Positions 1 through 64,000 of a DNA stretch of 64,000 bases are shown here, piece by piece. Both the position numbers and the translations under genes were made by a program. The first letter of the stretch is position 1, and each line of letters opens with the position of its first letter. The notes under the pieces were generated by a model, which searched no databases, had not been told where the DNA came from, and was given only the letters and a program-made list of their open reading frames with translations. Source of the DNA: Halanaerobium saccharolyticum (GTDB lineage: Bacteria; Bacillota; Halanaerobiia; Halanaerobiales; Halanaerobiaceae); assembly GCF_003259895.1 (NCBI RefSeq), contig NZ_QLME01000001.1, forward strand, positions 280,819 to 344,818, in the 5' to 3' direction.

Positions 1-1021
1 AATTTAAATCTTTAATCTTCTTTTCCGCTGCTTCCAGATCATTCTCACTGCGGCGCAGTTCATTTTCCAGAAAAGTCTGGCGGTCAGCTATTCCCCGGAG
101 ATAATTGTTACCTCTTTCTCTAATCATGGTCTTCGTTTTTTTCAGCCTCAGACCCTGTTCAGCATCATTTAAGAGTGGTTCAACCATCTGATCTAAATTC
201 TGCAGATCTTCAGTTCGAGAAATCAACTCCGGCAGGTTTTCTGCAATCTTAATATTATCCACAAAAATATTGATCAGAGAATTCTGTTCTGATTCTCCCC
301 GGTAGGAAATACTTTCACTAACTGCTGGAATAATCAGCTGTTCAAAAAGTGCTTTATTATCCCTGGCCTGAGAAAAATATTTCTCCAGTCCACCCTCACT
401 GCGGTTGATATTTTTCATGATTTCCCACTCGGAGCGGTAAATTCCGTGGCTGCTTAAGTACTGATAGTATTCAGAGTTAAGGCTGGAAACTGCTGTTTTC
501 GAAAACTTCATAAAATCACTGCGGTTCTGATCTATAAATTCTTCCAGTCTATCATATTCTAAAACCTGATCACTGCTTTTAGTATACAGAGGCAGATTCT
601 CCAGTCCAAAACGGCTCTGACCCTGATACTGGTGGGTATAAAGGAAGTATTTTAAGCCGACCTTCCCCTCCTGATCGTTAGTACTCTGCTGCTTGTGGGC
701 TGAAACACAGATTCCGGCCAGCAGCTTTTTATCCTCGTTGCCGTCAAGCCTCCACTCCAAAACTACGTGGAAAGTGTAGGGCTGAAAAACCTGGTAGCGG
801 TCATAGAACATTCCTTCCAGCTTGTTACCATTTCTTTTACCCCAGGCTGTTCCGGGCAGCATCAGCTGCGAAATCAGCTGCAGCATAACTCCCTTACCAC
901 TGCCGTTCTGCAGGGTAAAAAGGGTGTGGTCAGCCTCCAGATCAAAAATTGAATTGCGGTGCTGTTTTTGAAATCCATCATATTTATTTCCGGTAATTCT
1001 TATTTTACTCAGTCTGGGCAT
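1..1021 (-). CDS. jetC: JetC-like SMC ATPase of a Wadjet system (5' part, cut by window edge)
   Basis: The frame is open from ATG at 1021 to the window edge, giving about 340 N-terminal residues with no stop. A strong AGGAGG ribosome site sits 10 bases upstream, inside the end of the jetB gene (17-base overlap). Residues 37-44 read LQNGSGKG, a P-loop in the position expected for an SMC/MukB-type ATPase head; oddly the residue after the P-loop lysine is Gly rather than Ser/Thr. The following sequence is charged and helix-rich, as at the start of the coiled-coil arm. In known Wadjet systems JetC is the SMC motor that, with JetA and JetB, extrudes DNA and licenses cleavage of small circular DNA by JetD. 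Assignment rests on the P-loop plus gene order jetA-jetB-jetC. JetD would lie beyond the left edge and is not visible. Confidence 0.75.
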   Translation of the reverse strand, partial: MPRLSKIRITGNKYDGFQKQHRNSIFDLEADHTLFTLQNGSGKGVMLQLISQLMLPGTAWGKRNGNKLEGMFYDRYQVFQPYTFHVVLEWRLDGNEDKKLLAGICVSAHKQQSTNDQEGKVGLKYFLYTHQYQGQSRFGLENLPLYTKSSDQVLEYDRLEEFIDQNRSDFMKFSKTAVSSLNSEYYQYLSSHGIYRSEWEIMKNINRSEGGLEKYFSQARDNKALFEQLIIPAVSESISYRGESEQNSLINIFVDNIKIAENLPELISRTEDLQNLDQMVEPLLNDAEQGLRLKKTKTMIRERGNNYLRGIADRQTFLENELRRSENDLEAAEKKIKDLN

Positions 1022-1784
1022 CGTTATTTTCCTCCTGCTCAATTTTACTGCGGGTTTCTCTGATTAAATCCATAAATTGGTTGTACCTTTTCTGATCATG
1101 ATAAATCTCGTCCAGGCGCTCGTAAAGTTGGGGGCGGGGAATGATCTTCAGCTCATCACTCTGATCAATGATCAATCCCTGTTCAGTTAAGGGTTTTAGA
1201 GCAGTATTGATAAAAGAAAGGCGGTTACCTCTGGTTCTGGTGACATCTATTGTCTCATCAACCTGACTTAACTTATATTCGTTAAACTCTGTCAGCCAGA
1301 GTTCTGCCACCTCTTCAACTGCGATTGACCACTGCTCGGCAAAACTATCATCTTCCTTTTTGCGCTGCTGCCAGCTCTCCAGGGTCGAGGTTACCAGATC
1401 AGAAAGCCGGTGGTAGCTTACTCCTTCTTCCTCCCAGCGGATCCGGACATGGCTTTCTTTATCTACCTCTGCCAGAAAAATTGAAATAATGATATTGGCC
1501 AGATAAAAATATCTTTTACGCTTTAAACCCGAATATTTACTTTTCATTTGAGTATAGGAGTTGGCAAAACTTGAACCCCTGGCCTTTGAGATCAGATGGA
1601 CATTTCTGGCTGTAGCAAAAACCTTGAGTCCAGCTTCAGCTGCCATGGTGTTTACAATATTATGAACTTCACTGTCACTGCGGTACTTTTCCGCCAGCGG
1701 TTCAGAAGCCGAAATTATCTGCTCATCTAGTAGTTTAAAAAACAAAGCTGCTCCCTTTTCTAACTGTTCCTGATTAAAAGCCAT
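1005..1784 (-). CDS. jetB: JetB-like (MukE-type) subunit of a Wadjet system
   Basis: A soluble 259-residue protein with no signal or membrane segment, rich in alpha helix. A winged-helix-like segment is suggested around residues 170-230 (FINTALKPLTEQGLII, then a strand-turn pattern). The start codon lies one base after the jetA stop and is preceded by GGAGG, and the 3' end overlaps jetC by 17 bases, so the three genes are translationally coupled. Size, position between a kleisin-like and an SMC-like gene, and overall character match the MukE-like JetB of Wadjet systems (probably the DUF6063-type family seen in clostridial systems, named from memory). The role would be to bridge the kleisin and the SMC heads. 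Family assignment relies mainly on context. Confidence 0.65.
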   Translation of the reverse strand: MAFNQEQLEKGAALFFKLLDEQIISASEPLAEKYRSDSEVHNIVNTMAAEAGLKVFATARNVHLISKARGSSFANSYTQMKSKYSGLKRKRYFYLANIIISIFLAEVDKESHVRIRWEEEGVSYHRLSDLVTSTLESWQQRKKEDDSFAEQWSIAVEEVAELWLTEFNEYKLSQVDETIDVTRTRGNRLSFINTALKPLTEQGLIIDQSDELKIIPRPQLYERLDEIYHDQKRYNQFMDLIRETRSKIEQEENNDAQTE

Positions 1785-1785
1785 T

Positions 1786-3276
1786 TTATTCTTCCTCCAG
1801 ATATATTTTATAGGGTGAAATGATAAACTGATCTAAAAGATTCAATTTTTCTGTGCCTGCATTTAGTTCTGCTTTAACTCTTTTCCCTGCCAGTTCAGCA
1901 AATTCTTCATTTTTCTCTGTCAGGCGTTTAAATAAGAGCAGGCGTTCATCTAAACCCGGGTATTCCTCAACCAGTCTTAATTTAATCTCAGTGATAATGA
2001 ACATCATAAATAATTCCAGATTGATTTCCTGACTCAGCCAGCGTTCTTTTTCCGCAGGGGGCAGCTGATTAAGCTGATTTAAATTAAACTCTCCCTCTTC
2101 TTTTAACTCCCTAAAAACATCCTGCCAGAGATCTAAAATCAGCTCCCAGTCAAATTCCCGTTTGGGTGCTGCTTCTACCTCAAATTCTTCCAGCTCTGCT
2201 TCAGATTCTTCTAAATAACTGTAGAGCTGCTGTTCTGACCAGGCCCAATCTAAAGGAAAGATAAAGTCCTGAGCCGGAGAAAATAAGGGATTTAGCATTT
2301 CTTCCAGAAGCTCCATCCGGGGCAGCCCCTCCTGTAAGATGGTATTCTGCCAGAAATCTTTTTTGAAACTGAGCCGGGAAGTCTTCCAGAAAATATCGGG
2401 ATTATCTCTGCGAATCTGCAGTTCTAAAGAAAGATTGGATATTGTAAGCTCAGCCAGCCTGTCGTGTAAAGATCGGGCCCGTTCCAGCTCTTCAAAAAGG
2501 AGCTCTCCTTCTTTTCGATTTACATTCTCAAAAGTATCCAGCCTGTCCCGCCAGACAAAAATATCATTAAAAACTTTTTTCTCGTCTTTAAACTGTTCTC
2601 TAACTTCAGCTTCTGTTCGCCGTTTACGCTCCTTATAGGCCGAAAATATGAGCCCCGGATTGCGCAAAATATCCTCCCGCCAGTCTTTTTCTTTTTTAAT
2701 TAAATTGCGGACCCGGGCAATTAAGTTGCTGACACTACTTTTGGCTTCGGTAAAGTTACCATTTTTAATCAGCTGCAGGGTATAAAACTGCTCTAAATCA
2801 AAACCAAATTCCTCTAAAATTTCTCTGGTGATAAAAATAATCTCCTGAGCAGTTTCGGAGATCATATAGACTGTGCTCCCACCTTCCTGCCAGTTAGAGG
2901 CCTCACGGTCGGGTATTAAATACCGGTATTTAAATTCTCTGATCTCCCCGGCTTTTTCATCATAAATCCGGGCAGTAAAGTAAGACTGCTGTTTTGGATC
3001 TCCAGAGTAGAGAACTCCATCCACCAGTCTTTCAATTTCTTCTAAATTAAGCGGCAGCTGCATCTCTTTGACAATTGAGGTAGTCATTGAAATTAGATCA
3101 CGTCTCTGCCGCTGACTGTTATTATTAATTTCCCGCTTAAAAACTTTAAGCAGCAGATAAAGTGCAATCTGATGGGAGTAGTCATTTAAAGCTCCCACAT
3201 CCATCCCCTGCCCCAGCTGTGAAATCGCAGTTGTCTTTTTTAAACGCTCATGTAAACCTGTATTGGCTCTATCCAT
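1786..3276 (-). CDS. jetA: JetA-like (MukF/kleisin-type) subunit of a Wadjet system
   Basis: A 496-residue soluble protein with long charged helices (about 190-300) and a very acidic stretch near 355-375, the make-up expected for a MukF-like kleisin. It is the first gene of the jetA-jetB-jetC run and has a GGAGAGG ribosome site 6 bases before ATG. In Wadjet systems JetA dimerises and links the two JetC heads. The N-terminal region (about 1-110) looks like a winged-helix/dimerisation domain. It resembles the JetA family found in Clostridia (formerly DUF5716, from memory), so a type II-like system is my best guess. The gene begins about 120 bp from the terminator of the HEPN/MNT operon and should have its own promoter there. 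Confidence 0.68.
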   Translation of the reverse strand: MDRANTGLHERLKKTTAISQLGQGMDVGALNDYSHQIALYLLLKVFKREINNNSQRQRRDLISMTTSIVKEMQLPLNLEEIERLVDGVLYSGDPKQQSYFTARIYDEKAGEIREFKYRYLIPDREASNWQEGGSTVYMISETAQEIIFITREILEEFGFDLEQFYTLQLIKNGNFTEAKSSVSNLIARVRNLIKKEKDWREDILRNPGLIFSAYKERKRRTEAEVREQFKDEKKVFNDIFVWRDRLDTFENVNRKEGELLFEELERARSLHDRLAELTISNLSLELQIRRDNPDIFWKTSRLSFKKDFWQNTILQEGLPRMELLEEMLNPLFSPAQDFIFPLDWAWSEQQLYSYLEESEAELEEFEVEAAPKREFDWELILDLWQDVFRELKEEGEFNLNQLNQLPPAEKERWLSQEINLELFMMFIITEIKLRLVEEYPGLDERLLLFKRLTEKNEEFAELAGKRVKAELNAGTEKLNLLDQFIISPYKIYLEEE

Positions 3277-3362
3277 AAAAATCCTCTCCAGAATAATAAT
3301 CTTTCATTAATATTTATTCTATTTTGACTGACTTCTTCCTGCTTTTTAAGCAAAATTATTGC

Positions 3363-3391
3363 AAAAACAGCTCTCAATTAAGAAAGCTGCT
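3363..3391 (-). terminator. Rho-independent terminator of the hepT/mntA operon, repeat copy 1
   Basis: Read on the minus strand this is AGCAGCTTTC, a 6-base loop, then GAGAGCTGTT and a run of T. The stem has about ten pairs with two G-U wobbles. It starts 9 bases after the hepT stop. The same 28-base sequence recurs at 4247-4275 and 12198-12226. Confidence 0.85.
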
Positions 3392-3399
3392 TCTAAAAC

Positions 3400-3807
3400 T
3401 TAGATATTCTTATTTACATATTTAATATAATCCAGATAATATTTAACTAACTTATCAAGATTTTGATAAACCACTTTATCATTTACTTTCTCATATTCAT
3501 GGACCAGGCGGTTTCTAATACCTGTGCTTGGAGCAATATCTCTGGCAAATTCTTCTGGTAAAATCTCCAGTTCAACTAATTCAAGAAATGAAGAATAATA
3601 ATCCTGGGCTGGATAGTGATCTGATCTTTTTATCAAAACATTATTAACATCCAGAGCTAAATCAATAATTAGCTGAATTAAACGCTCAATCGCATATCGC
3701 TTAAGTTGATCATTCTTATATTCCTTATATGTTTCAGGTTTAAATTCTTCTAATTCACTAATGTATTCTTCCATTTTAATTAGTTTATTTACTATTATTT
3801 CGCTCAT
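3400..3807 (-). CDS. hepT: HEPN-domain RNase toxin, HepT/DUF86 family
   Basis: A 135-residue all-helical protein. Residues 98-105 (RNRLVHEY) give the HEPN ribonuclease signature Rx4HxY: Arg98, His103 and Tyr105. In characterised HEPN/MNT modules this protein is a tRNA- or mRNA-directed RNase, and the tyrosine of the motif is AMPylated by the partner antitoxin. All three motif residues are present, so it should be active and modifiable. Its ATG shares one base with the TAA stop of mntA (TAATG), so translation is coupled. It lies beside the Wadjet genes, suggesting a small defence cluster. Family assignment is secure; target RNA is unknown. Confidence 0.9.
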   Translation of the reverse strand: MSEIIVNKLIKMEEYISELEEFKPETYKEYKNDQLKRYAIERLIQLIIDLALDVNNVLIKRSDHYPAQDYYSSFLELVELEILPEEFARDIAPSTGIRNRLVHEYEKVNDKVVYQNLDKLVKYYLDYIKYVNKNI

Positions 3808-4196
3808 TAATTCCTCACCTCAAGCTTTTTTTTCAGAGTTTTTCTGCGATCATCGCGAAGAAACTTTGTATCTGCATAGATAGCAGCAGCATAAATACTG
3901 AACTCTTCAAATTTCTTTTGAGAACCATATAATAATCTACCCTTTTTGGCAATCTCTACTTTTAAGACTGGTTCAGCTTTGCTTAAGTTAACTAAATCAA
4001 TGTCACCACGCTGATAAAACTTAGATAATTCGTTTAAAAGTTTCATTTCCTGCTGCTGTTCTAAATTATCTGAGCTTTTAAAAGCCAAATCCAGGTCACT
4101 TCCCGGCTTATTTATGTTTTCAGCATAGGAACCAAAGACAACAAACAATTCAATATTATATTTTTCAATAATAGCTGCTGGCACTTCTAAATCCAT
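3807..4196 (-). CDS. mntA: MNT-domain nucleotidyltransferase antitoxin, MntA family
   Basis: A 129-residue protein with the minimal nucleotidyltransferase signature GSx10DxD: Gly22-Ser23, then Asp34 and Asp36 (GSDLDLAF). The acidic pair would bind Mg-ATP. In known systems the antitoxin transfers AMP groups to the HepT toxin to silence it. It is the first gene of the pair, followed by hepT with a TAATG overlap, and a strong terminator follows. A third catalytic acidic residue is probably in the stretch around 60-75 (QRGDIDLVNL). Confidence 0.88.
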   Translation of the reverse strand: MDLEVPAAIIEKYNIELFVVFGSYAENINKPGSDLDLAFKSSDNLEQQQEMKLLNELSKFYQRGDIDLVNLSKAEPVLKVEIAKKGRLLYGSQKKFEEFSIYAAAIYADTKFLRDDRRKTLKKKLEVRN

Positions 4197-4246
4197 AGCA
4201 TCACCCCATTTATTAAATTATACATCATTTAAAGTAATTTAAAAAG

Positions 4247-4275
4247 AAAAACAGCTCTCAATTAAGAAAGCTGCT
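4247..4275 (-). terminator. Rho-independent terminator after the yiaK-like gene, repeat copy 2
   Basis: A hairpin with the same sequence as that at 3363-3391, followed on the minus strand by TGTTTTTC. It starts about 10 bases after the stop of the gene at 4285, closing the uronate operon. Confidence 0.85.
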
Positions 4276-4284
4276 TGTTTTTAA

Positions 4285-5271
4285 TTATAAATTATTGATT
4301 TTTTCCCAGGCTTCTTTTTGAACTGGAATTCCTTTTTTGAGATTTTCTTTTCTCCGCAGATAGGTTCCTTCGCCCGGATAAGTTGGTTTTTTTTCGGGAT
4401 CAACTCTCTCTGCCGAATGAACCGACTCAACAGTCTGTTCGATTGTCTCCTCATTTATTTTATTCTCCATATCAAAGACCAGAAAAAGCTGAGAAACAGC
4501 ATGTTCTTTTTCTTTTTTACCAATTAAAAAAGTATTTAAGCCTCCGGAAAGTAGGGCAGAAAATAGATCAAGCATCATTGAGAGGCCGGAACCCTTCCAG
4601 TAACCGGCAGGCAGGGGCCGCATTGTCTCCAGAATTTCGCCCGGATCAGTGGTCAATTCTCCTTCTTGATTATAACCACCGGGATAAGGCAGCTCTTTAT
4701 TTTTCATTTCATATTCGCCCAGAGTTCCATAGGCATACTGAGAAACCGCCATGTCTAAAACAATATGTTTTTCCTGGCGCGGAATTGCCATCACCAGTGG
4801 ATTATTCCCCAGTTTTGACTCCTTAGCTCCCCAGGGTGGTAAATTTGGCAGGGTATTGGTAAAACAGATTGCACCACAGCCTGCCTCTGCTGCCTGCCAG
4901 CCGTAGGTGCCGCCCCGCATCCAGTGATTTGTGTTGCGCAGAGCCATTACTGCTACACCCTCTTTTTTTGCTTTAGCAATTGCTTTTTCCATTATCTGGT
5001 GGGCATTTAAAGCTCCTGGACCCAGATTGCCATCATAAATTTCAAGATTACCGTTGCTCTCAACTTTTTCCGGCTCTGCTTCGATATCGACATAGCCCTC
5101 ATCAATCATCATTATAAACTCGGGAAACCTGTTAATCCCATGTGACTGAAAACCGTCCAGACTGCTGTCTGCAAAGATTTTAGCAGCAAGTTCCGCTTTT
5201 GCTTCTGTAAAACCTCTGTCCAGCAGAACTTCTAAAAATTTATCATATAATTTTTGATATTGAATTCTCAT
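4285..5271 (-). CDS. yiaK: YiaK-like 3-dehydro-L-gulonate 2-dehydrogenase (LDH2/malate-lactate dehydrogenase family)
   Basis: 328 residues when started at ATG 5271, which has GGGAGG 8 bases upstream; a longer frame begins at 5316 but lacks a good site and overlaps the previous gene. The sequence follows E. coli YiaK closely from memory: SHGINRFPEF, the active-site region ALRNTNHWMRGGTYGWQAAE (with the family's catalytic His), PPWGAKESKLGNNPL, and GYWKGSGLSMMLD near 235. YiaK reduces 2,3-diketo-L-gulonate with NADH. As the last gene of a pectin/uronate operon it probably acts on a diketo or keto-deoxy sugar acid from that pathway. The exact substrate is inference; the family is clear. A terminator follows at once. 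Confidence 0.82.
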   Translation of the reverse strand: MRIQYQKLYDKFLEVLLDRGFTEAKAELAAKIFADSSLDGFQSHGINRFPEFIMMIDEGYVDIEAEPEKVESNGNLEIYDGNLGPGALNAHQIMEKAIAKAKKEGVAVMALRNTNHWMRGGTYGWQAAEAGCGAICFTNTLPNLPPWGAKESKLGNNPLVMAIPRQEKHIVLDMAVSQYAYGTLGEYEMKNKELPYPGGYNQEGELTTDPGEILETMRPLPAGYWKGSGLSMMLDLFSALLSGGLNTFLIGKKEKEHAVSQLFLVFDMENKINEETIEQTVESVHSAERVDPEKKPTYPGEGTYLRRKENLKKGIPVQKEAWEKINNL

Positions 5272-5296
5272 TTTGAAGCCTCCCTTACCTGAGCTT

Positions 5297-6190
5297 TTAT
5301 AGATATTTTCCTTCAATCATTTTAAGCTCAGATTTCAGTTTTTCAATTTCGCGCTCCTTTAACTTTCCTATCGGTTCCCGGCTGTAAACTGGCTTAAAAC
5401 CTCTAAACTCCACAGCTTTCTTATAATAAGCCAGATTACTGCCGCCTTTTAAGACCCTGCCAATTATAGTGGTAGCTTCCTGCATTTTACGGGCTGTTTT
5501 TAAGTCTCCTTCCTGCAGTGCCTGATAAAGTTTAACAAAAATCTCGGGGTAAACATTAGAATGCCCGGAAACTACAGCCTTAGCTCCATACAAAAAGGCT
5601 GGGTAGGCCAGTAAATCATTACCCATTATAATATCGAAATCATCCTGACTCTGATCGATTAAGGAATATAATCGCTCCAGATCTCCCATGCTGTTTTTGA
5701 TTCCAATAATATTTTTTGTCTGACTCAGTGCTGCCACAGAATCTGGCAGCAGATCATTGGTCGTATAAGATGGTAAATTATAGAGATACAAATTCAATTC
5801 CGGAGCTGCCATCTCAGCAAGCTTCTGATAGTAATCTACCATCTGCTGCTGAGAAAAATGATAATAAAATGGAGTTACCGCTCCCAGGCCGGCAATATCT
5901 ATGTTTTTAGCAAAGTCAATCATCTGCTCTGCATCATCCATTCTTAAATCTCCAACATGCATAAAAACTGGAATCCGGCCGGCAGTATGCTCAACAACAG
6001 TCCGGGCCACCGCTTTTCTCTCTTCTAAATCCATTAAAAATACTTCTGCAGCTGTTCCCAGTATGTAAAGTGAATCAACTCCGCTTTCAATTAAAAAGTC
6101 AAGATGTTCTTTTAGAAATTCAAAATCAATCTCTCCATTTTTTTTAAACGGTGTCATTAAAGCTGGTACAATTCCTTTTAGTCTCTTCAT
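5297..6190 (-). CDS. DHDPS/N-acetylneuraminate lyase family aldolase, probable keto-deoxy sugar acid aldolase
   Basis: 297 residues from ATG 6190 (AGGAAG upstream); a longer frame to 6295 runs back through the kduD terminator and is unlikely. This is a class I TIM-barrel aldolase: Lys165 in GIKNSMGD is the Schiff-base lysine and Tyr137 in YLYNLP the proton-relay tyrosine. The pyruvate-binding loop is GTAAEV in place of the usual GTTGE. Members cleave or condense pyruvate with aldehydes. Between kduD and the yiaK-like gene, and with no kdgK or KDPG aldolase in the window, a direct 2-keto-3-deoxygluconate aldolase is the likeliest job. A dehydratase of the KdgD type is an alternative. It is separated from kduD by an attenuator-like hairpin. 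Confidence 0.78.
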   Translation of the reverse strand: MKRLKGIVPALMTPFKKNGEIDFEFLKEHLDFLIESGVDSLYILGTAAEVFLMDLEERKAVARTVVEHTAGRIPVFMHVGDLRMDDAEQMIDFAKNIDIAGLGAVTPFYYHFSQQQMVDYYQKLAEMAAPELNLYLYNLPSYTTNDLLPDSVAALSQTKNIIGIKNSMGDLERLYSLIDQSQDDFDIIMGNDLLAYPAFLYGAKAVVSGHSNVYPEIFVKLYQALQEGDLKTARKMQEATTIIGRVLKGGSNLAYYKKAVEFRGFKPVYSREPIGKLKEREIEKLKSELKMIEGKYL

Positions 6191-6272
6191 TTTAACACTT
6201 CCTTCTGAAATTTTTAGTTGAAAATGTTCTCTAATATAATGTAATTTATTCACTTTAAGCTCATTATAACAT

Positions 6273-6308
6273 AAAAAGGAAGGAGATATGAACACCTCCC
6301 CTTCCTTT
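6273..6308 (-). terminator. Terminator or attenuator between kduD and the aldolase gene
   Basis: On the minus strand AAAGGAAGGGGAG, a loop, then CTCCTTCCTTTTTAT: a strong hairpin followed by T residues about 35 bases after the kduD stop. The aldolase gene starts about 80 bases further on, so this may cut expression of the last two genes rather than end the operon. Confidence 0.8.
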
Positions 6309-6344
6309 CGTTAAATATGCTTATATTTCAAATTATTTTAAGTC

Positions 6345-7109
6345 TTAACTGGACAGCCAGCCTCCATCAACCGGAACAATACTTCCATGTACATAATCAG
6401 AAGCTTTAGAAGCTAAGAAAATAGCTGCCCCTTTTAAATCATCATTCTGGCCCCAGCGTCCGGCCGGAATCCTGCTTAAAATACCGGCATTTCTTTCTTC
6501 ATCTTCCCGCAGGGGAGCGGTATTATTGGTGGCTATATAACCGGGAGCAATGGCATTTACATTAATCCCTTTTGCCGCCAGTTCATTACAGAACGATTTT
6601 GTAATTCCTGCTACCGCATGCTTGCTGGCAGTATAGGATGGAACAAATTTACCACCCTGGTAGGATAACATAGAAGCTGTATTAATTACCTTACCTTTAA
6701 TTTCATTTTCTACAAAATAATTTGCTGTTTTTTGAGTCAGTAAAAATAGATTTCTTAAATTAACTGTCATTACAGCATCCCAGTCGGCAGCCGAAAATTC
6801 TAGGATAGGATCGCGTCTAATTATACCAGCATTGTTAACCAGGATATCAATTCTGCCGTATTCAGCTAGAGCTGCTTCTATTATTTTATCTAAATTCTTT
6901 TCTTCCATTAAATCGGCCTGAATTCCCAGAAACTTCTGACCGGTTTTGCTTTCTACAGCTTTTTTTATCTCACTTAAATCACTGCGGGCAACTCCAGCTA
7001 TATCAGCACCTGCTTCTGCCAGACCTTCGGCAACTGCATAGCCAATCCCCTTTTTACTAGAGCAGCCGGTAACAATAGCTACTTTACCTTCTAAATTAAA
7101 TAAATCCAT
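6345..7109 (-). CDS. kduD: 2-dehydro-3-deoxy-D-gluconate 5-dehydrogenase (KduD, SDR family)
   Basis: A 254-residue classical short-chain dehydrogenase. It has the N-terminal nucleotide-binding TGCSSKKGIG, NNAGI near residue 91, a Ser in NTASML, and the YTASK catalytic Tyr-Lys near 158-162. KduD interconverts 2,5-diketo-3-deoxygluconate and 2-keto-3-deoxygluconate (KDG) with NAD(H). Direct adjacency to kduI, which makes its substrate, supports the specific name over a generic SDR. The C-terminal VDGGWLSS is typical of this subfamily. The upstream gap to kduI is about 95 bp and shows no strong terminator. Confidence 0.88.
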   Translation of the reverse strand: MDLFNLEGKVAIVTGCSSKKGIGYAVAEGLAEAGADIAGVARSDLSEIKKAVESKTGQKFLGIQADLMEEKNLDKIIEAALAEYGRIDILVNNAGIIRRDPILEFSAADWDAVMTVNLRNLFLLTQKTANYFVENEIKGKVINTASMLSYQGGKFVPSYTASKHAVAGITKSFCNELAAKGINVNAIAPGYIATNNTAPLREDEERNAGILSRIPAGRWGQNDDLKGAAIFLASKASDYVHGSIVPVDGGWLSS

Positions 7110-7204
7110 AATATCTCTCCCTTTAGATTTTTTGAGTTTCTTGAATATAAGTAATGTTTAGAATTACCAGGACTCAGGAAATATTTAAAGCCAGAATAAT
7201 TTTT

Positions 7205-8035
7205 TTACTTTAAAACATCCATCGGCACATGGTCCATATCAGTAAAGGTCTGGTTCTCTCCAGCCATTCCCCAGATAAAGGTGTAATTTTTGGTACCTAC
7301 ACCGGAATGAATCGAATAGCTGGGACTAATTACGGCTTCTTTATTTCTGACCACAATATGTCTGGTTTCATCTGGTTCCCCAAACAAATGGAATAGTACA
7401 TTATCAGCTTCAATATCAAAATAAAAATAAACTTCCATCCTGCGGTCATGAGTATGGCAGGGCATTGTATTCCAATTATTATTTTCTTTTATTTTGGTCA
7501 TCCCCATTACTAACTGACAGCTCTGAACTCCTTCGGGATGAATATATTTATAGAGATCTCTTAAATTACATTTTTCTGCTTCTCCTAAATGCTCTGCCTG
7601 AATATCGCTTAAAGCTATTTTCTTATCTGGATATTTTTTGTGAGCCGGAGTACTGTTAAAATAAAAATTAGCTGCCTTTTCCCCGTTTTCACTTGTAAAA
7701 GAAATTTCTTTACTTCCCTTACCTAAATATAGACCTTCTCCAGATTCAAGGCTGTATTTTTCTCCATCAACTATCACCTGACCTGTGCCGCCAATATTAA
7801 TTATACCCATTTCTCTTCTTTCCAAAAAGTAATTAGCTCCAATCTCTTTATCAAGCTCGATCTTAAGTTCTTTAGTTTTAGGAACTGCAGAGCCAACTAC
7901 TATTCTATCAATATGGCTGTAAACAAGTTTAATCTCATCTTCCTTAAAAAGGTCATCGACTAAAAAATCATTTCTGAGTTCAGCTGTGGTCATTCTCTTA
8001 AAGTTTCTTGCATGTACCGGATATCTAACGTCCAT
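7205..8035 (-). CDS. kduI: 5-keto-4-deoxyuronate isomerase (KduI)
   Basis: A 276-residue bicupin. The zinc ligands match those of E. coli KduI in pattern and near-identical positions: His194 and His196 (CHTHDRR), Glu201 and His243 (SIHSG). The enzyme converts 4-deoxy-L-threo-5-hexosulose uronate, the open-chain product of unsaturated uronate, to 2,5-diketo-3-deoxygluconate. The start has an AGGAGGAAT site. It follows the TRAP membrane subunit gene by 27 bases and so belongs to one operon with the transporter, which suggests that the transporter brings in oligogalacturonate-type or unsaturated uronate substrates. Confidence 0.93.
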   Translation of the reverse strand: MDVRYPVHARNFKRMTTAELRNDFLVDDLFKEDEIKLVYSHIDRIVVGSAVPKTKELKIELDKEIGANYFLERREMGIINIGGTGQVIVDGEKYSLESGEGLYLGKGSKEISFTSENGEKAANFYFNSTPAHKKYPDKKIALSDIQAEHLGEAEKCNLRDLYKYIHPEGVQSCQLVMGMTKIKENNNWNTMPCHTHDRRMEVYFYFDIEADNVLFHLFGEPDETRHIVVRNKEAVISPSYSIHSGVGTKNYTFIWGMAGENQTFTDMDHVPMDVLK

Positions 8036-8062
8036 AATATTCCTCCTATTATTTTTTGAGAT

Positions 8063-9343
8063 TTAATTAAACAAATTTGGTAAAAAAGTTGTTAATGCTG
8101 GGATAAAGGTAACTAAAAGCACTACTAAAATCATACCCGGCCATAAGATCATGGTTGATTTAGCCGTTTTTTCCATTGTAGTTTTACCTACAGAACAGCC
8201 GACAAACAATCCTGTTCCAACCGGAGGTGTGGTTAAACCGATTCCTAAATTAAGTAATAGAACCACAGCAAAGGTTATAGAACTCATTCCCAGAGACTGG
8301 ACCACAGGTAATAAAACAGGGGTCACAATAACTATTAGAGGTGCAACATCCATTACCATTCCCAGTAGAATAAGCAGAATGTTAATTAATAGAAAAATAA
8401 TTATTCTATTTGTAGTCAGTGATAAAAAGAAATTGGTTACCAGAGCCGGCACCTGCAGGTAGGTAATGATCCAGCCAAATGCAGAAGCAGCACCAATCAG
8501 AAATAAAACAGTACAGATAGTTTTTACACTTTCTACTACTATTGGGAATAGATCTTTAAAAGTAATTTCTTTATAAATGAAAATTCCTAAAAATGCAGCA
8601 TATAAAACCGCAATCGCTGAGGCCTCAGTTGCAGTAAAAATACCAAAAGCAATTCCCCCCACAATTATGACAGCGGCCAATAAACTTAGCAAACCATCTT
8701 TGGTTATCTGTATAGATTCCTTAAATGACGGTCTTTTTTCACGCGGATAATCTCTTTTGATTGCAATAAAATAACTGGTGATCATCAGGGATAAACCCAC
8801 CATAATCCCCGGAATATAACCAGCCAAAAATAAATCTGCGATCGAAACTCCCCCTGCTGCCATTGCAAAAATTATCATATTATGGCTGGGCGGAATAATA
8901 ATGCCCTGAGTTGAAGAGGCAACAGTAATCGCAGTAGCAAATTCGCGATCATAACCTTTTTCTACCATCATGGGAATCATAATTGGTCCGGTGGAAGAAA
9001 TATCTGCAATTGCAGATCCAGAAACTCCACCAAAAAACATTGACTGCACACAATTTACCATAGCCAGTCCACCTTTAAACGGTCCAACTAAAATATAAGC
9101 AAAATCAACTATTCTTTTTGCTATTCCCCCTTTAGCCATTATTGAACCGGCCAGGACAAACAGGGGAATTGCTATCAAAGGAACAGATTGAACTCCTCGT
9201 GCAATTCTCTGGGCTACGATTAAGGGGGGAATCCCCATAGCTATGGCTGTTAACAAAGAGGATGTTGCCAGACAAAAAGCTATAGGAAGACCAATTACCA
9301 GAAAAAATGAGAATGTAGAAACTAAAACCCAGATTGGTTCCAT
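8063..9343 (-). CDS. dctM: TRAP transporter large membrane subunit (DctM)
   Basis: A 426-residue polytopic membrane protein with about 11-12 hydrophobic helices. It carries family motifs such as GGVSGSAIADISSTGPIMIPMM and the GIIIPPSHNMIIFA hairpin loop. This is the ion-coupled transport subunit. It forms an operon with dctQ (20-base gap) and the dctP binding-protein gene upstream, and runs into kduI. The association with KduI/KduD points to a uronate or similar sugar acid as the substrate (inference). Confidence 0.92.
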   Translation of the reverse strand: MEPIWVLVSTFSFFLVIGLPIAFCLATSSLLTAIAMGIPPLIVAQRIARGVQSVPLIAIPLFVLAGSIMAKGGIAKRIVDFAYILVGPFKGGLAMVNCVQSMFFGGVSGSAIADISSTGPIMIPMMVEKGYDREFATAITVASSTQGIIIPPSHNMIIFAMAAGGVSIADLFLAGYIPGIMVGLSLMITSYFIAIKRDYPREKRPSFKESIQITKDGLLSLLAAVIIVGGIAFGIFTATEASAIAVLYAAFLGIFIYKEITFKDLFPIVVESVKTICTVLFLIGAASAFGWIITYLQVPALVTNFFLSLTTNRIIIFLLINILLILLGMVMDVAPLIVIVTPVLLPVVQSLGMSSITFAVVLLLNLGIGLTTPPVGTGLFVGCSVGKTTMEKTAKSTMILWPGMILVVLLVTFIPALTTFLPNLFN

Positions 9344-9363
9344 AAATTACTACCTCCTATTTT

Positions 9364-9843
9364 TCATTTAAAATAATAAAGTCTAATTCGATTTATTAAT
9401 TTTATAATAGCAAATAAAGCCATCAGGACTGCTGTCACAGGTATAATTGCATATGTAAAACCTATTGGAATTCTGAGAGCAGACAGAGTTCCCCCAGTAT
9501 TGAGTGTCATAGTTAATCCATAGTTAAAAAATAGAATAGAGAAAATAGCAATAATCAAATCACTTAATACTCTAACCCAGATTGTTATTCCTGCAGGCAA
9601 ACTCTCTACTACAAAATTCAAGCCAATATGACGATTATCCCAGACAGCTCCACTTGCTCCCAAAAAGACTATCAACATCATCATAATAACCGATAATTCC
9701 TGCAGCCAAAACACTCCTGTGTTTAAAACATATCTAAAAAATATCTGACAGCTAATCACAGTTGTTAATAAAATTATCATTACCGAAGTAAAATAAGTAA
9801 GATATCTTTCAATTTTATCTATCACTAAAACTAATCTATCCAT
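9364..9843 (-). CDS. dctQ: TRAP transporter small membrane subunit (DctQ)
   Basis: A 159-residue protein with four hydrophobic helices (roughly 15-40, 50-68, 85-108 and 125-148), the DctQ topology. WLQELSVIMMMLIVFLGASG near the second helix matches the family. It starts with AAGGAAAGG upstream of ATG, 75 bases after the dctP stop; a stable stem-loop lies in that gap. It is needed as the partner of DctM. Confidence 0.9.
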   Translation of the reverse strand: MDRLVLVIDKIERYLTYFTSVMIILLTTVISCQIFFRYVLNTGVFWLQELSVIMMMLIVFLGASGAVWDNRHIGLNFVVESLPAGITIWVRVLSDLIIAIFSILFFNYGLTMTLNTGGTLSALRIPIGFTYAIIPVTAVLMALFAIIKLINRIRLYYFK

Positions 9844-9867
9844 TTTAATAATCCTTTCCTTTGAGTA

Positions 9868-9901
9868 ATACGGCTATGATCCTCCCAGATCATAACCGTA
9901 T
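9868..9901 (-). other. Stem-loop between dctP and dctQ
   Basis: ATACGGTTATGATC pairs with GATCATAGCCGTAT around a short loop (one G-U wobble). It is not followed by a run of T, so it is more likely an mRNA-stabilising or processing hairpin that raises binding-protein expression over the membrane subunits than a full terminator. Confidence 0.75.
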
Positions 9902-9918
9902 TAATATTAAGATTATTA

Positions 9919-10908
9919 TTAATAATTTACAATTGACTCTATTAACTCTTCTCCATTAGGAATCTGCTGGCCGTATTTCTCATAAATCGGAGTTACAACT
10001 TCCTGGAAATCCTCAATATTATCTACTTCATTAAAGATCATGCCTTCTTCTTTTAATTCTTTTTTAGCCTGACCTACATAATCTCCCCAGATACTTGACT
10101 GATAAATTGCAGTTGCTTCTGCAGCATCCATTATTGCCTCTTTTGTTTCTTCATCTAAGTCTGCAAAGAGATCATTTCTCATAATTAAAATATCAGGTAT
10201 GGAAACATGACGGGTATAAGAATAATATTCAGCTACTTCCTGCATATTAAAGGTAATAACTGTAGGCTCATTATTTTCCCAGCCGTCAATTACTCCCTGC
10301 TGTAAAGCTACATAAACTTCGCCCTGACCCATTGGAACTGCTGTTGCTCCAAAAGCATTTATGGTTTCAATTAAAGGCTGACTTCCCATAACTCTAATCT
10401 GTAAACCTTCTAAATCTTCGGGCTTTCTAATCGGACGAACAGCATTGGTAACACTTCTAAATCCAGCGTCGAAGAAACTTAAGCCTTTAAATCCTTCTGC
10501 TTCTAAATCAGTCATTAATTCTTCCCCAATCGGACCTCTTAATACTGCATGCTGATGTTCAATATCTCTAAATATAAATGGCAAACTTAAAACCTGCAGG
10601 CTTTCGGAAAATTGTCCCAGAGGAGCAGAAGAAACCTTAGCCATATCAACTGTTCCCAGCTGTAATCCTTCTATATAATCCTGTTCTTCTCCCAGCTGGC
10701 CACCGGCAAAAATGGTAATTTCTACTTCGCCATCTGTATTCTAATTTACTCTTTTTGCAAAAAATTCTAAAGAACTATGAACTGGATGAGATTCTGGTAA
10801 AACTGATGCTAGAGACCACTCATAAGTTGCAGCAAAAGTCATCACAGTGTTGGCCATTAATAGGACAAAAACAAAAATGCTGATCAAAAATAATTTCTTA
10901 AATTTCAT
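9919..10908 (-). pseudogene. dctP: TRAP substrate-binding protein DctP interrupted by an in-frame amber codon
   Basis: The true start is ATG 10908, with AGGAGG 7 bases upstream, giving a signal peptide (MKFKKLFLISIFVFVLL...FAA). Codon 56, at 10741-10743, is TAG. Reading on in the same frame gives NTDGEVEITIFAGGQLG and then a normal DctP to 9919, with no other lesion. The full length of 329 codons is normal for the family. Hallmarks are present: FRSVTNAVRPI with the carboxylate-clamping Arg region, and the GLQIRVMGS motif. The amber sits where relatives have a charged residue (often Glu or Lys), so one base change (GAG or AAG to TAG) would explain it. It may be a recent nonsense mutation, a sequencing error, or a suppressed codon. 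Without readthrough the transporter would lack its receptor. Confidence 0.9.
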
Positions 10909-11235
10909 TTTATTCCTCCTAGGTTTTATTATTCTAATTAGTTTAATCTTAGTGCCTTTTAAATCCTGATCTCTCACCCTCCTTTCTCTAATCTTATTAG
11001 TTCCTATCTCAACTATATGTCAGGCCCTGAAGATAAGGGCAGATACCCGGTGCTCATTTTAGGTAATTGTAAAAATGAGAAAATATTTGTATATAAAATA
11101 ATTTTCTGAAAATTTACAGGTTAAATAATTCTCTTCTGTATTTCATTTATCATAATAATTTTACCGAACAGAATTACATTTTTCATATATATGAAAAACT
11201 TTTCAATAAGCTGGCTAAAAAAATTTGTTTTTTTT
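10909..11235. promoter_or_regulatory. Upstream region of the TRAP/uronate operon
   Basis: This 327-bp gap between dctP and iclR holds no gene I can support. It contains a perfect palindrome at 11179-11198, a small hairpin (GCCCT/AGGGC) at 11024-11040 and very AT-rich sequence. The promoter of the dctP-kdu operon should lie here; I could not place a convincing -35/-10 pair. Confidence 0.6.
11179..11198. promoter_or_regulatory. Perfect palindrome, candidate IclR-family operator
   Basis: Two TTTTTCATAT half-sites meet head to head in a 20-bp perfect palindrome upstream of the dctP operon. A near-copy with one base missing lies just upstream of the iclR gene (12034-12050). Sharing between an IclR-type gene and its neighbouring operon is the usual arrangement for an autoregulated KdgR-like repressor. 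Confidence 0.65.
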
Positions 11236-12018
11236 TTAAGATAATTGATAGCCAAGTTTAAAAGAAATATTTAAGGCCTCATGATGGATCGTGTTAACTA
11301 AATTATCCCTATTCTTTTTAACCCTTTCAGTATCACCGGTTATTCCCAGGGCAGCAACCACATTCTTTTCTGCATTATAAACAGGAACCGCCAGACAGGT
11401 TGTCCCCAGAAAAACTTCTTCTCGGTCAACAGCATAACCATTATTCCTGATATCTTCTAATTCAGCTTCTAGTTGATCTCGCTCAGTTATTGTATTTAAG
11501 TTAAATGGCTTTAATTTAATATTATCTAACAATTTTTTTCTTTTCGCTTCCGGCTGAAAGGCAAGCAATACTTTACCGGCTGCTGGAGCATATAACGGAA
11601 GACTTAAGCCCACAGTTCCCCTTGTTTTTTTATTATTAGGGGTTTCTATTATTTCCAGAAAATATAAATTTTCTTCAAAGATAATTCCTAACTGAGAAGT
11701 CTCACCGGTTTCTCTGGTAAGTTCCCGCATGTACTGCATAGAAATATCTCTTAAATCACGAATGTACTTAACATTATTACCCAGTTTAAATAATTTAAAG
11801 CCAAGGCTGTATCTTTTTGTTGACTCATCTCTTTCAATCAACTGATAATCCTCTAATGTTTTTAAAATCTTATGGGAAGTTCCATTTGGAATTTTAAGAT
11901 CTTTAGCAATATCAGACATATTCTTTTTCTCTTTTGTCTCTGCTAAATATTCAAGGACCTTAATTGATCTTTCAAGTGTAGATTCTTTGCTCTTAGCATT
12001 GTTTGGAATTAAAATCAC
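11236..12018 (-). CDS. IclR-family transcriptional regulator, probable uronate (KdgR-like) regulator
   Basis: 260 residues. An N-terminal winged helix (about 15-75, with MSDIAKDLKIPNGTSHKILKTLEDYQLIERD) is followed by the IclR ligand domain (about 85-255), which has LGTTCLAVPVYNAEKNVVAALGITG. Family assignment is firm. IclR proteins of this type control KDG/uronate catabolism, and the gene sits directly upstream of the TRAP-kdu operon. The start codon is GTG at 12018, but its Shine-Dalgarno-like GAGG is almost adjacent, so the exact start is uncertain. A palindrome shared with the operon upstream region suggests that the protein regulates both itself and the operon. Confidence 0.85.
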   Translation of the reverse strand: MILIPNNAKSKESTLERSIKVLEYLAETKEKKNMSDIAKDLKIPNGTSHKILKTLEDYQLIERDESTKRYSLGFKLFKLGNNVKYIRDLRDISMQYMRELTRETGETSQLGIIFEENLYFLEIIETPNNKKTRGTVGLSLPLYAPAAGKVLLAFQPEAKRKKLLDNIKLKPFNLNTITERDQLEAELEDIRNNGYAVDREEVFLGTTCLAVPVYNAEKNVVAALGITGDTERVKKNRDNLVNTIHHEALNISFKLGYQLS

Positions 12019-12033
12019 CTCATTTTGAAATAC

Positions 12034-12050
12034 TTTTCATATATATAAAA
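12034..12050. promoter_or_regulatory. Imperfect palindrome upstream of iclR, candidate operator
   Basis: TTTTCATATATATAAAA is the same motif as the perfect palindrome at 11179-11198 with one base lost from the right half. It lies about 16 bases upstream of the GTG start, a position suited to autorepression. Confidence 0.55.
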
Positions 12051-12197
12051 TGTTTTTCAGCAAATTAATTATGACCCGCAGCATTAAATTTGTCAAGAAG
12101 TTTTTTGAATATTTTAATTTCATGCTGAAGTTCAATCATTTTAGGCTTTATATGGCTGGATACAGGAATTATAACGAAATTTGATTAATCTTAAAAG

Positions 12198-12226
12198 AAA
12201 AACAGCTCTCAATTAAGAAAGCTGCT
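12198..12226 (-). terminator. Rho-independent terminator after the lacI-type gene, repeat copy 3
   Basis: This has the same 28-base hairpin sequence as 3363-3391 and 4247-4275. It lies about 45 bases after the stop of the LacI-family gene and, read on the minus strand, ends in a T run. Confidence 0.82.
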
Positions 12227-12271
12227 CTTAAATTTCTTATTTTATTTTAAAAAAATATTCTCTAATAATTA

Positions 12272-13279
12272 TTACAGTTTCCTGGTCGAATTCCTGACTA
12301 TCAGTTCTGTATCAATTATTTCGGGCTCGACCTTCTCTTCCTGATTATTAATCAGCTCGATAACCATATTAGCTGCTTCTATCCCCATCTCTTCCTTTTT
12401 CTGACAGACTGTAGTCAGTGCTGGGTTTAAATACTGGCTAATTTCAATGTCGTCAAAACCAACAATAGAAAAATCGTCCGGCACTTTGAGACCAGCTTCT
12501 TTGATCGCCTGCATTGCTCCAACTGCTATTTCATCACCCTGACAGAAAATTGCTGTTGGTTTATCTTCTAATCGCAAAATTTCTTTCATCGCCTGATAGC
12601 CACCATCCACACTAAACCGACCCTGAATTACCCATTCATCTCTGATTTCTAAGTTCTGAGCTTTCATTTCAGCTTTATAACCGGCCAGTCTTTTTTGAGT
12701 TGGAACAGTTATTTCTTCACCCTCAATAGTAGCAATCTTTTGATGTCCCAGTTCTGTCAGATGCCTGACAGCTTTGCGAGCACCTTCTTCGTTATCCGAA
12801 ATAATATAAGAGGCGCGCTCAGCAGACATATCAAGATCAATAAAAACTGAAGGAATTTTCGCATTCAAAAGTTCCGCTAATTTAGGATCGTCTTTGGGCA
12901 TCCCCATTAAAATAGCCCCATCAACATTACGGAACTGACACTTTTCTAAATAACTAAACTGATCCTCCCAGTTAGCAGAAAATAAGATCATATCATAATT
13001 ATTTTCCAGCAGCTTTTCTTCCAACCCCGATATAATACCTCTAAAAAACGGATGCTTAACTCCACTATCCTGGTGATCCTTAAAAAAGAGACCGACCAGA
13101 AAAGATTTATTTGTTCTTAAAGATTGTGCATTGGCATTTGGTCGATAGTTATTTTCTTCAATAATTTTTAAAACCTTTGCCTTTGTGACTTCCCCAATAT
13201 CGTCATAACCATTCATTACCTTGGAGACAGTTGCTACTGAAACCCCTGCCTTTCTGGCAATATCCTTAATTGTCAGCAT
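12272..13279 (-). CDS. LacI-family transcriptional regulator
   Basis: 335 residues. The N-terminal helix-turn-helix (TIKDIARKAGVSVATVSKVMNG, with a YRPNANAQSLRT hinge) is followed by a periplasmic-binding-protein-like sugar domain ending in DTELIVRNSTRKL. It is complete and has its own terminator, standing alone between the uronate locus and the vapBC pair. A uronate or pectin-derived effector is plausible from position, but no operator can be assigned. Its domain layout is the same as that of the regulator at 23317-24321. Confidence 0.9.
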   Translation of the reverse strand: MLTIKDIARKAGVSVATVSKVMNGYDDIGEVTKAKVLKIIEENNYRPNANAQSLRTNKSFLVGLFFKDHQDSGVKHPFFRGIISGLEEKLLENNYDMILFSANWEDQFSYLEKCQFRNVDGAILMGMPKDDPKLAELLNAKIPSVFIDLDMSAERASYIISDNEEGARKAVRHLTELGHQKIATIEGEEITVPTQKRLAGYKAEMKAQNLEIRDEWVIQGRFSVDGGYQAMKEILRLEDKPTAIFCQGDEIAVGAMQAIKEAGLKVPDDFSIVGFDDIEISQYLNPALTTVCQKKEEMGIEAANMVIELINNQEEKVEPEIIDTELIVRNSTRKL

Positions 13280-13430
13280 TCAAATCAACCCTTTTTTTTA
13301 TTACATATATTTCCCCTATTATTATCCTGTCTTCTATTTTATCATTAATTTACTGCTACTTACAAGCATTTTGACTTTTTTGTCGAAAAACAAACTAAAT
13401 TGATTTAGTAAATTCTTAAGCTATAATCAA

Positions 13431-13901
13431 TTATGAAGATTTAATTTCCAATTCTTTAAAGTGATTTCGATAAAAACCCCGGTCTCGGCTCAATAGTAGA
13501 TCTGCATTTTCTACTGCATGAGCTGCTATAATAAAATCTGCCATTATATGCTGTCTGGAAGTTATTTTACTGCCGCAATCTGAACAATAAAAAGTGTTTT
13601 TTGAACCACACTTACTGCATTCTAATTGACTATCTCGATTTTGATTATATTCTTTCCAGGCAGCCGCGGCAAACTGCAGTCCTTTTTTACCAATAGATTT
13701 AAGCTGTATATTTGAATCTTTCAGAAAACTATCCAATAAAGCTGGATTGTTAAAGTGAGCAGCAAGTTCTGCATAAACTATTTGAGAAATAATTAAATTC
13801 TGTGAACTGTAGTTTAAAATTAATTTTAGGGAACTGTCTTTATAGTCGGGATCAGCTAATAAAATATCAAATAGAATGTTTGTATCAACCGCAATCTGCA
13901 T
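13431..13901 (-). CDS. vapC: VapC-type PIN-domain toxin with an inserted zinc ribbon
   Basis: 156 residues. PIN acidic residues are Asp6 (AVDTNILFD), Glu45, Asp122 (MADFIIAAHA) and Asp140 (LLSRDRGF), consistent with a Mg-dependent RNase. Between the third and fourth conserved blocks lies a four-cysteine knuckle, Cys95-Cys98 and Cys106-Cys109 (CSKCG...CSDCG), typical of zinc binding. It overlaps the upstream antitoxin gene by 17 bases. Most short VapC toxins lack such an insert; it may stabilise the fold or contribute to RNA recognition. PIN-toxin identity is strong, the zinc role inferred. Confidence 0.85.
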   Translation of the reverse strand: MQIAVDTNILFDILLADPDYKDSSLKLILNYSSQNLIISQIVYAELAAHFNNPALLDSFLKDSNIQLKSIGKKGLQFAAAAWKEYNQNRDSQLECSKCGSKNTFYCSDCGSKITSRQHIMADFIIAAHAVENADLLLSRDRGFYRNHFKELEIKSS

Positions 13902-14118
13902 TACCCCTCAACTCCTCAACTAATTGATCACTTCTCTTATTCTCATTTAAAATTCCTACATAGTTTTTGATTTTATTCTGATCAACTTTTTTTTCAAAAT
14001 AATAGCCCTGTTTACTCTCTTTAATTATTAACTGATCACCTTTATTCAAATTCAGTTTTTCCCGTAATTTTTTGGGGATTGTAATCTGGCCTTTGGAAGA
14101 GATTTTAACCTGATACAT
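13885..14118 (-). CDS. vapB: AbrB/MazE-type antitoxin (VapB)
   Basis: 77 residues. The N-terminal swapped-hairpin DNA-binding domain reads KISSKGQITIPKKLREKLNLNKGD, a textbook SpoVT/AbrB motif, and the C-terminal half is a short toxin-binding tail. GAGGGTGA precedes ATG. It overlaps vapC by 17 bases, so the two are co-translated. Such antitoxins repress their own operon; an inverted repeat sits just upstream at 14141-14160. Confidence 0.9.
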   Translation of the reverse strand: MYQVKISSKGQITIPKKLREKLNLNKGDQLIIKESKQGYYFEKKVDQNKIKNYVGILNENKRSDQLVEELRGNADCG

Positions 14119-14140
14119 AAGCTCACCCTCTTATTTTTGA

Positions 14141-14160
14141 GTAAGAATAATATTCCTTAC
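14141..14160. promoter_or_regulatory. Inverted repeat upstream of vapBC, candidate operator
   Basis: GTAAGAATAATATTCCTTAC is palindromic apart from two mismatched positions. It lies 23 bases upstream of the vapB start, where an AbrB-type antitoxin/toxin complex would bind for autoregulation. Confidence 0.6.
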
Positions 14161-14195
14161 TTTTATTATACTACTATTTGAGTAAAAAATGCAAT

Positions 14196-14245
14196 AAAAA
14201 ATCGGCAGCAACCAGGATTAAACTTAACTGATCTGCTGCCGATTT
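14196..14245 (-). terminator. Terminator of the nitroreductase gene
   Basis: On the minus strand AAATCGGCAGCA and TGCTGCCGATTT pair around a loop of about 25 bases and are followed by TTTTTT. It begins about 13 bases after the stop codon. Confidence 0.9.
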
Positions 14246-14257
14246 GAATAAAACTAT

Positions 14258-14857
14258 TTATTTATAAACTTCAATTCTCTCTGCTAAGGGTTCAAATTCC
14301 TTTTCGTCTGGCTCTTCTACCGGGTTGCCAAATGGCATTTGAGCCACAAGGCGCCACTCTTCCGACACCTCCCATTCAGCCTTCACATCTTCAACTATTA
14401 ATTCTGTATAATGCTGAAGAGATGCACCAAGTCCTTCTGTCTCCAGCATTGTCCAGACATTATACTGCAGCATTCCACTGGAGTGCTGGGACCACTTCGG
14501 AAAATTTTCGCTGTAGAGGGGAAAACGCTGCTGCAGATCTTCCACTATTTCCATATCTTCAAAAAAGAGAACCGTCCCATAACCGCTCCGGAATCCATCA
14601 ATTTTATCTTTAGTTGAGTCAAAATCTTCTTCCGGCACCACAGGGCGTAAATTGGATTCAACTATATTCCAGAACTTATTATGCTCCTCATCAAATAGAA
14701 GAATCACCCGTCCTGTCTGAGAATTAAAAGAAGTCGGTGTGTATTTAAGCGCATGTTCAACAACTTCTTCGACCTTTTTTTCCGGTACTATCTTTTTGTC
14801 ATTTATATTATAATAGCTTCTTCTTTCTTTTGTTGCCTGATAAATATCTTTTGCCAT
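14258..14857 (-). CDS. Nitroreductase-family FMN oxidoreductase
   Basis: 199 residues from ATG 14857, whose GGAGG lies 8 bases upstream; the longer in-frame ATG at 14872 overlaps that ribosome site and is unlikely. The family signature is RRSYYNINDKKI at the N-terminus (FMN phosphate arginines), TPTSFNSQTGRVILL near 45-60, and a C-terminal block with LGASLQHY and PFGNPVEEP. These proteins reduce nitro compounds, quinones or related substrates with NAD(P)H. It is monocistronic, flanked by its own terminator and that of wrbA. Substrate unknown. Confidence 0.88.
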   Translation of the reverse strand: MAKDIYQATKERRSYYNINDKKIVPEKKVEEVVEHALKYTPTSFNSQTGRVILLFDEEHNKFWNIVESNLRPVVPEEDFDSTKDKIDGFRSGYGTVLFFEDMEIVEDLQQRFPLYSENFPKWSQHSSGMLQYNVWTMLETEGLGASLQHYTELIVEDVKAEWEVSEEWRLVAQMPFGNPVEEPDEKEFEPLAERIEVYK

Positions 14858-14892
14858 TTTTAAAACCTCCATTTATTATTTAAGTTTTTATG

Positions 14893-14921
14893 TAAAAACC
14901 CCGGCTTTTAGGGCCAGGGCT
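14893..14921 (-). terminator. Terminator downstream of wrbA
   Basis: AGCCCTGGC, a short loop, then GCCGGGGT followed by TTTT on the minus strand. It lies about 105 bases after the wrbA stop and upstream of the nitroreductase start. Confidence 0.75.
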
Positions 14922-15026
14922 TTTGAGAATATATTGGAAATCTATTTGCTTAAATTCAATTTAACATTGCAATTTAAGTTAGCTTTCTTTATTAATCTTA
15001 AACTGAGTTTTTGACACTAAAATTTA

Positions 15027-15653
15027 TTATTTAGTAGATTTAATTCCTTTAGCAACTCTGGCTACTCTTTTGGCAAGTCTGCCTGCCATTTTCAGGTCGC
15101 CCTCTGTTGGCTGCATACTGCCATCACTGCCGGCAACTGTAGATGGACCATATGGTGAACCACCATGGAAATCATCTGCACTTAATTCCGGGTTCTGTCC
15201 ATAAGTTGAACCTACAAAGATCATGCCAAAGTGAATAAGTGGTATCATGGAGCTTAAAATAGTACTTTCCTGACCACCATGAAGTGTATTAGAACTGCTC
15301 ATAATACCGGTTGCTTTATCTTCCAACTTACCTTCTGCCCAGAGTCCACCAGCAGTATCAATAAACTGCTTAACCTGAGCCGGCATATTACCAAATCTAG
15401 TTGGAATACCCCAGACAATACCATCTGCCCATTCCAGATCTGCTAAAGTAACTTCTGCTACATCTGATTGAACTTCCTGTGCCTGAAGATAAGGATCCTG
15501 ACCGGACATTGCCTTTTTAGCTGCTTCCAGTTCCGGAATTTTGCGCAGCTTTACTTGATAATCATTGTTTTCTGCTGCAGCATCTCGAGCTGCCTTTGCC
15601 ATCTGATACATGTGTCCATAAGAACTGTAATATGTGATTAATAATTTAGTCAT
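15027..15653 (-). CDS. wrbA: NAD(P)H:quinone oxidoreductase, WrbA-type flavodoxin-like protein
   Basis: 208 residues, close to the usual 198-210. It starts LLITYYSSYGHMYQMAKAA (FMN phosphate loop) and has GIVWGIPTRFGNMPAQVKQFID and the WrbA-specific TLHGGQESTILSSMIPLIHFGMIFVG. It performs two-electron quinone reduction and protects against oxidative damage. It is a single gene with a GGGAGG ribosome site. Confidence 0.93.
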   Translation of the reverse strand: MTKLLITYYSSYGHMYQMAKAARDAAAENNDYQVKLRKIPELEAAKKAMSGQDPYLQAQEVQSDVAEVTLADLEWADGIVWGIPTRFGNMPAQVKQFIDTAGGLWAEGKLEDKATGIMSSSNTLHGGQESTILSSMIPLIHFGMIFVGSTYGQNPELSADDFHGGSPYGPSTVAGSDGSMQPTEGDLKMAGRLAKRVARVAKGIKSTK

Positions 15654-15786
15654 TAATAATACCTCCCCAAAAATATCTTGCTTAATTTTAAGTAAAATGA
15701 TTCATTTTCATTGGTTCCAGATTCGATTCATTAGTTCCATATCCGAGCTTTTTACTCCGGATTCAGCTCAAAAAAATTTATATTAA

Positions 15787-15810
15787 TTATCCCCATTTAA
15801 CCGGGGATAA
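15787..15810 (-). terminator. Terminator of the DUF2892 gene
   Basis: TTATCCCC and GGGGATAA pair around an 8-base loop, starting 9 bases after the stop; a T-rich stretch follows after about 10 bases on the minus strand. Confidence 0.7.
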
Positions 15811-15818
15811 TAAATTAA

Positions 15819-16010
15819 CTATTTATCCTTCCGGGTATTAATTCCCAAAAGTTTGTACAGCATGCAGTTACCTGACAATCCCGTGTAGAGAGGGATGATT
15901 CCCAAAATACCAAAATATCTGGCGTTTCCTTCGACAAAGAAAAACATCGACAGCAGAACAATACCGATTATTATCCTGATCCACTTATCAGTTTGACCAA
16001 CGTTTTTCAT
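15819..16010 (-). CDS. DUF2892 (YgaP-like inner membrane) small protein
   Basis: 63 residues: a short N-terminal MKNVGQTDKWIRIIIG typical of the family, two membrane helices (about 11-27 and 32-50) and a conserved GNCMLYKLLGI ending. Family members are small membrane proteins, in some organisms attached to rhodanese domains, of unknown function here. It is monocistronic with its own terminator. Confidence 0.85.
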   Translation of the reverse strand: MKNVGQTDKWIRIIIGIVLLSMFFFVEGNARYFGILGIIPLYTGLSGNCMLYKLLGINTRKDK

Positions 16011-16170
16011 TATTTTTCCCCCTTCATTTTTAGATTCAAATTTCGAAATTTTAATAGTTATTTTTATTTACTAATTATAAATTAACATCTAAGCTGAAAA
16101 CTTTCTGTATCATTGATTACATATTAAGAATTAAATTGAGTGCAATTCGATTTATTTAAACCAATGGTTA

Positions 16171-16923
16171 TTAATTTTTATCAGAAAGTTTCTGCCAGCT
16201 GCAGAATTTAGCTTCCAGCAGATCAATTCCTTTAAATAAGAAATAACCAAGCAGGCTGACTGCAATTATACCGCTGTACATTTTTAGGTAATTAACCATC
16301 GACCAGCTGTTCATTATATAATAGCCAATTCCATATCTAACTGCAAAATTTTCCGCAAAAAATAAGACCGCAATACTGGTTCCAATAGTGATTCTTAAAG
16401 CTGTAAGTATCCCCGGAAAAACAGCCGGAAGCACCAGATGTTGATAAATATCAAGTCTGTCCATTCCCAGGGAGCGGGCAGAAGCAAAATATTTGCTGTC
16501 AATACTGCGCACTCCATCTCGAGTGGTAACTATTATCTGAAAAATCACTATTACAATCAGCAAAATTATTTTGGAGAGATCTCCCAGCCCAAACAAAAGC
16601 ATAAAGACCGGCAGAAAAGCAATTTTGGGAATTGGATACAAAAGATAAATTAGAGGAGCCAGATATCTATCAATTTTAGGATGCATCCCTGTCAGCAGAC
16701 CAATGCTGACACCAAAAATCAGTGACACCAATACCGCAGCTGTAATCCGATAAAAACTCATTAGGAGATGAGGCAGGATTTCGCTGCTGAAATTTGCAGA
16801 AAAGACTTTAATAACTGCTGTCGGAGAGCTGATAATTGCTGAATCAATGCTAAAATAAAGTAAATACCAGACAGCCACAATTAACAGCAGTGCATATAAG
16901 CTGTCAAATTTCTGTTTTTTCAT
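16171..16923 (-). CDS. NitT/TauT-family ABC transporter permease
   Basis: A 250-residue membrane protein with about six helices and the permease cytoplasmic-loop motif near residues 150-170 (ARSLGMDRLDIYQHLVLPAVFPGIL). It is the third gene of a binding protein-ATPase-permease operon and overlaps the ATPase gene by 20 bases. Family members carry nitrate, sulfonates, taurine, thiamine precursors or riboflavin; nothing here fixes the substrate. About 160 bp of AT-rich sequence follow before the DUF2892 gene. Confidence 0.88.
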   Translation of the reverse strand: MKKQKFDSLYALLLIVAVWYLLYFSIDSAIISSPTAVIKVFSANFSSEILPHLLMSFYRITAAVLVSLIFGVSIGLLTGMHPKIDRYLAPLIYLLYPIPKIAFLPVFMLLFGLGDLSKIILLIVIVIFQIIVTTRDGVRSIDSKYFASARSLGMDRLDIYQHLVLPAVFPGILTALRITIGTSIAVLFFAENFAVRYGIGYYIMNSWSMVNYLKMYSGIIAVSLLGYFLFKGIDLLEAKFCSWQKLSDKN

Positions 16924-17665
16924 CTTTATCCTCTCCTTCAGCCTCTAAAGACATTAAATTCCTCAGCTTTTTCTGCAGCTCAAAAAATTCTTCTTTTTCC
17001 CGCAGAGCTTTTTCTCCAAAATGAGGGTTTTCCAGGACTGCTGCAATTTTCCCTTTTTTGATTACTGCAATTTTGTGGCCTAAAAAAGCAGCTTCTGCAA
17101 TATCATGGGTTACCAGCACATAAGTAAAGTTTTCCCGGGCGTGAATTTCCAGAATCAAATTCTGCATTTCTTCTCTGGTCAGGGCGTCCAGAGCAGAAAA
17201 AGGTTCATCCATTAATAATAAGTCCGGAGCCAGAACAAGGGAGCGGCCGACAGCTACCCGCTGCTTCTGGCCGCCGCTTAATTCTGCCGGATATTTATCT
17301 TTAAGCTCAGATATTTTAAGCCGCTTCAAAGCTGAATTAACCTTTTCTTTGATTTCCCCACCGGCAGCTCCTCTAATTTTGAGGCCTAGAGCCAGATTAT
17401 TATAAACAGTTTTCCAGGGGAAAAGTCCATAATCCTGGAGAATAACCCCACTTCTATCTCGAATTCCGGTTAAAAGCTGAGAGTTAATTTTAATTGTTCC
17501 CTGATCCGCCTGTTCAAGTCCTGCCAGCAGATAAAGCAGTGTAGTCTTACCACAGCCGGAAGGACCGATTACGGCAAGACTCTCTCCTTTTTTTACCTCT
17601 AAATTTATATTTTTTAAAACCTTTTCTTTTTGATAAGCAAAATCTAATTCTTTTACCTCAATCAT
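16904..17665 (-). CDS. NitT/TauT-family ABC transporter ATPase
   Basis: 253 residues with all ABC motifs: Walker A GPSGCGKTT near 34-42, Q-loop LQDYGLFPWK, signature LSGGQKQR, Walker B LLLMDEPFSALD and switch His in VTHDIAEA. GLFPWKTVYNNL is typical of SsuB/TauB-type ATPases. It overlaps the binding-protein gene by 4 bases (ATGA) and the permease gene by 20, so the operon is tightly coupled. It energises uptake through the permease at 16171-16923. Confidence 0.93.
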   Translation of the reverse strand: MIEVKELDFAYQKEKVLKNINLEVKKGESLAVIGPSGCGKTTLLYLLAGLEQADQGTIKINSQLLTGIRDRSGVILQDYGLFPWKTVYNNLALGLKIRGAAGGEIKEKVNSALKRLKISELKDKYPAELSGGQKQRVAVGRSLVLAPDLLLMDEPFSALDALTREEMQNLILEIHARENFTYVLVTHDIAEAAFLGHKIAVIKKGKIAAVLENPHFGEKALREKEEFFELQKKLRNLMSLEAEGEDKDEKTEI

Positions 17666-18567
17666 TGACTGCTGTACTTCCCTTCTATAACCTGATTATA
17701 ATCGATGTCAATCTGACTGCCATCGGTTTTTTCTATCCACTCGATAACTCGATTTAAATATGCTTCGGTCGGGACTCTGCTTAAGTGGTATTCCGGCATT
17801 GCAATTAAATCTTTGATCGCCATCGGTAAATCTAATTTATTAATTAAAATTTCTCTGGCTTCAGAATCATCCTGCTGAATTTCTTCAACCGCTCTATCAT
17901 AGGCTCTGTGGAAGGCTGCAACTGCTTCATCTTTTTCTGTAAGTGTTTTTTCGGTAAAAATCATCGCTTCCGGCATAAAGTCATATTCATTTTTATATAC
18001 TCTTTTTTCTAATCCAGCGAGTTCTGCTGTAGAAGCAAGGGGCTCAGGAATTACTGCCATCTCCAGCTGTCCGGATTTAACCATCTCCAGACGAGCGGGA
18101 ATCGCAGGCACAAAAACTTTACTCAATTTATACTGCTCTCCCAGAAACTGCTCTGATAAAAAATTGGAGACACTAACTTCCATCATTCCGATCTTAACCT
18201 CTTCTTTTTCTTCAAAATCCTTACTGACTAAAATAGGAAAGCTGCCGTCAGTACTGGTAGTTATCTTAACCGGAAAACCGTTATTAACATTATTAACAAA
18301 AGCAATCAAATCAGTCATTGCTCCATCAAGTTTATTGGTCTGGAGAGCAGTCTGTCTGTTCACTGCATTTGTGTAAACACCAATCTGGATCTTCAGATTT
18401 TCTTCGGCAAAATATCCCTTTTCCTGGGCCAGCAAAATTGGGGCTGAATCTACAGCCGGCATAATTCCGATTTCCAGTGTCATATCAGATGCCGCGACAC
18501 TCCCTGCTAAAAAGACAAGTGAAAATATTAACATTAGTAGTGATAAAAAGACTTTTTTCTCTTTCAT
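17662..18567 (-). CDS. NitT/TauT-family ABC transporter substrate-binding protein
   Basis: 301 residues: an N-terminal signal peptide (MKEKKVFLSLLMLIFSLVFLAGSVAAS) with no lipobox cysteine, then an NMT1/SsuA-like fold with LEIGIMPAVDSAPILLAQEKGYFAEENL. It is the first gene of the three-gene operon. The motif set fits the NMT1/THI5 and SsuA families, so substrates could be a pyrimidine, sulfonate or other small organic; the sequence does not decide. The promoter should lie in the 240-bp divergent gap shared with ubiA, which also holds a palindromic repeat. Confidence 0.85.
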   Translation of the reverse strand: MKEKKVFLSLLMLIFSLVFLAGSVAASDMTLEIGIMPAVDSAPILLAQEKGYFAEENLKIQIGVYTNAVNRQTALQTNKLDGAMTDLIAFVNNVNNGFPVKITTSTDGSFPILVSKDFEEKEEVKIGMMEVSVSNFLSEQFLGEQYKLSKVFVPAIPARLEMVKSGQLEMAVIPEPLASTAELAGLEKRVYKNEYDFMPEAMIFTEKTLTEKDEAVAAFHRAYDRAVEEIQQDDSEAREILINKLDLPMAIKDLIAMPEYHLSRVPTEAYLNRVIEWIEKTDGSQIDIDYNQVIEGKYSSQ

Positions 18568-18668
18568 TTTATAATTCCTCCTAAAATATTCTTACTAATT
18601 ATAATCTTTATAGTTAATTATATAGCTTTTCACTCAACTTTTAAAGTAATATTTGATATATTTTAGGT

Positions 18669-18700
18669 ACCAGGTACAAAAAAGCTTTTTTGTACCTGGT
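18669..18700. repeat. Palindromic repeat element, copy A
   Basis: A perfect 32-bp palindrome built on ACCAGGTACAAAAAAG and its complement. It lies in the divergent gap between the ABC binding-protein gene and ubiA, about 108 bases before the ubiA start. The right flank shows a degenerate version of the arm TTTCACTAT seen next to copy B. Confidence 0.85.
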
Positions 18701-18807
18701 TAAAGTTATTTTTTTCACTATGTTCTGGTGCTGTAGTTTATTTTGCATTTTCCCCATAAATATGAAACAATGTATATGTTAAAAAAGTAACGAAAGGAAG
18801 TTTTGAA

Positions 18808-19707
18808 TTGAAAAAAATTAGATTTTTAAAAGAAATTTGGAAGGCTTCACGTCCGCTTTCTTTAACTCTGGCCTTATATTCTACTACTCTGGGAATGGCT
18901 GTCGCCCACCTGGAAGGAACTTTGCTCAGCGGCGACTTAGGATTTGATCTAAAACTAATAATTTTGGTCACCCTGGCCGGTCTTTTTGTACAGACAGGTA
19001 CCAATTTTATCAATGATTATTTTGAATGTGAGTATAAGAATCTCCATTTTAAAAAAGGAAAAAAATATTCTTTTCTCGGTAAAAAAAGAAAAGCTTTTGA
19101 TATCCTGATTTTTCTGCTGGGAATGCTCTCTTTTCTAATTACAGCTTTACTAGGACTTTATATAATCTCAATCACCACCAGAAAATTAATTTTGGTTGGA
19201 GTTTTAGGCATTATCGGTGGTTATGCCTATACTGGAGAGCCAATTGTATATAAAAAGCGGGGATTAGGGACTCCCCTTTCTTTTCTGCTGATGGGACCAT
19301 TAATGGTTATGGGAACCCATCTTGCTTTTAGCCAGCATTATTCCTGGCGACCGATAATCCTGGGTCTGCCGATCAGTCTTTTAATCCCGGTTTTAATGCT
19401 GAGCAATGAGCTGAGAGACTTTGAGCGGGATAAATCACTGGGCATCAAAACTTTAACTGTCCGGATCGGTTTTAAAAAAAGCAAAATGCTCTATCTATCT
19501 CTTTTGAGCAGTTCCTATCTTTTAACAATTCTTTTTGTTGGCTTAAATCTTTATCCAGCTGCCACACTTCTGTCACTGCTGACTCTGCCGCTTGCTGTTA
19601 AAGCTTATCAAAATGTGGCCAAAGCAGAGAAAAAAGGAGTTCCTGTAACCAATCAGCTTCATTTAACCTTTGGTCTAATCCAGCTGCTGGCATTGTTTCT
19701 CTTTTAG
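18808..19707 (+). CDS. UbiA-family prenyltransferase, MenA-like
   Basis: A 299-residue polytopic protein with about eight to nine helices. The two polyprenyl-diphosphate/Mg motifs are present: NFINDYFECE near 66-75 and NELRDFERDKSLGIKTLTVRIG near 200-220, the second very like MenA. MenA prenylates 1,4-dihydroxy-2-naphthoate; no other menaquinone gene is in the window, so the acceptor is unproven. The start is TTG at 18808 with GAAAGGAAG 8 bases upstream. It is one of only two plus-strand genes here and is bracketed by palindromic repeats at 18669-18700 and 19710-19741, the latter touching its stop codon. Confidence 0.85.
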   Translation: MKKIRFLKEIWKASRPLSLTLALYSTTLGMAVAHLEGTLLSGDLGFDLKLIILVTLAGLFVQTGTNFINDYFECEYKNLHFKKGKKYSFLGKKRKAFDILIFLLGMLSFLITALLGLYIISITTRKLILVGVLGIIGGYAYTGEPIVYKKRGLGTPLSFLLMGPLMVMGTHLAFSQHYSWRPIILGLPISLLIPVLMLSNELRDFERDKSLGIKTLTVRIGFKKSKMLYLSLLSSSYLLTILFVGLNLYPAATLLSLLTLPLAVKAYQNVAKAEKKGVPVTNQLHLTFGLIQLLALFLF

Positions 19708-19709
19708 GT

Positions 19710-19741
19710 ACCAGGTACAAAAAGGCCTTTTTGTACCTGGT
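19710..19741. repeat. Palindromic repeat element, copy B
   Basis: A perfect 32-bp palindrome (ACCAGGTACAAAAAGG and complement) starting two bases after the ubiA stop and lying between the convergent ubiA and DUF362 genes, where it could act as a two-way terminator. An arm to the right (AAAAGAAATATTTCACTATAA) matches the arms of copies C and F, and ends in a half element CCTGGTACTTAAAAATTT at 19765-19782. Confidence 0.85.
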
Positions 19742-19780
19742 TTAAAAGAAATATTTCACTATAACCTGGTACTTAAAAAT

Positions 19781-20881
19781 TTACACTCTGATCTGATACT
19801 TTTCTTCCAGAAAATCTAAGATTGCTCTGGCTGAAGGTGGACAGCCTTTAACAAAGCTGTCAGCTCCACTGCAGCAGCTTCCGATTCCAATTCCGGAGAT
19901 TTTCTCTCCCTGATAACCCTGACCGATTTTGATCTTTCCGGCAATTTTATCCAGCTGACCTGTTTTCTCTATTCTTTTTAAAGCATGGATCAGACTCCCA
20001 TAGCAGGCTGAACAGGCATCTTTTACTTTAACTTTGGCTGCCAGCTTTTTAATTTTGCGGGAAGAATATTCAATTACTGCTGCTCGATCCTGATTTAGCT
20101 CAATTATCTCTGCCCCTGATAAATCTTTACTGCCTACTCCAATTTGAGCTGCTATTTCTATATACTCGACTTCTGCCGTGGAATAGCCCAGCAGTTCAGC
20201 TGCATAGCTGTCTACTAGAACAGGATCCTGAGCGGCAATAATTCTATTCATTTTAACCGGATTTCCACCTTCTTCAAAATCGAGGTCCCCGTAAATTCCA
20301 TCTACAATAATCAAATCCTGTTTTAATAGCTTATTTAAATAGGCAATTGGCTGCTGCAGCCCCTGGCGGTGGAACTTCCTTTTTTCAGAATCGGAAATAC
20401 AGCCTTTAAGATTTTTAAGGGCACAGGTGATATTGGTCTGACAGTGGCCCTTCAGGACCGGCAGATTGATTAAATAGTCAGCCTGAAGTGCTTTCTCAGC
20501 TATCTCAATTTCCAGCCCCTGATAGGACTTTTTGATAAAATTATCATTTTTTAAGTTATATAATGAAATCTCATAGTCCCGGGCCAGCTTCTGATAACCG
20601 CAAACCTCAAAAGCATTATTCGTGTCTGCTCCCACCCAGGAACCCTCAATAATCATTAAATTATTTAAACCCCTGGCCTGCAGATATTCAATCACTCCCT
20701 TTACAATTTCTGGATCAGTTGTAGCTCCTTTTTCTGATTTTGTAGCATTAACTAAATTTGGCTTTAGGGCAATCAGATCATCTGGCTGCAGCTCCGCTTC
20801 AATTTTTAGTTTCTGCAGCAGTTCTTTGACCATTACTTTACCCTGATCACCATAATTTATAAAAATTTGATTTTTTTCCAT
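19781..20881 (-). CDS. DUF362-domain protein
   Basis: 366 residues from ATG 20881 (AAGGTGA upstream); a GTG 9 bases earlier is possible. The DUF362 core includes ALKPNLVNATKSEKGATTDPEIVKGVIEYL, a conserved ADYLINLPVLKGHCQTNITCALKNLKGCISD and VDGIYGDLDFEEGG. The C-terminal third has cysteines in KDACSACYGSL, IGSCCSG and GCPPSARAIL, a pattern usual in this family and suggestive of metal or Fe-S binding. No biochemical role is established for the family as I know it. It is last in an aminotransferase-oxidoreductase-DUF362 run. A palindromic repeat separates it from the convergent ubiA. Confidence 0.82.
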   Translation of the reverse strand: MEKNQIFINYGDQGKVMVKELLQKLKIEAELQPDDLIALKPNLVNATKSEKGATTDPEIVKGVIEYLQARGLNNLMIIEGSWVGADTNNAFEVCGYQKLARDYEISLYNLKNDNFIKKSYQGLEIEIAEKALQADYLINLPVLKGHCQTNITCALKNLKGCISDSEKRKFHRQGLQQPIAYLNKLLKQDLIIVDGIYGDLDFEEGGNPVKMNRIIAAQDPVLVDSYAAELLGYSTAEVEYIEIAAQIGVGSKDLSGAEIIELNQDRAAVIEYSSRKIKKLAAKVKVKDACSACYGSLIHALKRIEKTGQLDKIAGKIKIGQGYQGEKISGIGIGSCCSGADSFVKGCPPSARAILDFLEEKYQIRV

Positions 20882-20904
20882 CAGAATCACCTTCTCATTT
20901 TTTT

Positions 20905-20920
20905 GCTACCGGGTACTTAG
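20905..20920. repeat. Half element of the palindromic repeat family (copy G)
   Basis: GCTACCGGGTACTTAG followed by AAATTTTTTT matches the right edge of full elements and is nearly identical to the segment at 22015-22038 inside the next gene. It lies in the short gap between DUF362 and the Gfo/Idh/MocA gene. Confidence 0.6.
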
Positions 20921-20942
20921 AAATTTTTTTCAAAATCATTTT

Positions 20943-22043
20943 CTAATAGGAACTCCAGATCTGTTTTTGAGTTTCGATTTTTTCCTTTTTCTGAAAAGAT
21001 TCTTCGATCATTAAAGCTAAATATTGATCCTGAGAAGCTTCGGCTAATGAATAAAAACTGTCTCCTGTCTCTAAAAAATCTTTCATTTTGACTAAAGCTT
21101 CAGCTACAGCAATCTCATCATCGGAAAATCGTGCGGGAAGAAATGGATTTTGATAAAGCCACTCTTCACCACAGGTTATTCCCTTTAGATAAAAACCTTC
21201 CAGATTCTGATTAATTCCAGCTTCTACTCTTTTTAACTCTAATTCAATTGGAGTCTGATAGTCTTTTAAATATTTTAAAGTTGAATTTTTTATTTCACCT
21301 TCACTGCCTCTAATCAAAATCTCCTGGGATCTAATCCAGGACCGATGCTGATCCCGCTCAAAATCATAGACTCCCAATTTGCCATCAAAATCTAAAAATG
21401 CAAACTCATGCCTTTTGCTGACAATTTCCCTTTTCCCGGGCGCTCCAGAACGATCAGGTCCTTTTACTATCGGTTTTTCAAAACTTCTGGCTTCAATTTC
21501 TGCATTTTCAAATTCAATTCCCAGAGCCTTACGCAGCAGACTTACTGCATGATAGCCGTGGCTGATTGAAACTCGAGCATAATTAACTTCTCCCAGGCGT
21601 CCGGAATTAACAAGTTTAAAAATAGCCTGATGTAATGGCTGGAGATGATACTGTTCGGCAATCTGAATCGGATAATCTTCCCCCAGTTTTTTATTCAACT
21701 TAATCAGTTCTGACAAATTGGCTGCCGGTGGAGTCTCTGCTAAAATTGGAATCCCGGATTCTGCCAGCTGCAAAATCACTTCAGCAGCTGCCTCTTTACT
21801 GATAGAAAGCACTACAAAATCTGGCTTCTCATTTGCAAGTAGTTCTTCAGCTGATTGATAGGCCCTAAGTCCCCACTTATTTCTAATCTCTTCTCGTTTA
21901 CTGGTTCTACTGCTGACAACACCTAAGACTTCAAACTGTTCTGGCAGGGCTCTGGCAATTCTCAAGAAAAATTCAGCCCGCCAGCCAATTCCGATAACTG
22001 CAAAATTTATTTTTGGTACCGGGTACTTAGAATTTTTTTCCAT
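20943..22043 (-). CDS. Gfo/Idh/MocA-family protein with an altered active-site motif
   Basis: 366 residues. There is an N-terminal Rossmann fold (FAVIGIGWRAEFF from residue 14) and a C-terminal alpha/beta domain typical of the family. The usual EKP motif, whose lysine is catalytic in most members, reads AETPPA at 102-107, so Lys is replaced by Thr; activity as a classical dehydrogenase is doubtful. Residues 6-10 (KYPVP) are encoded by a copy of a repeat half element (GTACCCGGTAC), making the first 12 residues look like an acquired extension. GGAGGAAAATAATA precedes ATG. It overlaps the aminotransferase gene by 17 bases and so is co-translated with it. Substrate unknown. Confidence 0.8.
   Translation of the reverse strand: MEKNSKYPVPKINFAVIGIGWRAEFFLRIARALPEQFEVLGVVSSRTSKREEIRNKWGLRAYQSAEELLANEKPDFVVLSISKEAAAEVILQLAESGIPILAETPPAANLSELIKLNKKLGEDYPIQIAEQYHLQPLHQAIFKLVNSGRLGEVNYARVSISHGYHAVSLLRKALGIEFENAEIEARSFEKPIVKGPDRSGAPGKREIVSKRHEFAFLDFDGKLGVYDFERDQHRSWIRSQEILIRGSEGEIKNSTLKYLKDYQTPIELELKRVEAGINQNLEGFYLKGITCGEEWLYQNPFLPARFSDDEIAVAEALVKMKDFLETGDSFYSLAEASQDQYLALMIEESFQKKEKIETQKQIWSSY
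22015..22038. repeat. Half element of the palindromic repeat family inside a coding start (copy H)
   Basis: GGTACCGGGTACTTAG plus AATTTTTTT, almost identical to copy G about 1.1 kb away. It falls within the first 11 codons of the Gfo/Idh/MocA gene and supplies part of its protein sequence. Confidence 0.65.
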
Positions 22044-23157
22044 TATTATTTTCCTCCAGAAATTCTTCTAATAAAGCTAAACCTTTTTTTAACACCGGTT
22101 CACTGCCGGCAAAACCAATTCTTAAAAATCCTTCTCTACCAAAAGCAGTACCGGGTACTACCAGAACACCTTTTTCTTTAAATAATTTTTTGGCAAAGCT
22201 TTCAGAATCCAAATCCAGTCGGTATTTTAAAAAGGCAGTAGTCCCTCCATTTGGCTTAACATATTCAATTAATTCCTGACTCTGTACCCAGTCATCCAGA
22301 ATCTGCAGCTGTTTTTTTACTTTGGCGAGGTTTCTCTTTATAATTTTATCCTTATTCTCCAGGGCAATTGTAGAAAGATAGTCAGATATCATACCATTAG
22401 AAATAGTTGTGTAATCCCTGTGCAGCTGACAGAGCTCAATTATCTCCTCCGGGCCAGCAATCCAGCCCATCCTCAGTCCGGCCAGCGAAAAGACTTTGGA
22501 CATACTGCCCACACTGATTCCCTTTTCGTAAAGATCAGCTATTGAGGGAATTTCTGCTTCCAGATTAAAGCCCCGATATACCTCATCAGCCAGAATATAG
22601 GCATCAGCCGCTCTAGCTATTTCTACTATCTCTTCTAAGATCTCCCTCTTCATTACTACTCCAGAGGGATTATTAGGATTGTTGATTGCAATCAGCTTTG
22701 TTTTTTGATTGACCAGCGATTTTAATTTTTCTAAATCCGGCAAAAAGCCATCTTCATATTTTAAGTCCAGCTTTTTAACCTCAGCTCCAAAAGATTCAGG
22801 AATGGAATAAAGCTGCTGGTAAGTGGGAAAAACAGAAACAACTTCATCTCCAGCCTCGACCAGAGAGTATAACAGAAGAAAGTTGGCTCCAATTGCTCCA
22901 TGTGATGGTAAAATATTTTCCGGCTTCACACTCTCATAGAGACTGCTAACTCCTGCTTTAAATTCTTTTGAACCTTTGATATCTCCATAGGTAAGCTGCA
23001 GCTTTTTAATTTCTTCCAGCCTGGCAGCCGGGTCATCACTAAAATTTAATAATTCTTCTACTGTCAGTGATTCGACACAGGTTTCTGCAATATTGTATTC
23101 AGCATCCATCTCATACTCGTTCATCCACTCTTCTACTTTAAATGGTGCTATTTTCAT
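22027..23157 (-). CDS. PLP-dependent aminotransferase, class I/II
   Basis: 376 residues of fold-type I: NNPNNPSG at 159-166, DEVYRG at 191-196 (Asp binding the PLP ring nitrogen, Tyr the phenol), and Schiff-base Lys221 in SMSKVFSLAGLRMGW; a C-terminal Arg lies in FLRIGF. The short N-terminus and overall pattern recall the branch that includes capreomycidine synthase-like enzymes, but the substrate cannot be told. The start has TTGGAGG upstream. It is first of a run with the Gfo/Idh/MocA and DUF362 genes, and a palindromic repeat lies 42 bases before its start. Confidence 0.87.
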   Translation of the reverse strand: MKIAPFKVEEWMNEYEMDAEYNIAETCVESLTVEELLNFSDDPAARLEEIKKLQLTYGDIKGSKEFKAGVSSLYESVKPENILPSHGAIGANFLLLYSLVEAGDEVVSVFPTYQQLYSIPESFGAEVKKLDLKYEDGFLPDLEKLKSLVNQKTKLIAINNPNNPSGVVMKREILEEIVEIARAADAYILADEVYRGFNLEAEIPSIADLYEKGISVGSMSKVFSLAGLRMGWIAGPEEIIELCQLHRDYTTISNGMISDYLSTIALENKDKIIKRNLAKVKKQLQILDDWVQSQELIEYVKPNGGTTAFLKYRLDLDSESFAKKLFKEKGVLVVPGTAFGREGFLRIGFAGSEPVLKKGLALLEEFLEENNNGKKF

Positions 23158-23198
23158 TTTTGGCCTCCAATTTTACTTATTTGTGAATTGTTTCTTTT

Positions 23199-23234
23199 GT
23201 ACCAGGTACAAATAAGCTTATTTGTACCTGGTAC
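23199..23234. repeat. Palindromic repeat element, copy C
   Basis: A perfect 36-bp palindrome GTACCAGGTACAAATAAG plus complement. The left arm (TTTGTGAATTGTTTCTT) matches that of copy F. It lies between the lacI terminator and the aminotransferase start. Confidence 0.88.
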
Positions 23235-23265
23235 CTAACGTTATTCTATCAGAAAAAATAGAAAA

Positions 23266-23293
23266 ACTCTACCGGATTGCAATCCAGTAAAGT
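23266..23293 (-). terminator. Terminator of the lacI-type gene at 23317
   Basis: On the minus strand ACTTTACTGGATT and AATCCGGTAGAGT form a 13-pair stem with a 2-base GC apex in this register, followed by TTTTTCTATTTTTT. It starts about 23 bases after the stop. Confidence 0.88.
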
Positions 23294-23316
23294 CTTTCTG
23301 ATAAGGGAAGTACAAT

Positions 23317-24321
23317 TTATATTTTTCTAGTTGAGTCTCTAATAACAAGCTTGGTAGGAAAGATGAAGAATTTTTCTTTAGGACTTAAAGTTTTTCCTGT
23401 TATTTTCTTCATCAGAATTTCAGCAGCCTTTTCTCCCATTTTACTTACGGGTATATTTACTGTAGTTAAAGATGGGTTATAAAAATTTGCCATCTTGATA
23501 TTATCAATTCCTACAACTGATATCTCCTCTGGAACTTTAACATCTTTAGCAATTAAGGCCTGAATTACACCAATCGCCATCTCATCATTTAAACAGACTA
23601 CAGCCTCTGGCTTCTCATCTCTGGCAGCTATTTTCTCGCCAGCTGCATAGCCACCTTCCATTTTTAAGTAATCATAATAAATATTTTTCTCTTTAATCTC
23701 TAAACCCTGGTTTTTTAAAGCACTTTTAACTCCACTTAATCTTTCTACACTCTGACCAATAAAACCCAAATTTTTATGTCCCAGAGAAATTAAATAGTCA
23801 GCAGCCTGATACGCTGCATGATAAATATCACTTTTTACAATTGGTATTAGATCGTGATTTAAACCATCACGATCAACATAAACTACTGGTATATTTTCTT
23901 TAACTAATTTAATTATCAAGTCATTATGTTCTGCCATTAAATCTCCAGCACAGGCAAAAATTGCACCATCAACCTGACCGGAGCGAAACATATTGATATA
24001 TCTCAATTCTTCTTCACTCTGATAATCAGTACTGCATAAAATAACATTAAAGTCCTGACTGCGAACATAATCCTTAATTGACTGAGCCAGTTCTGCAAAA
24101 AAGGGATTAACTACCTCCGGAATTACCAGCCCAATAGTTTTAGTTGACTTTTTGACTAAAGCCCGGGCTCTCGCATTGGGTACATAGTTAAGTTCTTCTG
24201 CAATTTTTTTGATGCGATTTTTAGTATCCTTATTTACTTTATTGCTGCCATTTAGAGCAAGTGAGACTGTTGCTAAAGAAACACCTGCTTTTTTGGCAAT
24301 ATCATTTAAAGTTACAGCCAT
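23317..24321 (-). CDS. LacI-family regulator of the adjacent galactoside/glucoside locus
   Basis: 334 residues from ATG 24321 (MAVTLNDIAKKAGVS); an earlier in-frame ATG at 24360 would add 13 residues encoded by an apparent operator, so I reject it. HTH is at 2-25 with LATVSLALNGS, the hinge YVPNARARALVKKS, and the sugar-binding domain ends with KLVIRDSTRKI. A LacI-type core AAACGTTT lies 18-25 bases upstream of the start, and the same core occurs upstream of the ABC operon at 33220-33227. It follows lacZ and so probably responds to a galactoside or glucoside and controls the 24-33 kb locus. It is bracketed by palindromic repeats C and D. Confidence 0.9.
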   Translation of the reverse strand: MAVTLNDIAKKAGVSLATVSLALNGSNKVNKDTKNRIKKIAEELNYVPNARARALVKKSTKTIGLVIPEVVNPFFAELAQSIKDYVRSQDFNVILCSTDYQSEEELRYINMFRSGQVDGAIFACAGDLMAEHNDLIIKLVKENIPVVYVDRDGLNHDLIPIVKSDIYHAAYQAADYLISLGHKNLGFIGQSVERLSGVKSALKNQGLEIKEKNIYYDYLKMEGGYAAGEKIAARDEKPEAVVCLNDEMAIGVIQALIAKDVKVPEEISVVGIDNIKMANFYNPSLTTVNIPVSKMGEKAAEILMKKITGKTLSPKEKFFIFPTKLVIRDSTRKI

Positions 24322-24335
24322 ATAATCGCCCTCTT

Positions 24336-24348
24336 TTAAAACGTTTAA
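24336..24348. promoter_or_regulatory. Candidate LacI-type operator upstream of the regulator gene
   Basis: TTAAAACGTTTAA contains the palindromic core AAACGTTT, a standard LacI/GalR operator centre, directly upstream of the preferred start. The same core is found at 33220-33227 upstream of the sugar-binding-protein gene. Confidence 0.65.
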
Positions 24349-24377
24349 GTTCATTTTCATTCCATATCATTTCTTTG

Positions 24378-24413
24378 GTACCAGGTACAAAACAGCTGTT
24401 TTGTACCTGGTAC
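24378..24413. repeat. Palindromic repeat element, copy D
   Basis: A perfect 36-bp palindrome GTACCAGGTACAAAACAG plus complement, in the gap between lacZ and the lacI-type gene. The left arm ATATCATTTCTTTG matches part of the arms of C and F. Confidence 0.88.
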
Positions 24414-24427
24414 TTATATATCAGATC

Positions 24428-27502
<3,075 letters not shown>

Positions 27503-27529
27503 TTAACTCACCTCTTCTAAGATTTTTTC

Positions 27530-27575
27530 AACAGAGTCAGAGCCGGGAAAAATCTATTTTAAGCTCCGCTCTGTC
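27530..27575 (-). other. Stem-loop between the GH3 and lacZ genes
   Basis: GACAGAG.GGAGC pairs with GCTCT..CTCTGTT around a 20-base loop with a small internal mismatch. No T run follows, so it is more likely an intercistronic stabilising or processing hairpin than a terminator. Confidence 0.55.
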
Positions 27576-27607
27576 TTAATTTATTTCTGTTCCGATAATT
27601 TTCTCAC

Positions 27608-29842
27608 CTATAAATCACGATAAATATCAAGTATTTCTTCAATCTCCTCCAGGCTGACCTGATCTGCAGCAAAGAAATGCAGTCTATAAATCGGCCAGGG
27701 CTTAAAAAATCCTGCTTCTTCAATCTGCTCAGAGCTTAAAACCTCTGTCACAGCTTTTTTACCCAGCGGATCTGCAAGCCAGTCTTCCAGAGGGGTCTCA
27801 GCCGTTAAAGCTTTTAACCGCTGTCTGCTTTCAACCTGAATTTCTTCTGTAAATTTAATGTCACGGGAAGAAGCTCCAATCATAATTTTAAATTGATCAG
27901 CTTCTACAATCCAGCCTGCATCCGGATGATAATATGCTAAATCTTGATGATCAACTTCCAGCTCCAGCCATTGTTTTTCCCCTGCATCTAATTCGATTTT
28001 GCCGAAGGCTTTAAGTTCTTTTGGAGGCCGGTCCAGACCCGGATTATTCTGAGAAATATATAGTTGAACAATTTCTTTCCCTTTAAAAAGACCTGTATTT
28101 TCGATGAGAACTTTTACTTTCAATTTTTCTCCAGCTTCCAGGTGATCAGGGGCTTCCAGAGCTCGATAGGCAAATTCTGTATAAGAAAGTCCGTAGCCAA
28201 AAGGAAAAAGCAGCTCCTGATTTTTCTTGTCATAATAACGATAACCGATATAAATACCTTCACCATAGCGAACAGTTCCACTGCTGCCCGGAAAATTGAG
28301 GTAGGAGGGATTATCTTCCAGCTGCAGGGGATAGCTCTCTGCCAGTTTTGCCGAGGGATTAACCTCACCGGCAATAATATCTGCCAGGGCTAAAGCTCCT
28401 GCCTGTCCCGGTAAACCGGCTTCAATAACTGCAGAAACATTATCAATCCATTCCCGCAGATCAACAGCTGACCCATTATTTAAAACAACAATGATATTGG
28501 GATTAGCTGCCGCTATTTCTTTAATCAGCTGGTTCTGTGCTTCCGGCAGCTGCATATCATCCCGGTCATAACCTTCTGCCTCTACTTTGTCCGGTAAGCC
28601 GGCATAAATAATTACATAATCTTTATTTTCTGCCTCTCTTAAAGCTTTTTCTTTTAAATTTTCATTTTCTTCTCTCTCTGCTTCAGAACTGTAGCCTGGA
28701 GTATAATGCAGCTTTAATTGCTCGGAAAACTTGTCTTCTAAAGCCTGGTAATGAGTATCCAGTCTGGTGGGATTAACCTGAGAACTCCCGATCCCCTGAT
28801 AGCGAACTTCCTCTGCCAGCTCTCCGACAACCAGCAGTGATTCTTTTTCCTCCAGTTTTGCTTCAGTCAGGGGTAACAAATCACCCTGGTTTTTAAGCAG
28901 AATAATAGTCTCAGCTGCCACCTCTCTGGCTAACTGATGGTGTTCAGCAGCCGGAAGCTCATTTTTTTCTTTTGTAGTTGACTGAGCTTTTAAAATAAGA
29001 TCTAAAATTCTGGTCACTGACTCATCAACTTTCTCCTCTGCCAGCTCTCCCGCTTCAACTGCTTCTACAATTTTTTGGTCATTTACCGGATCCGGCCCGG
29101 GCATCTCAAGATCAAGCCCTGCCTTTAAGGCTTTTACTCTATTATGAACAGCCCACCAGTCAGAAACAATTAAATTATCATGTCCCCACTCATCTCTTAA
29201 AATATCTTTGAGCAGATACTCGTTTTCTGTCGCAAAATCGCCATTGATCTGATTATAGGCGGCCATTATTGTCCAGGGATTAGCCTCCTTAACTACCTTT
29301 TCGAAGGCAGCCAGATAAATTTCTCTTAAGGGTCTTTCATCTATCTGAGCATCAATAGAAAAACGCTTGTATTCCTGATTGTTTGCCGTATAGTGTTTGA
29401 GTGAAGTACCAATTCCATTTTTCTGAACAGTCCTGATAAATTTTACTGCCAGCCGGGCACTTAAAAATGGATCTTCCGAAAAATATTCAAAATTTCTACC
29501 CCCAAGTGGTGAACGCTTGATGTTAATTCCAGGACCTAAGAGTACATCAACTCCCAGTGCTTTAGCTTCTTCTGCCAGGGCTGCTGCAACTTTTTCGATA
29601 ATAGCCAGATCCCAGCTTGCTGCCAGATTAACCGCAGTCGGAAAACAGGTAGCTTTTTTAGCCGGATCAGCATGATGACGGTCAGCAACATAGCGGACTC
29701 CATGTGGTCCGTCAACCAGAAAAATCGAGGGAATATCAAGCCGCTCAACCGCTTCTGTCTGCCAGAAGTCTCCACCGGAAAGTAAGGACGCTTTTTCTTT
29801 TAAAGTTAGTTCTTTTAGAATTTTATCTATATTTTTTTCCAT
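27608..29842 (-). CDS. GH3-family glycoside hydrolase (beta-glucosidase/xylosidase type)
   Basis: 744 residues from ATG 29842 (AAGGAG 8 bases upstream); a GTG 24 bases earlier is less likely. Domain order: GH3 TIM barrel (about 10-290), alpha/beta sandwich (about 320-560) and fibronectin-III-like C-terminal domain (about 590-670). The nucleophile Asp is in NLIVSDWWAVHN, and substrate-site blocks DGPHGVRY, GPGINIKRSPLGGRNFEYFSEDP and KHYTANNQE are intact. It lacks a signal peptide, so acts in the cytoplasm. Likely specificity is beta-glucosides or xylosides; not decidable by eye. A LacI-like site AAAGCGCTTT is 52 bases upstream. Confidence 0.92.
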   Translation of the reverse strand: MEKNIDKILKELTLKEKASLLSGGDFWQTEAVERLDIPSIFLVDGPHGVRYVADRHHADPAKKATCFPTAVNLAASWDLAIIEKVAAALAEEAKALGVDVLLGPGINIKRSPLGGRNFEYFSEDPFLSARLAVKFIRTVQKNGIGTSLKHYTANNQEYKRFSIDAQIDERPLREIYLAAFEKVVKEANPWTIMAAYNQINGDFATENEYLLKDILRDEWGHDNLIVSDWWAVHNRVKALKAGLDLEMPGPDPVNDQKIVEAVEAGELAEEKVDESVTRILDLILKAQSTTKEKNELPAAEHHQLAREVAAETIILLKNQGDLLPLTEAKLEEKESLLVVGELAEEVRYQGIGSSQVNPTRLDTHYQALEDKFSEQLKLHYTPGYSSEAEREENENLKEKALREAENKDYVIIYAGLPDKVEAEGYDRDDMQLPEAQNQLIKEIAAANPNIIVVLNNGSAVDLREWIDNVSAVIEAGLPGQAGALALADIIAGEVNPSAKLAESYPLQLEDNPSYLNFPGSSGTVRYGEGIYIGYRYYDKKNQELLFPFGYGLSYTEFAYRALEAPDHLEAGEKLKVKVLIENTGLFKGKEIVQLYISQNNPGLDRPPKELKAFGKIELDAGEKQWLELEVDHQDLAYYHPDAGWIVEADQFKIMIGASSRDIKFTEEIQVESRQRLKALTAETPLEDWLADPLGKKAVTEVLSSEQIEEAGFFKPWPIYRLHFFAADQVSLEEIEEILDIYRDL

Positions 29843-29893
29843 TTTTACACTCCTTCCTCTGATCACTACTCAATTAATCGTAATATTTTTTCG

Positions 29894-29903
29894 AAAGCGC
29901 TTT
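29894..29903. promoter_or_regulatory. Candidate LacI/CcpA-type operator before the GH3 gene
   Basis: AAAGCGCTTT is a perfect 10-bp palindrome within TCGAAAGCGCTTTTA, near the expected promoter of the GH3-lacZ unit. It resembles both LacI operators and a cre site; which protein binds cannot be told. Confidence 0.55.
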
Positions 29904-30018
29904 TAATCACTAATCTTATTATATGATATTTTTAACTTTTTATCATCTTTTGAGAGTCCTAATTATTAATTAATCAGTTTCCTTAATTAAATTATTACTA
30001 TCTGATTAGATAATTAAA

Positions 30019-30049
30019 GCTCCAGCCTATTTTACTCTGCAGCTGAAGC
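30019..30049 (-). terminator. Probable terminator of the first sugar ABC operon
   Basis: GCTTCAGC and GCTGGAGC pair (one G-U) around a 15-base loop, followed by TTTAATT on the minus strand, about 8 bases after the stop of the permease at 30058. Confidence 0.65.
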
Positions 30050-30057
30050 CATAATTC

Positions 30058-30891
30058 TTAGCCTTTTAAAGCACCCATTGTAATACCTGAAATAATATAT
30101 TTCTGGAAATATAAGAAAATAATTATCAGAGGCACAGTTGACATTGTTGCAGCTGCCATAATGTGATGTAGAGGTATTCCAAACTGCTGGCCCTGCAGCT
30201 GAGCAATAGCCACCGGAACAGTATACATAATTGTTTTGTTGGTGACAATTAAAGGCCAGAAAAATAGGTTATAATTGTTCATAAAATAAATTGTTCCCAG
30301 TGCTGCCACTGCCGGTTTGATAACAGGTAAAATAATCTGAAAGAAAATCCTGAATTCTCCACAGCCATCTATCCGGGCTGCTTCGATTAAATCATCCGGA
30401 ATTCCGTCAATATACTGTTTGAGCATAAAGAGTCCAAAACCCTGAGCAGCAAATGGCAAAATCAGTGCCGGATAGGAGTTAATCCAGCCAACCTGGGCCA
30501 TTAAAATATATAATGGAATTGCCAGCACCTGCATCGGAATCATCATCGTTGATAAAATTAGAGCAAAAAATAATTTTCTCCCCGGAGCTTCCCTGTATTT
30601 TGAGAGAGCATAACCACCTGTTGCCGAAATAAAGACTCCAAAAAAAGTATACATAAAGGCAACAAAAAATGAATTAAAGAGGTTTCTGCCGTAAGGTAAA
30701 GTGTCAAACACATCTACATAATTATTCCACATTATGCTATCCGGAAATAAACCGGGAGGATAGGCTGAGATTTCAGCCAGCGTTTTAAAGGACGAAGAAA
30801 TCATCCAGAAAAAAGGGAATAAAGAGATGATAACTCCTGTGATCAGTAAAATATAAAACACAATTGTTGTTATATTATCTTTTTTAAACAT
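30058..30891 (-). CDS. CUT1 sugar ABC permease, MalG type (operon 1)
   Basis: A 277-residue membrane protein with six helices. The EAA loop is DLIEAARIDGCGEFRIFFQIILPVIKPAV-like near residues 175-205, and it ends YIISGITMGALKG as MalG-type proteins do. It pairs with the permease at 30895 and the binding protein at 31870. No ATPase gene is in the operon, so a shared MsmK-type ATPase elsewhere is presumed. Start GAGGAGGG lies in the end of the previous gene. Confidence 0.93.
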   Translation of the reverse strand: MFKKDNITTIVFYILLITGVIISLFPFFWMISSSFKTLAEISAYPPGLFPDSIMWNNYVDVFDTLPYGRNLFNSFFVAFMYTFFGVFISATGGYALSKYREAPGRKLFFALILSTMMIPMQVLAIPLYILMAQVGWINSYPALILPFAAQGFGLFMLKQYIDGIPDDLIEAARIDGCGEFRIFFQIILPVIKPAVAALGTIYFMNNYNLFFWPLIVTNKTIMYTVPVAIAQLQGQQFGIPLHHIMAAATMSTVPLIIIFLYFQKYIISGITMGALKG

Positions 30892-30894
30892 TAC

Positions 30895-31785
30895 TTAAAT
30901 TCCCTCCTCGCCAGAACCAATTTTAATCTGAAAATATGAAGCTACAAAAATAATAGCAAATAATACATAGGATAAAGCTGAAGCATAGCCCATTCTAAAC
31001 TGCTGAAAACCAGAATTATATAAATACTGGACAACAGATAAAGAAGACTGCATTGGTCCTCCACCGGTCATAATGTAGGGCTCGGTAAAGATCTGGAAGG
31101 AGCCAATTGTTGATAAGATAAAAGTAAATAGTATAATTGGACGCATCATGGGAACCGTAATATAGAAAAATTTCTGTAAGGTGCTTCCCCCATCTATCTC
31201 TGCGGCTTCATATAAATCTTCAGGTATGTTCTGCAGCCCGGCCAGCATAATAATTGTATTGTAACCAACCCAGCGCCAGGTAAGCACGATCACTATTGAA
31301 ATTTTAGACCAGGTAGTACTTGTCAAAAATCTTATTTTGTCAAAGCCAATACTTTCAATAAAAAAGTTAACCAGACCAAAACTTCCATCTAATAAAATTG
31401 TAAAAATAACGCCGACTACAACTGTAGAAGTAACAAAAGGCATAAAATAACCGACTCTAAAATATTTTAAAAATTTAACCTCTTTTTTATTAAGCATAAC
31501 TGCTAAAATCAGGGCAAAACCCAAAATTAAAGGTGTGCTTGTCAGCCACATAAAAGTAGTATTATATAAGGCAGTGTGGAAAGTTGAATCGGTCAGTATC
31601 CGGCTGTAATTTTTTAATCCAGTAAAAGTAGCCTCCCCCAGACCTCCCCAACGATGTAAACTCATATAAAAAGAAAAAAGAATTGGAAATAGCATAAAGA
31701 CAGAAAAAAATAAAAGAAAAGGTACTAAAAAATAATAAAAATGCCGATTCTCCTTCATCTCCTGCCAGGTATCTTTAATTTTCAA
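30895..31785 (-). CDS. CUT1 sugar ABC permease, MalF type (operon 1)
   Basis: A 296-residue membrane protein with six helices. The EAA loop is EDLYEAAEIDGGSTLQKFFYITVPMMRP; the N-terminus has SFYMSLHRWGGLGEATFTGLKNY as usual for the family. Four bases separate it from the MalG-type gene. A stem-loop sits between it and the binding-protein gene. Likely substrate: an oligosaccharide cleaved by the neighbouring GH3 and LacZ (inference). Confidence 0.93.
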   Translation of the reverse strand: MKIKDTWQEMKENRHFYYFLVPFLLFFSVFMLFPILFSFYMSLHRWGGLGEATFTGLKNYSRILTDSTFHTALYNTTFMWLTSTPLILGFALILAVMLNKKEVKFLKYFRVGYFMPFVTSTVVVGVIFTILLDGSFGLVNFFIESIGFDKIRFLTSTTWSKISIVIVLTWRWVGYNTIIMLAGLQNIPEDLYEAAEIDGGSTLQKFFYITVPMMRPIILFTFILSTIGSFQIFTEPYIMTGGGPMQSSLSVVQYLYNSGFQQFRMGYASALSYVLFAIIFVASYFQIKIGSGEEGI

Positions 31786-31811
31786 TGATTATTCACCATC
31801 CTTTTAATAAA

Positions 31812-31832
31812 GCAGGGCCAAATTGACCCTGC
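31812..31832 (-). other. Stem-loop between binding-protein and permease genes (operon 1)
   Basis: GCAGGG and CCCTGC form a short GC-rich stem, then TTTATT follows on the minus strand. It could attenuate transcription into the permease genes, the usual way to make more binding protein than permease. Confidence 0.7.
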
Positions 31833-31869
31833 TCTATAATTACTTATTTATCTTCAATCTGTTATCTAG

Positions 31870-33132
31870 TTATTCCATTAAATCTTCAATTGAGTCTTGT
31901 GCTTCTTCCAATCCTTTTTCCAGACTTACATTATCAGTTAAAATTCTGGTTAACTGCAGGTTAACTGGAGCACCTTCAGCACCAAAAGCCTGGGTAGAAT
32001 AAGGAGTGGCATTCCAGGTAGCTAACTCTTTCTCACTGATTTCTGCAAGTTTGTTCCATACCTGCTGTCCACCAAAGAACTCTACTTCTTTGTTAAATGC
32101 TTCTGATTCGAAGATAGGTCTATAAGCGGGCATTACTCCAGCATCCTGGAATAAGAATTCTGTACCTTCTTCAGTAGCTAATACATATTTAGCAAAGTCA
32201 ACAGCAAGTTCTACATTTTCTGAATTTGAAGGAACAACCATTGCTGTTCCACCCATTGAACCTGTTGCTTTAGGAGTGAAGTTAGGAGCCTGCATAACTC
32301 TCCAGTTACCTGAAGTTTCAGGTGCGATTTCGGTAATATTACCAATAAACCAGCCACCTGCAAGTATAGTTGCTACATCACCATTCTGAATAGCAGCATT
32401 CCAGGGAGTTGTCCATGGAGTTGCTTCTAATCCAATACCCGAGTCTGTAATTTCCTGCATAACTTCTATAACTTTATAGTTGATAGAAAGCTTATCTACA
32501 ATTGGATCACCCTGTTTGTCAAAGAAGTTACCTCCTGCTGCTCTTAAAGCAGGTTCAAAGTTCCAGTTTCCTAACTCATAGTGAGTTGTAGGCCAGGGCA
32601 GCATTTTAGTTCCTGTCTCTTCCATAATTGTTTTACCAGCTTCAATATAGTCTTCCCAGGTTTCAATACTTTCTGGATCTACTCCAGCTTCTTCGAAAAT
32701 ATCTTTCCGATAAAACATTGTGTAAGGACCAATATCTGCAGGAATACCATATGTGGTATCTTTGTATCTCGCCCCTGCATAAGCTGCTGCTGTAAACTGA
32801 TCAGCCATTGGATCAACATATTCGGAAATATCTGTCAGTCCACCGAGTTCAGCAAAACTGGCAATATGTGTACCTAAGTTTACAGTTGCTAGATCTGGTC
32901 CACCACTACCAGCTGACATTGCAGCCTGCAGTCTTGGAACCATATCTCCCCAACCAATCAATTCAATATTAATTGTGTGCTCAGGATTGTCTTCTTCATA
33001 GCGATCAGCAAGTTTTTCTAAGGTGTCAGGATATACTCCCCAGCCCCAGACAGTTATTTCTTCTGCAGCTGCACCCATTGTCAGTGATAAAGCAAAAATC
33101 AACGTTAAAGTTATTACTAAAGTTTTTTTCAA
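31870..33132 (-). CDS. Sugar ABC transporter substrate-binding protein (operon 1)
   Basis: 420 residues of the extracellular solute-binding family 1 (MalE-like): signal peptide MKKTLVITLTLIFALSLTMGAAA without a lipobox cysteine, then EITVWGWGVYPDTLEKLADRYEEDNPEHTINIELIGWGDMVPRLQAA. It starts after an AGGAGGGAAT site. First gene of the operon; upstream lie a LacI-type core (33220-33227) and a 34-bp palindrome (33246-33279). The lack of a lipobox in an organism with a cell wall of the Halanaerobium type would fit a periplasmic protein. Confidence 0.92.
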   Translation of the reverse strand: MKKTLVITLTLIFALSLTMGAAAEEITVWGWGVYPDTLEKLADRYEEDNPEHTINIELIGWGDMVPRLQAAMSAGSGGPDLATVNLGTHIASFAELGGLTDISEYVDPMADQFTAAAYAGARYKDTTYGIPADIGPYTMFYRKDIFEEAGVDPESIETWEDYIEAGKTIMEETGTKMLPWPTTHYELGNWNFEPALRAAGGNFFDKQGDPIVDKLSINYKVIEVMQEITDSGIGLEATPWTTPWNAAIQNGDVATILAGGWFIGNITEIAPETSGNWRVMQAPNFTPKATGSMGGTAMVVPSNSENVELAVDFAKYVLATEEGTEFLFQDAGVMPAYRPIFESEAFNKEVEFFGGQQVWNKLAEISEKELATWNATPYSTQAFGAEGAPVNLQLTRILTDNVSLEKGLEEAQDSIEDLME

Positions 33133-33219
33133 AATAATTCCCTCCTGATATTTTTATTTTTTTCAAATCAACAGACTCAGTAGAGCTAGACTTCACCTCC
33201 CCTTAAAAGGATATAATTC

Positions 33220-33227
33220 AAACGTTT
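33220..33227. promoter_or_regulatory. LacI-type operator core upstream of the operon 1 binding protein
   Basis: AAACGTTT within CAAACGTTTTAA, 88 bases upstream of the start. The same core precedes the lacI-type gene at 23317-24321, so that regulator may control this operon. Confidence 0.55.
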
Positions 33228-33245
33228 TAATAATATTAAATTTTT

Positions 33246-33279
33246 CTTATTTAAGACCTTTTAAAAGGTTTTAAATAAG
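33246..33279. promoter_or_regulatory. 34-bp near-perfect palindrome upstream of sugar ABC operon 1
   Basis: The half site CTTATTTAAGACCTTTT and its near-exact complement (one mismatch) meet with no spacer. It is not followed by a T run on either side and lies about 115 bases upstream of the start, so an operator is more likely than a terminator. No second copy was seen in the window. Confidence 0.55.
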
Positions 33280-33362
33280 TTTAAAAAAATATCTTACAAA
33301 TATAGTTTAGCATAAATTATTAGACTTTTCAATAATATTCTCAAAATTATGATTAAGAGATA

Positions 33363-33415
33363 ATAAAACCTCTTAAAAATTAGGTAAGTAACCCTAATAC
33401 TCTAAGAGGTTTTAT
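33363..33415 (-). terminator. Terminator of the GH2-GH43 unit
   Basis: ATAAAACCTCTTA pairs perfectly with TAAGAGGTTTTAT, with a further inner stem (TTAGGG/TACCTAA), ending in TTTTATTAT on the minus strand. It starts 16 bases after the GH43 stop. Confidence 0.85.
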
Positions 33416-33430
33416 AAGGGAGGCTAAAAT

Positions 33431-34438
33431 TTATTGATTGGGATATGGTTGTTTTTCTCTGCTGGGTCCATCAACTTTAAGTTTTCCAGCTTCAAAATAG
33501 GCACGATCAAGATTAACATTTCTGTTACCACCCGGAAAATCCGGATAGGTGTGAGTATGATAAACTATATACAGTCTTTCTCCATTTTTAGAGTGGATAA
33601 AACTATTGTGACCCGGGCCAGAAATTCCTCGATCCAGATCTTTTTCCAGAATCGGATTTTCAGCTGCCTTAGTCCAGGGTCCCAGAGGATTATCAGCGGT
33701 CGCATAACCAATCGAGTAATCTGAAGAACTGTAAACATTGGCCGAATATGTCAGATAATATTTGTTTTTATGTTTTAATACATAGGGTCCTTCATTCCAC
33801 TGCCAGTCATTTTCAAGTCCTTCCCATTCCTGACTGGGTTCTAAGATTTTTTTAGGCTCACCTTTAAGTGATTTAAAATCATCACTCATCTTCTGGACAT
33901 AAATCTGACTCATATGGATACCATCTACAATATTTTCCGAGCAATCTTTAACATAATATAGATATTTCTTGTCATCCTCAATAAATATATGTCCATCAAT
34001 AAATGACATCTCCCTCTCAAAAAGTGGTGCCGCTATATTGATAAATGGTCCCAGAGGATTATCGGCTTTTGCTACTGCAATTTTAAGGTGGCCATCCCTA
34101 TCTCTGGCACTATAAGTCATATAAAACTGCTCATTATATTCAATGACTTCCGGAGCCCAAAAATCTCCCTCACCCCAGCGGTTTTCAGGATTGGAAGAAT
34201 CAAGAGCAAGCCCCTTTTCTTCCCAGTCAACTAAATCATTTGACTCCCAGACCTTAAAACCTAGCCCGGGCATCGAGGTAGCATAAAGATAATAAGTATC
34301 ATCAACCAGAATAACAAAAGGATCTCCAATGTCAGTTATATCTCCAACCGGATTTGTATATTTCATTTCTTCCGCTCCCCCCGGATTAACTATTAAGATT
34401 AGAATTAGTATTGTTAATAAGAATATCTTTTTAATCAT
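33431..34438 (-). CDS. Secreted GH43-family glycosidase (arabinofuranosidase/xylosidase type)
   Basis: 335 residues: signal peptide MIKKIFLLTILILILIVNPGGAE, then a five-bladed propeller. Catalytic blocks: Asp in DIGDPFVILVDDTYYLYAT (general base), Asp in FIDGHIFIEDD (pKa modulator) and Glu in WNEGPYVLKHKNKYYLTYSA (acid); GPGHNSFIHSKNGE closes the propeller. GH43 enzymes remove arabinose or xylose from hemicellulose or pectin side chains. It is the only glycosidase here with a signal peptide. The gene overlaps the GH2 gene by 8 bases, so an exported and a cytoplasmic enzyme are made from one message. Confidence 0.88.
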   Translation of the reverse strand: MIKKIFLLTILILILIVNPGGAEEMKYTNPVGDITDIGDPFVILVDDTYYLYATSMPGLGFKVWESNDLVDWEEKGLALDSSNPENRWGEGDFWAPEVIEYNEQFYMTYSARDRDGHLKIAVAKADNPLGPFINIAAPLFEREMSFIDGHIFIEDDKKYLYYVKDCSENIVDGIHMSQIYVQKMSDDFKSLKGEPKKILEPSQEWEGLENDWQWNEGPYVLKHKNKYYLTYSANVYSSSDYSIGYATADNPLGPWTKAAENPILEKDLDRGISGPGHNSFIHSKNGERLYIVYHTHTYPDFPGGNRNVNLDRAYFEAGKLKVDGPSREKQPYPNQ

Positions 34439-37121
34439 GCTGACCAGCCGCAGCTAAATCTCTGACCAGGGAATCAAATAAGAAATCAGCCTGAACTTTA
34501 TTCCCATAATTCTCAATTACTTTGAAAGTGTTGACCAGGATTTTCCCCTGCCCGGACTCGATTTCAACCAGTGAAAGTGCAAAATCACCAAGCCAGCCCT
34601 TAAAAACACCGGCCTTAACATTATAACTGCCGAGATCAGAAATGTTCTTTAGATAATATTCGGGATAAATGAAATCAAGCTCCCAGTCAGTAATTCTATT
34701 AAAGGGGAGTCCCGGATAATCTGCTGCAGCAAAAAAGTTAAAAGAAGCAGCTTTATCCCAGCTTTCCCCGGCTGGCTGGTTAATGAAGTTTAAATGATTT
34801 TTCTCTGCTATTTCTGAACCCGCCTCTGCCAGAAATAATAGTCTGGCTCCCTTTTTAACGGCTTCTTTTATTTCCTGATCCAGATAATCACTAACTATTA
34901 AGCCCTGCTTTCCGGGGCTTGCTTCACTTCTTAATTTATAGCCCCTCTTAACTAAATTATCTCTAAATTCCGGCTTCTTAACTCTTAAATCAAGCTCAAT
35001 TTTATTTCTTAACTTTTCCGATTTCTGCAGGCCGGGATATAATCTGATTTCTGCCTTATCCAGAACAGGCTTTTCGTTTTTTCCATTTAAATACAATTTT
35101 AATTTAAGCTCTCTGCTTTGAGCTTTATTAACTTCGACCAGCTCAATTAATTTTTCCCCCAATTTGAGTTGAGAACTGCCACTAACGTTGATTTCACCGA
35201 CTTTTATTTCTCTGCCTTTATCAATTTGATAGAATAATTCTCCCTCAATTTTAGTTAAAGTATTATTGATAATCAGTGGTTCAATTCTCAATTTTTCTCC
35301 TGCATAAAGATTTCTTTTTTTAAGATTGAGACTGAGCAAAACTGCCTGGTTATAACTCAGTTCATAATCAAAGTTGGGTTTTTCTTCTCTAAAGAAATCT
35401 AAAAAACCATTTGTTTCCCACTCAATATCACTCAATTCTGTAACAACATATCCACCAATTTCTTCTCTTTTTCTTATTTCTTCAATTAAAAATTTCATCC
35501 CTTCTGACTCTCTTTTTTGTGTTGCCAGAGCCAGATCATCAAGGCTGGAAAAGATTTTATCAAGTTGATATTTTTCGAAATTAATTTCTGCTGTAACAGG
35601 GACTTTAAATTCTTCGTCAAATAATTTAGAACTATTATTATACCACTGCGGTATTTTTTGGTAACGATCTTTAATTTTAGAAGGTTCGGGCAGCCCCCAC
35701 ATTCCAAATTCGGAAAGCACTTTGATTTCATCATTGTGATACTCAGGGTTAACATAATTTTTTTCAGGATTTCCAACCACATAATTATCCAGATCATCCT
35801 GCCAGCTTGAAGCATCTTCGGGCACAGCAAAATAGCGGTGGATATCATTAATATCGGTTTTTACATGAGCCCAGCCAGAGTTATCACAGATCGGACGAGT
35901 TGGATCTAACTTTTTCGCATAATCGTAAAATTCAGCCAACCACTGCTGTTTTGCTTCATCCTCTGCCAGATCCCATTCTAATCCCCACTCTTCATTATAA
36001 ATACTCCAGATAATAATTGAAGGATGCTTTTTATCCCTTTTTATCATTTCCGTATATTCATCTTTAAATAAATTTCGGGCTTCTTTTGTCCACTTTGCAT
36101 AATTAGGTGGTTCTTCCCAGATTAAAAGTCCCATTCTATCTGCTGCCTCTAAATAGTCGGGGTCTGCAATTTTTATATGTTTTCGCAGCAGATTAAAGCC
36201 AAGTTCTTTAACCTTTTTTATTTCTGCTTCAATCTGCTCATAATTATCCAGTTTATAGCGAGAGTGAGTCCAGAACGCCTGATCAAGTGCTCCTCTAATA
36301 TATAGCGGCTGATCATTTAAATAAAACTTATCCCCTCTAATTTCAATTTTCCTGAAGGCAAAATAATCTCTGTGCTGATCTATTATTTTGGCTCCTTCTT
36401 TTAAAGTAATCTTGAAATCATATAAAGATGGAGATTCTGGTGACCAGCTCTGGATTTCCTCGAGTTGAAATTTCAGATCATCTTTTAAAGCAAAAGTCTT
36501 TTCTCTAATTTTATTAGATTTATTTTCAGGTGAAAAGATTTCGACTTCCAACATTGGGCTCTGCAGCTCTGTCAAATTATCTACTTCTGCTTTAAATTTC
36601 ACAATTTTTTGCTTATAATCTGTCTGATATTCTACATTTTTTATAAAAGATTGCGGTGCTTCTATCAGCTCAACATCCTGCCAGATTCCACTGACCCGGC
36701 TGTACCAGCTCCCCTGTTTCCCATGGGGTATCTCATCATTATCCTCGGGGTCATGGACTTTTAAGTGGATCATATTTTGCCCAGTTAATAAATCATCTGT
36801 CAGCTCAAAGCTAAAAGGAGTATAGCCACCGGTATGAGAACCAATATAGCTGCCATTACAATAAAGCTCTGCCTGATAATCTACTGCTTTAAATTCGATA
36901 AAATATCTTTTGTTTTCTTCTTTTTCTAATTTGAAATTCTTATTATACCAGGCATAACCACAGTAGCTATAGAGCTCCTGACTGTAGCTCTGCCAGGCTG
37001 CAGGTACAGTTGCTTTTTTTGATTTGAATTGATGGGAGTACCATTCTTCTTGCTCCCCAACATTATTTTTATCTTTTTTGAAAAACCATTCTCCATTTAA
37101 ATTTATTATATTTTTTTTCAT
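34431..37121 (-). CDS. GH2-family glycoside hydrolase (module 1)
   Basis: 896 residues with the GH2 order: sugar-binding domain (about 1-170), immunoglobulin-like domain (180-270), TIM barrel (275-600) and a long C-terminal extension of about 290 residues. The acid/base is in IIIWSIYNEEWGLEWD and the nucleophile in VLSEFGMWGLPEP. No signal peptide. Specificity could be beta-galactosidase, beta-glucuronidase or beta-mannosidase. It follows the MalG-type gene by 13 bases, so it is part of the regulator-transporter-hydrolase module at 34.4-41.4 kb; its paralogue at 41623 is shorter because the C-terminal extension is missing. Confidence 0.9.
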   Translation of the reverse strand: MKKNIINLNGEWFFKKDKNNVGEQEEWYSHQFKSKKATVPAAWQSYSQELYSYCGYAWYNKNFKLEKEENKRYFIEFKAVDYQAELYCNGSYIGSHTGGYTPFSFELTDDLLTGQNMIHLKVHDPEDNDEIPHGKQGSWYSRVSGIWQDVELIEAPQSFIKNVEYQTDYKQKIVKFKAEVDNLTELQSPMLEVEIFSPENKSNKIREKTFALKDDLKFQLEEIQSWSPESPSLYDFKITLKEGAKIIDQHRDYFAFRKIEIRGDKFYLNDQPLYIRGALDQAFWTHSRYKLDNYEQIEAEIKKVKELGFNLLRKHIKIADPDYLEAADRMGLLIWEEPPNYAKWTKEARNLFKDEYTEMIKRDKKHPSIIIWSIYNEEWGLEWDLAEDEAKQQWLAEFYDYAKKLDPTRPICDNSGWAHVKTDINDIHRYFAVPEDASSWQDDLDNYVVGNPEKNYVNPEYHNDEIKVLSEFGMWGLPEPSKIKDRYQKIPQWYNNSSKLFDEEFKVPVTAEINFEKYQLDKIFSSLDDLALATQKRESEGMKFLIEEIRKREEIGGYVVTELSDIEWETNGFLDFFREEKPNFDYELSYNQAVLLSLNLKKRNLYAGEKLRIEPLIINNTLTKIEGELFYQIDKGREIKVGEINVSGSSQLKLGEKLIELVEVNKAQSRELKLKLYLNGKNEKPVLDKAEIRLYPGLQKSEKLRNKIELDLRVKKPEFRDNLVKRGYKLRSEASPGKQGLIVSDYLDQEIKEAVKKGARLLFLAEAGSEIAEKNHLNFINQPAGESWDKAASFNFFAAADYPGLPFNRITDWELDFIYPEYYLKNISDLGSYNVKAGVFKGWLGDFALSLVEIESGQGKILVNTFKVIENYGNKVQADFLFDSLVRDLAAAGQHD

Positions 37122-37134
37122 TATTAAACCTCCA

Positions 37135-37968
37135 TCAGCCCTTCATACCTGTCAGGGCAATTCCCTTAACAAAATATTTTTGGGCGATTATAAAAATTAT
37201 AATTACTGGAACAGCAGAGATAAATGCACCTGCCATCAATTTTCCAAATTCGGTCATGAAATTTGACTGCAGCAGTCTTAGTCCTGGTGTCAGCGGACGC
37301 ATTTTGGCTGAATTTGTAATAATTAAGGGCCACAAAAATGCATTCCAGGAAGCTCTAAAAGTAAATAAGCCGAGGGCTATCAGAGCCGGTTTTGCCATTG
37401 GCAGAGCAATGATATAGAAAATCTGGAACCTATTACAGCCGTCAATATAGGCAGCATCCTCTAATTCAGAAGGTAGGCCGATAAAAAATTGACGCATTAA
37501 AAAGACTCCAAAAACTGCTGCTACCTGAGGAAAAATCAGCGCCTGATAGCTGTCAATCCAGCCCAGCCGATCCATGATTAAATAATTTGGAATTAGATTG
37601 GTAACCGGTGGCACCATCATTGTCGCCATTAGAAGCCAGAATAAAACATTTTTGCCTTTAAATTCGAGGCGGGCATAGGCATAAGCTGCTAATGAATCAA
37701 CTGCCAGAACTAAAAAAGTTGTCGCTGTTGAAACAAAAAAACTATTAAAAAACCAGCGTAAAATTGGTGTTCGCGGTGAATCAAAAATTATATCATAAAA
37801 ATTATCAAAGGTTACTTCTTTTGGAATTATTTCAATCGGCCAGGCAATAACCTGTGATTCTGGTTTTAAAGCAGTACTCAGCATCCATAATAAGGGTAAA
37901 ATCCAGATAGCCGCGAAAGAAATAACAATAATATAGGTTAATATTCTTAGATTCTTTTCTCTTTGCAC
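37135..37968 (-). CDS. CUT1 sugar ABC permease, MalG type (module 1)
   Basis: A 277-residue six-helix protein with EAA loop ELEDAAYIDGCNRFQIFYIIALPMAKP and the family's C-terminal YFVKGIALTGMKG. Twelve bases separate it from the MalF-type gene. Its counterpart in the duplicated module is 43485-44315. Confidence 0.93.
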   Translation of the reverse strand: MQREKNLRILTYIIVISFAAIWILPLLWMLSTALKPESQVIAWPIEIIPKEVTFDNFYDIIFDSPRTPILRWFFNSFFVSTATTFLVLAVDSLAAYAYARLEFKGKNVLFWLLMATMMVPPVTNLIPNYLIMDRLGWIDSYQALIFPQVAAVFGVFLMRQFFIGLPSELEDAAYIDGCNRFQIFYIIALPMAKPALIALGLFTFRASWNAFLWPLIITNSAKMRPLTPGLRLLQSNFMTEFGKLMAGAFISAVPVIIIFIIAQKYFVKGIALTGMKG

Positions 37969-37980
37969 TTAAACCAACTC

Positions 37981-38871
37981 CTAATATTTAACATCTGATG
38001 ACATGATTTTAAATTGAAAAATTCCAATTATAATAATAAATAAAGAGACAACAATTGCCATTGCTGCTGCACTTCCCATCTTATAATTAGTAAATGCCTC
38101 CTGCTGGATATACATTATTGCTACCTGGGTTGAACGACCGGGACCTCCCTGGGTCATCATAAAAGGCTGACCAAAAACATTAAAAGAAGCAACTGTGGTC
38201 ATAACTGTCACAAAAAGTGTAGTTGGTTTTAATGATGGGAGAGTTATATACCAGAACTGTTCAAATATACTGGCTCCATCAATTTTAGCTGCTTCGTATA
38301 AATGCTGTGGTATATCCTGTAAACCGGCTAAAAAAAGAAGCATATTATGACCTGCAGTCCACCAGACAGTTGTCACCACCAGTGAAATCCAGGCTGGTGT
38401 TTCCCGGGAAAGCCAGGCTACAGACTCAAGCCCCAGCTGATTAAAGAAATAATTTATTAAACCGGTCTGGCTGTCAAGCATCCACATCCAGATCAGCGTA
38501 ACACTTGTAACCGAAAGAATTACTGGAGTGTAGAAAATACTTCTAAAAAGACCTTTATATTTAATTTTACTATCAACTAAAATTGCAAGTAATAAACCGA
38601 TTAAAACAAGTGCCGGTACACTAAAAATTACAAACTGTAAGGTATTAACTAAAGCATTCCAGAAATAACGGTTCTGTAAAGTACCTGAGGTAAATAATTT
38701 TTGATAGTTTGCCAGACCAATAAAAGGCTTATTAAAACTTAAGGGTTCCCATTTATGTAGACTGATATAAATACCATAGAAAGCAGGGAAAGCCAAAAAA
38801 GCAGTGAAAAAAATTAAATGTGGGGTTATAAATAAATAAGGAGTTAACTTTCTTAAATACTTTTTAAACAT
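37981..38871 (-). CDS. CUT1 sugar ABC permease, MalF type (module 1)
   Basis: A 296-residue six-helix protein with EAA loop QHLYEAAKIDGASIFEQFWYITLPSLKP. It is the intact counterpart of the frameshifted permease at 44317-45203, and the two can be aligned throughout by eye. It follows the binding-protein gene after a GC-rich hairpin. Confidence 0.93.
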   Translation of the reverse strand: MFKKYLRKLTPYLFITPHLIFFTAFLAFPAFYGIYISLHKWEPLSFNKPFIGLANYQKLFTSGTLQNRYFWNALVNTLQFVIFSVPALVLIGLLLAILVDSKIKYKGLFRSIFYTPVILSVTSVTLIWMWMLDSQTGLINYFFNQLGLESVAWLSRETPAWISLVVTTVWWTAGHNMLLFLAGLQDIPQHLYEAAKIDGASIFEQFWYITLPSLKPTTLFVTVMTTVASFNVFGQPFMMTQGGPGRSTQVAIMYIQQEAFTNYKMGSAAAMAIVVSLFIIIIGIFQFKIMSSDVKY

Positions 38872-38902
38872 TTTTATGCTCCTTTACAAAAGGTTTATAA
38901 AA

Positions 38903-38921
38903 GGCGGGGTAAATCCCCGCC
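38903..38921 (-). other. Stem-loop between binding-protein and permease genes (module 1)
   Basis: GGCGGGG and CCCCGCC with a 5-base loop, followed by TTTTAT on the minus strand. A partial terminator in the same position as in operon 1 and module 2. Confidence 0.75.
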
Positions 38922-38934
38922 CATTTAATTGCTT

Positions 38935-40215
38935 TTACTGAGTCTGTAAATATTCATCCAGGGCCATTTGTCCAGCTTCTGCTGCATCTTTTAATGCTGC
39001 TGCAGGTTCTTCCTGACCTAAAATAGCTAGATTAACCGCTTCGTAGTACGGAGTTAAAATACTGCTTGCAATTGGATGTTTAGGTGGGAAAACCACACTG
39101 TCAACTTCCTGAGCAATAGAAGCTTGATGTTCTAATGATTTAAAGGCCTGAGTATCGCGAACTGAATTTCTGGCAGGAATTTGACCAAAGGTAGCCCACT
39201 TATCACTGTTATTTGAAATATATTTTACAAATTTAGCAGCTGCCTCAAATTCTGCTTCTGAATTTCCAGCTTTGCGGAAGAAAACAAAATTATGTGAGTT
39301 CCCGGCAATAGCCAGCTCTTGTCCCATTCTCGGTACCGGATATGACATAAAGTTTAAACCTTCCTGATCTTTAAAACCGCTGATCATCCAGATACCATTT
39401 AAATGCATACCAAGTCTTCCCTGTCTGAATAATGTTACCTCACCATCCTGCTGAATATCTGTTGGAGAATAACCTTTGTTATGAACTAAATCCACAGCAT
39501 ATTCTAAAGCTGCAATAGACTCTTCACTATCAACAACAACCTCGGTTCCATCTTCATTTAAGAATGATCCACCAAATTGTCTAAGTAATGTTGGTAAAAT
39601 AAATTCTGGTCCAGGCCAGAGTGGTGGAAATGCTGTTCCCCACTGATCAATCTCTCCATCACCATCAGTATCTTTAGTCATTTTTGCAGCTGCATCCATA
39701 AATTCTGCTGGAGTTTTAGGAGGATCTTCGGGATCTAATCCCGCTTCTTCAAATAGATCTTTATTAATATACATTGTAAGTGGATGGACATCTAAAGGAA
39801 TTCCATATCTATTTCCTTCGTAAATACCTGCATCCCAGACTGAATTTGAAAAATCGTCTTTACTCCAGCCCAAATCAGCAACAACCTGATCCAGATCCAA
39901 TAAAACACCTTTAGAAGCAAATTCCGGTACCCGGTCAACATGCATAATTCCGATATCAGGAGAAGAATCACTGCGGGTACTTAAAGCAGTAACTACCTTT
40001 TGATAATATGTTCCCCACTGCATAACCTGCATTTCGACTTCAATTTCACCCTCATTTTCTTTGTTAAATTCTTCTACCATTTTTCCCATACCTGTTCCAT
40101 CAGGTCCGGTAAAGCCATTCCAAAAATCAAGAGTGATTTCTTCTGCCAAAACACTACCTGTTGTTAAAAGTAATATAACCACCAGAAAAACTGAAACTTT
40201 GACACGTTTTCTCAT
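38935..40215 (-). CDS. Sugar ABC transporter substrate-binding protein (module 1)
   Basis: 426 residues, solute-binding family 1: signal peptide MRKRVKVSVFLVVILLLTTGSVLAE, then LDFWNGFTGPDGTGMGKMVEEFNKENEGEIEVEMQVMQWGTYYQKV. It shows a calcium-site-like DTDGDGEIDQWG near residue 180, an EF-hand-like loop that is unusual enough to note. GGAGGAAAAAAATG is the start context. Paralogue: 45290-46531. Confidence 0.92.
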   Translation of the reverse strand: MRKRVKVSVFLVVILLLTTGSVLAEEITLDFWNGFTGPDGTGMGKMVEEFNKENEGEIEVEMQVMQWGTYYQKVVTALSTRSDSSPDIGIMHVDRVPEFASKGVLLDLDQVVADLGWSKDDFSNSVWDAGIYEGNRYGIPLDVHPLTMYINKDLFEEAGLDPEDPPKTPAEFMDAAAKMTKDTDGDGEIDQWGTAFPPLWPGPEFILPTLLRQFGGSFLNEDGTEVVVDSEESIAALEYAVDLVHNKGYSPTDIQQDGEVTLFRQGRLGMHLNGIWMISGFKDQEGLNFMSYPVPRMGQELAIAGNSHNFVFFRKAGNSEAEFEAAAKFVKYISNNSDKWATFGQIPARNSVRDTQAFKSLEHQASIAQEVDSVVFPPKHPIASSILTPYYEAVNLAILGQEEPAAALKDAAEAGQMALDEYLQTQ

Positions 40216-40245
40216 TTTTTTCCTCCTCTAGTTTTGTTTGAGACT

Positions 40246-40287
40246 TAGTTTAATAAATCTTATATTAAAAAAAGAATTATTAAACTA
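40246..40287. promoter_or_regulatory. Inverted repeat in the module 1 binding-protein promoter
   Basis: TAGTTTAATAA at 40246-40256 and TTATTAAACTA at 40277-40287 are exact inverse complements 20 bases apart, about 30-70 bases upstream of the start. TAGTTTAATAA recurs upstream of the module 2 binding protein (46649-46659), and TTTAATAA also occurs in the promoters of both ArsR-like genes. Confidence 0.65.
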
Positions 40288-40441
40288 GCGCTTAAAAAAA
40301 TTACTTCGGCCGAATAAATATAAAAATAAACTTATCAACAGGCTTATTAACTGATTTTATTATGCTGTTATTAGTCTATTTCGTCATTCAGTTTAAAATT
40401 CCTTCTTTTAATTTAAGTTTTTTTATTTTAAGCTGTAATTT

Positions 40442-41362
40442 TTATTCATGCCGCAGCCTCAGCAGTAAATCCTGCTCATAATTACCAAATTTTTTCCCAA
40501 AAAGATTGAGTCCACCTACATTTTTGGCATCGTCTTTAATTCCTATTTTAAGATCAATAAACTTTTGATTCATAACATCTAAATCATCTAAATTAATTTC
40601 TGATATCTTTTTGCCATCAATATAAGAACCGTCACTCCGGACACTCCACAGCTTTAAAAGTCCATACTGGGTCTGATCAGGATTCCACCACTCTGGATTA
40701 AGTTTACCCTGCTGTCCGCCAAAATCTCCAGGTGAAGTCCAGGTTCCAATCTCTGTCCCATTAATCCAGACTGTTATATCTGAAGGAAATTCCTTATTAT
40801 AATGAGGAGCTTCAGAACAGATTTCCATACTAATTTCTAAAGATGTCAGTTTAGAATTGCTGGCAAGATTATTTGGAAATTTATATTTAACATAACCTTT
40901 TTTAAACCATAATAATTGGGCATAGATATGCTCAGGTTCTAAAAATGCTCTCTCATCATCTAAAATACCTATGTAATCTTTTTCAGTTGCCAGACCACAG
41001 GTTGGCTCAACTTCAAACTCTTTATAATTACCAATCGGCATAGATATCTCAACTAAATTATTATCAAAATCAATATTAGCACCGGGAAACTTAACAACTA
41101 TACTGTCATAGGTTCGACGGCATATTTTGCGGGAACCATGGCTGCCTGATTCATATTCAGTTTCAATCAAACCGGCCTCTTCTAATTTTTTGATATTAAC
41201 CGTTACTGAAGGTGCCGGCATATCAAGAACTTCAGAAATTTCAGTTAAAGTCATTTCTGAACTATTTAATAAATCAAGAATCATCATTCTCGGCTCTGAA
41301 GCTAAAGCTTTCATTATTTCTACACTTTCATTACTATCTATTTCAAAAATTTTACCGTACAT
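40442..41362 (-). CDS. ArsR-type HTH regulator with a C-terminal beta-rich domain (module 1)
   Basis: 306 residues. Residues about 12-85 form an ArsR-like winged helix (MKALASEPRMMILDLLNSSEMTLTEISEVLDMPAPSVTVNIKKLEEAGLIET). The rest, about 95-305, is strand-rich with conserved ICSE, SDITVWINGTEIGTWTSPGDFGG, NPEWW, TQYGLLKLW and KNVGGLNLFGKKFGNY blocks; it suggests a jelly-roll or carbohydrate-binding fold, a reading I cannot test here. It lies just upstream of the sugar-transport genes, so I infer a one-component sugar sensor. It is strongly similar to 46772-47704. The promoter is at 41406-41434 and contains a palindrome likely to be its own operator. Confidence 0.78.
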   Translation of the reverse strand: MYGKIFEIDSNESVEIMKALASEPRMMILDLLNSSEMTLTEISEVLDMPAPSVTVNIKKLEEAGLIETEYESGSHGSRKICRRTYDSIVVKFPGANIDFDNNLVEISMPIGNYKEFEVEPTCGLATEKDYIGILDDERAFLEPEHIYAQLLWFKKGYVKYKFPNNLASNSKLTSLEISMEICSEAPHYNKEFPSDITVWINGTEIGTWTSPGDFGGQQGKLNPEWWNPDQTQYGLLKLWSVRSDGSYIDGKKISEINLDDLDVMNQKFIDLKIGIKDDAKNVGGLNLFGKKFGNYEQDLLLRLRHE

Positions 41363-41405
41363 AATTTACACCTCTTAATCAACTTTTATTAACATTATTT
41401 ATTTT

Positions 41406-41434
41406 ATTTTAACAATTATTAAATTGAAATGCAA
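41406..41434 (-). promoter_or_regulatory. Promoter and candidate operator of the module 1 regulator gene
   Basis: On the minus strand TTGCAT, 17 bases, TAAAAT, ending 44 bases before the ATG. The spacer and -10 hold TTTAATAATTGTTAAA, palindromic except for one symmetric pair. The promoter at 47741-47769 has the same -10, spacing and palindrome. Confidence 0.7.
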
Positions 41435-41498
41435 TATTATTTCTCATCTAAAACGATTAACCCGGAAAACTTATGCCGCTTTTTCTACAAAAATAATT

Positions 41499-41545
41499 AA
41501 AACCCCCTCCAAACTCAAGCAAACAACCTGAGTTTAGAAGGGTTA
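41499..41545 (-). terminator. Terminator of the module 2 GH2 gene
   Basis: AACCCTTCTAAACTCA pairs with TGAGTTTGGAGGGGGTT (a few wobbles) and is followed by TTAATT on the minus strand, about 80 bases after the GH2 stop. Confidence 0.78.
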
Positions 41546-41622
41546 AGTAACTACACTATTTTATTCTTTTACCGAAAGTATTAAATAAACTCCAGTTAAG
41601 ATTCTTGTTTGGGGAAAGAGCT

Positions 41623-43404
41623 TTACCGCTCAACAATTTGATTAAACTCAATAATTTTTTCTAAATCGAGTTTGAATTCTCGGTTTTCATCTAAGAGACC
41701 ATTTTTCTCCTGCTCAACATCGGTCAATTGAGTATAACAGTAACCTTTAAAATAATCAGCCTCTTTAATTATTTCCATCAGCTTCTTCATTTTCCGGCTC
41801 AGTTCTTCTTTGCTTTCAACCTGCTCACCATAGCCCCAGCCTTCTTTGTTCTGGAAAGCTATACCACCAAACTCACTGAAAATAATCGGCTGCCCCTGAT
41901 AGCAATAATTATCAGCCATTATAAACTTACCACCTTCAATATATTTCTGGTCATTAAAAACTTCTTTATTCTGAAGCAGTTGATCTATACTCTCAACATA
42001 AGTCTTTCTGAGCTTATCTGTATTTTCAACATAATCATGAAAGGTAATTATATCAGAAATAGTATGTTCCCAGCCATCATTGGCAATAATTGGCCTATGA
42101 GGATCAATACTTCTGGTTAGATAATAGATACTCTCGGTAAAACTCTGCTGTTTTTTATCTCTGGCAACATCTTCAATTCCCCAGGATTCATTAAAGGGGA
42201 CCCAGGTGATTATTGAAGGATGATTATATAATTCCTGGACAACCTTAAGCCACTGAGTGCTGAAATTTTCTACAGCCTGATCATTATACTCATATGTTGA
42301 TCCAATTTCTGCCCAGACTAAAATCCCTAATTTATCAGCCCAGTAATAAAAGCGATCAGCTTCTATTTTTTGATGTTTACGGGCTCCATTAAAGCCCATT
42401 TTTTTAATTAATTCCACGTCTTTTTTTAAGGCCTGATCAGAAGGAGGGGTCATTAAACTTTCCGGCCAGTAACCCTGATCGAGTATTAATTTTTGATAAA
42501 GTGGTTGATTATTCAAATATATTTTATCTTTCTCAATTGAAATTTTTCTCATTCCAAAATAGGAATTAACCTGGTCTACTGCTTTCATCCCCTTGTAAAG
42601 AGTCATTTTCAGATCATATAAGTCTGGCTGCTCCGGAGACCAGAGTTTCATCTGATTATCATCATCAAGATTGACCTTATATTTATGATTATTTTTATTT
42701 ATTTTAAACTCAAATTTATTGATCAGCTTACCCTCAAATTTTATTTCTGTCAAAAGTTTATATTCTCCGGTTTTAAAGTCAGCTGCTTTAAAATTATATT
42801 CCAGCTCAACTTCTTTTTGATCTATATCTGGTGTGATTTTAATCTTTTCAAATTGAAGCTTCTGATCCATAAATTCCAGCCAGACAGTCTGCCAGATCCC
42901 TGTAGTTCTGGTATACCAGCAGAGAAAATTATCTTTTTTGTAAGTCTGTTTACCTCTGGGCTGAGTTTTTGAGCGTGAATCTTCAACTTTAACTATAATC
43001 TTATTTTTCCCCTGATAACTGACAAAGTCACTGATGTCAAAACTGAAAGAATCATAGCCTCCGATATGACTGCCGACAAAACTACCGTTAATCCAGACTT
43101 TAGTCAGATAATCTACAGCACCGAAATTCAAAATTACTTTTTGCCTGGCTTCTGCCTCAATATCAAAACTCCTCTGATACCAGATATAATTATGTTCTCT
43201 CCTGTCAGCAATTCCGCTTGCTTCAGTTTCGAAGGTAAAGGGAACGATTATTTTATTTTCAAGTTTCTTTTTTTGATACCATTTATTTTTTTCTCCCTGA
43301 TTCTGGTCATCAAAAGCAAAATTCCATTCACCATTTAGACTCTGCCAGTTTTCCCTTTTAAACTGGGGGTTCGGATGTTCGGGCCTGGGTATTTTATTCT
43401 CCAT
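41623..43404 (-). CDS. GH2-family glycoside hydrolase (module 2, short form)
   Basis: 593 residues: sugar-binding, immunoglobulin-like and TIM-barrel domains only, a size like beta-glucuronidases. The acid/base is in ITWVPFNESWGIEDV and the nucleophile in PIIFSEFGGIAFQN. It lacks a signal peptide. It opens much as its relative at 34431 does (LNGEWNFAF..., YLTKVWINGSFVGSHIGGYDSFSFDIS). It is the last gene of module 2, following the MalG-type gene by about 80 bases. Specificity between galactoside and glucuronide cannot be settled by eye. Confidence 0.9.
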   Translation of the reverse strand: MENKIPRPEHPNPQFKRENWQSLNGEWNFAFDDQNQGEKNKWYQKKKLENKIIVPFTFETEASGIADRREHNYIWYQRSFDIEAEARQKVILNFGAVDYLTKVWINGSFVGSHIGGYDSFSFDISDFVSYQGKNKIIVKVEDSRSKTQPRGKQTYKKDNFLCWYTRTTGIWQTVWLEFMDQKLQFEKIKITPDIDQKEVELEYNFKAADFKTGEYKLLTEIKFEGKLINKFEFKINKNNHKYKVNLDDDNQMKLWSPEQPDLYDLKMTLYKGMKAVDQVNSYFGMRKISIEKDKIYLNNQPLYQKLILDQGYWPESLMTPPSDQALKKDVELIKKMGFNGARKHQKIEADRFYYWADKLGILVWAEIGSTYEYNDQAVENFSTQWLKVVQELYNHPSIITWVPFNESWGIEDVARDKKQQSFTESIYYLTRSIDPHRPIIANDGWEHTISDIITFHDYVENTDKLRKTYVESIDQLLQNKEVFNDQKYIEGGKFIMADNYCYQGQPIIFSEFGGIAFQNKEGWGYGEQVESKEELSRKMKKLMEIIKEADYFKGYCYTQLTDVEQEKNGLLDENREFKLDLEKIIEFNQIVER

Positions 43405-43484
43405 ATGCTACCTCCTAAAATAATTCGTTCAATTTAAAAAATATCTAGGCGAAAATTATCCTGTTTATAACTTTTCTAAAAGCC

Positions 43485-44315
43485 TTATCCCTTAATTCCT
43501 GTAAATTTAATCCCCTGAATAATTTGTTTCTGAAATAACAGGAAGGCTGCTATTGCCGGTAGAGAAGCAATCATGTTAACTGTCATCGGTATTGAATAAT
43601 CAGGGGTATAGGCGTCTGTAAAAGTTGGAACTCCAACCGGTAAAGTAAACATTTCTTTGGACATAATCGCTATAAAGGGCCATAAGAAAGCATTCCAGGC
43701 CTGAATAAAAGTAAAAATTCCAATAGAAGCAATTGCTGCCTTAGACAGCGGCATAAAAATAGAAAAGTAGATTCTAAATAAACCGCAGCCATCAATCCGG
43801 GCACTGTCAATTAAGTCTCTAGGTATAGCATCAAAAAATTCTTTTAAGATTATTATCCCCAGTGGAATCGCTATTCGCGGTAGAATAAGTCCCGGATAGC
43901 TGTTGACTAAACCTAATTTTTGAATAATATCAAACAGGGCTACTATATTCGCTTCTGTAGGGACCATTAAACCAATTGTAAATAAGATAAAGACTAAATT
44001 TTTATGTTTAAAGTCAATGACAGATAAAGCAAAAGCTGCCAGTGAATCAAAAATAATCACAATAAATGTTACACTTGCGGAAACTATAAAACTGTTTAAC
44101 ATCCATTTTAGTACAGGCGCACTCGCAATTACTTCAAAATAATTAGCAAAAGAATAAGGTGGTAAAAACCACTCAATAATCTGTGAAACATGATAGCCAG
44201 ACGGTTTAAGAGAAGCAAAAAGCATCCATAAAATAGGAAAAATAAATAATATCGCCAGCAGATATGAAAATGAATATTTTAAAACTTTAGCGGTTGGTGA
44301 AGTTTTATTTTCCAT
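43485..44315 (-). CDS. CUT1 sugar ABC permease, MalG type (module 2)
   Basis: A 276-residue six-helix protein with EAA loop DLIDSARIDGCGLFRIYFSIFMPLSKA, ending IIQGIKFTGIKG. It starts 2 bases after the MalF-type stop. It is intact, in contrast to its partner permease, which is frameshifted. Confidence 0.92.
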   Translation of the reverse strand: MENKTSPTAKVLKYSFSYLLAILFIFPILWMLFASLKPSGYHVSQIIEWFLPPYSFANYFEVIASAPVLKWMLNSFIVSASVTFIVIIFDSLAAFALSVIDFKHKNLVFILFTIGLMVPTEANIVALFDIIQKLGLVNSYPGLILPRIAIPLGIIILKEFFDAIPRDLIDSARIDGCGLFRIYFSIFMPLSKAAIASIGIFTFIQAWNAFLWPFIAIMSKEMFTLPVGVPTFTDAYTPDYSIPMTVNMIASLPAIAAFLLFQKQIIQGIKFTGIKG

Positions 44316-44316
44316 A

Positions 44317-45203
44317 TTATCCTTCCTTTCTTTTACGTAAGTAAATCTGTGCCATAGAGACTAAGACTAAAATGATAAAAAAGGCAAAGGCCATTGCTGC
44401 ACCATAACCCATACTATTTTGTTTAAAACTTGTTTCATAAATATACTGAACTATGGGACGGGTATCTGTGCCCGGACCACCACCGGTGATTAACCAGACC
44501 TGTGAAAAAATCTTAAATGAAAATATAATCTGCAGTAAAGTTACTACCCAGGTTATTGGTTTTAATGAAGGCAGAGTAATATATAAAAGCTGCTGAAACT
44601 TGGTTGCCCCATCAACTTCTGCTGCTTCATAAAAAGACTCCGGTATATCCTGCAGTGCTGCCAGATATAAGACCATATTAAAACCGACTGTCCACCAGAG
44701 AGTTGCAAAAACAATTACAAACCAGGCAAGTCTGGTTTCTCCCAGCCAGAAAATAGTTTCCTCTACCCCAAAATTTGCTAAAATCCCATTTAAAAGTCCA
44801 CTGTGGGGCTGAAAAAAATAAACCATGATTGAAGAAATAACTGCCACTGATAAAACATAAGGAAGGAAAAAAGAAATTTTGATAAATAATTGCCCTCTAA
44901 TTTTTTGATTTGCCAGTAATGCCAAGACAAACCTCCGATAACAATTGTCGGCGTCGAAATAATTACAAAAAGTAGAGTGTTCCCCAGAGATCCCCAGAAT
45001 GCGGGATCCTTAATCATATAAAGATAATTATCAAGTCCCACAAAACCCATATTACGAACCATAGTCCAGCGGTGTAAACTCATCCAAAACCCTCTGAAAA
45101 TTGGATAAATTAAAAATATCGCATAAACTAGAGCAAAGGGCAGCATAAAAGGTAAGGCCTTTAAAAATGGATAGCTATCTGATAACTGATTATAACTTTT
45201 CAA
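44317..45203 (-). pseudogene. CUT1 sugar ABC permease, MalF type, with a frameshift (module 2)
   Basis: The N-terminal part (from ATG 45203) reads as a normal permease up to STPTIVIGG near codon 91, then runs into a nonsense tail ending at 44790. The rest of the protein (VLALLANQKIRGQLFIKISFFLPYV to the stop at 44317) continues in another frame, with the EAA loop SFYEAAEVDGATKFQQLLYITLPSLKP intact. Loss of one base in GGAGGTTTGTC near 44928-44933 explains it; one extra T would restore GGFVLALL. The paralogue at 37981-38871 is intact there. Either a true inactivating mutation or an error at a short homopolymer. If real, module 2 cannot form its transporter unless other MalF proteins substitute. 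Confidence 0.88.
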
Positions 45204-45236
45204 AATAATACCTCCTCGTATAATATACTTAATCAG

Positions 45237-45263
45237 GCACAGGTGCAGCTACAGCACCTGTGC
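45237..45263 (-). other. Stem-loop between binding-protein and permease genes (module 2)
   Basis: GCACAGGTGC and GCACCTGTGC pair over a 7-base loop, followed by CTGATTAAG on the minus strand without a T run. Same position as in the other two sugar operons. Confidence 0.75.
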
Positions 45264-45289
45264 ACAATTAAGTCTTTATTTCTGGGTTC

Positions 45290-46531
45290 TTATCTACTCA
45301 ATAACCTTTCGATTCCCTGACCTGCCTCTTCTACCGCTTCTGCTGGAGTTATTTGACCATTCCATACTTTACTTAAAGCTGTAGTCATTTCAGTTCTAAT
45401 TCCCCAGGTGTCAGAACCAGCACTATCAAAAGTTACATAATCTGCTGCCTTAACATAATCCATTCTATAAGGCATATTTCTAAATGATTCTTTTTCTGTA
45501 ATAGTCTTTTTACTTGGTATATGACCGGCTTTTGCCCAGAGTTCTCCATTATCAGTAGCCCACTTAGCAAAAGTTAAAGCTGCTTCTCTTTTTGTTTCAT
45601 CAACATTTCTGGCAAAAGGAAGAACTAAAGTATGAGAATCACCCCAGACAGATCTATTATCAAAAATCTGCGGCATCGGAATAACACCAAAATCTAAGTC
45701 TTCTGTGGCTTCTAAAGTCCCGGTGATCCAGACACCAGTTAATAAGGAAGCTGCTTCTCCATTTCTAAATAAATTTACATTTTCCATATACTCAGAATGA
45801 AGTGGTGAATATTCCTTATCATATAGATCCTGCATATATTCAATTGCTTCTACAGCTTTTGCTTTATCTAAGGTCAGTGTACCCTCTGTTACTACCGGAC
45901 TTCCTCCGAGCTGATTGTAAAGACTCCACCAGACTCTGTAGTGACCTTCTGCAGTTAATTTTGTCCAGTTGGTCATCGGATATTTTGCAGAAGAATCAGA
46001 CTTCAATTTTGCCAGAAAATCCTTAAATGTACCGTCCATCTCTGGCTTTCCATCTTCAGTCAGCAAATCTGCCTCTGCTAATAATTCTTTATTATAATAT
46101 AAAACTAGGGGGTGGGTATCCAGTGGAACTGCATAAATCTGACCATCAATTTCGGCTCCACTCAAAATATTCTCATTATACTCATTCCAATTAATTCCAA
46201 CATTTTTCCCCAGCTCATTTAAAGAAACAATTAAGCCCTCATCTGCCAGTTCTTTAACTCTGGTAACATGACTGATTGCAATATCAGGTCCATTACCACT
46301 GGCAGTTGCAGTTTTCAATTTAGTATAATATTCTTCCCATTCCAATCTGGTTACATCTACTTCTATGTTTTGATGAGCGGCATTAAATTCTTCTACAATT
46401 GCATCCATAAATTCAGCATCTCCACCACCAAAGAGATTCCAGTACTCAACAGTTACTGTTTCAGCCAGAGCATTTGAAGTAAATCCAACCAATACAGCAG
46501 CTAAAACTAAAAACAAAATCTTTTTCTTCAT
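45290..46531 (-). CDS. Sugar ABC transporter substrate-binding protein (module 2)
   Basis: 413 residues: signal peptide MKKKILFLVLAAVLVGFTSNALAE, then VTVEYWNLFGGGDAEFMDAIVEEFNAAHQNIEVDVTRLEWEEYYTKLKTA, the solute-binding family 1 start. It resembles the protein at 38935 more than that at 31870 (shared IAISHVTRV/IGIMHVDRV and YGIPLDVHPL/YAVPLDTHPL). First gene after the regulator at 46772, from which about 240 bp separate it. Confidence 0.92.
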   Translation of the reverse strand: MKKKILFLVLAAVLVGFTSNALAETVTVEYWNLFGGGDAEFMDAIVEEFNAAHQNIEVDVTRLEWEEYYTKLKTATASGNGPDIAISHVTRVKELADEGLIVSLNELGKNVGINWNEYNENILSGAEIDGQIYAVPLDTHPLVLYYNKELLAEADLLTEDGKPEMDGTFKDFLAKLKSDSSAKYPMTNWTKLTAEGHYRVWWSLYNQLGGSPVVTEGTLTLDKAKAVEAIEYMQDLYDKEYSPLHSEYMENVNLFRNGEAASLLTGVWITGTLEATEDLDFGVIPMPQIFDNRSVWGDSHTLVLPFARNVDETKREAALTFAKWATDNGELWAKAGHIPSKKTITEKESFRNMPYRMDYVKAADYVTFDSAGSDTWGIRTEMTTALSKVWNGQITPAEAVEEAGQGIERLLSR

Positions 46532-46648
46532 TATAAATCCCCCTTAAGAATTTTAAGATTGCCCAACTACTTTTTCAATTAACAATATTGCGAATATTAA
46601 CTGCTAAAAAAATACCCCCCTCCTTTTTTAATTCATGTATTACTGCTT

Positions 46649-46659
46649 TAGTTTAATAA
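46649..46659. promoter_or_regulatory. TAGTTTAATAA motif upstream of the module 2 binding protein
   Basis: An exact copy of the half site of the inverted repeat at 40246-40287, here inside GCTTTAGTTTAATAAAAG with a weaker inverse partner (AATTAAAGC) to its right. Candidate binding site of the ArsR-like regulators. Confidence 0.5.
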
Positions 46660-46771
46660 AAGTTGAATTAAAGCACATAAAAAATTTACCTGACTATTTG
46701 GCTCTATTATTACTATTCAACACAAAATCTGAAATTCCTGCTTTTATTTTATATTTTTTTGATTTAATTCA

Positions 46772-47704
46772 TTAATCATTGAATTTATATCGATATCTGA
46801 GCATAATATCCTGTCTATAATTACCAAATTTGCGGCCGAAAAGATTGACTCCACCTACATTGCGAGCGTCTTCTTTTACACCAATCTTTACATCGATAAA
46901 ATCCTCTTTTTCAAGATTTAGCTCATTTAAAGTCACATTCGAAATTTTATTGCCATCTACATAAGTACCTTCTTCTGTAACTTTCCAGATTTTTAATAAT
47001 CCATGCTGAGTCTGATCAAAATACCACCAGTCCGGATTTAAAATTCCTCTATTCTCACCAAAATCTCCTGGAGAAGTCCAGACACCAATTTCCACACCAT
47101 TAATCCAGAGAGAAATATCAGAGGGCCAGTCTTCATTATAATCCGAAGTTTCTGAGCAGATTTCCATACTCAATTCCAGTTTTGTTGCCTGAGAGTTTTT
47201 AGGCAGATTATTTGGAAAAACATATTTGACATAACCTTTGCCAAACCAGAGAATCTGAGCATGGATATGTTCTGGATGCAGAAAAGACTTAACATCATCT
47301 AATTCTCCAATTACTGCTTTTTCGGAGGCCAGACCACAGGTTGGGCTGACATCAAAATCCTTATAATTACCAATCGGCATCGATGTTTCAATTAAATTTT
47401 TATCTTTTAATTCTCTATTTCCGGGTAGATTAATTAATATCTTATCATAGTTTAAACTGCATATTTTTTGCGAACCATGATTTCCCGGCTTATATTCAGT
47501 TTCAATTAAACCTGCCTCTTCCAGCTTTTTAATATTTACTGTGACTGAGGAAGCCGGCATATTTATAAATTCAGAAATCTGATTTAAATTCATATCTTCA
47601 TTCTGTAAAACTTCAATAATTTTCATTCTGGATTCTGATCCCAGAGCTTTCAGAACCTCAATTATCTGTTCCTCATCTTTTAGTTCCATTATATTACCCT
47701 TCAT
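46772..47704 (-). CDS. ArsR-type HTH regulator with a C-terminal beta-rich domain (module 2)
   Basis: 310 residues from ATG 47704 (GGAGG 7 bases upstream); an ATG at 47722 overlaps that site and is rejected. The ArsR-like winged helix (LKALGSESRMKIIEVLQNEDMNLNQISEFINMPASSVTVNIKKLEEAGLIETE) and the long C-terminal domain match the protein at 40442-41362 block by block (CSE, SDISLWINGVEIGVWTSPGDFGE, NPDWW, TQHGLLKIW, RNVGGVNLFGRKFGNY). No cysteine pair typical of metal-sensing ArsR proteins is visible in the HTH. It probably senses the sugar carried by the adjacent transporter. Function is inferred from context only. Confidence 0.78.
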   Translation of the reverse strand: MKGNIMELKDEEQIIEVLKALGSESRMKIIEVLQNEDMNLNQISEFINMPASSVTVNIKKLEEAGLIETEYKPGNHGSQKICSLNYDKILINLPGNRELKDKNLIETSMPIGNYKDFDVSPTCGLASEKAVIGELDDVKSFLHPEHIHAQILWFGKGYVKYVFPNNLPKNSQATKLELSMEICSETSDYNEDWPSDISLWINGVEIGVWTSPGDFGENRGILNPDWWYFDQTQHGLLKIWKVTEEGTYVDGNKISNVTLNELNLEKEDFIDVKIGVKEDARNVGGVNLFGRKFGNYRQDIMLRYRYKFND

Positions 47705-47740
47705 ATTGATACCTCCACTCATCTTACATTTTCTGTCTTT

Positions 47741-47769
47741 ATTTTAACAATTATTAAAGTAAAAAGCAA
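47741..47769 (-). promoter_or_regulatory. Promoter and candidate operator of the module 2 regulator gene
   Basis: TTGCTT, 17 bases, TAAAAT on the minus strand, with the palindrome TTTAATAATTGTTAAA at 47743-47758. It is the counterpart of 41406-41434; the surrounding non-coding sequence is not conserved, which argues that this block is functional. Confidence 0.7.
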
Positions 47770-47815
47770 TTATAAAATCTAAATCTATAATTCTGTTTTT
47801 TATTATAAATAAAAT

Positions 47816-47845
47816 AACTCCCCAATAAATTAATACCAGGGAGAA
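47816..47845 (-). terminator. Weak terminator-like hairpin after the hydrolase gene
   Basis: CTCCC and GGGAG around a 15-base loop, followed by TTATTTTATTT on the minus strand, about 60 bases after the hydrolase stop. The stem is short. Confidence 0.45.
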
Positions 47846-47903
47846 TTTAGAAATACTATAATATTTTATTTCACTGACTAGAAATCACTAATTTTAGTCT
47901 GTT

Positions 47904-48422
47904 TTAGCTGTCTTTATTGCGCTGCACAAATTGATAAGTCATCTCTGCAACTTTTCTGTTAGCTGCCTCCGAAAATCCATGTCCTTCACCTGCAAATATT
48001 TCAAGTTCGACATTTGAATACAATTTTTCCGCCTTTTTACAGGAAGCAGCTGTGGCAATCGAATCCTGATCTCCTACAAATATCTGCACATTTTTATTGT
48101 ATTTACCTATATTTTTATAAACATCATAACCCTGAATTGTCTCAAAAAAATTTCTCCCCAGTCTCATTCCCCAGAATTCATGAGTTTCGGGAATATCTTC
48201 AGAGTCCGGAAATTTTTGATTCCAGTTATCCGCTATACAGAATGCCGGAAATAAGAGCAGGAGTCCTTTGATATCTTCTCGACGCTCTTCAGCTGTCAGA
48301 GCAGAAACCAGACCACCCTGACTTGCTCCAAAGAGAAATATATTATTTGTATTTATATTTTCCCTGCCCTGAAAATGATCAATTATTGCACCAAGATCTT
48401 CTTTTTCTCTATATTTATACAT
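47904..48422 (-). pseudogene. Alpha/beta hydrolase, N-terminally truncated
   Basis: 172 residues. The nucleophile elbow GASQGG is at about residues 32-37, the acid is in VGDQDSIA near 117 and His in GEGHGFSE near 147, so the catalytic triad is complete. But the first strands and the oxyanion-hole region that normally precede the elbow by about 90-100 residues are missing. The frame is open upstream only for about 15 codons before a stop, and no good ribosome site precedes the ATG (GTTAGGTAGTG at best). Relatives are dienelactone-hydrolase or prolyl-peptidase-like esterases. It is probably a 5'-deleted remnant; a very small functional hydrolase is less likely. Confidence 0.7.
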
Positions 48423-48524
48423 CCAAGCACTACCTAACTTCTTAATCTTTGAAAAAATATCTAATTAGCAGATCATAATTACTAGATTAATATCACTTTT
48501 TCTGGAGTATTTAAAACCGACTGT

Positions 48525-49136
48525 TTAAATCTTCTTTTTCAAGATTTTCCAGATTGATTTTGCTGCCTTGACCGCATTTTCCCCCAGAGAATGATTACTG
48601 TAGGCACTTTCTACAAAAATATCGGTCAGATTATTAATTTCCTCTTTTAAATCCTGATATTTATCCTGCAGATAAGAACTGTACTCATAGGGGGTTGCCG
48701 CAGGATCTTTGCCCATACCTTTAAGTGAGAGGAGTTTTAAAAGTGAATTGTAAATTCTAATAATAATTGAGTTACTCTCTCCACTTAAGTCAATATTTTT
48801 TATGTCTTTTACTTCTTTTTTATTCGATTTTTTATCCTTCTTTTTCTCTCGTCTCTTCTTCCAGCTGGAACTTAAATTAAAGTTTATTTCCTTAACTGTT
48901 GTAAAAATATCTTTAATTGCTCCAATTAAAAAACTGTAAAAGGCCTTAAAAAACTGAGGCAAGTTTTTAATTTTTGTCAGTTCAGATTTGATTAAAAATA
49001 GGGTTAAAGCCAGCAAAACAAAACCCAGAAGCAGAGCCAGTGCAATCTGAATTAGAATAAATAAGATTTCTATCAGGGGCGATTCTTCCTCTTCTACTTC
49101 AGCCGGCACTTCACCGGAATTCAAATTTTCCGACAA
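48525..49136 (-). CDS. DUF4129-type membrane-anchored protein of the MoxR/DUF58 operon
   Basis: 203 residues: acidic N-terminal tail, one strong membrane helix (about 23-50), a very lysine-rich stretch (about 90-110, KKRREKKKDKKSNKK), and a C-terminal block with DPAATPYEYSSYLQDKY and NNLTDIFVESAYSNHSL that resembles the DUF4129 domain at the end of many transglutaminase-operon proteins. The start codon is TTG at 49136 with AGGGAG upstream. It is the last gene of a four-gene operon. Probably helps the MoxR-DUF58 machinery at the membrane; no specific function is known. Confidence 0.68.
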   Translation of the reverse strand: MSENLNSGEVPAEVEEEESPLIEILFILIQIALALLLGFVLLALTLFLIKSELTKIKNLPQFFKAFYSFLIGAIKDIFTTVKEINFNLSSSWKKRREKKKDKKSNKKEVKDIKNIDLSGESNSIIIRIYNSLLKLLSLKGMGKDPAATPYEYSSYLQDKYQDLKEEINNLTDIFVESAYSNHSLGENAVKAAKSIWKILKKKI

Positions 49137-49145
49137 ATTTGCTCC

Positions 49146-49979
49146 CTAATTTATTTCCGGCATTTCTGTTAAAGCCAGCCTCTGAACTATAAAGCTGTTG
49201 ATCCGATCCATCGGCAGTGGCTGATAATTTGCCGGCAGCAGAAAAGCTAACAGGAGAGCAGAAATAATAAAAAGTAATAGAAACTTCCGCCAGCCGCTTT
49301 TGATTGCAGCCGGTTCTTTAATCCGGTTAACCCGCCAGTCAACTGTTTTTTTATCCAGATAGGTCAGTGCCAGCAGAAAAACTTCAATTACTAAAAAAAT
49401 AATTGTGAGAAAAATAATAGTCGAATTCATTTCTCCTACAGCAGCCCAGATTATAAAAAGCGGTAGATTAAGCCAGCTTATCTTACGGGTCAGCCTGGGC
49501 CAGATTATTGGATAGTCAAGTAAGCGGCGAAATTCTTCCAGATTCCAATTTTCACTTGAACGGTCATAAATTTTATCAAAATCTTTACGAAAATATTCAA
49601 AAATCCGGCACAATTCTGCTGCCTGATACCAGATGAAAATGCTAAACAGCCAGAATAAAAATAGATCAAGATTGGCAAGGGTAAAAATAGCAGTAAGCCC
49701 CTGATAACGCCCACTAAAAATAATTACAGCCAGCAGATAAACTGCAAATTCTACCACAAAGGTTAAAGCCGGGATTTTAACTTCCAGGGCTGCATTAGAA
49801 TGCAAAACAGCTTCAACTAAAAATAGAAAAAACAGCAGATATAAAGAATTGTTCAGCTGCATCAATTCGAATTCAACTTCGATTAAATAAAAAGACATTA
49901 GTGAAAGTATAAAATACAGCAGAACTCCCAGCATCGGATAGAGATATCTGTATTTAAAATTATATTCTTTTGCTTTCAT
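49146..49979 (-). CDS. Polytopic membrane protein of the MoxR/DUF58 operon
   Basis: 277 residues from ATG 49979, overlapping the DUF58 gene by 20 bases; a longer frame to 50066 would overlap by 107 bases and lacks a better site. About seven hydrophobic helices are spread through the protein, with a charged cytoplasmic-looking loop near 130-165 (RIFEYFRKDFDKIYDRSSENW). I do not recognise the family. Its place matches the membrane proteins that often sit between DUF58 and DUF4129/transglutaminase genes. Confidence 0.7.
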   Translation of the reverse strand: MKAKEYNFKYRYLYPMLGVLLYFILSLMSFYLIEVEFELMQLNNSLYLLFFLFLVEAVLHSNAALEVKIPALTFVVEFAVYLLAVIIFSGRYQGLTAIFTLANLDLFLFWLFSIFIWYQAAELCRIFEYFRKDFDKIYDRSSENWNLEEFRRLLDYPIIWPRLTRKISWLNLPLFIIWAAVGEMNSTIIFLTIIFLVIEVFLLALTYLDKKTVDWRVNRIKEPAAIKSGWRKFLLLFIISALLLAFLLPANYQPLPMDRINSFIVQRLALTEMPEIN

Positions 49980-51306
49980 TGAGGTCACGCTCCCGCCTGA
50001 GGTGATGGATAGAAAGTGGCGCTGTATATGGTTTGTGCTGATATTCTCTGTGAACCAGCTCATCACCCATAATCATTATTTTGATGTTATATCCCCGACG
50101 CAGCAGATTTTGCACAACCTGCATTAATTCCTGGTCATCTTTTTCTGTAAAAATAATTAGGGTTCCACCCCAGCCCAGATCGAGCTCTTCTGTCAGCAGA
50201 TTGAGAAAATTATCAGCTTTTGAAATTTCAGCTCTGGCCAGCAGTTCTAAAAGTTCCTGCAGGTGAGCATCCCCACTTCCAGAAGGTAGTTTTAAATAAC
50301 TTTCAAAATCAGCACTTATCTCTGCAGCTGAATTTTGCTGATCCTGCTGCTCCTGATCGCTTTTATCCAGCTCAAGCTTAGAGTTGGCCTCAGCTTTGGC
50401 AGTAGAATCCTGCTTACCTTCAGCGGCTTCATTTTCTGCAATCTGAGCCTGGTAGGCATTAAACTCTTGCTTATCTCTGCCTTCGATAACTGCATTGCTC
50501 AAAAATTTATAGCTGTGGCCGGCCCGGTTTAAATAATAAGCCATCGAAGCAGCTGCAGTTACAGCCAGCTCCGTTTTTCTTTCTAAAAATTTAAGTCCAT
50601 AGTCATTCTGTGACATATTTAAAACCAGAGCAGTATCAATTGAAACAGTTGATTCATTTTTGCGTGATTTAAGCTCACCGGTTTTTGCTGTAGCCTTCCA
50701 GTGGATTTTGTTTAACCGATCAGAAGGCTGATATTCTCTAATCCCTGCATTGCGATAGGGATCCTTGTAGATAGGCTGTGGCCACTTAGAATTACCAAAT
50801 GGTATTCTGGAGGCAAGTCCCAGCTCTTCTAAATCCATAATTTTTGGATAAATATAAACTTCAAGTTCCTCCAGCTCGCCTTTTGTCAGCTCATATCCCA
50901 GAAAATCTCCCATTTCCCATCTCAAAGGACCAATCTTATAAAGGCCCCTCTTTTTTGCCCTCAGCTGAAAACGCCATTCCTTTTTTTCACCTGCTTTAAA
51001 ATAACTTAAGTGCTGTTCTTCTAAAGTGCTCAGCTCCCCGGGAAGAAATTCTTCTAATTTTAACCAGAGAATGGGCAGAAAACTGTTGTTTTCAACCTCA
51101 ATGATTGTCTCAATCTGTTCATTGAAAAATAGATGATCATTTTTAAGCTGATGAGAAATTTTTAAGTTTTTAGAAATATTATAATGATAATATTTAATTA
51201 TAAAATGAAAGAGGAGGAAAAAATAGGCCAGCTTAAATAAAATTGTGCGCTGTAAAACTGCTCCTCCCAGATAGGTTACTAAACCCAGTGCTAAAAAATT
51301 AATCAA
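49960..51306 (-). CDS. DUF58-domain protein with a low-complexity insert
   Basis: 448 residues. Two N-terminal hydrophobic segments (about 3-40), a beta-rich region, and the DUF58 signature YRNAGIREYQPSDRLNKIHWKATAKTGEL near 185-213, followed by a vWA-like fold (STVSIDTALVLNMSQND). Residues about 270-330 are a Gln/Glu/Ala-rich, probably disordered insertion (AENEAAEGKQ, DQEQQDQQNSA) splitting the vWA-like domain, which is unusual. It overlaps the moxR gene by 8 bases. DUF58 proteins work with MoxR ATPases, perhaps in assembly or activation of envelope or enzyme complexes. Confidence 0.85.
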   Translation of the reverse strand: MINFLALGLVTYLGGAVLQRTILFKLAYFFLLFHFIIKYYHYNISKNLKISHQLKNDHLFFNEQIETIIEVENNSFLPILWLKLEEFLPGELSTLEEQHLSYFKAGEKKEWRFQLRAKKRGLYKIGPLRWEMGDFLGYELTKGELEELEVYIYPKIMDLEELGLASRIPFGNSKWPQPIYKDPYRNAGIREYQPSDRLNKIHWKATAKTGELKSRKNESTVSIDTALVLNMSQNDYGLKFLERKTELAVTAAASMAYYLNRAGHSYKFLSNAVIEGRDKQEFNAYQAQIAENEAAEGKQDSTAKAEANSKLELDKSDQEQQDQQNSAAEISADFESYLKLPSGSGDAHLQELLELLARAEISKADNFLNLLTEELDLGWGGTLIIFTEKDDQELMQVVQNLLRRGYNIKIMIMGDELVHREYQHKPYTAPLSIHHLRRERDLNESKRI

Positions 51307-52237
51307 TTACCGGCACCTCTGTTCTTCTAACAATCTCATCAATGATTTTTTCTTTATCCGCACCCCTCAAACGACTTTTGGACTTAATAATTAAGCGGTG
51401 AGCCAGAACAGCAGGGGCAATTTCTTTAATGTCATCCGGAATAATATAGTCCCGCTCATTAACTACCGCCCAGGCCTGAGCCATCTTCATTAAGGCAATA
51501 CTTCCTCTGGGGCTGGCTCCCAGTTCCAGATCACTATGATTACGGCTCTGATTAACCAGTTCTACTATATATTTTCTCAGCTTCTGATCAACATGGACTT
51601 TTTTAACATCATCCTGCAGCTCAATAAATTCCTGGTCAGTCATCACTGCCTCCAGTGTTTCCACCGGGTGCTGCAGCTGTAAATTTTCTAAAATCTGCTG
51701 TTCATCTACTGATTCCGGATAACCAATTTCCAGCCTGATTAAAAAGCGGTCAAGCTGTGCTTCCGGCAGGGGAAAGGTTCCATCATACTCAATTGGATTT
51801 TGAGTGGCCATTACTATAAAAGGATCAGCAAGTCGGCGGCTTATTCCTTCCACAGTAATCTGTTTTTCAGCCATACTCTCTAAAAGTGCTGACTGAGTTC
51901 TGGGTGTAGCTCTATTTATCTCATCTGCCAGCACAACCTGTGATAAAATCGGACCCTCTCTAAATTCAAATTCATTGTTCTTTTGATTATAAATTGAAAC
52001 ACCTGTAATATCTGAAGGTAAAAGATCAGGAGTAAACTGGACTCGTTTAAATGAACAGCCAATTGATTGGGCCAGAGAACGCACCAGAATTGTTTTTCCA
52101 ACTCCCGGTACATCTTCAAATAGAATATGTCCCTCAGCCATCATTGCTGCCAGCGCAAGCTTAATCACCCGATTTTTACCTAAAATTACTTCTTCCACAT
52201 TGTCAATGATTTTCTGCACTTTTTCGATATTCTGCAA
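51299..52237 (-). CDS. MoxR-family AAA+ ATPase
   Basis: 312 residues: Walker A EDVPGVGKT near 37-45, Walker B VVLADEINRATPRTQSALLESMAE near 105-128, sensor 1 MATQNPIEYDG and a C-terminal lid with GASPRGSIALMKMAQAWA. The start codon is TTG with AGAGGTG about 6 bases upstream. First gene of the MoxR-DUF58-membrane protein-DUF4129 operon. MoxR proteins act as chaperone-like ATPases; the client here is unknown. Confidence 0.93.
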   Translation of the reverse strand: MQNIEKVQKIIDNVEEVILGKNRVIKLALAAMMAEGHILFEDVPGVGKTILVRSLAQSIGCSFKRVQFTPDLLPSDITGVSIYNQKNNEFEFREGPILSQVVLADEINRATPRTQSALLESMAEKQITVEGISRRLADPFIVMATQNPIEYDGTFPLPEAQLDRFLIRLEIGYPESVDEQQILENLQLQHPVETLEAVMTDQEFIELQDDVKKVHVDQKLRKYIVELVNQSRNHSDLELGASPRGSIALMKMAQAWAVVNERDYIIPDDIKEIAPAVLAHRLIIKSKSRLRGADKEKIIDEIVRRTEVPVID

Positions 52238-52278
52238 TTAATACACCTCTTATGTTTTATTTATAGGCACCATTATAG

Positions 52279-52315
52279 GTACCAGGTACCTAAAACGTTT
52301 TATGGTACCTGGTAC
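52279..52315. repeat. Palindromic repeat element, copy E (diverged)
   Basis: GTACCAGGTACC and GGTACCTGGTAC flank a central TAAAACGTTTTAT. The outer arms match copies A-D and F but the centre differs. It lies between the larA stop and the moxR start. Confidence 0.8.
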
Positions 52316-52322
52316 AAGTGAA

Positions 52323-53573
52323 TTATTTTACAACCGGAACTGTTAAACTACCCTGGGGCATTATATAGGCTGAATAATCCCCCTGATATTTTTCTTCCAG
52401 ATAATCAACTGCCGCCTGAATAGTGTCTTTTTTCTTTGCAAATATATTTTCTGTCTGTTCCTGACTTAAACTTGAAATTAAAATAATTTCCTTTTCGGCA
52501 GCTACTTTAGAAATCGCAAAAGCTTTATGGCCGCCGATTAAAAATTTCTTTTTAATTCGAGTTATATTGTCCTCAGGTTTTTGAGCCTCGTCCATCCAGT
52601 TTTGAAAACGTTCTTCTCCATAGCCTTCTGAACATTCTGCAACCCAGATAATTGTCCCACCTTTTTTGACAGCATGATCTGCATGGTCCAGCGCTTTCTG
52701 GGCCTGATAAAGATTGATATCCCGGGGAAATCCTCCTGAGCTAACTACTGCTGCCTCAGCTTTTTCTGCCAGAGGTAGATGATACATTTCTGCAGATTGA
52801 GCAATTCTGGCCTCCCAGGCCTGTCGGTAATCACCGGCGACAACCTGAACTATTTCCCGGCTGCTGTTGGTGACTACATTGAGAATAAAGTCTACTCCAA
52901 CTTTTTCTGCCGCCTCAAACATTTCTCTGCTGATTGGGTTGGCCTCTAAAGCAGGCTGTTCTTCTGTTACCTCAACCATCATTGCATGATTGTTTTCAAT
53001 ACTTTCCCTGCCGGCAACTCCCGGCAAAATTGATTTCCTGCCTCCAGAAAACCCGGCCATATAATGGGGTAAAATAACCCCAGTAGTAATTAAAAAATCT
53101 GCATCTGCCACTTTTTTATTAATCTGAAGCTGATTGCCGGTACTCAGTTGGCCTAAGTCAACTAAGTCCTGATCACAGTCATGATGAATAAAATTATAAT
53201 TGTCATCTATCTCTTCCCCAAAAATTTCTCTGTTCTGCTCATCAGAATGGGGACTGTGCACCCCGGTGGCAACAATGAATGTTACCTGCTCATTTTTAAT
53301 CCCGGCCTCAGAAATAGTTTTTAGCAGTGGTGGCAGCAGATAATTATAGGGGGTATAGCGGGTTACATCATTAACTATAATTACCAGCTCATTTATTTCC
53401 CTGGCAGCTAAAAGCTCTGCCAGAGGAGCTGTACCAATCGGATCCTCTAAGGCACTTTCCACTTCTGCAAGAGGATTTTTTAAGCCTTCTTTTTCATTTG
53501 CTTTTAAAACATCTAATACTCTACTGCTCTCAATCTCAAATTCTAAATTTTCTCTTCCATATTTTAATTTCAT
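52323..53573 (-). CDS. larA: LarA-family nickel-pincer (lactate racemase-like) enzyme
   Basis: 416 residues from ATG 53573 (GAGGAG 11-12 bases upstream); a TTG 21 bases earlier is less likely. Key LarA positions are all kept with nearly the same numbering as in the Lactobacillus enzyme: His106 (ATGVHSPH), His170 (LPHYMAG), Lys180 (SGGRK, the cofactor-anchoring lysine) and His196 (ENNH). These bind the nickel-pincer nucleotide used in hydride-transfer racemisation or epimerisation of 2-hydroxy acids. The cofactor genes larB, larC and larE are not in the window. The substrate need not be lactate, since the family is broad. The gene is bracketed by palindromic repeats E and F. Confidence 0.88.
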   Translation of the reverse strand: MKLKYGRENLEFEIESSRVLDVLKANEKEGLKNPLAEVESALEDPIGTAPLAELLAAREINELVIIVNDVTRYTPYNYLLPPLLKTISEAGIKNEQVTFIVATGVHSPHSDEQNREIFGEEIDDNYNFIHHDCDQDLVDLGQLSTGNQLQINKKVADADFLITTGVILPHYMAGFSGGRKSILPGVAGRESIENNHAMMVEVTEEQPALEANPISREMFEAAEKVGVDFILNVVTNSSREIVQVVAGDYRQAWEARIAQSAEMYHLPLAEKAEAAVVSSGGFPRDINLYQAQKALDHADHAVKKGGTIIWVAECSEGYGEERFQNWMDEAQKPEDNITRIKKKFLIGGHKAFAISKVAAEKEIILISSLSQEQTENIFAKKKDTIQAAVDYLEEKYQGDYSAYIMPQGSLTVPVVK

Positions 53574-53622
53574 TTCTGCTTTTACTCTCCTCAATTCTCA
53601 ATCTTTGTGAATCATTTCTTCT

Positions 53623-53658
53623 GTACCAGGTACAAAAACGTGTTTTTGTACCTGGTAC
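53623..53658. repeat. Palindromic repeat element, copy F
   Basis: GTACCAGGTACAAAAAC and GTTTTTGTACCTGGTAC around a 2-base centre. The left arm TTTGTGAATCATTTCTT matches that of copy C. It lies between the ahcY stop and the larA start. Confidence 0.88.
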
Positions 53659-53671
53659 CTAAAAATATATA

Positions 53672-54922
53672 TTAGTTTTCCCAGCTGTTAATGTAGGCTT
53701 CCTGCTCTTCTGTCAGCTGATCAATTTCCAGTCCTAATGACTGAAGTTTGTATTCTGCTACCATATTGTCGATATCATCAGGAATATTGTAAACCTGGGC
53801 ATCCAGATTTTGATTGTGATTTAAATATAACAGTGATGATAACTGCAGGGCAAAAGTCATATCCATAATTTCGGCTGGATGACCATCCCCTGCTGCCAGA
53901 TTAACCAGTCTGCCATCTGCCAGGAGATAAAGCTTGCGGCCGTCTTCCATTTCAAACTTTCTGATATTCTGTCTGGCTTCTGTAACTTCCACAGCCAGCT
54001 TATTTAAGGCTGGTTTGGAAACCTCTACATCAAAATGACCGGCATTGGCTAAAATAGCTCCATCTTTCATTACTTTTAAATCTTCTTCGTCAATTACATC
54101 CTTACAGCCAGTTACTGTAATAAAGAAATCTCCTTTTTTAGCTGCTTCCTGCATCGGCATTACTTCAAAACCATCCATCCAGGCTTCACTGGCTTTAACT
54201 GGATCGATCTCAGTTACTACTACTCTGGCTCCCAGACCTTTTGCTCTCATGGCTACACCTTTACCACACCAGCCATAACCAGCAACAACTGCAGTTTTAC
54301 CTGCAACTACCAGATTGGTTGTCCTCATAATTCCATCCCAGACAGACTGGCCGGTCCCATAGCGGTTATCAAATAGTGATTTACATTTAGCATCATTAAC
54401 TGCCATCATCGGAAAAGCTAGAGTTCCATCACCTTCCATTGCTTCCAGGCGGTGAATTCCGGTTGTTGTTTCTTCTGCCCCACCGATGATGTTTTCTAAA
54501 AGCTCTTTTCTCTCTGTATGTAGAGTCTCAACCATATCTCCACCATCATCGATAATTAAATCCGGCTCAATATTTAAAACCTTATTCAAATGCTCCTTAT
54601 ATTCCTCAGCTGTTGAACCATACCAGCTGTGAACCATTATTCCGTGAGCGGCCAGTCCTGCTGCCACATCATCCTGGGTTGAAAGTGGATTGCTGCCTGC
54701 GATAGCCACATCTGCTCCCAGCTGACTGATCACATAAGCCATATAGGCGGTCTTGGCTTCTAAATGAAGACAGATCGCCACCTTTTTGCCTGCCAGCGGC
54801 TGTGATTCTTTGTGATCTGCTAAGATTTCATTTAAAATATCCATTTTATCTGCCACCCACTGGATCTTACGCCAGCCTTCTTCTGCTAATTCTGGATTTC
54901 TAAGTGTTGATTTAGTAATCAT
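53672..54922 (-). CDS. ahcY: S-adenosylhomocysteine hydrolase (adenosylhomocysteinase)
   Basis: 416 residues from ATG 54922, whose AGGAGG is 9 bases upstream; the frame to 54958 includes that site and is rejected. SAHH motifs: LHLEAKTAYM, DDGGDM near 117, ETTTGIHRL, NDAKCKSLFDNRYGTGQS (catalytic Lys and Asp) and the NAD-binding VAGYGWCGKGVAMRAKGLG. The short length and C-terminus are of the bacterial/archaeal compact type. It splits S-adenosylhomocysteine into adenosine and homocysteine. It is the first gene before larA; a repeat element separates them, so a joint operon is not certain. Confidence 0.95.
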   Translation of the reverse strand: MITKSTLRNPELAEEGWRKIQWVADKMDILNEILADHKESQPLAGKKVAICLHLEAKTAYMAYVISQLGADVAIAGSNPLSTQDDVAAGLAAHGIMVHSWYGSTAEEYKEHLNKVLNIEPDLIIDDGGDMVETLHTERKELLENIIGGAEETTTGIHRLEAMEGDGTLAFPMMAVNDAKCKSLFDNRYGTGQSVWDGIMRTTNLVVAGKTAVVAGYGWCGKGVAMRAKGLGARVVVTEIDPVKASEAWMDGFEVMPMQEAAKKGDFFITVTGCKDVIDEEDLKVMKDGAILANAGHFDVEVSKPALNKLAVEVTEARQNIRKFEMEDGRKLYLLADGRLVNLAAGDGHPAEIMDMTFALQLSSLLYLNHNQNLDAQVYNIPDDIDNMVAEYKLQSLGLEIDQLTEEQEAYINSWEN

Positions 54923-55151
54923 AATTATCCTCCTCATTAAATTTGATAAAGATGACAAGACTTTAGAAAAAATTTAAACTAATAAATCATTATTTATCAA
55001 TCTAGTTTCAAAATCATTATCCGAATTTTCCTCTTATTATCATTTTATCATAGATTAGAGTAATGAAAAGAAAAATCTATCATATTCAAAATCTATTTAA
55101 GTTCCAGAATATAAACTATCAAACTTTATCCCGAACAAATTTACTCATATT

Positions 55152-55174
55152 ATTTTAGAATCTTATTCTAAAAT
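55152..55174. promoter_or_regulatory. Inverted repeat upstream of tlpA, possible operator
   Basis: ATTTTAGAAT and ATTCTAAAAT are exact inverse complements 3 bases apart. The TTAGAAT half site recalls Fur/PerR-type boxes, but the spacing (7-3-7) is not canonical. A second small repeat (TTTACT/AGTAAA) lies 8 bases to its right. Confidence 0.45.
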
Positions 55175-55192
55175 TTCTTTACTTTAGAGTAA

Positions 55193-55405
55193 ATTTTTGA
55201 ATATAATTCTGAAGATGGACCATCTTTATCTCCCGTAATTACTATCCTAACCCGCAGCAGTTTAGTTCGAAATCAGCCTGATGTTTTTGATAATAATTTT
55301 GAAGCAGTCAAAAAAGGTCTTTTAACTGATTTTAATTTAAAACAATATCCTTTTTTTGCGATATTTTGCTCTAAAAAACTGGAAATTGGAGCGTTTTACT
55401 TATAT
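55193..55405 (+). pseudogene. Possible gene remnant without a start codon
   Basis: An open frame of about 70 codons between a TAA and a TAG, translating to ...SSLVRNQPDVFDNNFEAVKKGLLTDF and ending CSKKLEIGAFYLYN. It has no ATG, GTG or TTG with a ribosome site. The composition looks coding, and I do not recognise the family. It may be the decayed 3' part of a gene, or chance. Confidence 0.3.
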
Positions 55406-55450
55406 AATTAGAAGTAGGATAAAATTGAACTTGAATTGGAGGGGTAAATA

Positions 55451-55972
55451 ATGCAAAAAAAGATTTCAATATTTTTAATCGCTGCTCTGATAGTAGGTGG
55501 GCTTTCCTTTTTCTTTCTGCAGTCACCCGGAAATGCAGTAGTTTCTGCTGAAGTAGGTACAGAGATAGGTATGCAGGCACCAGATTTTACTTTAAAAAAT
55601 ATGAATGATCAGGAAGTAAATCTAAGTGATTACCGGGGTCAGAAAGTTTTTCTTAACTTCTGGGCCAGCTGGTGTCCTCCCTGTAGAAAAGAAATGCCGG
55701 ATATGCAGAAACTCCACGAAGAATACGGAAAAGAAGTTGTTATTCTGGCAGTAAATGTTGGTGAAAATAAATCTACAGCTGCTAATTTTATGATGGAAAA
55801 TGGACTTAATTTCTCTGTGCTCTTAGATACTGATAAAAGCACAGCTCAAAATTATTTAGTTAGAGGAATCCCGACCAGTTATTTTTTAGATAAGAATGGA
55901 ATTATTAAAGAAAAAGTTGTTGGAGCAGTAAGCTATGAGCGGATGCTGGAACTAAATAGAATTGAAAAATAA
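55451..55972 (+). CDS. TlpA/ResA-like membrane-anchored thiol-disulfide oxidoreductase
   Basis: 173 residues: an uncleaved signal anchor (residues 5-23), then a thioredoxin fold with an AhpC/TSA-like start (GMQAPDFTLKNMNDQEVNLSDYRGQKVFLNFWASWCPPC). The redox pair is Cys75-Cys78 in WCPPC and the cis-proline is in RGIPTSYFLD. Such proteins reduce or oxidise disulfides outside the membrane, for example in cytochrome c maturation or general redox repair. TTGGAGGGG precedes ATG. It is monocistronic and closed by the hairpin at 55992-56027. Confidence 0.92.
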   Translation: MQKKISIFLIAALIVGGLSFFFLQSPGNAVVSAEVGTEIGMQAPDFTLKNMNDQEVNLSDYRGQKVFLNFWASWCPPCRKEMPDMQKLHEEYGKEVVILAVNVGENKSTAANFMMENGLNFSVLLDTDKSTAQNYLVRGIPTSYFLDKNGIIKEKVVGAVSYERMLELNRIEK

Positions 55973-55991
55973 ATAAATGTTATTTAGAAAA

Positions 55992-56027
55992 AAGCCACAT
56001 GTAGGTTTATTAAATCTGCATGTGGCT
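55992..56027. terminator. Bidirectional terminator between tlpA and the cupin gene
   Basis: AAGCCACATGTAGGTTTA pairs with TAAATCTGCATGTGGCTT (18 positions, two wobbles). The T run is best on the minus strand (CTTTTTTC), serving the cupin gene; on the plus strand TTCTAATAT follows. Confidence 0.85.
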
Positions 56028-56081
56028 TCTAATATATTTACTTCTATAATTTACAATACCAACTCTTTCAGCTAATCAAGC

Positions 56082-56432
56082 TTAAAAATCAGCATTCCTG
56101 GCATATTTTTCATCAGTTGGCAGGGGTGAAATCGTAACATAAAGTACTAAATCTTCACCACCAGTATTATGGACTGACATAGTTTCTGGCCCATCAATTT
56201 TAGTTAAATCTTTTTCCTGAATATTATATGACTTATCATCAACAATTAACCTGGCCGTACCGCTAATCACCTGCAGCAGAACAGTAGACTCAAAATGAGT
56301 ATGATCAGGCAGTGATTCACCAGGTGCTATATTTAAAACAAAAGCCAGCGTATTTTGATCCGAATAGATAACTCTTTTGGCTACACTTTTTTCGGGAACT
56401 GTAGTATAATCGGCTAAATTAAATTTTTCCAT
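56082..56432 (-). CDS. Small cupin-domain protein
   Basis: 116 residues from ATG 56432 (GGAGG 8 bases upstream); a TTG 21 bases earlier is unlikely. A single cupin barrel: motif 1 is LPDHTHFESTVLLQVISGTARL with two His and a Glu as likely metal ligands, and motif 2 has SVHNTGGEDLVLYV. Proteins of this size may be small sugar or redox regulators or isomerases; the function cannot be told. It is monocistronic and convergent with tlpA. Confidence 0.85.
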   Translation of the reverse strand: MEKFNLADYTTVPEKSVAKRVIYSDQNTLAFVLNIAPGESLPDHTHFESTVLLQVISGTARLIVDDKSYNIQEKDLTKIDGPETMSVHNTGGEDLVLYVTISPLPTDEKYARNADF

Positions 56433-56453
56433 AATTAACACCTCCACTTTCAA

Positions 56454-56754
56454 ATTATATTCAACTCTAATAGTTATTTTGAACAGTTAAAATGACAATT
56501 AATCGGCAGTCAAATTTTGTTCTATATTTAGTATATCAAGTTATGAATGCAATTTAAAATAACTATTTTACACGATGTTTTACCCTAACTTTATATTTTG
56601 AATTTTAATATTTGAGCTCTTAATATATTATAAATCACAGTTAATTCCTAATTTTTTATCTCTAAGCTAAGAAAGAACCTAAAAAAAGACTGAACCCTCT
56701 TAAGAGTCCAGCCTTTGAATTCATAATTCGAATATATTTAATTTCTAATTTTTC
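56454..56754. other. AT-rich gap between the purine permease and cupin genes
   Basis: Contains the cupin promoter region and the terminator of the purine permease gene at 56681-56714. No gene or further structure was seen. Confidence 0.5.
56681..56714 (-). terminator. Terminator of the purine permease gene
   Basis: GGCTGGACTCTT and AAGAGGGTTCAGTC pair on the minus strand (wobbles and one bulge), followed by TTTTTTT. It starts about 40 bases after the stop. Confidence 0.85.
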
Positions 56755-58071
56755 TTAGTGAACGATAAAATAGAAGACAAATACTATACCTAAGACATAT
56801 ACTAACCAGTGTACATCTTTTCCTTTACCAGTAAAGAGCTTAACTAATGGATAAACAATAAATCCAAGTGCAATACCATTAGAGATTGAATAAGTTAAAG
56901 GCATAGCAATCATAGCTATAAAAGCAGGCAGGATTTCAGTAAAGTCATCCCAGTCAAGTTTTGTAATATTAGTCATCATCATGGTACCAACAACAATTAA
57001 AGCAGGTGCAGTTGCAGCTCCAGGAACTATTCCAATTAAAGGTCTAAAGAATAATGCCAGGAAGAATAGTATAGAAACTACTACTCCGGTTAGACCTGTA
57101 CGTCCACCTTCAGCTACACCAGAAGCAGACTCAACATATGTTGTTACTGTACTTGTACCAAATAAAGCACCACCAGTAGTACCAATAGCATCAGCTAAAA
57201 GAGCCTTACTTGCTTTTGGTAGATCTCCATTTTCATCTAAGTAACCAGCCTGCTGACTTACACCAACTAAAGTCCCAGCTGTATCAAACATATCTACAAA
57301 GAGGAATGAGAGTAGAACTCCAAACATCCCCATACTTAAAGCTGAGCCAATATCTAACTGAAATAATACTTCTGACCAGTCAGCCATCTGCGGCATTGCA
57401 ACTACACCACTAAAAGCAGGTGTTACACCATTAATCCAACCAAAAGCTGTAGATGCCAGGATACCCCAGAGAAGAGCACCTTTTACCTTTTTCGCATGTA
57501 AAATACCTGTTACGATCAGACCAAATAAAGCAACCAGGCCAGGACCTGTCAGAACACTACCCATAGCAACTAATGTTGCATCATCCTGAACTACAATACC
57601 GGCATTCTGCAGACCGATAAAGGCAATAAATAAACCAATACCTGTACTGATACCCGTTTTTAGAGCCATCGGAATACTGTTTACAATCATTTCTCTAACA
57701 GGGGTCACACTCAAAATAATAAAGATAATACCTTCCAGGAATATAATTCCCAGTGCCGCCTGCCAGGTAACTCCCATCCCAATAACTACAGAATAGGCAA
57801 AAAATGCATTAAGACCCATTCCAGAAGCCAGAGCAAAGGGATAATTAGTTAAAAATGCCATTGCCAGTGTACCTAAAATTGCACCCATGATAGTAGCAAT
57901 AAATACTCCATCAAAAGGCATTCCTGCAGCACTTAAAATATTCGGATTAACAAAAATAATATAAGCCATTGTCATAAAAGTAGTAAAACCAGCAATAACC
58001 TCAGTCTTCACATCAGTATTGTTTTCTTTTAACTTAAATAAATTTTCTAAAGTTCCATTGTTATTAGTCAT
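56755..58071 (-). CDS. pbuG: Guanine/hypoxanthine permease, AzgA/PbuG type (NCS2)
   Basis: A 438-residue polytopic protein with about 12-14 helices. Family motifs include TEVIAGFTTFMTMAYIIFVNPNILS at the start, GMGLNAFFAYSVV, GTLVGVSQQAGYLD and GTSTVTTYVESASGVAEGGRTGLTGVV. Proteins of this branch import guanine and hypoxanthine, with adenine in some. A guanine-class riboswitch lies 400 bp upstream, and adenine deaminase, a PreA-like enzyme and a molybdenum hydroxylase follow upstream on the same strand. GGAGGG precedes ATG. Confidence 0.93.
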   Translation of the reverse strand: MTNNNGTLENLFKLKENNTDVKTEVIAGFTTFMTMAYIIFVNPNILSAAGMPFDGVFIATIMGAILGTLAMAFLTNYPFALASGMGLNAFFAYSVVIGMGVTWQAALGIIFLEGIIFIILSVTPVREMIVNSIPMALKTGISTGIGLFIAFIGLQNAGIVVQDDATLVAMGSVLTGPGLVALFGLIVTGILHAKKVKGALLWGILASTAFGWINGVTPAFSGVVAMPQMADWSEVLFQLDIGSALSMGMFGVLLSFLFVDMFDTAGTLVGVSQQAGYLDENGDLPKASKALLADAIGTTGGALFGTSTVTTYVESASGVAEGGRTGLTGVVVSILFFLALFFRPLIGIVPGAATAPALIVVGTMMMTNITKLDWDDFTEILPAFIAMIAMPLTYSISNGIALGFIVYPLVKLFTGKGKDVHWLVYVLGIVFVFYFIVH

Positions 58072-58140
58072 TAATTAAATACCCTCCTTATTTTTTGTCT
58101 AGATATCTAAAGCTGAATTAAAGTTTTCACCACCCTTCGT

Positions 58141-58280
58141 TCACTGAGCCTTCTTTTTAGAGCGCATGGTCGGCTCAGCATTAGGCCATCGAGGCCGTCA
58201 CTCTGAGTCTTCTTTTTAGAGCGCATGGTTGGCTCAGCATTAGGCCATCGAGGCCGTCACTCTGAGTCTTCTTTTTAGTA
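58141..58280. repeat. Tandem repeat, unit about 59 bp, in the permease leader
   Basis: Two full units (starting 58141 and 58198) and the first part of a third (58257) share CTTCTTTTTAGAGCGCATGG, GGCTCAGCATTAGGCCATCG and AGGCCGTCA with few differences. The unit is about half G+C, much above its surroundings. On the minus strand each unit can close an AGAGTG/CGCTCT stem around a GGCC-TCGAT-GGCC hairpin. It lies between the riboswitch terminator and the start codon, so it is in the mRNA whenever the riboswitch is on. Confidence 0.85.
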
Positions 58281-58301
58281 CGCTATTTACCTATCAAAAA
58301 C

Positions 58302-58356
58302 AAAAAACCCGCAAAAATAGATACCTCAACTAAGAGGAATCTACCTTCACGGGTTT
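58302..58356 (-). terminator. Riboswitch-controlled terminator of the purine permease gene
   Basis: AAACCCG and CGGGTTT form the base, TAGATTCCTC and GAGGTATCTA the upper stem, with TTTTTTG following on the minus strand. It lies about 110 bases downstream of the aptamer, so it may be the expression platform. Confidence 0.82.
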
Positions 58357-58468
58357 ATCCGAAAGATAAAACATGGGCTCCATGTATAAATTAGATCTAC
58401 TGCTTTACTTTACCCACTAAAATTGATAAAGATTTCCCTTTTTTAAAACAGATAGACTAATTTATTTC

Positions 58469-58535
58469 CCTCATAGTTGTCAGTTATCGGCTGACACTAG
58501 AAACTTGTGAACCATATCATCACAATTATACGAGG
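58469..58535 (-). promoter_or_regulatory. Guanine-class purine riboswitch aptamer
   Basis: The whole purine aptamer can be folded by eye on the minus strand. P1 is CCTCGTA with TATGAGG, P2 is TTGTGA with TCACAA capped by TGATATGG, the joining GTTTCTA is present, and P3 is TGTCAG with CTGACA capped by CCGATAA. The specificity base in the P3-P1 junction (ACTATG) is C, as in guanine-binding members; adenine riboswitches have T there. Ligands would be guanine or hypoxanthine, matching the downstream permease. It probably represses by stabilising the terminator at 58302-58356 when purine is bound. Confidence 0.93.
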
Positions 58536-58702
58536 CCTATTTAAAATTTAATTTTTATATATAATTATTTACATATTTTAAAAATAATGAGCTGACTTTA
58601 ATTCCATCTATTATTATAGATAATGTTGAGCAGCTTGTCAATAAACTTTTAAAATCAGTTTCTAAAAATACATAAATACAATATTTAAAATAGGCTTTTA
58701 AA

Positions 58703-60454
58703 TCATTCTATAATCAACTCAACCTTTTCGAATTTATTAACATCAAATAATCCCTGGTCAGTCAATTTAAGTTCTGGAATTACAGTTAAGGCCATAAAAG
58801 ATAAAGTCATAAAAGGGCCATCCCTGCTAACTCCCAGATCATTTGCGATCTCCCTCATTTTATTTAAGCAGTTTGCAACTTCTTTGACTGACTTAACAGC
58901 CATTAAACCGGCTACGGGTAAAGCCAGTGATGCTTTCACTTTACCATCAACAACAATCACCAGACCACCCTGCATCTTTTCAATTTCTCTAACAGCAGCT
59001 TCCATATCCTCAGCCCCAACTCCGGCAACTATTATATTGTGAGCATCATGGCCGATTGAAGTTGCAATCGCACCCTGGCGCAGACCAAAATTGCGGAGCA
59101 GACCCAGCCCAACATTTCCTGTCTGATGGTGTCTTTCTACAACAGCCAGTTTAACCAGATTATGGCCAATCAACTCAATTGCAGGGGGTTCTCCCTCATA
59201 TTCTGCCTCCGTCTGATAAAAGGACTCTCCAGTCACTACCTGATCTTTGATCAATTCGATAACTCTATATTTTCTGGCAGCCGGCAGTAGAAAATCAGCC
59301 TCCGAAATTTCGCCAACTCTAATTGAATTAAAGATCTTTTCCTCAATTTCCTGGTTCATAAAATCTTCTCGCTCCAGGGAAATCTTATCATCAATTGATT
59401 TAAGTAAAGTTCCATCTTCAGCAACCAGCCGTCCATCTTTGTAAACTTTTTTAACTTCAAATTCTCGCAAATTATCAAAGACCAATAAATCCGCCTGATA
59501 ACCGGGAGCAATGGCTCCCAGCTTTTTCATTCCCAGAGCTTCTGCGGCATTGATAGTTGCCATCTTAACTGCTCTTAAAGGGGAAAGCCCGTACTGAATT
59601 GCCTTCCTGACTGCAAAATCAATCTGGCCTTCTTTAATTAAATCACCTGGATGTCTGTCATCTGTTGCAAATAAGAATCGAGAAGAATTGCTGCTGTTAA
59701 CAGCAGGCAGCAGGCTGACTAAATCTCTGGTGACCGAACCTTCTCTGATCATAATATACATCCCCTTGGCAACCTTCTCCAGCGCTTCCTCAGCTGTTGT
59801 TGCCTCATGATCAGCTTTAATGTCTGCCAGTAGATAGGCATTTAAATCATTTTCGGATAATCCAGGTGCATGTCCATCTTTAAATAAATCAGAAGCCATT
59901 TCGATTTTGTCCCAGATTTCGGGATCTCCATTAATAACTGAAGGAAAGTCCATAACTTCTCCCAGTCCAAAAATTCCTTTTTCATCAATTAATGTCTTCA
60001 GATCAGCTGCCGAAAGTTTAGCACCTGAATTCTCAAATTTAGAAGCTGGGACACAGGAAGGGAGCATTAAATTAAAATTCCAGGGCTGAGAATTACCGGC
60101 TTTTAGCAAGTATTTAATCCCGGTTAAACCGGCTACATTGGCAATTTCGTGGGGATCAGCGACTATGGTAGTTGTCCCCCGGGGAATAATCACCCGCGCA
60201 AACTCATCCACATTGGTCATCGAAGATTCTATATGCAGGTGAGCATCAATTAAGCCAGGAGTAACTATTCTCCCTCCCAGATCGATTTCTTCTTTTCCCT
60301 GATAATCACCGATTCCAATAATAATCCCATCCGCAACAGCTATATCATTTTCGAGCAGCCGCTCATTAAAGACATCCACAATCACCGCATTTTTAAATAC
60401 TTTATCGGCTTTTTCCAACCCTCGTGCCTGTTTTAGTAATTCTTTTCTCAGCAT
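58703..60454 (-). CDS. ade: Adenine deaminase
   Basis: 583 residues, the normal length for the AdeC family. Amidohydrolase metal motif HLHIESS near 73-79, then PRGTTTIVADPHEIANVAG, GLGEVMDF (metal-bridging Glu), DGHAPG and ATDDRHPGDL, plus the family's C-terminal RHHQTGNVGLGLL and SIGHDAHNIIVAG. It converts adenine to hypoxanthine and ammonia. The start has GGGGGAG 5-6 bases before ATG. It follows the PreA-like gene by 23 bases, so it is in one operon with the oxidoreductases. Confidence 0.95.
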   Translation of the reverse strand: MLRKELLKQARGLEKADKVFKNAVIVDVFNERLLENDIAVADGIIIGIGDYQGKEEIDLGGRIVTPGLIDAHLHIESSMTNVDEFARVIIPRGTTTIVADPHEIANVAGLTGIKYLLKAGNSQPWNFNLMLPSCVPASKFENSGAKLSAADLKTLIDEKGIFGLGEVMDFPSVINGDPEIWDKIEMASDLFKDGHAPGLSENDLNAYLLADIKADHEATTAEEALEKVAKGMYIMIREGSVTRDLVSLLPAVNSSNSSRFLFATDDRHPGDLIKEGQIDFAVRKAIQYGLSPLRAVKMATINAAEALGMKKLGAIAPGYQADLLVFDNLREFEVKKVYKDGRLVAEDGTLLKSIDDKISLEREDFMNQEIEEKIFNSIRVGEISEADFLLPAARKYRVIELIKDQVVTGESFYQTEAEYEGEPPAIELIGHNLVKLAVVERHHQTGNVGLGLLRNFGLRQGAIATSIGHDAHNIIVAGVGAEDMEAAVREIEKMQGGLVIVVDGKVKASLALPVAGLMAVKSVKEVANCLNKMREIANDLGVSRDGPFMTLSFMALTVIPELKLTDQGLFDVNKFEKVELIIE

Positions 60455-60477
60455 AAGCTCCCCCTTTCTCTATCCTA

Positions 60478-61563
60478 TTATGCCAGTGCCAGAGCCTCAA
60501 AATTACAGCGGGTCACACAGAGGCCGCAGCCGGCACATTTTTCAGCATCGATCACAATTTTATTTTCCTGATCTAAATAGTTGGCATCATAAACACAGCT
60601 AATAATACAGAGTCCACAGCCAGTACAGTTATCTCTTTTGATTTTAGGCACCCTTGTTTCGTAATTTGCTGCTTCCGGAGCTGCCTTCTGAGCCAGACCT
60701 CTAATCTCGTCCAGATTCTGATAACCATGTTTTTCTAAATATTGATCAATTTCTTCGGCAATTTTACCGTAAATTTCAGGACCCTTAAGAATGGCTGCTG
60801 TACAGGTTTGAACCGCCTGAGCACCGGCCATAATCATTTTAACAGCATCGGCTCCGGTAGAAATTCCACCAACAGCTAAAACTGGAATATCCACAGTCTG
60901 AACAGCCTGAAAAACCGCTCTTAAGGCCAGCGGGAAAATTGCCTCTCCGGAAAGCCAGCCATAACCATCTTCACTTCCCATCAGCGGTCGACCGCTGTCT
61001 ATATCAAAATCAAGAGTTGGTCCAAAAGAATTGATTAAAACAAGTCCATCAGCTCCAGCCTCTGCTGCAGCCTTTGCAAATTTAGGTATATCAATCTGCG
61101 GACTCAATTTAACCATTACCGGTTTATCAGTAGCTTTTTTTGCAGCTTTAATACTTTCTACAACCGGAGAAGTATCACTGCCTAAATAATGAGTTGATAA
61201 TTCGAAGGCATCAGCATAGGGCTCAATTTTTTGAACCAGCTCACTGATTTGCTCGGCACTGTAACCTAAACCCACAATTACCGGCAGCCCTAAATCCTTA
61301 ATTTTAGGATATTCATTTTTTAACCAGTGCTCCGGTCCCATTTCTGACCAGAGTTCTGTGTTCATAAAACCACCTCTGGTTTGAGCCATATTGGGACGGG
61401 GAACCTCAGCTGCTTTTGTAGAAATAGTCTTGGTTACAATTGCCCCGGTACCACCTGCTTTTGCTTTTTTTGCCATTTTAAAATCTTTAATCGGTGGTCC
61501 TGCAGCTGGCATTACCGGATTTTTCAAAGTAAAATCAAACAGTTTAACACTTATATCAGCCAT
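60478..61563 (-). CDS. PreA-like dihydropyrimidine dehydrogenase/DHOD-type flavoprotein with two [4Fe-4S] motifs
   Basis: 361 residues from ATG 61563 (AGGAG 10 bases upstream); a GTG 9 bases earlier is too close to that site. An FMN-binding TIM barrel like class I dihydroorotate dehydrogenase (PVMVKLSPQ, VLAVGGISTGADAVKMIMAGAQAVQTCTA) is followed by a C-terminal ferredoxin domain with CTGCGLCIISC and CAGCGLCVTRC. This order matches the PreA subunit of NAD-dependent dihydropyrimidine dehydrogenase. The usual catalytic cysteine loop (NISCPH) reads ELSTHYLG, so the reaction may differ. No PreT partner is in the window. In an operon with a molybdenum hydroxylase and adenine deaminase it may serve purine catabolism. 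Confidence 0.82.
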   Translation of the reverse strand: MADISVKLFDFTLKNPVMPAAGPPIKDFKMAKKAKAGGTGAIVTKTISTKAAEVPRPNMAQTRGGFMNTELWSEMGPEHWLKNEYPKIKDLGLPVIVGLGYSAEQISELVQKIEPYADAFELSTHYLGSDTSPVVESIKAAKKATDKPVMVKLSPQIDIPKFAKAAAEAGADGLVLINSFGPTLDFDIDSGRPLMGSEDGYGWLSGEAIFPLALRAVFQAVQTVDIPVLAVGGISTGADAVKMIMAGAQAVQTCTAAILKGPEIYGKIAEEIDQYLEKHGYQNLDEIRGLAQKAAPEAANYETRVPKIKRDNCTGCGLCIISCVYDANYLDQENKIVIDAEKCAGCGLCVTRCNFEALALA

Positions 61564-61632
61564 TTTTTTCACTCTCCTGTTTATATTTAATTGCTGTAAT
61601 TTCGACTGGTTTATCTGCTTTCAGTTAACTTA

Positions 61633-61690
61633 CCGAATTTAGCCGAGAAAGCCTCGCTTATGTCAATGAGCAAGGATGATGTCAGGTAAA
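61633..61690 (-). other. Potential structured RNA between the hydroxylase and PreA-like genes
   Basis: On the minus strand CCTTGCT and AGCGAGG can pair around a 10-base loop, inside an outer TTACC/GGTAA; an alternative GCGAG/CTCGG pairing is mutually exclusive. The 136-bp gap is otherwise gene-free. It may be an intercistronic regulatory hairpin; the evidence is limited to these complementary segments. Confidence 0.35.
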
Positions 61691-61699
61691 TCTCTGGCT

Positions 61700-62701
61700 T
61701 TAACTATTTTCTTCCTTTTCTTTCTCTTTTAAAGCCTTTTTGATTTTTGAGGGACTAATCGGTAAATCAAAAAATCTAACTCCGATTGCATCATAAACAG
61801 CATTAGCCAGAGCAGGTGCCGCTGCAATCAAAGTCGGTTCTCCAACTCCTTTGGCTCCAAAAGGTCCTTCAGAATCTTCTTCTTCAACCAGATAGTGCTT
61901 GAATTTAGGGATATCAACACTTGTCGGCACCAGATAATCTGTCATGCCGGCATTGAGTGTTTTACCATTGCGGATTACCTGGTCTTCCATCATTCCCATT
62001 CCCAGCCCCTGAACAGTTCCACCTTCAATCTGGCCTTCAACATTTTTGGGATTAATTGCTTTCCCTAAATCAACGGCTGTATAAACATCCAGGAGATCAA
62101 TTGTGCCGGTATCTGTGTCAATTTCAATATCAATCACCTGAGAGAGGAAAGTATAGGCTACATAGACTTTGTCTGCCTGACCGTTTTGATCAGGGCTGTA
62201 GGTTACAGGAAAGAAACTTCCTTCTGCTTCTAATTTTTTACCTCTTTCTCTAACTCTTTCTGCCATTTCCCAGTAGCTAATATAATCGTCCGGGTCATCA
62301 TACATATAGATTTTTCCATCCTCAATTGCAATTTCAGGATGGTTGCTGCGAAATTCTAAACTGCCGTAGTGGTATAGATTGGCCAGCAAATCTTCGGCTG
62401 CTTTTTTAACTGCATTACCGGTAAAATAGGTCTGCCGGGTAGCAGAGGTTGAACCTGAATTTTTAGTTTTATGGGTATCACCCTGAACCACTTCAAAATA
62501 ATTGGGATTTATTCTTAAAATCTCTGCTGCAATCTGAATCACAGTTGTAATAACTCCCTGTCCCACATCGGCTGCAGCTGTTCTAATTACTATCCGCTCA
62601 TCTTCTTTAATTTCAATTGAGGCAATAGAATGGTCAGGAAAACCCTCACCATAACCAAATCCAAACATGATTGTTGCCAGTCCGCGTCCAAATTTTTTCA
62701 T
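61700..62701 (-). CDS. Molybdenum hydroxylase large subunit, C-terminal half as a separate gene (xanthine dehydrogenase family)
   Basis: 333 residues corresponding to the C-terminal Moco domain. It has AAADVGQGVITTVIQIAAE, QGDTHKTKNSGSTSATRQTYFTGNA and the catalytic glutamate in GAKGVGEPTLIAAAPALANAVYDAIGVRFFDLP. Its ATG shares a base with the TAA of the gene holding the N-terminal half (TAATG), with GGGGGC about 10 bases upstream. The two together (about 750 residues) equal one normal XdhA. The junction falls where intact proteins have a surface linker before GRGLA. So this may be a true split subunit or the result of a frameshift. Substrate is probably xanthine/hypoxanthine from context. 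Confidence 0.82.
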   Translation of the reverse strand: MKKFGRGLATIMFGFGYGEGFPDHSIASIEIKEDERIVIRTAAADVGQGVITTVIQIAAEILRINPNYFEVVQGDTHKTKNSGSTSATRQTYFTGNAVKKAAEDLLANLYHYGSLEFRSNHPEIAIEDGKIYMYDDPDDYISYWEMAERVRERGKKLEAEGSFFPVTYSPDQNGQADKVYVAYTFLSQVIDIEIDTDTGTIDLLDVYTAVDLGKAINPKNVEGQIEGGTVQGLGMGMMEDQVIRNGKTLNAGMTDYLVPTSVDIPKFKHYLVEEEDSEGPFGAKGVGEPTLIAAAPALANAVYDAIGVRFFDLPISPSKIKKALKEKEKEENS

Positions 62702-64000
62702 TATTTTCTGCCCCCTTTCCAGTCACTGAGCTCCATCACTCTTTTGATTGTTTCTTCTGCATTTACACTGTGAGTAAGCTGCTGACCGTTAGGAGTAATT
62801 GAGTCTTTTTGATAGATGTTTTTGAGTCTAAATTCTGCCGGATCTATACTTAACTTTTCTGCCAGAATATCCATCTGCTGTTCATAGGCAAAAGCTCCCT
62901 GAGCAGTACCAAAACCACGCATCGCACCAGCATAGGTATTATTGGTATAAACTGCATGTGAGACACCACGTAAATTAGGACAGTTATAGGGTCCTGTTGC
63001 ATGGTACATTCCCTTGTGCACAACTGCCGGTCCACTGGAAGCATAGGCTCCTGTATCTCCAATAAACTTAGTTTCCCAGGCGGTTAAATAACCATCACGA
63101 TCTACTCCAGTTTTATTGATAATTGTAATTGGATGCCGTTTGGACTGAGTAATCATTGATTCTTCTCTGGTAAAACAGAGCTTAACCGGTCTACCGGTCC
63201 TCATTGCTGCAATAGCCAGGTGAATATGGACTGAAACATCCTCTTTTTTACCAAAAGCGCCACCAATTGTAGGCTGAATAATTCTGATCTGATCTTTTGA
63301 TAATCTTAAAGACTGAGCAACATCGGCCTGAGTATCATGCAGCCACTGAGTTGCAGCCCAGATATTAACTACTCCCCGGCGCTCATCGTAAAGAGCAACT
63401 CCGGCTTCATTCTGCATTGGCAGCTGATCGATAAACTGAGTCTGATAGCGATTTTCTTCCACTATTGCTGAATTCTTAAAAGCCTCGTCAACATCACCCC
63501 GATTTAGATGATGAGTGATTACTATGTTTCCATCTGGATGAATATCCGGAGCATCATCCTCCATCGCCCGGAAAGGGTCGGTGATGACTTCCAATTCTTC
63601 CACCTTAACTTTAATTAGATCCCTTGCTTTTTTAGCTGCTTCTTTTGTTTCGGCAACAACTATTGCCAGTGGATCCCCCATATAGCGCATCTTTTCTCCG
63701 GGGGCAATTAAAACAGGTTGATCTCTGATGATCAATCCAAACTGTCTGACATCCGGAATATCTTCCGCAATAACAATATCAACAACACCATTTACTTTTT
63801 TAGCCTGCGAAATATCTATATCTTTTAAAATTGCATGAGGATGGACTGCCCTTTTAATTTTAACGTAAAGCAGATCATCGAAAAATATATCGTCAGGATA
63901 AACGGCTTCTCCAGTTACCTTGTCCCAGGCATCTGCTTTTAGCACATCATGACCAACAAAACGCTTGCTTTTTTTAACTCCTTCGATTGTACAGCGGGTT
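62701..64000 (-). CDS. Molybdenum hydroxylase large subunit, N-terminal half (runs off the right edge)
   Basis: At least 432 residues. Blocks: the xanthine-dehydrogenase 'hammerhead' domain (DKVTGEAVYPDDIFFDDLLYVKIKRAVHPHA), then the first Moco domain with IQPTIGGAFGKKEDVSVHIHLA and YAGAMRGFGTAQGAFAYEQQMD, ending WKGGRK. The frame is open past a GTG at 63945 to the edge; the upstream residues TRCTIEGVKKSKRFVGHDVLKADAWDK look like real protein, so the start is probably outside the window. The RCT...V segment recalls the end of a [2Fe-2S] domain, hinting at a fused N-terminal Fe-S domain (weak). Paired with the gene at 61700 by a TAATG overlap. Confidence 0.85.
   Translation of the reverse strand, partial: TRCTIEGVKKSKRFVGHDVLKADAWDKVTGEAVYPDDIFFDDLLYVKIKRAVHPHAILKDIDISQAKKVNGVVDIVIAEDIPDVRQFGLIIRDQPVLIAPGEKMRYMGDPLAIVVAETKEAAKKARDLIKVKVEELEVITDPFRAMEDDAPDIHPDGNIVITHHLNRGDVDEAFKNSAIVEENRYQTQFIDQLPMQNEAGVALYDERRGVVNIWAATQWLHDTQADVAQSLRLSKDQIRIIQPTIGGAFGKKEDVSVHIHLAIAAMRTGRPVKLCFTREESMITQSKRHPITIINKTGVDRDGYLTAWETKFIGDTGAYASSGPAVVHKGMYHATGPYNCPNLRGVSHAVYTNNTYAGAMRGFGTAQGAFAYEQQMDILAEKLSIDPAEFRLKNIYQKDSITPNGQQLTHSVNAEETIKRVMELSDWKGGRK

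Follow-up and report, generated by a model that had tools for sequence, protein, structure and literature searches.

One-component sugar regulators of the LacI, AraC, GntR and ROK families control local ABC/GH operons. ArbA, encoded beside the Caldicellulosiruptor abfA gene, was predicted as the first member of the ArsR family to regulate carbohydrate use (Rodionov et al. 2021, PMC8579813). In that paper, ArbA is predicted to be a repressor from the positions of its sites relative to mapped transcription starts, and the sites are placed in 5'UTRs or over promoters (PMC8579813). We analyzed two regulators encoded in a 64,000-nucleotide stretch of the Halanaerobium saccharolyticum genome (the window), whose proposed role is like that of ArbA as presented there, an ArsR-family predicted repressor of sugar genes. 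They also resemble LacI, AraC, GntR and ROK regulators in their proposed local control of an ABC/GH operon by a predicted sugar-binding domain, but both the DNA-binding domain and the sensor fold are different.

A preliminary description of the window had reported two paralogues that join an ArsR-like domain to a conserved domain of about 200 residues, each directly upstream of a sugar ABC operon. Both genes were found, and each lies directly upstream of its own SBP-permease-permease-GH2 operon:

40442–41362, minus strand: regulator 1, 306 aa; winged helix at about residues 10–83 and predicted CBM-like beta-sandwich at about 101–306
40445–41062, minus strand: C-terminal sensor domain within regulator 1, assigned to no Pfam family and predicted to fold as a jelly roll like those of CBM6/35/36
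38935–40215, minus strand: operon 1 CUT1 substrate-binding protein (SBP; PF01547/PF13416)
37981–38871, minus strand: operon 1 ABC permease (PF00528)
37135–37968, minus strand: operon 1 ABC permease, MalG type, by position and translation
34431–37121, minus strand: operon 1 GH2 enzyme of 896 aa, with 7sf2 and 7xyr as its nearest structures
33431–34438, minus strand: operon 1 GH43 enzyme that closely resembles HoAraf43 of H. orenii (PDB 4qqs)
46772–47704, minus strand: regulator 2, 310 aa when started at the 47704 ATG; architecture as regulator 1
45290–46531, minus strand: operon 2 CUT1 substrate-binding protein
44317–45203, minus strand: operon 2 ABC permease, split over two frames
43485–44315, minus strand: operon 2 ABC permease, MalG type
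41623–43404, minus strand: operon 2 GH2 enzyme of 593 aa, with 7xyr (GH2_19) as its nearest structure

The two regulators are 61% identical and 79% similar over 307 residues. Although the regulator 2 reading frame spans 47722-46772 (316 aa), its start is assigned to the ATG at 47704, which is preceded by GGAGGT at normal spacing, a Shine-Dalgarno-supported choice that gives 310 aa. The split permease of operon 2 is a frameshift in the window genome and is intact in the relatives L156 and L157. The conserved blocks quoted in the preliminary description, including NPEWW, TQYGLL and VGGLNLFG, are present in both proteins, and an alignment of 37 sequences from several phyla shows WTSPGDFG, WW, GLLK, GG and FGNY to be near-invariant. 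W208, D213, W225 and W226 are among the conserved residues. Because the same genome holds a third copy of this ArsR plus C-terminal-domain architecture, and a scan recovered at least 573 related loci in several phyla, the observation of two such regulators lies far beyond chance. We consider it likely that the pair are local repressors that also control their own genes, and that oligosaccharides containing arabinofuranoside or galactofuranoside lift the repression. Computed here are the domain anatomy, the predicted fold, the neighbourhood association, the furanosidase-type neighbours and the conserved promoter near-palindromes.

Profile searches with the C-terminal domain alone, about 200 aa long, gave no sequence match in Pfam, NCBIfam or the PDB; no known non-sugar family was matched. 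Acetylcholine-receptor profiles (E 0.12-0.28) and MRF_C2 (E 0.11) scored at chance level and were rejected. Likeness to carbohydrate-binding modules (CBMs) is not seen in sequence either: none of the CBM families of Pfam is matched, and the PDB profile matches include no CBM. The AlphaFold model (pLDDT 92) consists of a winged helix and an all-beta domain, and in the structure comparison the best matches of the C-terminal domain are the CBM6 structures 2cdp and 2cdo (Z 10.0 and 9.8, rmsd 3.0, 123-124 residues aligned), followed by CBM35/36 and CBM-bearing glycosidases. Solved CBM6, CBM35 and CBM36 modules score Z 8.5-10.0 in this list, which also contains Eph receptors and insecticidal Cry proteins at Z 8.5-9.4. 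From this confident model, the sensor domain is predicted to be a beta-sandwich closest to CBM6, CBM35 and CBM36, a fold also present in some non-sugar proteins. Unlike a CBM, it is part of a cytosolic protein and is joined to a DNA-binding domain.

Members of the family occur on 260 plasmid records, mostly of Rhizobium and Sinorhizobium. For GC-rich loci we used composition-weighted gene calling, since longest-ORF calling yielded shadow genes. A CUT1 transporter or glycosidase gene lies within 6 kb at 68 of 79 related loci, across phyla, which bears out the expectation that homologues lie near glycan genes; the other 11, two of them at contig ends, have no recognised glycan gene nearby. The share of glycan genes falls from 42% at 0-3 kb to 13% at 6-10.5 kb (Fisher p about 4e-20).

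The genes at these loci speak for furanosides, of either L-arabinofuranose or D-galactofuranose, over xylo-oligosaccharides. All 53 GH2 neighbours of family loci resemble the GH2 pair of the window and none (0/53) its LacZ. The nearest structures of this GH2 type include members of the furanose-specific GH2 group, GH2_18/GH2_19 (PMC12243196). For the 593-aa enzyme, 7xyr is followed by 7sf2 and the galactofuranosidases 9j6n/9j6m, and for the 896-aa enzyme, galacturonidase and glucuronidase structures are nearly as close as galactofuranosidases. GH51 is present at 14 of the 79 loci and is annotated independently as alpha-N-arabinofuranosidase, GH43 neighbours recur across loci, as in operon 1, a GH127 gene is found among the family neighbours, and a YtfQ-like binding protein occurs among those in Deinococcus. 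An arabino-oligosaccharide-binding protein is among the PDB relatives of the operon 1 SBP, not as the top match.

We think it unlikely that the inducer is instead a non-furanoside, such as a beta-galactoside or an arabinogalactan or xylan fragment, with the furanosidases as co-regulated accessories. Since gal genes adjoin some reg1-type operons in relatives, a galactoside may be the sugar; the window also encodes a LacZ-type GH2 and a GH3, and agarose and xylan fragments are ligands of CBM6/36 modules among the fold matches. However, what clades with different transporters have in common is enzymes of the furanosidase type, and the GH2 neighbours include no LacZ-like enzyme.

Candidate operators are present in the window:

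41406–41434, minus strand: regulator 1 promoter, TTGCAT - 17 - TAAAAT, with the near-palindrome TTTAATAATTGTTAAA at 41408-41423, a candidate operator
47741–47769, minus strand: regulator 2 promoter, TTGCTT - 17 - TAAAAT, with the near-palindrome TTTAATAATTGTTAAA at 47743-47758
40247–40286, minus strand: candidate half-sites AGTTTAATAATTC ... TTTATTAAACT before SBP 1, weak
46650–46667, minus strand: candidate operator TTCAACTTTTATTAAACT before SBP 2, two mismatches; position conserved in relatives

The candidate operator overlaps the regulators' own promoters. In 3.3 Mb its exact pattern is found three times, twice at the regulator promoters, and the block is near-invariant among 11 relatives while the surrounding DNA has diverged. 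Ahead of the transporter operons, the putative sites of the window are weak, and those of the Paenibacillus, Bacillaceae and rhizobial clades are clearer; other clades carry palindromes upstream of the regulator and, mostly, of the next operon. In four of the six groups palindromes clearly exceed shuffles, in the other two barely; related upstream sequences are not independent. On contig C12, a candidate site pair also precedes an esterase-like gene.

In the mechanism that we propose, the regulators are paralogous, autoregulated local repressors whose ArsR-like winged helix would bind the candidate operators in the spacer of their own promoters, and probably also the weaker sites in front of the neighbouring ABC-transporter/glycosidase operon. 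The CBM6/35/36-like domain would bind a short oligosaccharide or furanose, released after uptake from arabinofuranoside- or galactofuranoside-containing glycans, and binding of the sugar would lower DNA affinity and so derepress uptake and hydrolysis. It is rather improbable that the two proteins are transcriptional activators, with the sugar favouring binding to DNA or contact with RNA polymerase. The sign of control is not fixed by anything in the sequence, and paired sites before both regulator and target operon are compatible with activation, but at both regulator promoters the near-palindrome fills the -35/-10 spacer, so repression of the regulator is favoured, and the placement of the ArbA sites (PMC8579813) also argues against activation.

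The N-terminus of the regulators scores above the Pfam cut-offs for HTH_5 (ArsR; 35.1 bits vs 22) and HTH_20 (40.3 vs 27), and residues 8-89 of the model superpose on the best CzrA and CadC matches with VIA Z 12-12.8 (CzrA 12.8) and rmsd 1.3-1.9. The winged-helix fold is common to ArsR/SmtB metalloregulators (CzrA, SmtB, CadC) and the window regulators, which differ from them in lacking the alpha-5 helix and metal-site cysteines and in carrying a 200-aa beta-sandwich. We give almost no weight to a metal- or redox-sensing ArsR protein with an unrelated structural C-terminal domain and chance sugar-gene neighbours. In favour of this reading, the winged helix is ArsR-like and a single cysteine, C122, is invariant in 37 sequences. 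Against it, inspection of that alignment reveals no pair of conserved cysteines in the winged helix, the predicted monomer model has no helix between residues 63 and 136 and no alpha-5 dimerisation helix, the NCBIfam metalloregulator model NF033788 gives 44.4 and 41.9 bits against a curated cut-off of 55, and the glycan context is consistent across phyla.

ArbA is one of the nearest described counterparts of the pair. In genomes that we judged to be Caldicellulosiruptor, a family member and a neighbouring GH51 gene are oriented divergently and an AraR-like box separates the two, matching ArbA as described in PMC8579813. L121, assigned to ArbA by gene context, is 44% identical to the window regulators over the full length, including the C-terminal domain. 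The pair form a separate Halanaerobiales clade (100/99) apart from the ArbA clade, and head CUT1-GH2 operons rather than lying beside abfA (GH51); the third paralogue of the genome (L146) adjoins GH51 and groups with the ArbA clade as its sister (100/99). The preliminary description had called the family likely undescribed and had held that an ArsR-type glycan sensor would be a new one-component design. Its conserved domain, absent from the searched libraries, predicted to be CBM-like and set among glycan genes, holds up, whereas both claims of novelty are not supported, as the idea of an ArsR-family sugar regulator is not new: ArbA was predicted earlier as a carbohydrate regulator of this family (PMC8579813), and the third paralogue belongs with its clade. 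New are the predicted fold of the sensor domain, the breadth of the family, the furanoside link and the candidate operators. The accessible portion of Rodionov et al. 2021 (PMC8579813) gives no description of the C-terminal domain, and beyond ArbA the literature searched yielded no publication on a fusion of an ArsR winged helix to a C-terminal sensor domain.

There is perhaps an even chance that a widespread, unnamed family of cytosolic CBM-type sensors reads furanosidic sugars and controls the DNA binding of an ArsR-like winged helix that has lost the usual dimerisation helix, a one-component design not yet structurally described. The proteins are currently filed as generic ArsR or HTH regulators, with a nameless sensor domain. 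If the proposal is true, family members would be local sensors for arabinofuranosides or galactofuranosides; their annotation would be corrected, furanosidase and transporter genes would be flagged, sugar-responsive switches would be on offer, and a carbohydrate-binding-module architecture would be at work inside a transcription factor.

We examined the two paralogous regulators of the window, each an ArsR-type winged helix joined to a C-terminal sensor domain of about 200 residues. Both genes lie where the preliminary description placed them:

41362-40442, minus strand: regulator 1
47722-46772, minus strand: regulator 2 as an open reading frame; likely start at 47704, preceded by a good Shine-Dalgarno sequence

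The two proteins are 61% identical, and a third paralogue (41%) lies on a different contig of the source genome. Residues ~10-83 match the ArsR-type winged helix over Pfam cut-offs and do not reach the NCBIfam metalloregulator cut-off. The sensor domain had been described as a likely new family; these ~200 residues gave no match in Pfam or NCBIfam, nor in PDB sequences when searched as a profile. An AlphaFold2 model built from 37 diverse sequences (pLDDT 92) shows four helices and a wing followed by a beta-sandwich, with no alpha-5 helix; its winged helix is similar to that of CzrA (Z 12.8). The best match of the predicted beta domain is an agarase CBM6 (Z 10.0-10.1, 123 aligned residues, 14% identity), followed by CBM35, CBM36 and CBM-bearing glycosidases, in line with the carbohydrate binding proposed earlier. 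Because unrelated beta-sandwiches (Eph receptors, Cry proteins) reach Z 8.5-9.4 in the same match list, the modelled fold suggests sugar binding without proving it. With a pTM of 0.67, the two-domain model leaves the position of one domain relative to the other uncertain.

The sensor domain is widespread. A genome scan matched at least 594 stretches, at least 573 of them confirmed relatives, and the 80 kept from these come from Bacillota, Chloroflexota, Armatimonadota, Spirochaetota, Pseudomonadota and candidate phyla. It occurs in 24 of 398 genomes sampled from the window's phylum and in 260 plasmid records, chiefly of Rhizobium and Sinorhizobium, where it is annotated as an ArsR-family or HTH regulator. 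It can also occur without the winged helix, as one related locus encodes a protein with no recognised DNA-binding domain and no Pfam match:

L139 181-2313, minus strand: 710-aa protein with a divergent sensor-domain copy and a lipobox-like N-terminus

Glycan genes were expected near the regulators, and a CUT1 transporter or glycosidase gene is found within 6 kb at 68 of 79 loci (CUT1 at 59, glycosidase at 60). These rates apply to the present sample, whose loci were picked by similarity to the window and whose probe set came largely from it, with GH51 and GH127 added. CUT1 and glycosidase genes have a share of 42% at 0-3 kb, then 29% and 13% as distance grows (nearest versus farthest class, Fisher p about 4e-20, kinship among loci ignored). 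In the window, operon 2 carries a split gene that is intact in relatives L156 and L157, and the operon may be impaired or the assembly in error here:

44317-45203, minus strand: MalF-type permease in two overlapping frames, 45203-44790 and 44925-44317

Furanosides are the common thread of these neighbourhoods. All 53 GH2 neighbours are more similar to the two GH2 enzymes of the window than to its LacZ, and for 48 the closer of the two is the 593-aa enzyme. The nearest structure to that enzyme is 7xyr, then 7sf2 and the galactofuranosidases 9j6n/9j6m; the 896-aa enzyme is nearest 7sf2 and 7xyr, with further GH2 types close behind. 7XYR is classed in GH2_19, and GH2_18 and GH2_19 are active on furanoses (2025 classification, PMC12243196). 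GH51, called alpha-N-arabinofuranosidase in independently annotated rhizobial records, is present at 14 of 79 loci, and a GH127 beta-L-arabinofuranosidase-like gene and a YtfQ-like binding protein are also among the neighbours. The GH43 of the window closely resembles HoAraf43, an enzyme with activity on pNP-alpha-L-arabinofuranoside and none on arabinopentaose. Since galactose genes adjoin some regulator 1-type operons in relatives, L-arabinofuranose and D-galactofuranose are not distinguishable here; at L149, L150 and L151 the regulator operon has galE/galT/galK/galM-like genes on its flanks, a hint that the sugar being degraded contains galactose. By simple pattern, some GH2 neighbours (L075, L095, L099, L080, L092, L083) have no recognisable NE catalytic motif, as reported for some GH2_19 members (PMC12243196).

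Upstream of both regulators lies a TTGC(T/A)T-17-TAAAAT block containing TTTAATAATTGTTAAA, in which 14 of 16 positions agree with its own reverse complement. Just three places in the 3.3-Mb genome carry the exact pattern, two of them being the regulator promoters, and the block is nearly invariant among 11 relatives whose flanks have diverged. At the third paralogue, and at its counterpart in Caldicellulosiruptor-like genomes, TTTTA-N8-TAAAA takes the equivalent promoter position. A search of other clades gave palindromic motifs that clearly exceeded shuffled controls for Bacillaceae, rhizobia and two Paenibacillus groups; those of Chloroflexota and the Alicyclobacillus group were marginal. 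In Bacillaceae, rhizobia and one of the Paenibacillus groups the motifs precede the regulator as well as the operon that follows. Candidate sites ahead of the window's transporter genes are weak. Further elements are:

46714-46739 (equivalent 40377-40403), minus strand: AGGAATT-N14-GAATA, directly after the regulator stop codon
46577-46597, minus strand: ATATTCGCAATATTGTTAATT ahead of SBP 2, conserved in several relatives
G000:C12:72296-72331 (L158 about 6297-6332): two tandem near-operator palindromes just upstream of an esterase-like gene

AGGAATT-N14-GAATA resembles a sigma-H promoter; its spacing is conserved in relatives, and it occurs 27 times in the genome versus 8 for the reversed control. 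The esterase-like gene belongs to a probable mannoside locus, and its palindromes possibly mark an extra regulon member or arose by chance in AT-rich DNA.

Rodionov et al. 2021 (PMC8579813) describe ArbA as the first member of the ArsR family with a role in carbohydrate use. They place it next to abfA, together with three predicted sites plus an AraR site, and judge from transcription-start mapping that it represses. In genomes that we infer from context to be Caldicellulosiruptor, a family member and a GH51 gene are divergently oriented, and an AraR-like CTTGTACATGTACAAG box lies between the two. The third paralogue (L146, contig C27) is divergent from a GH51 and GH43 pair, an ArbA-like arrangement, and groups with the Caldicellulosiruptor-like clade (100/99); the window pair falls in a separate Halanaerobiales clade.

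Our best reading of the window pair is that both are repressors acting locally and on their own genes, each with a CBM-like domain that would sense furanosidic sugars; repression, ligand and allostery are what we infer. An ArsR-type sugar regulator had been presented as a new design; the class itself was already predicted once, and what this analysis adds is the fold of the sensor domain, its breadth, its link to furanosidases and the operators.
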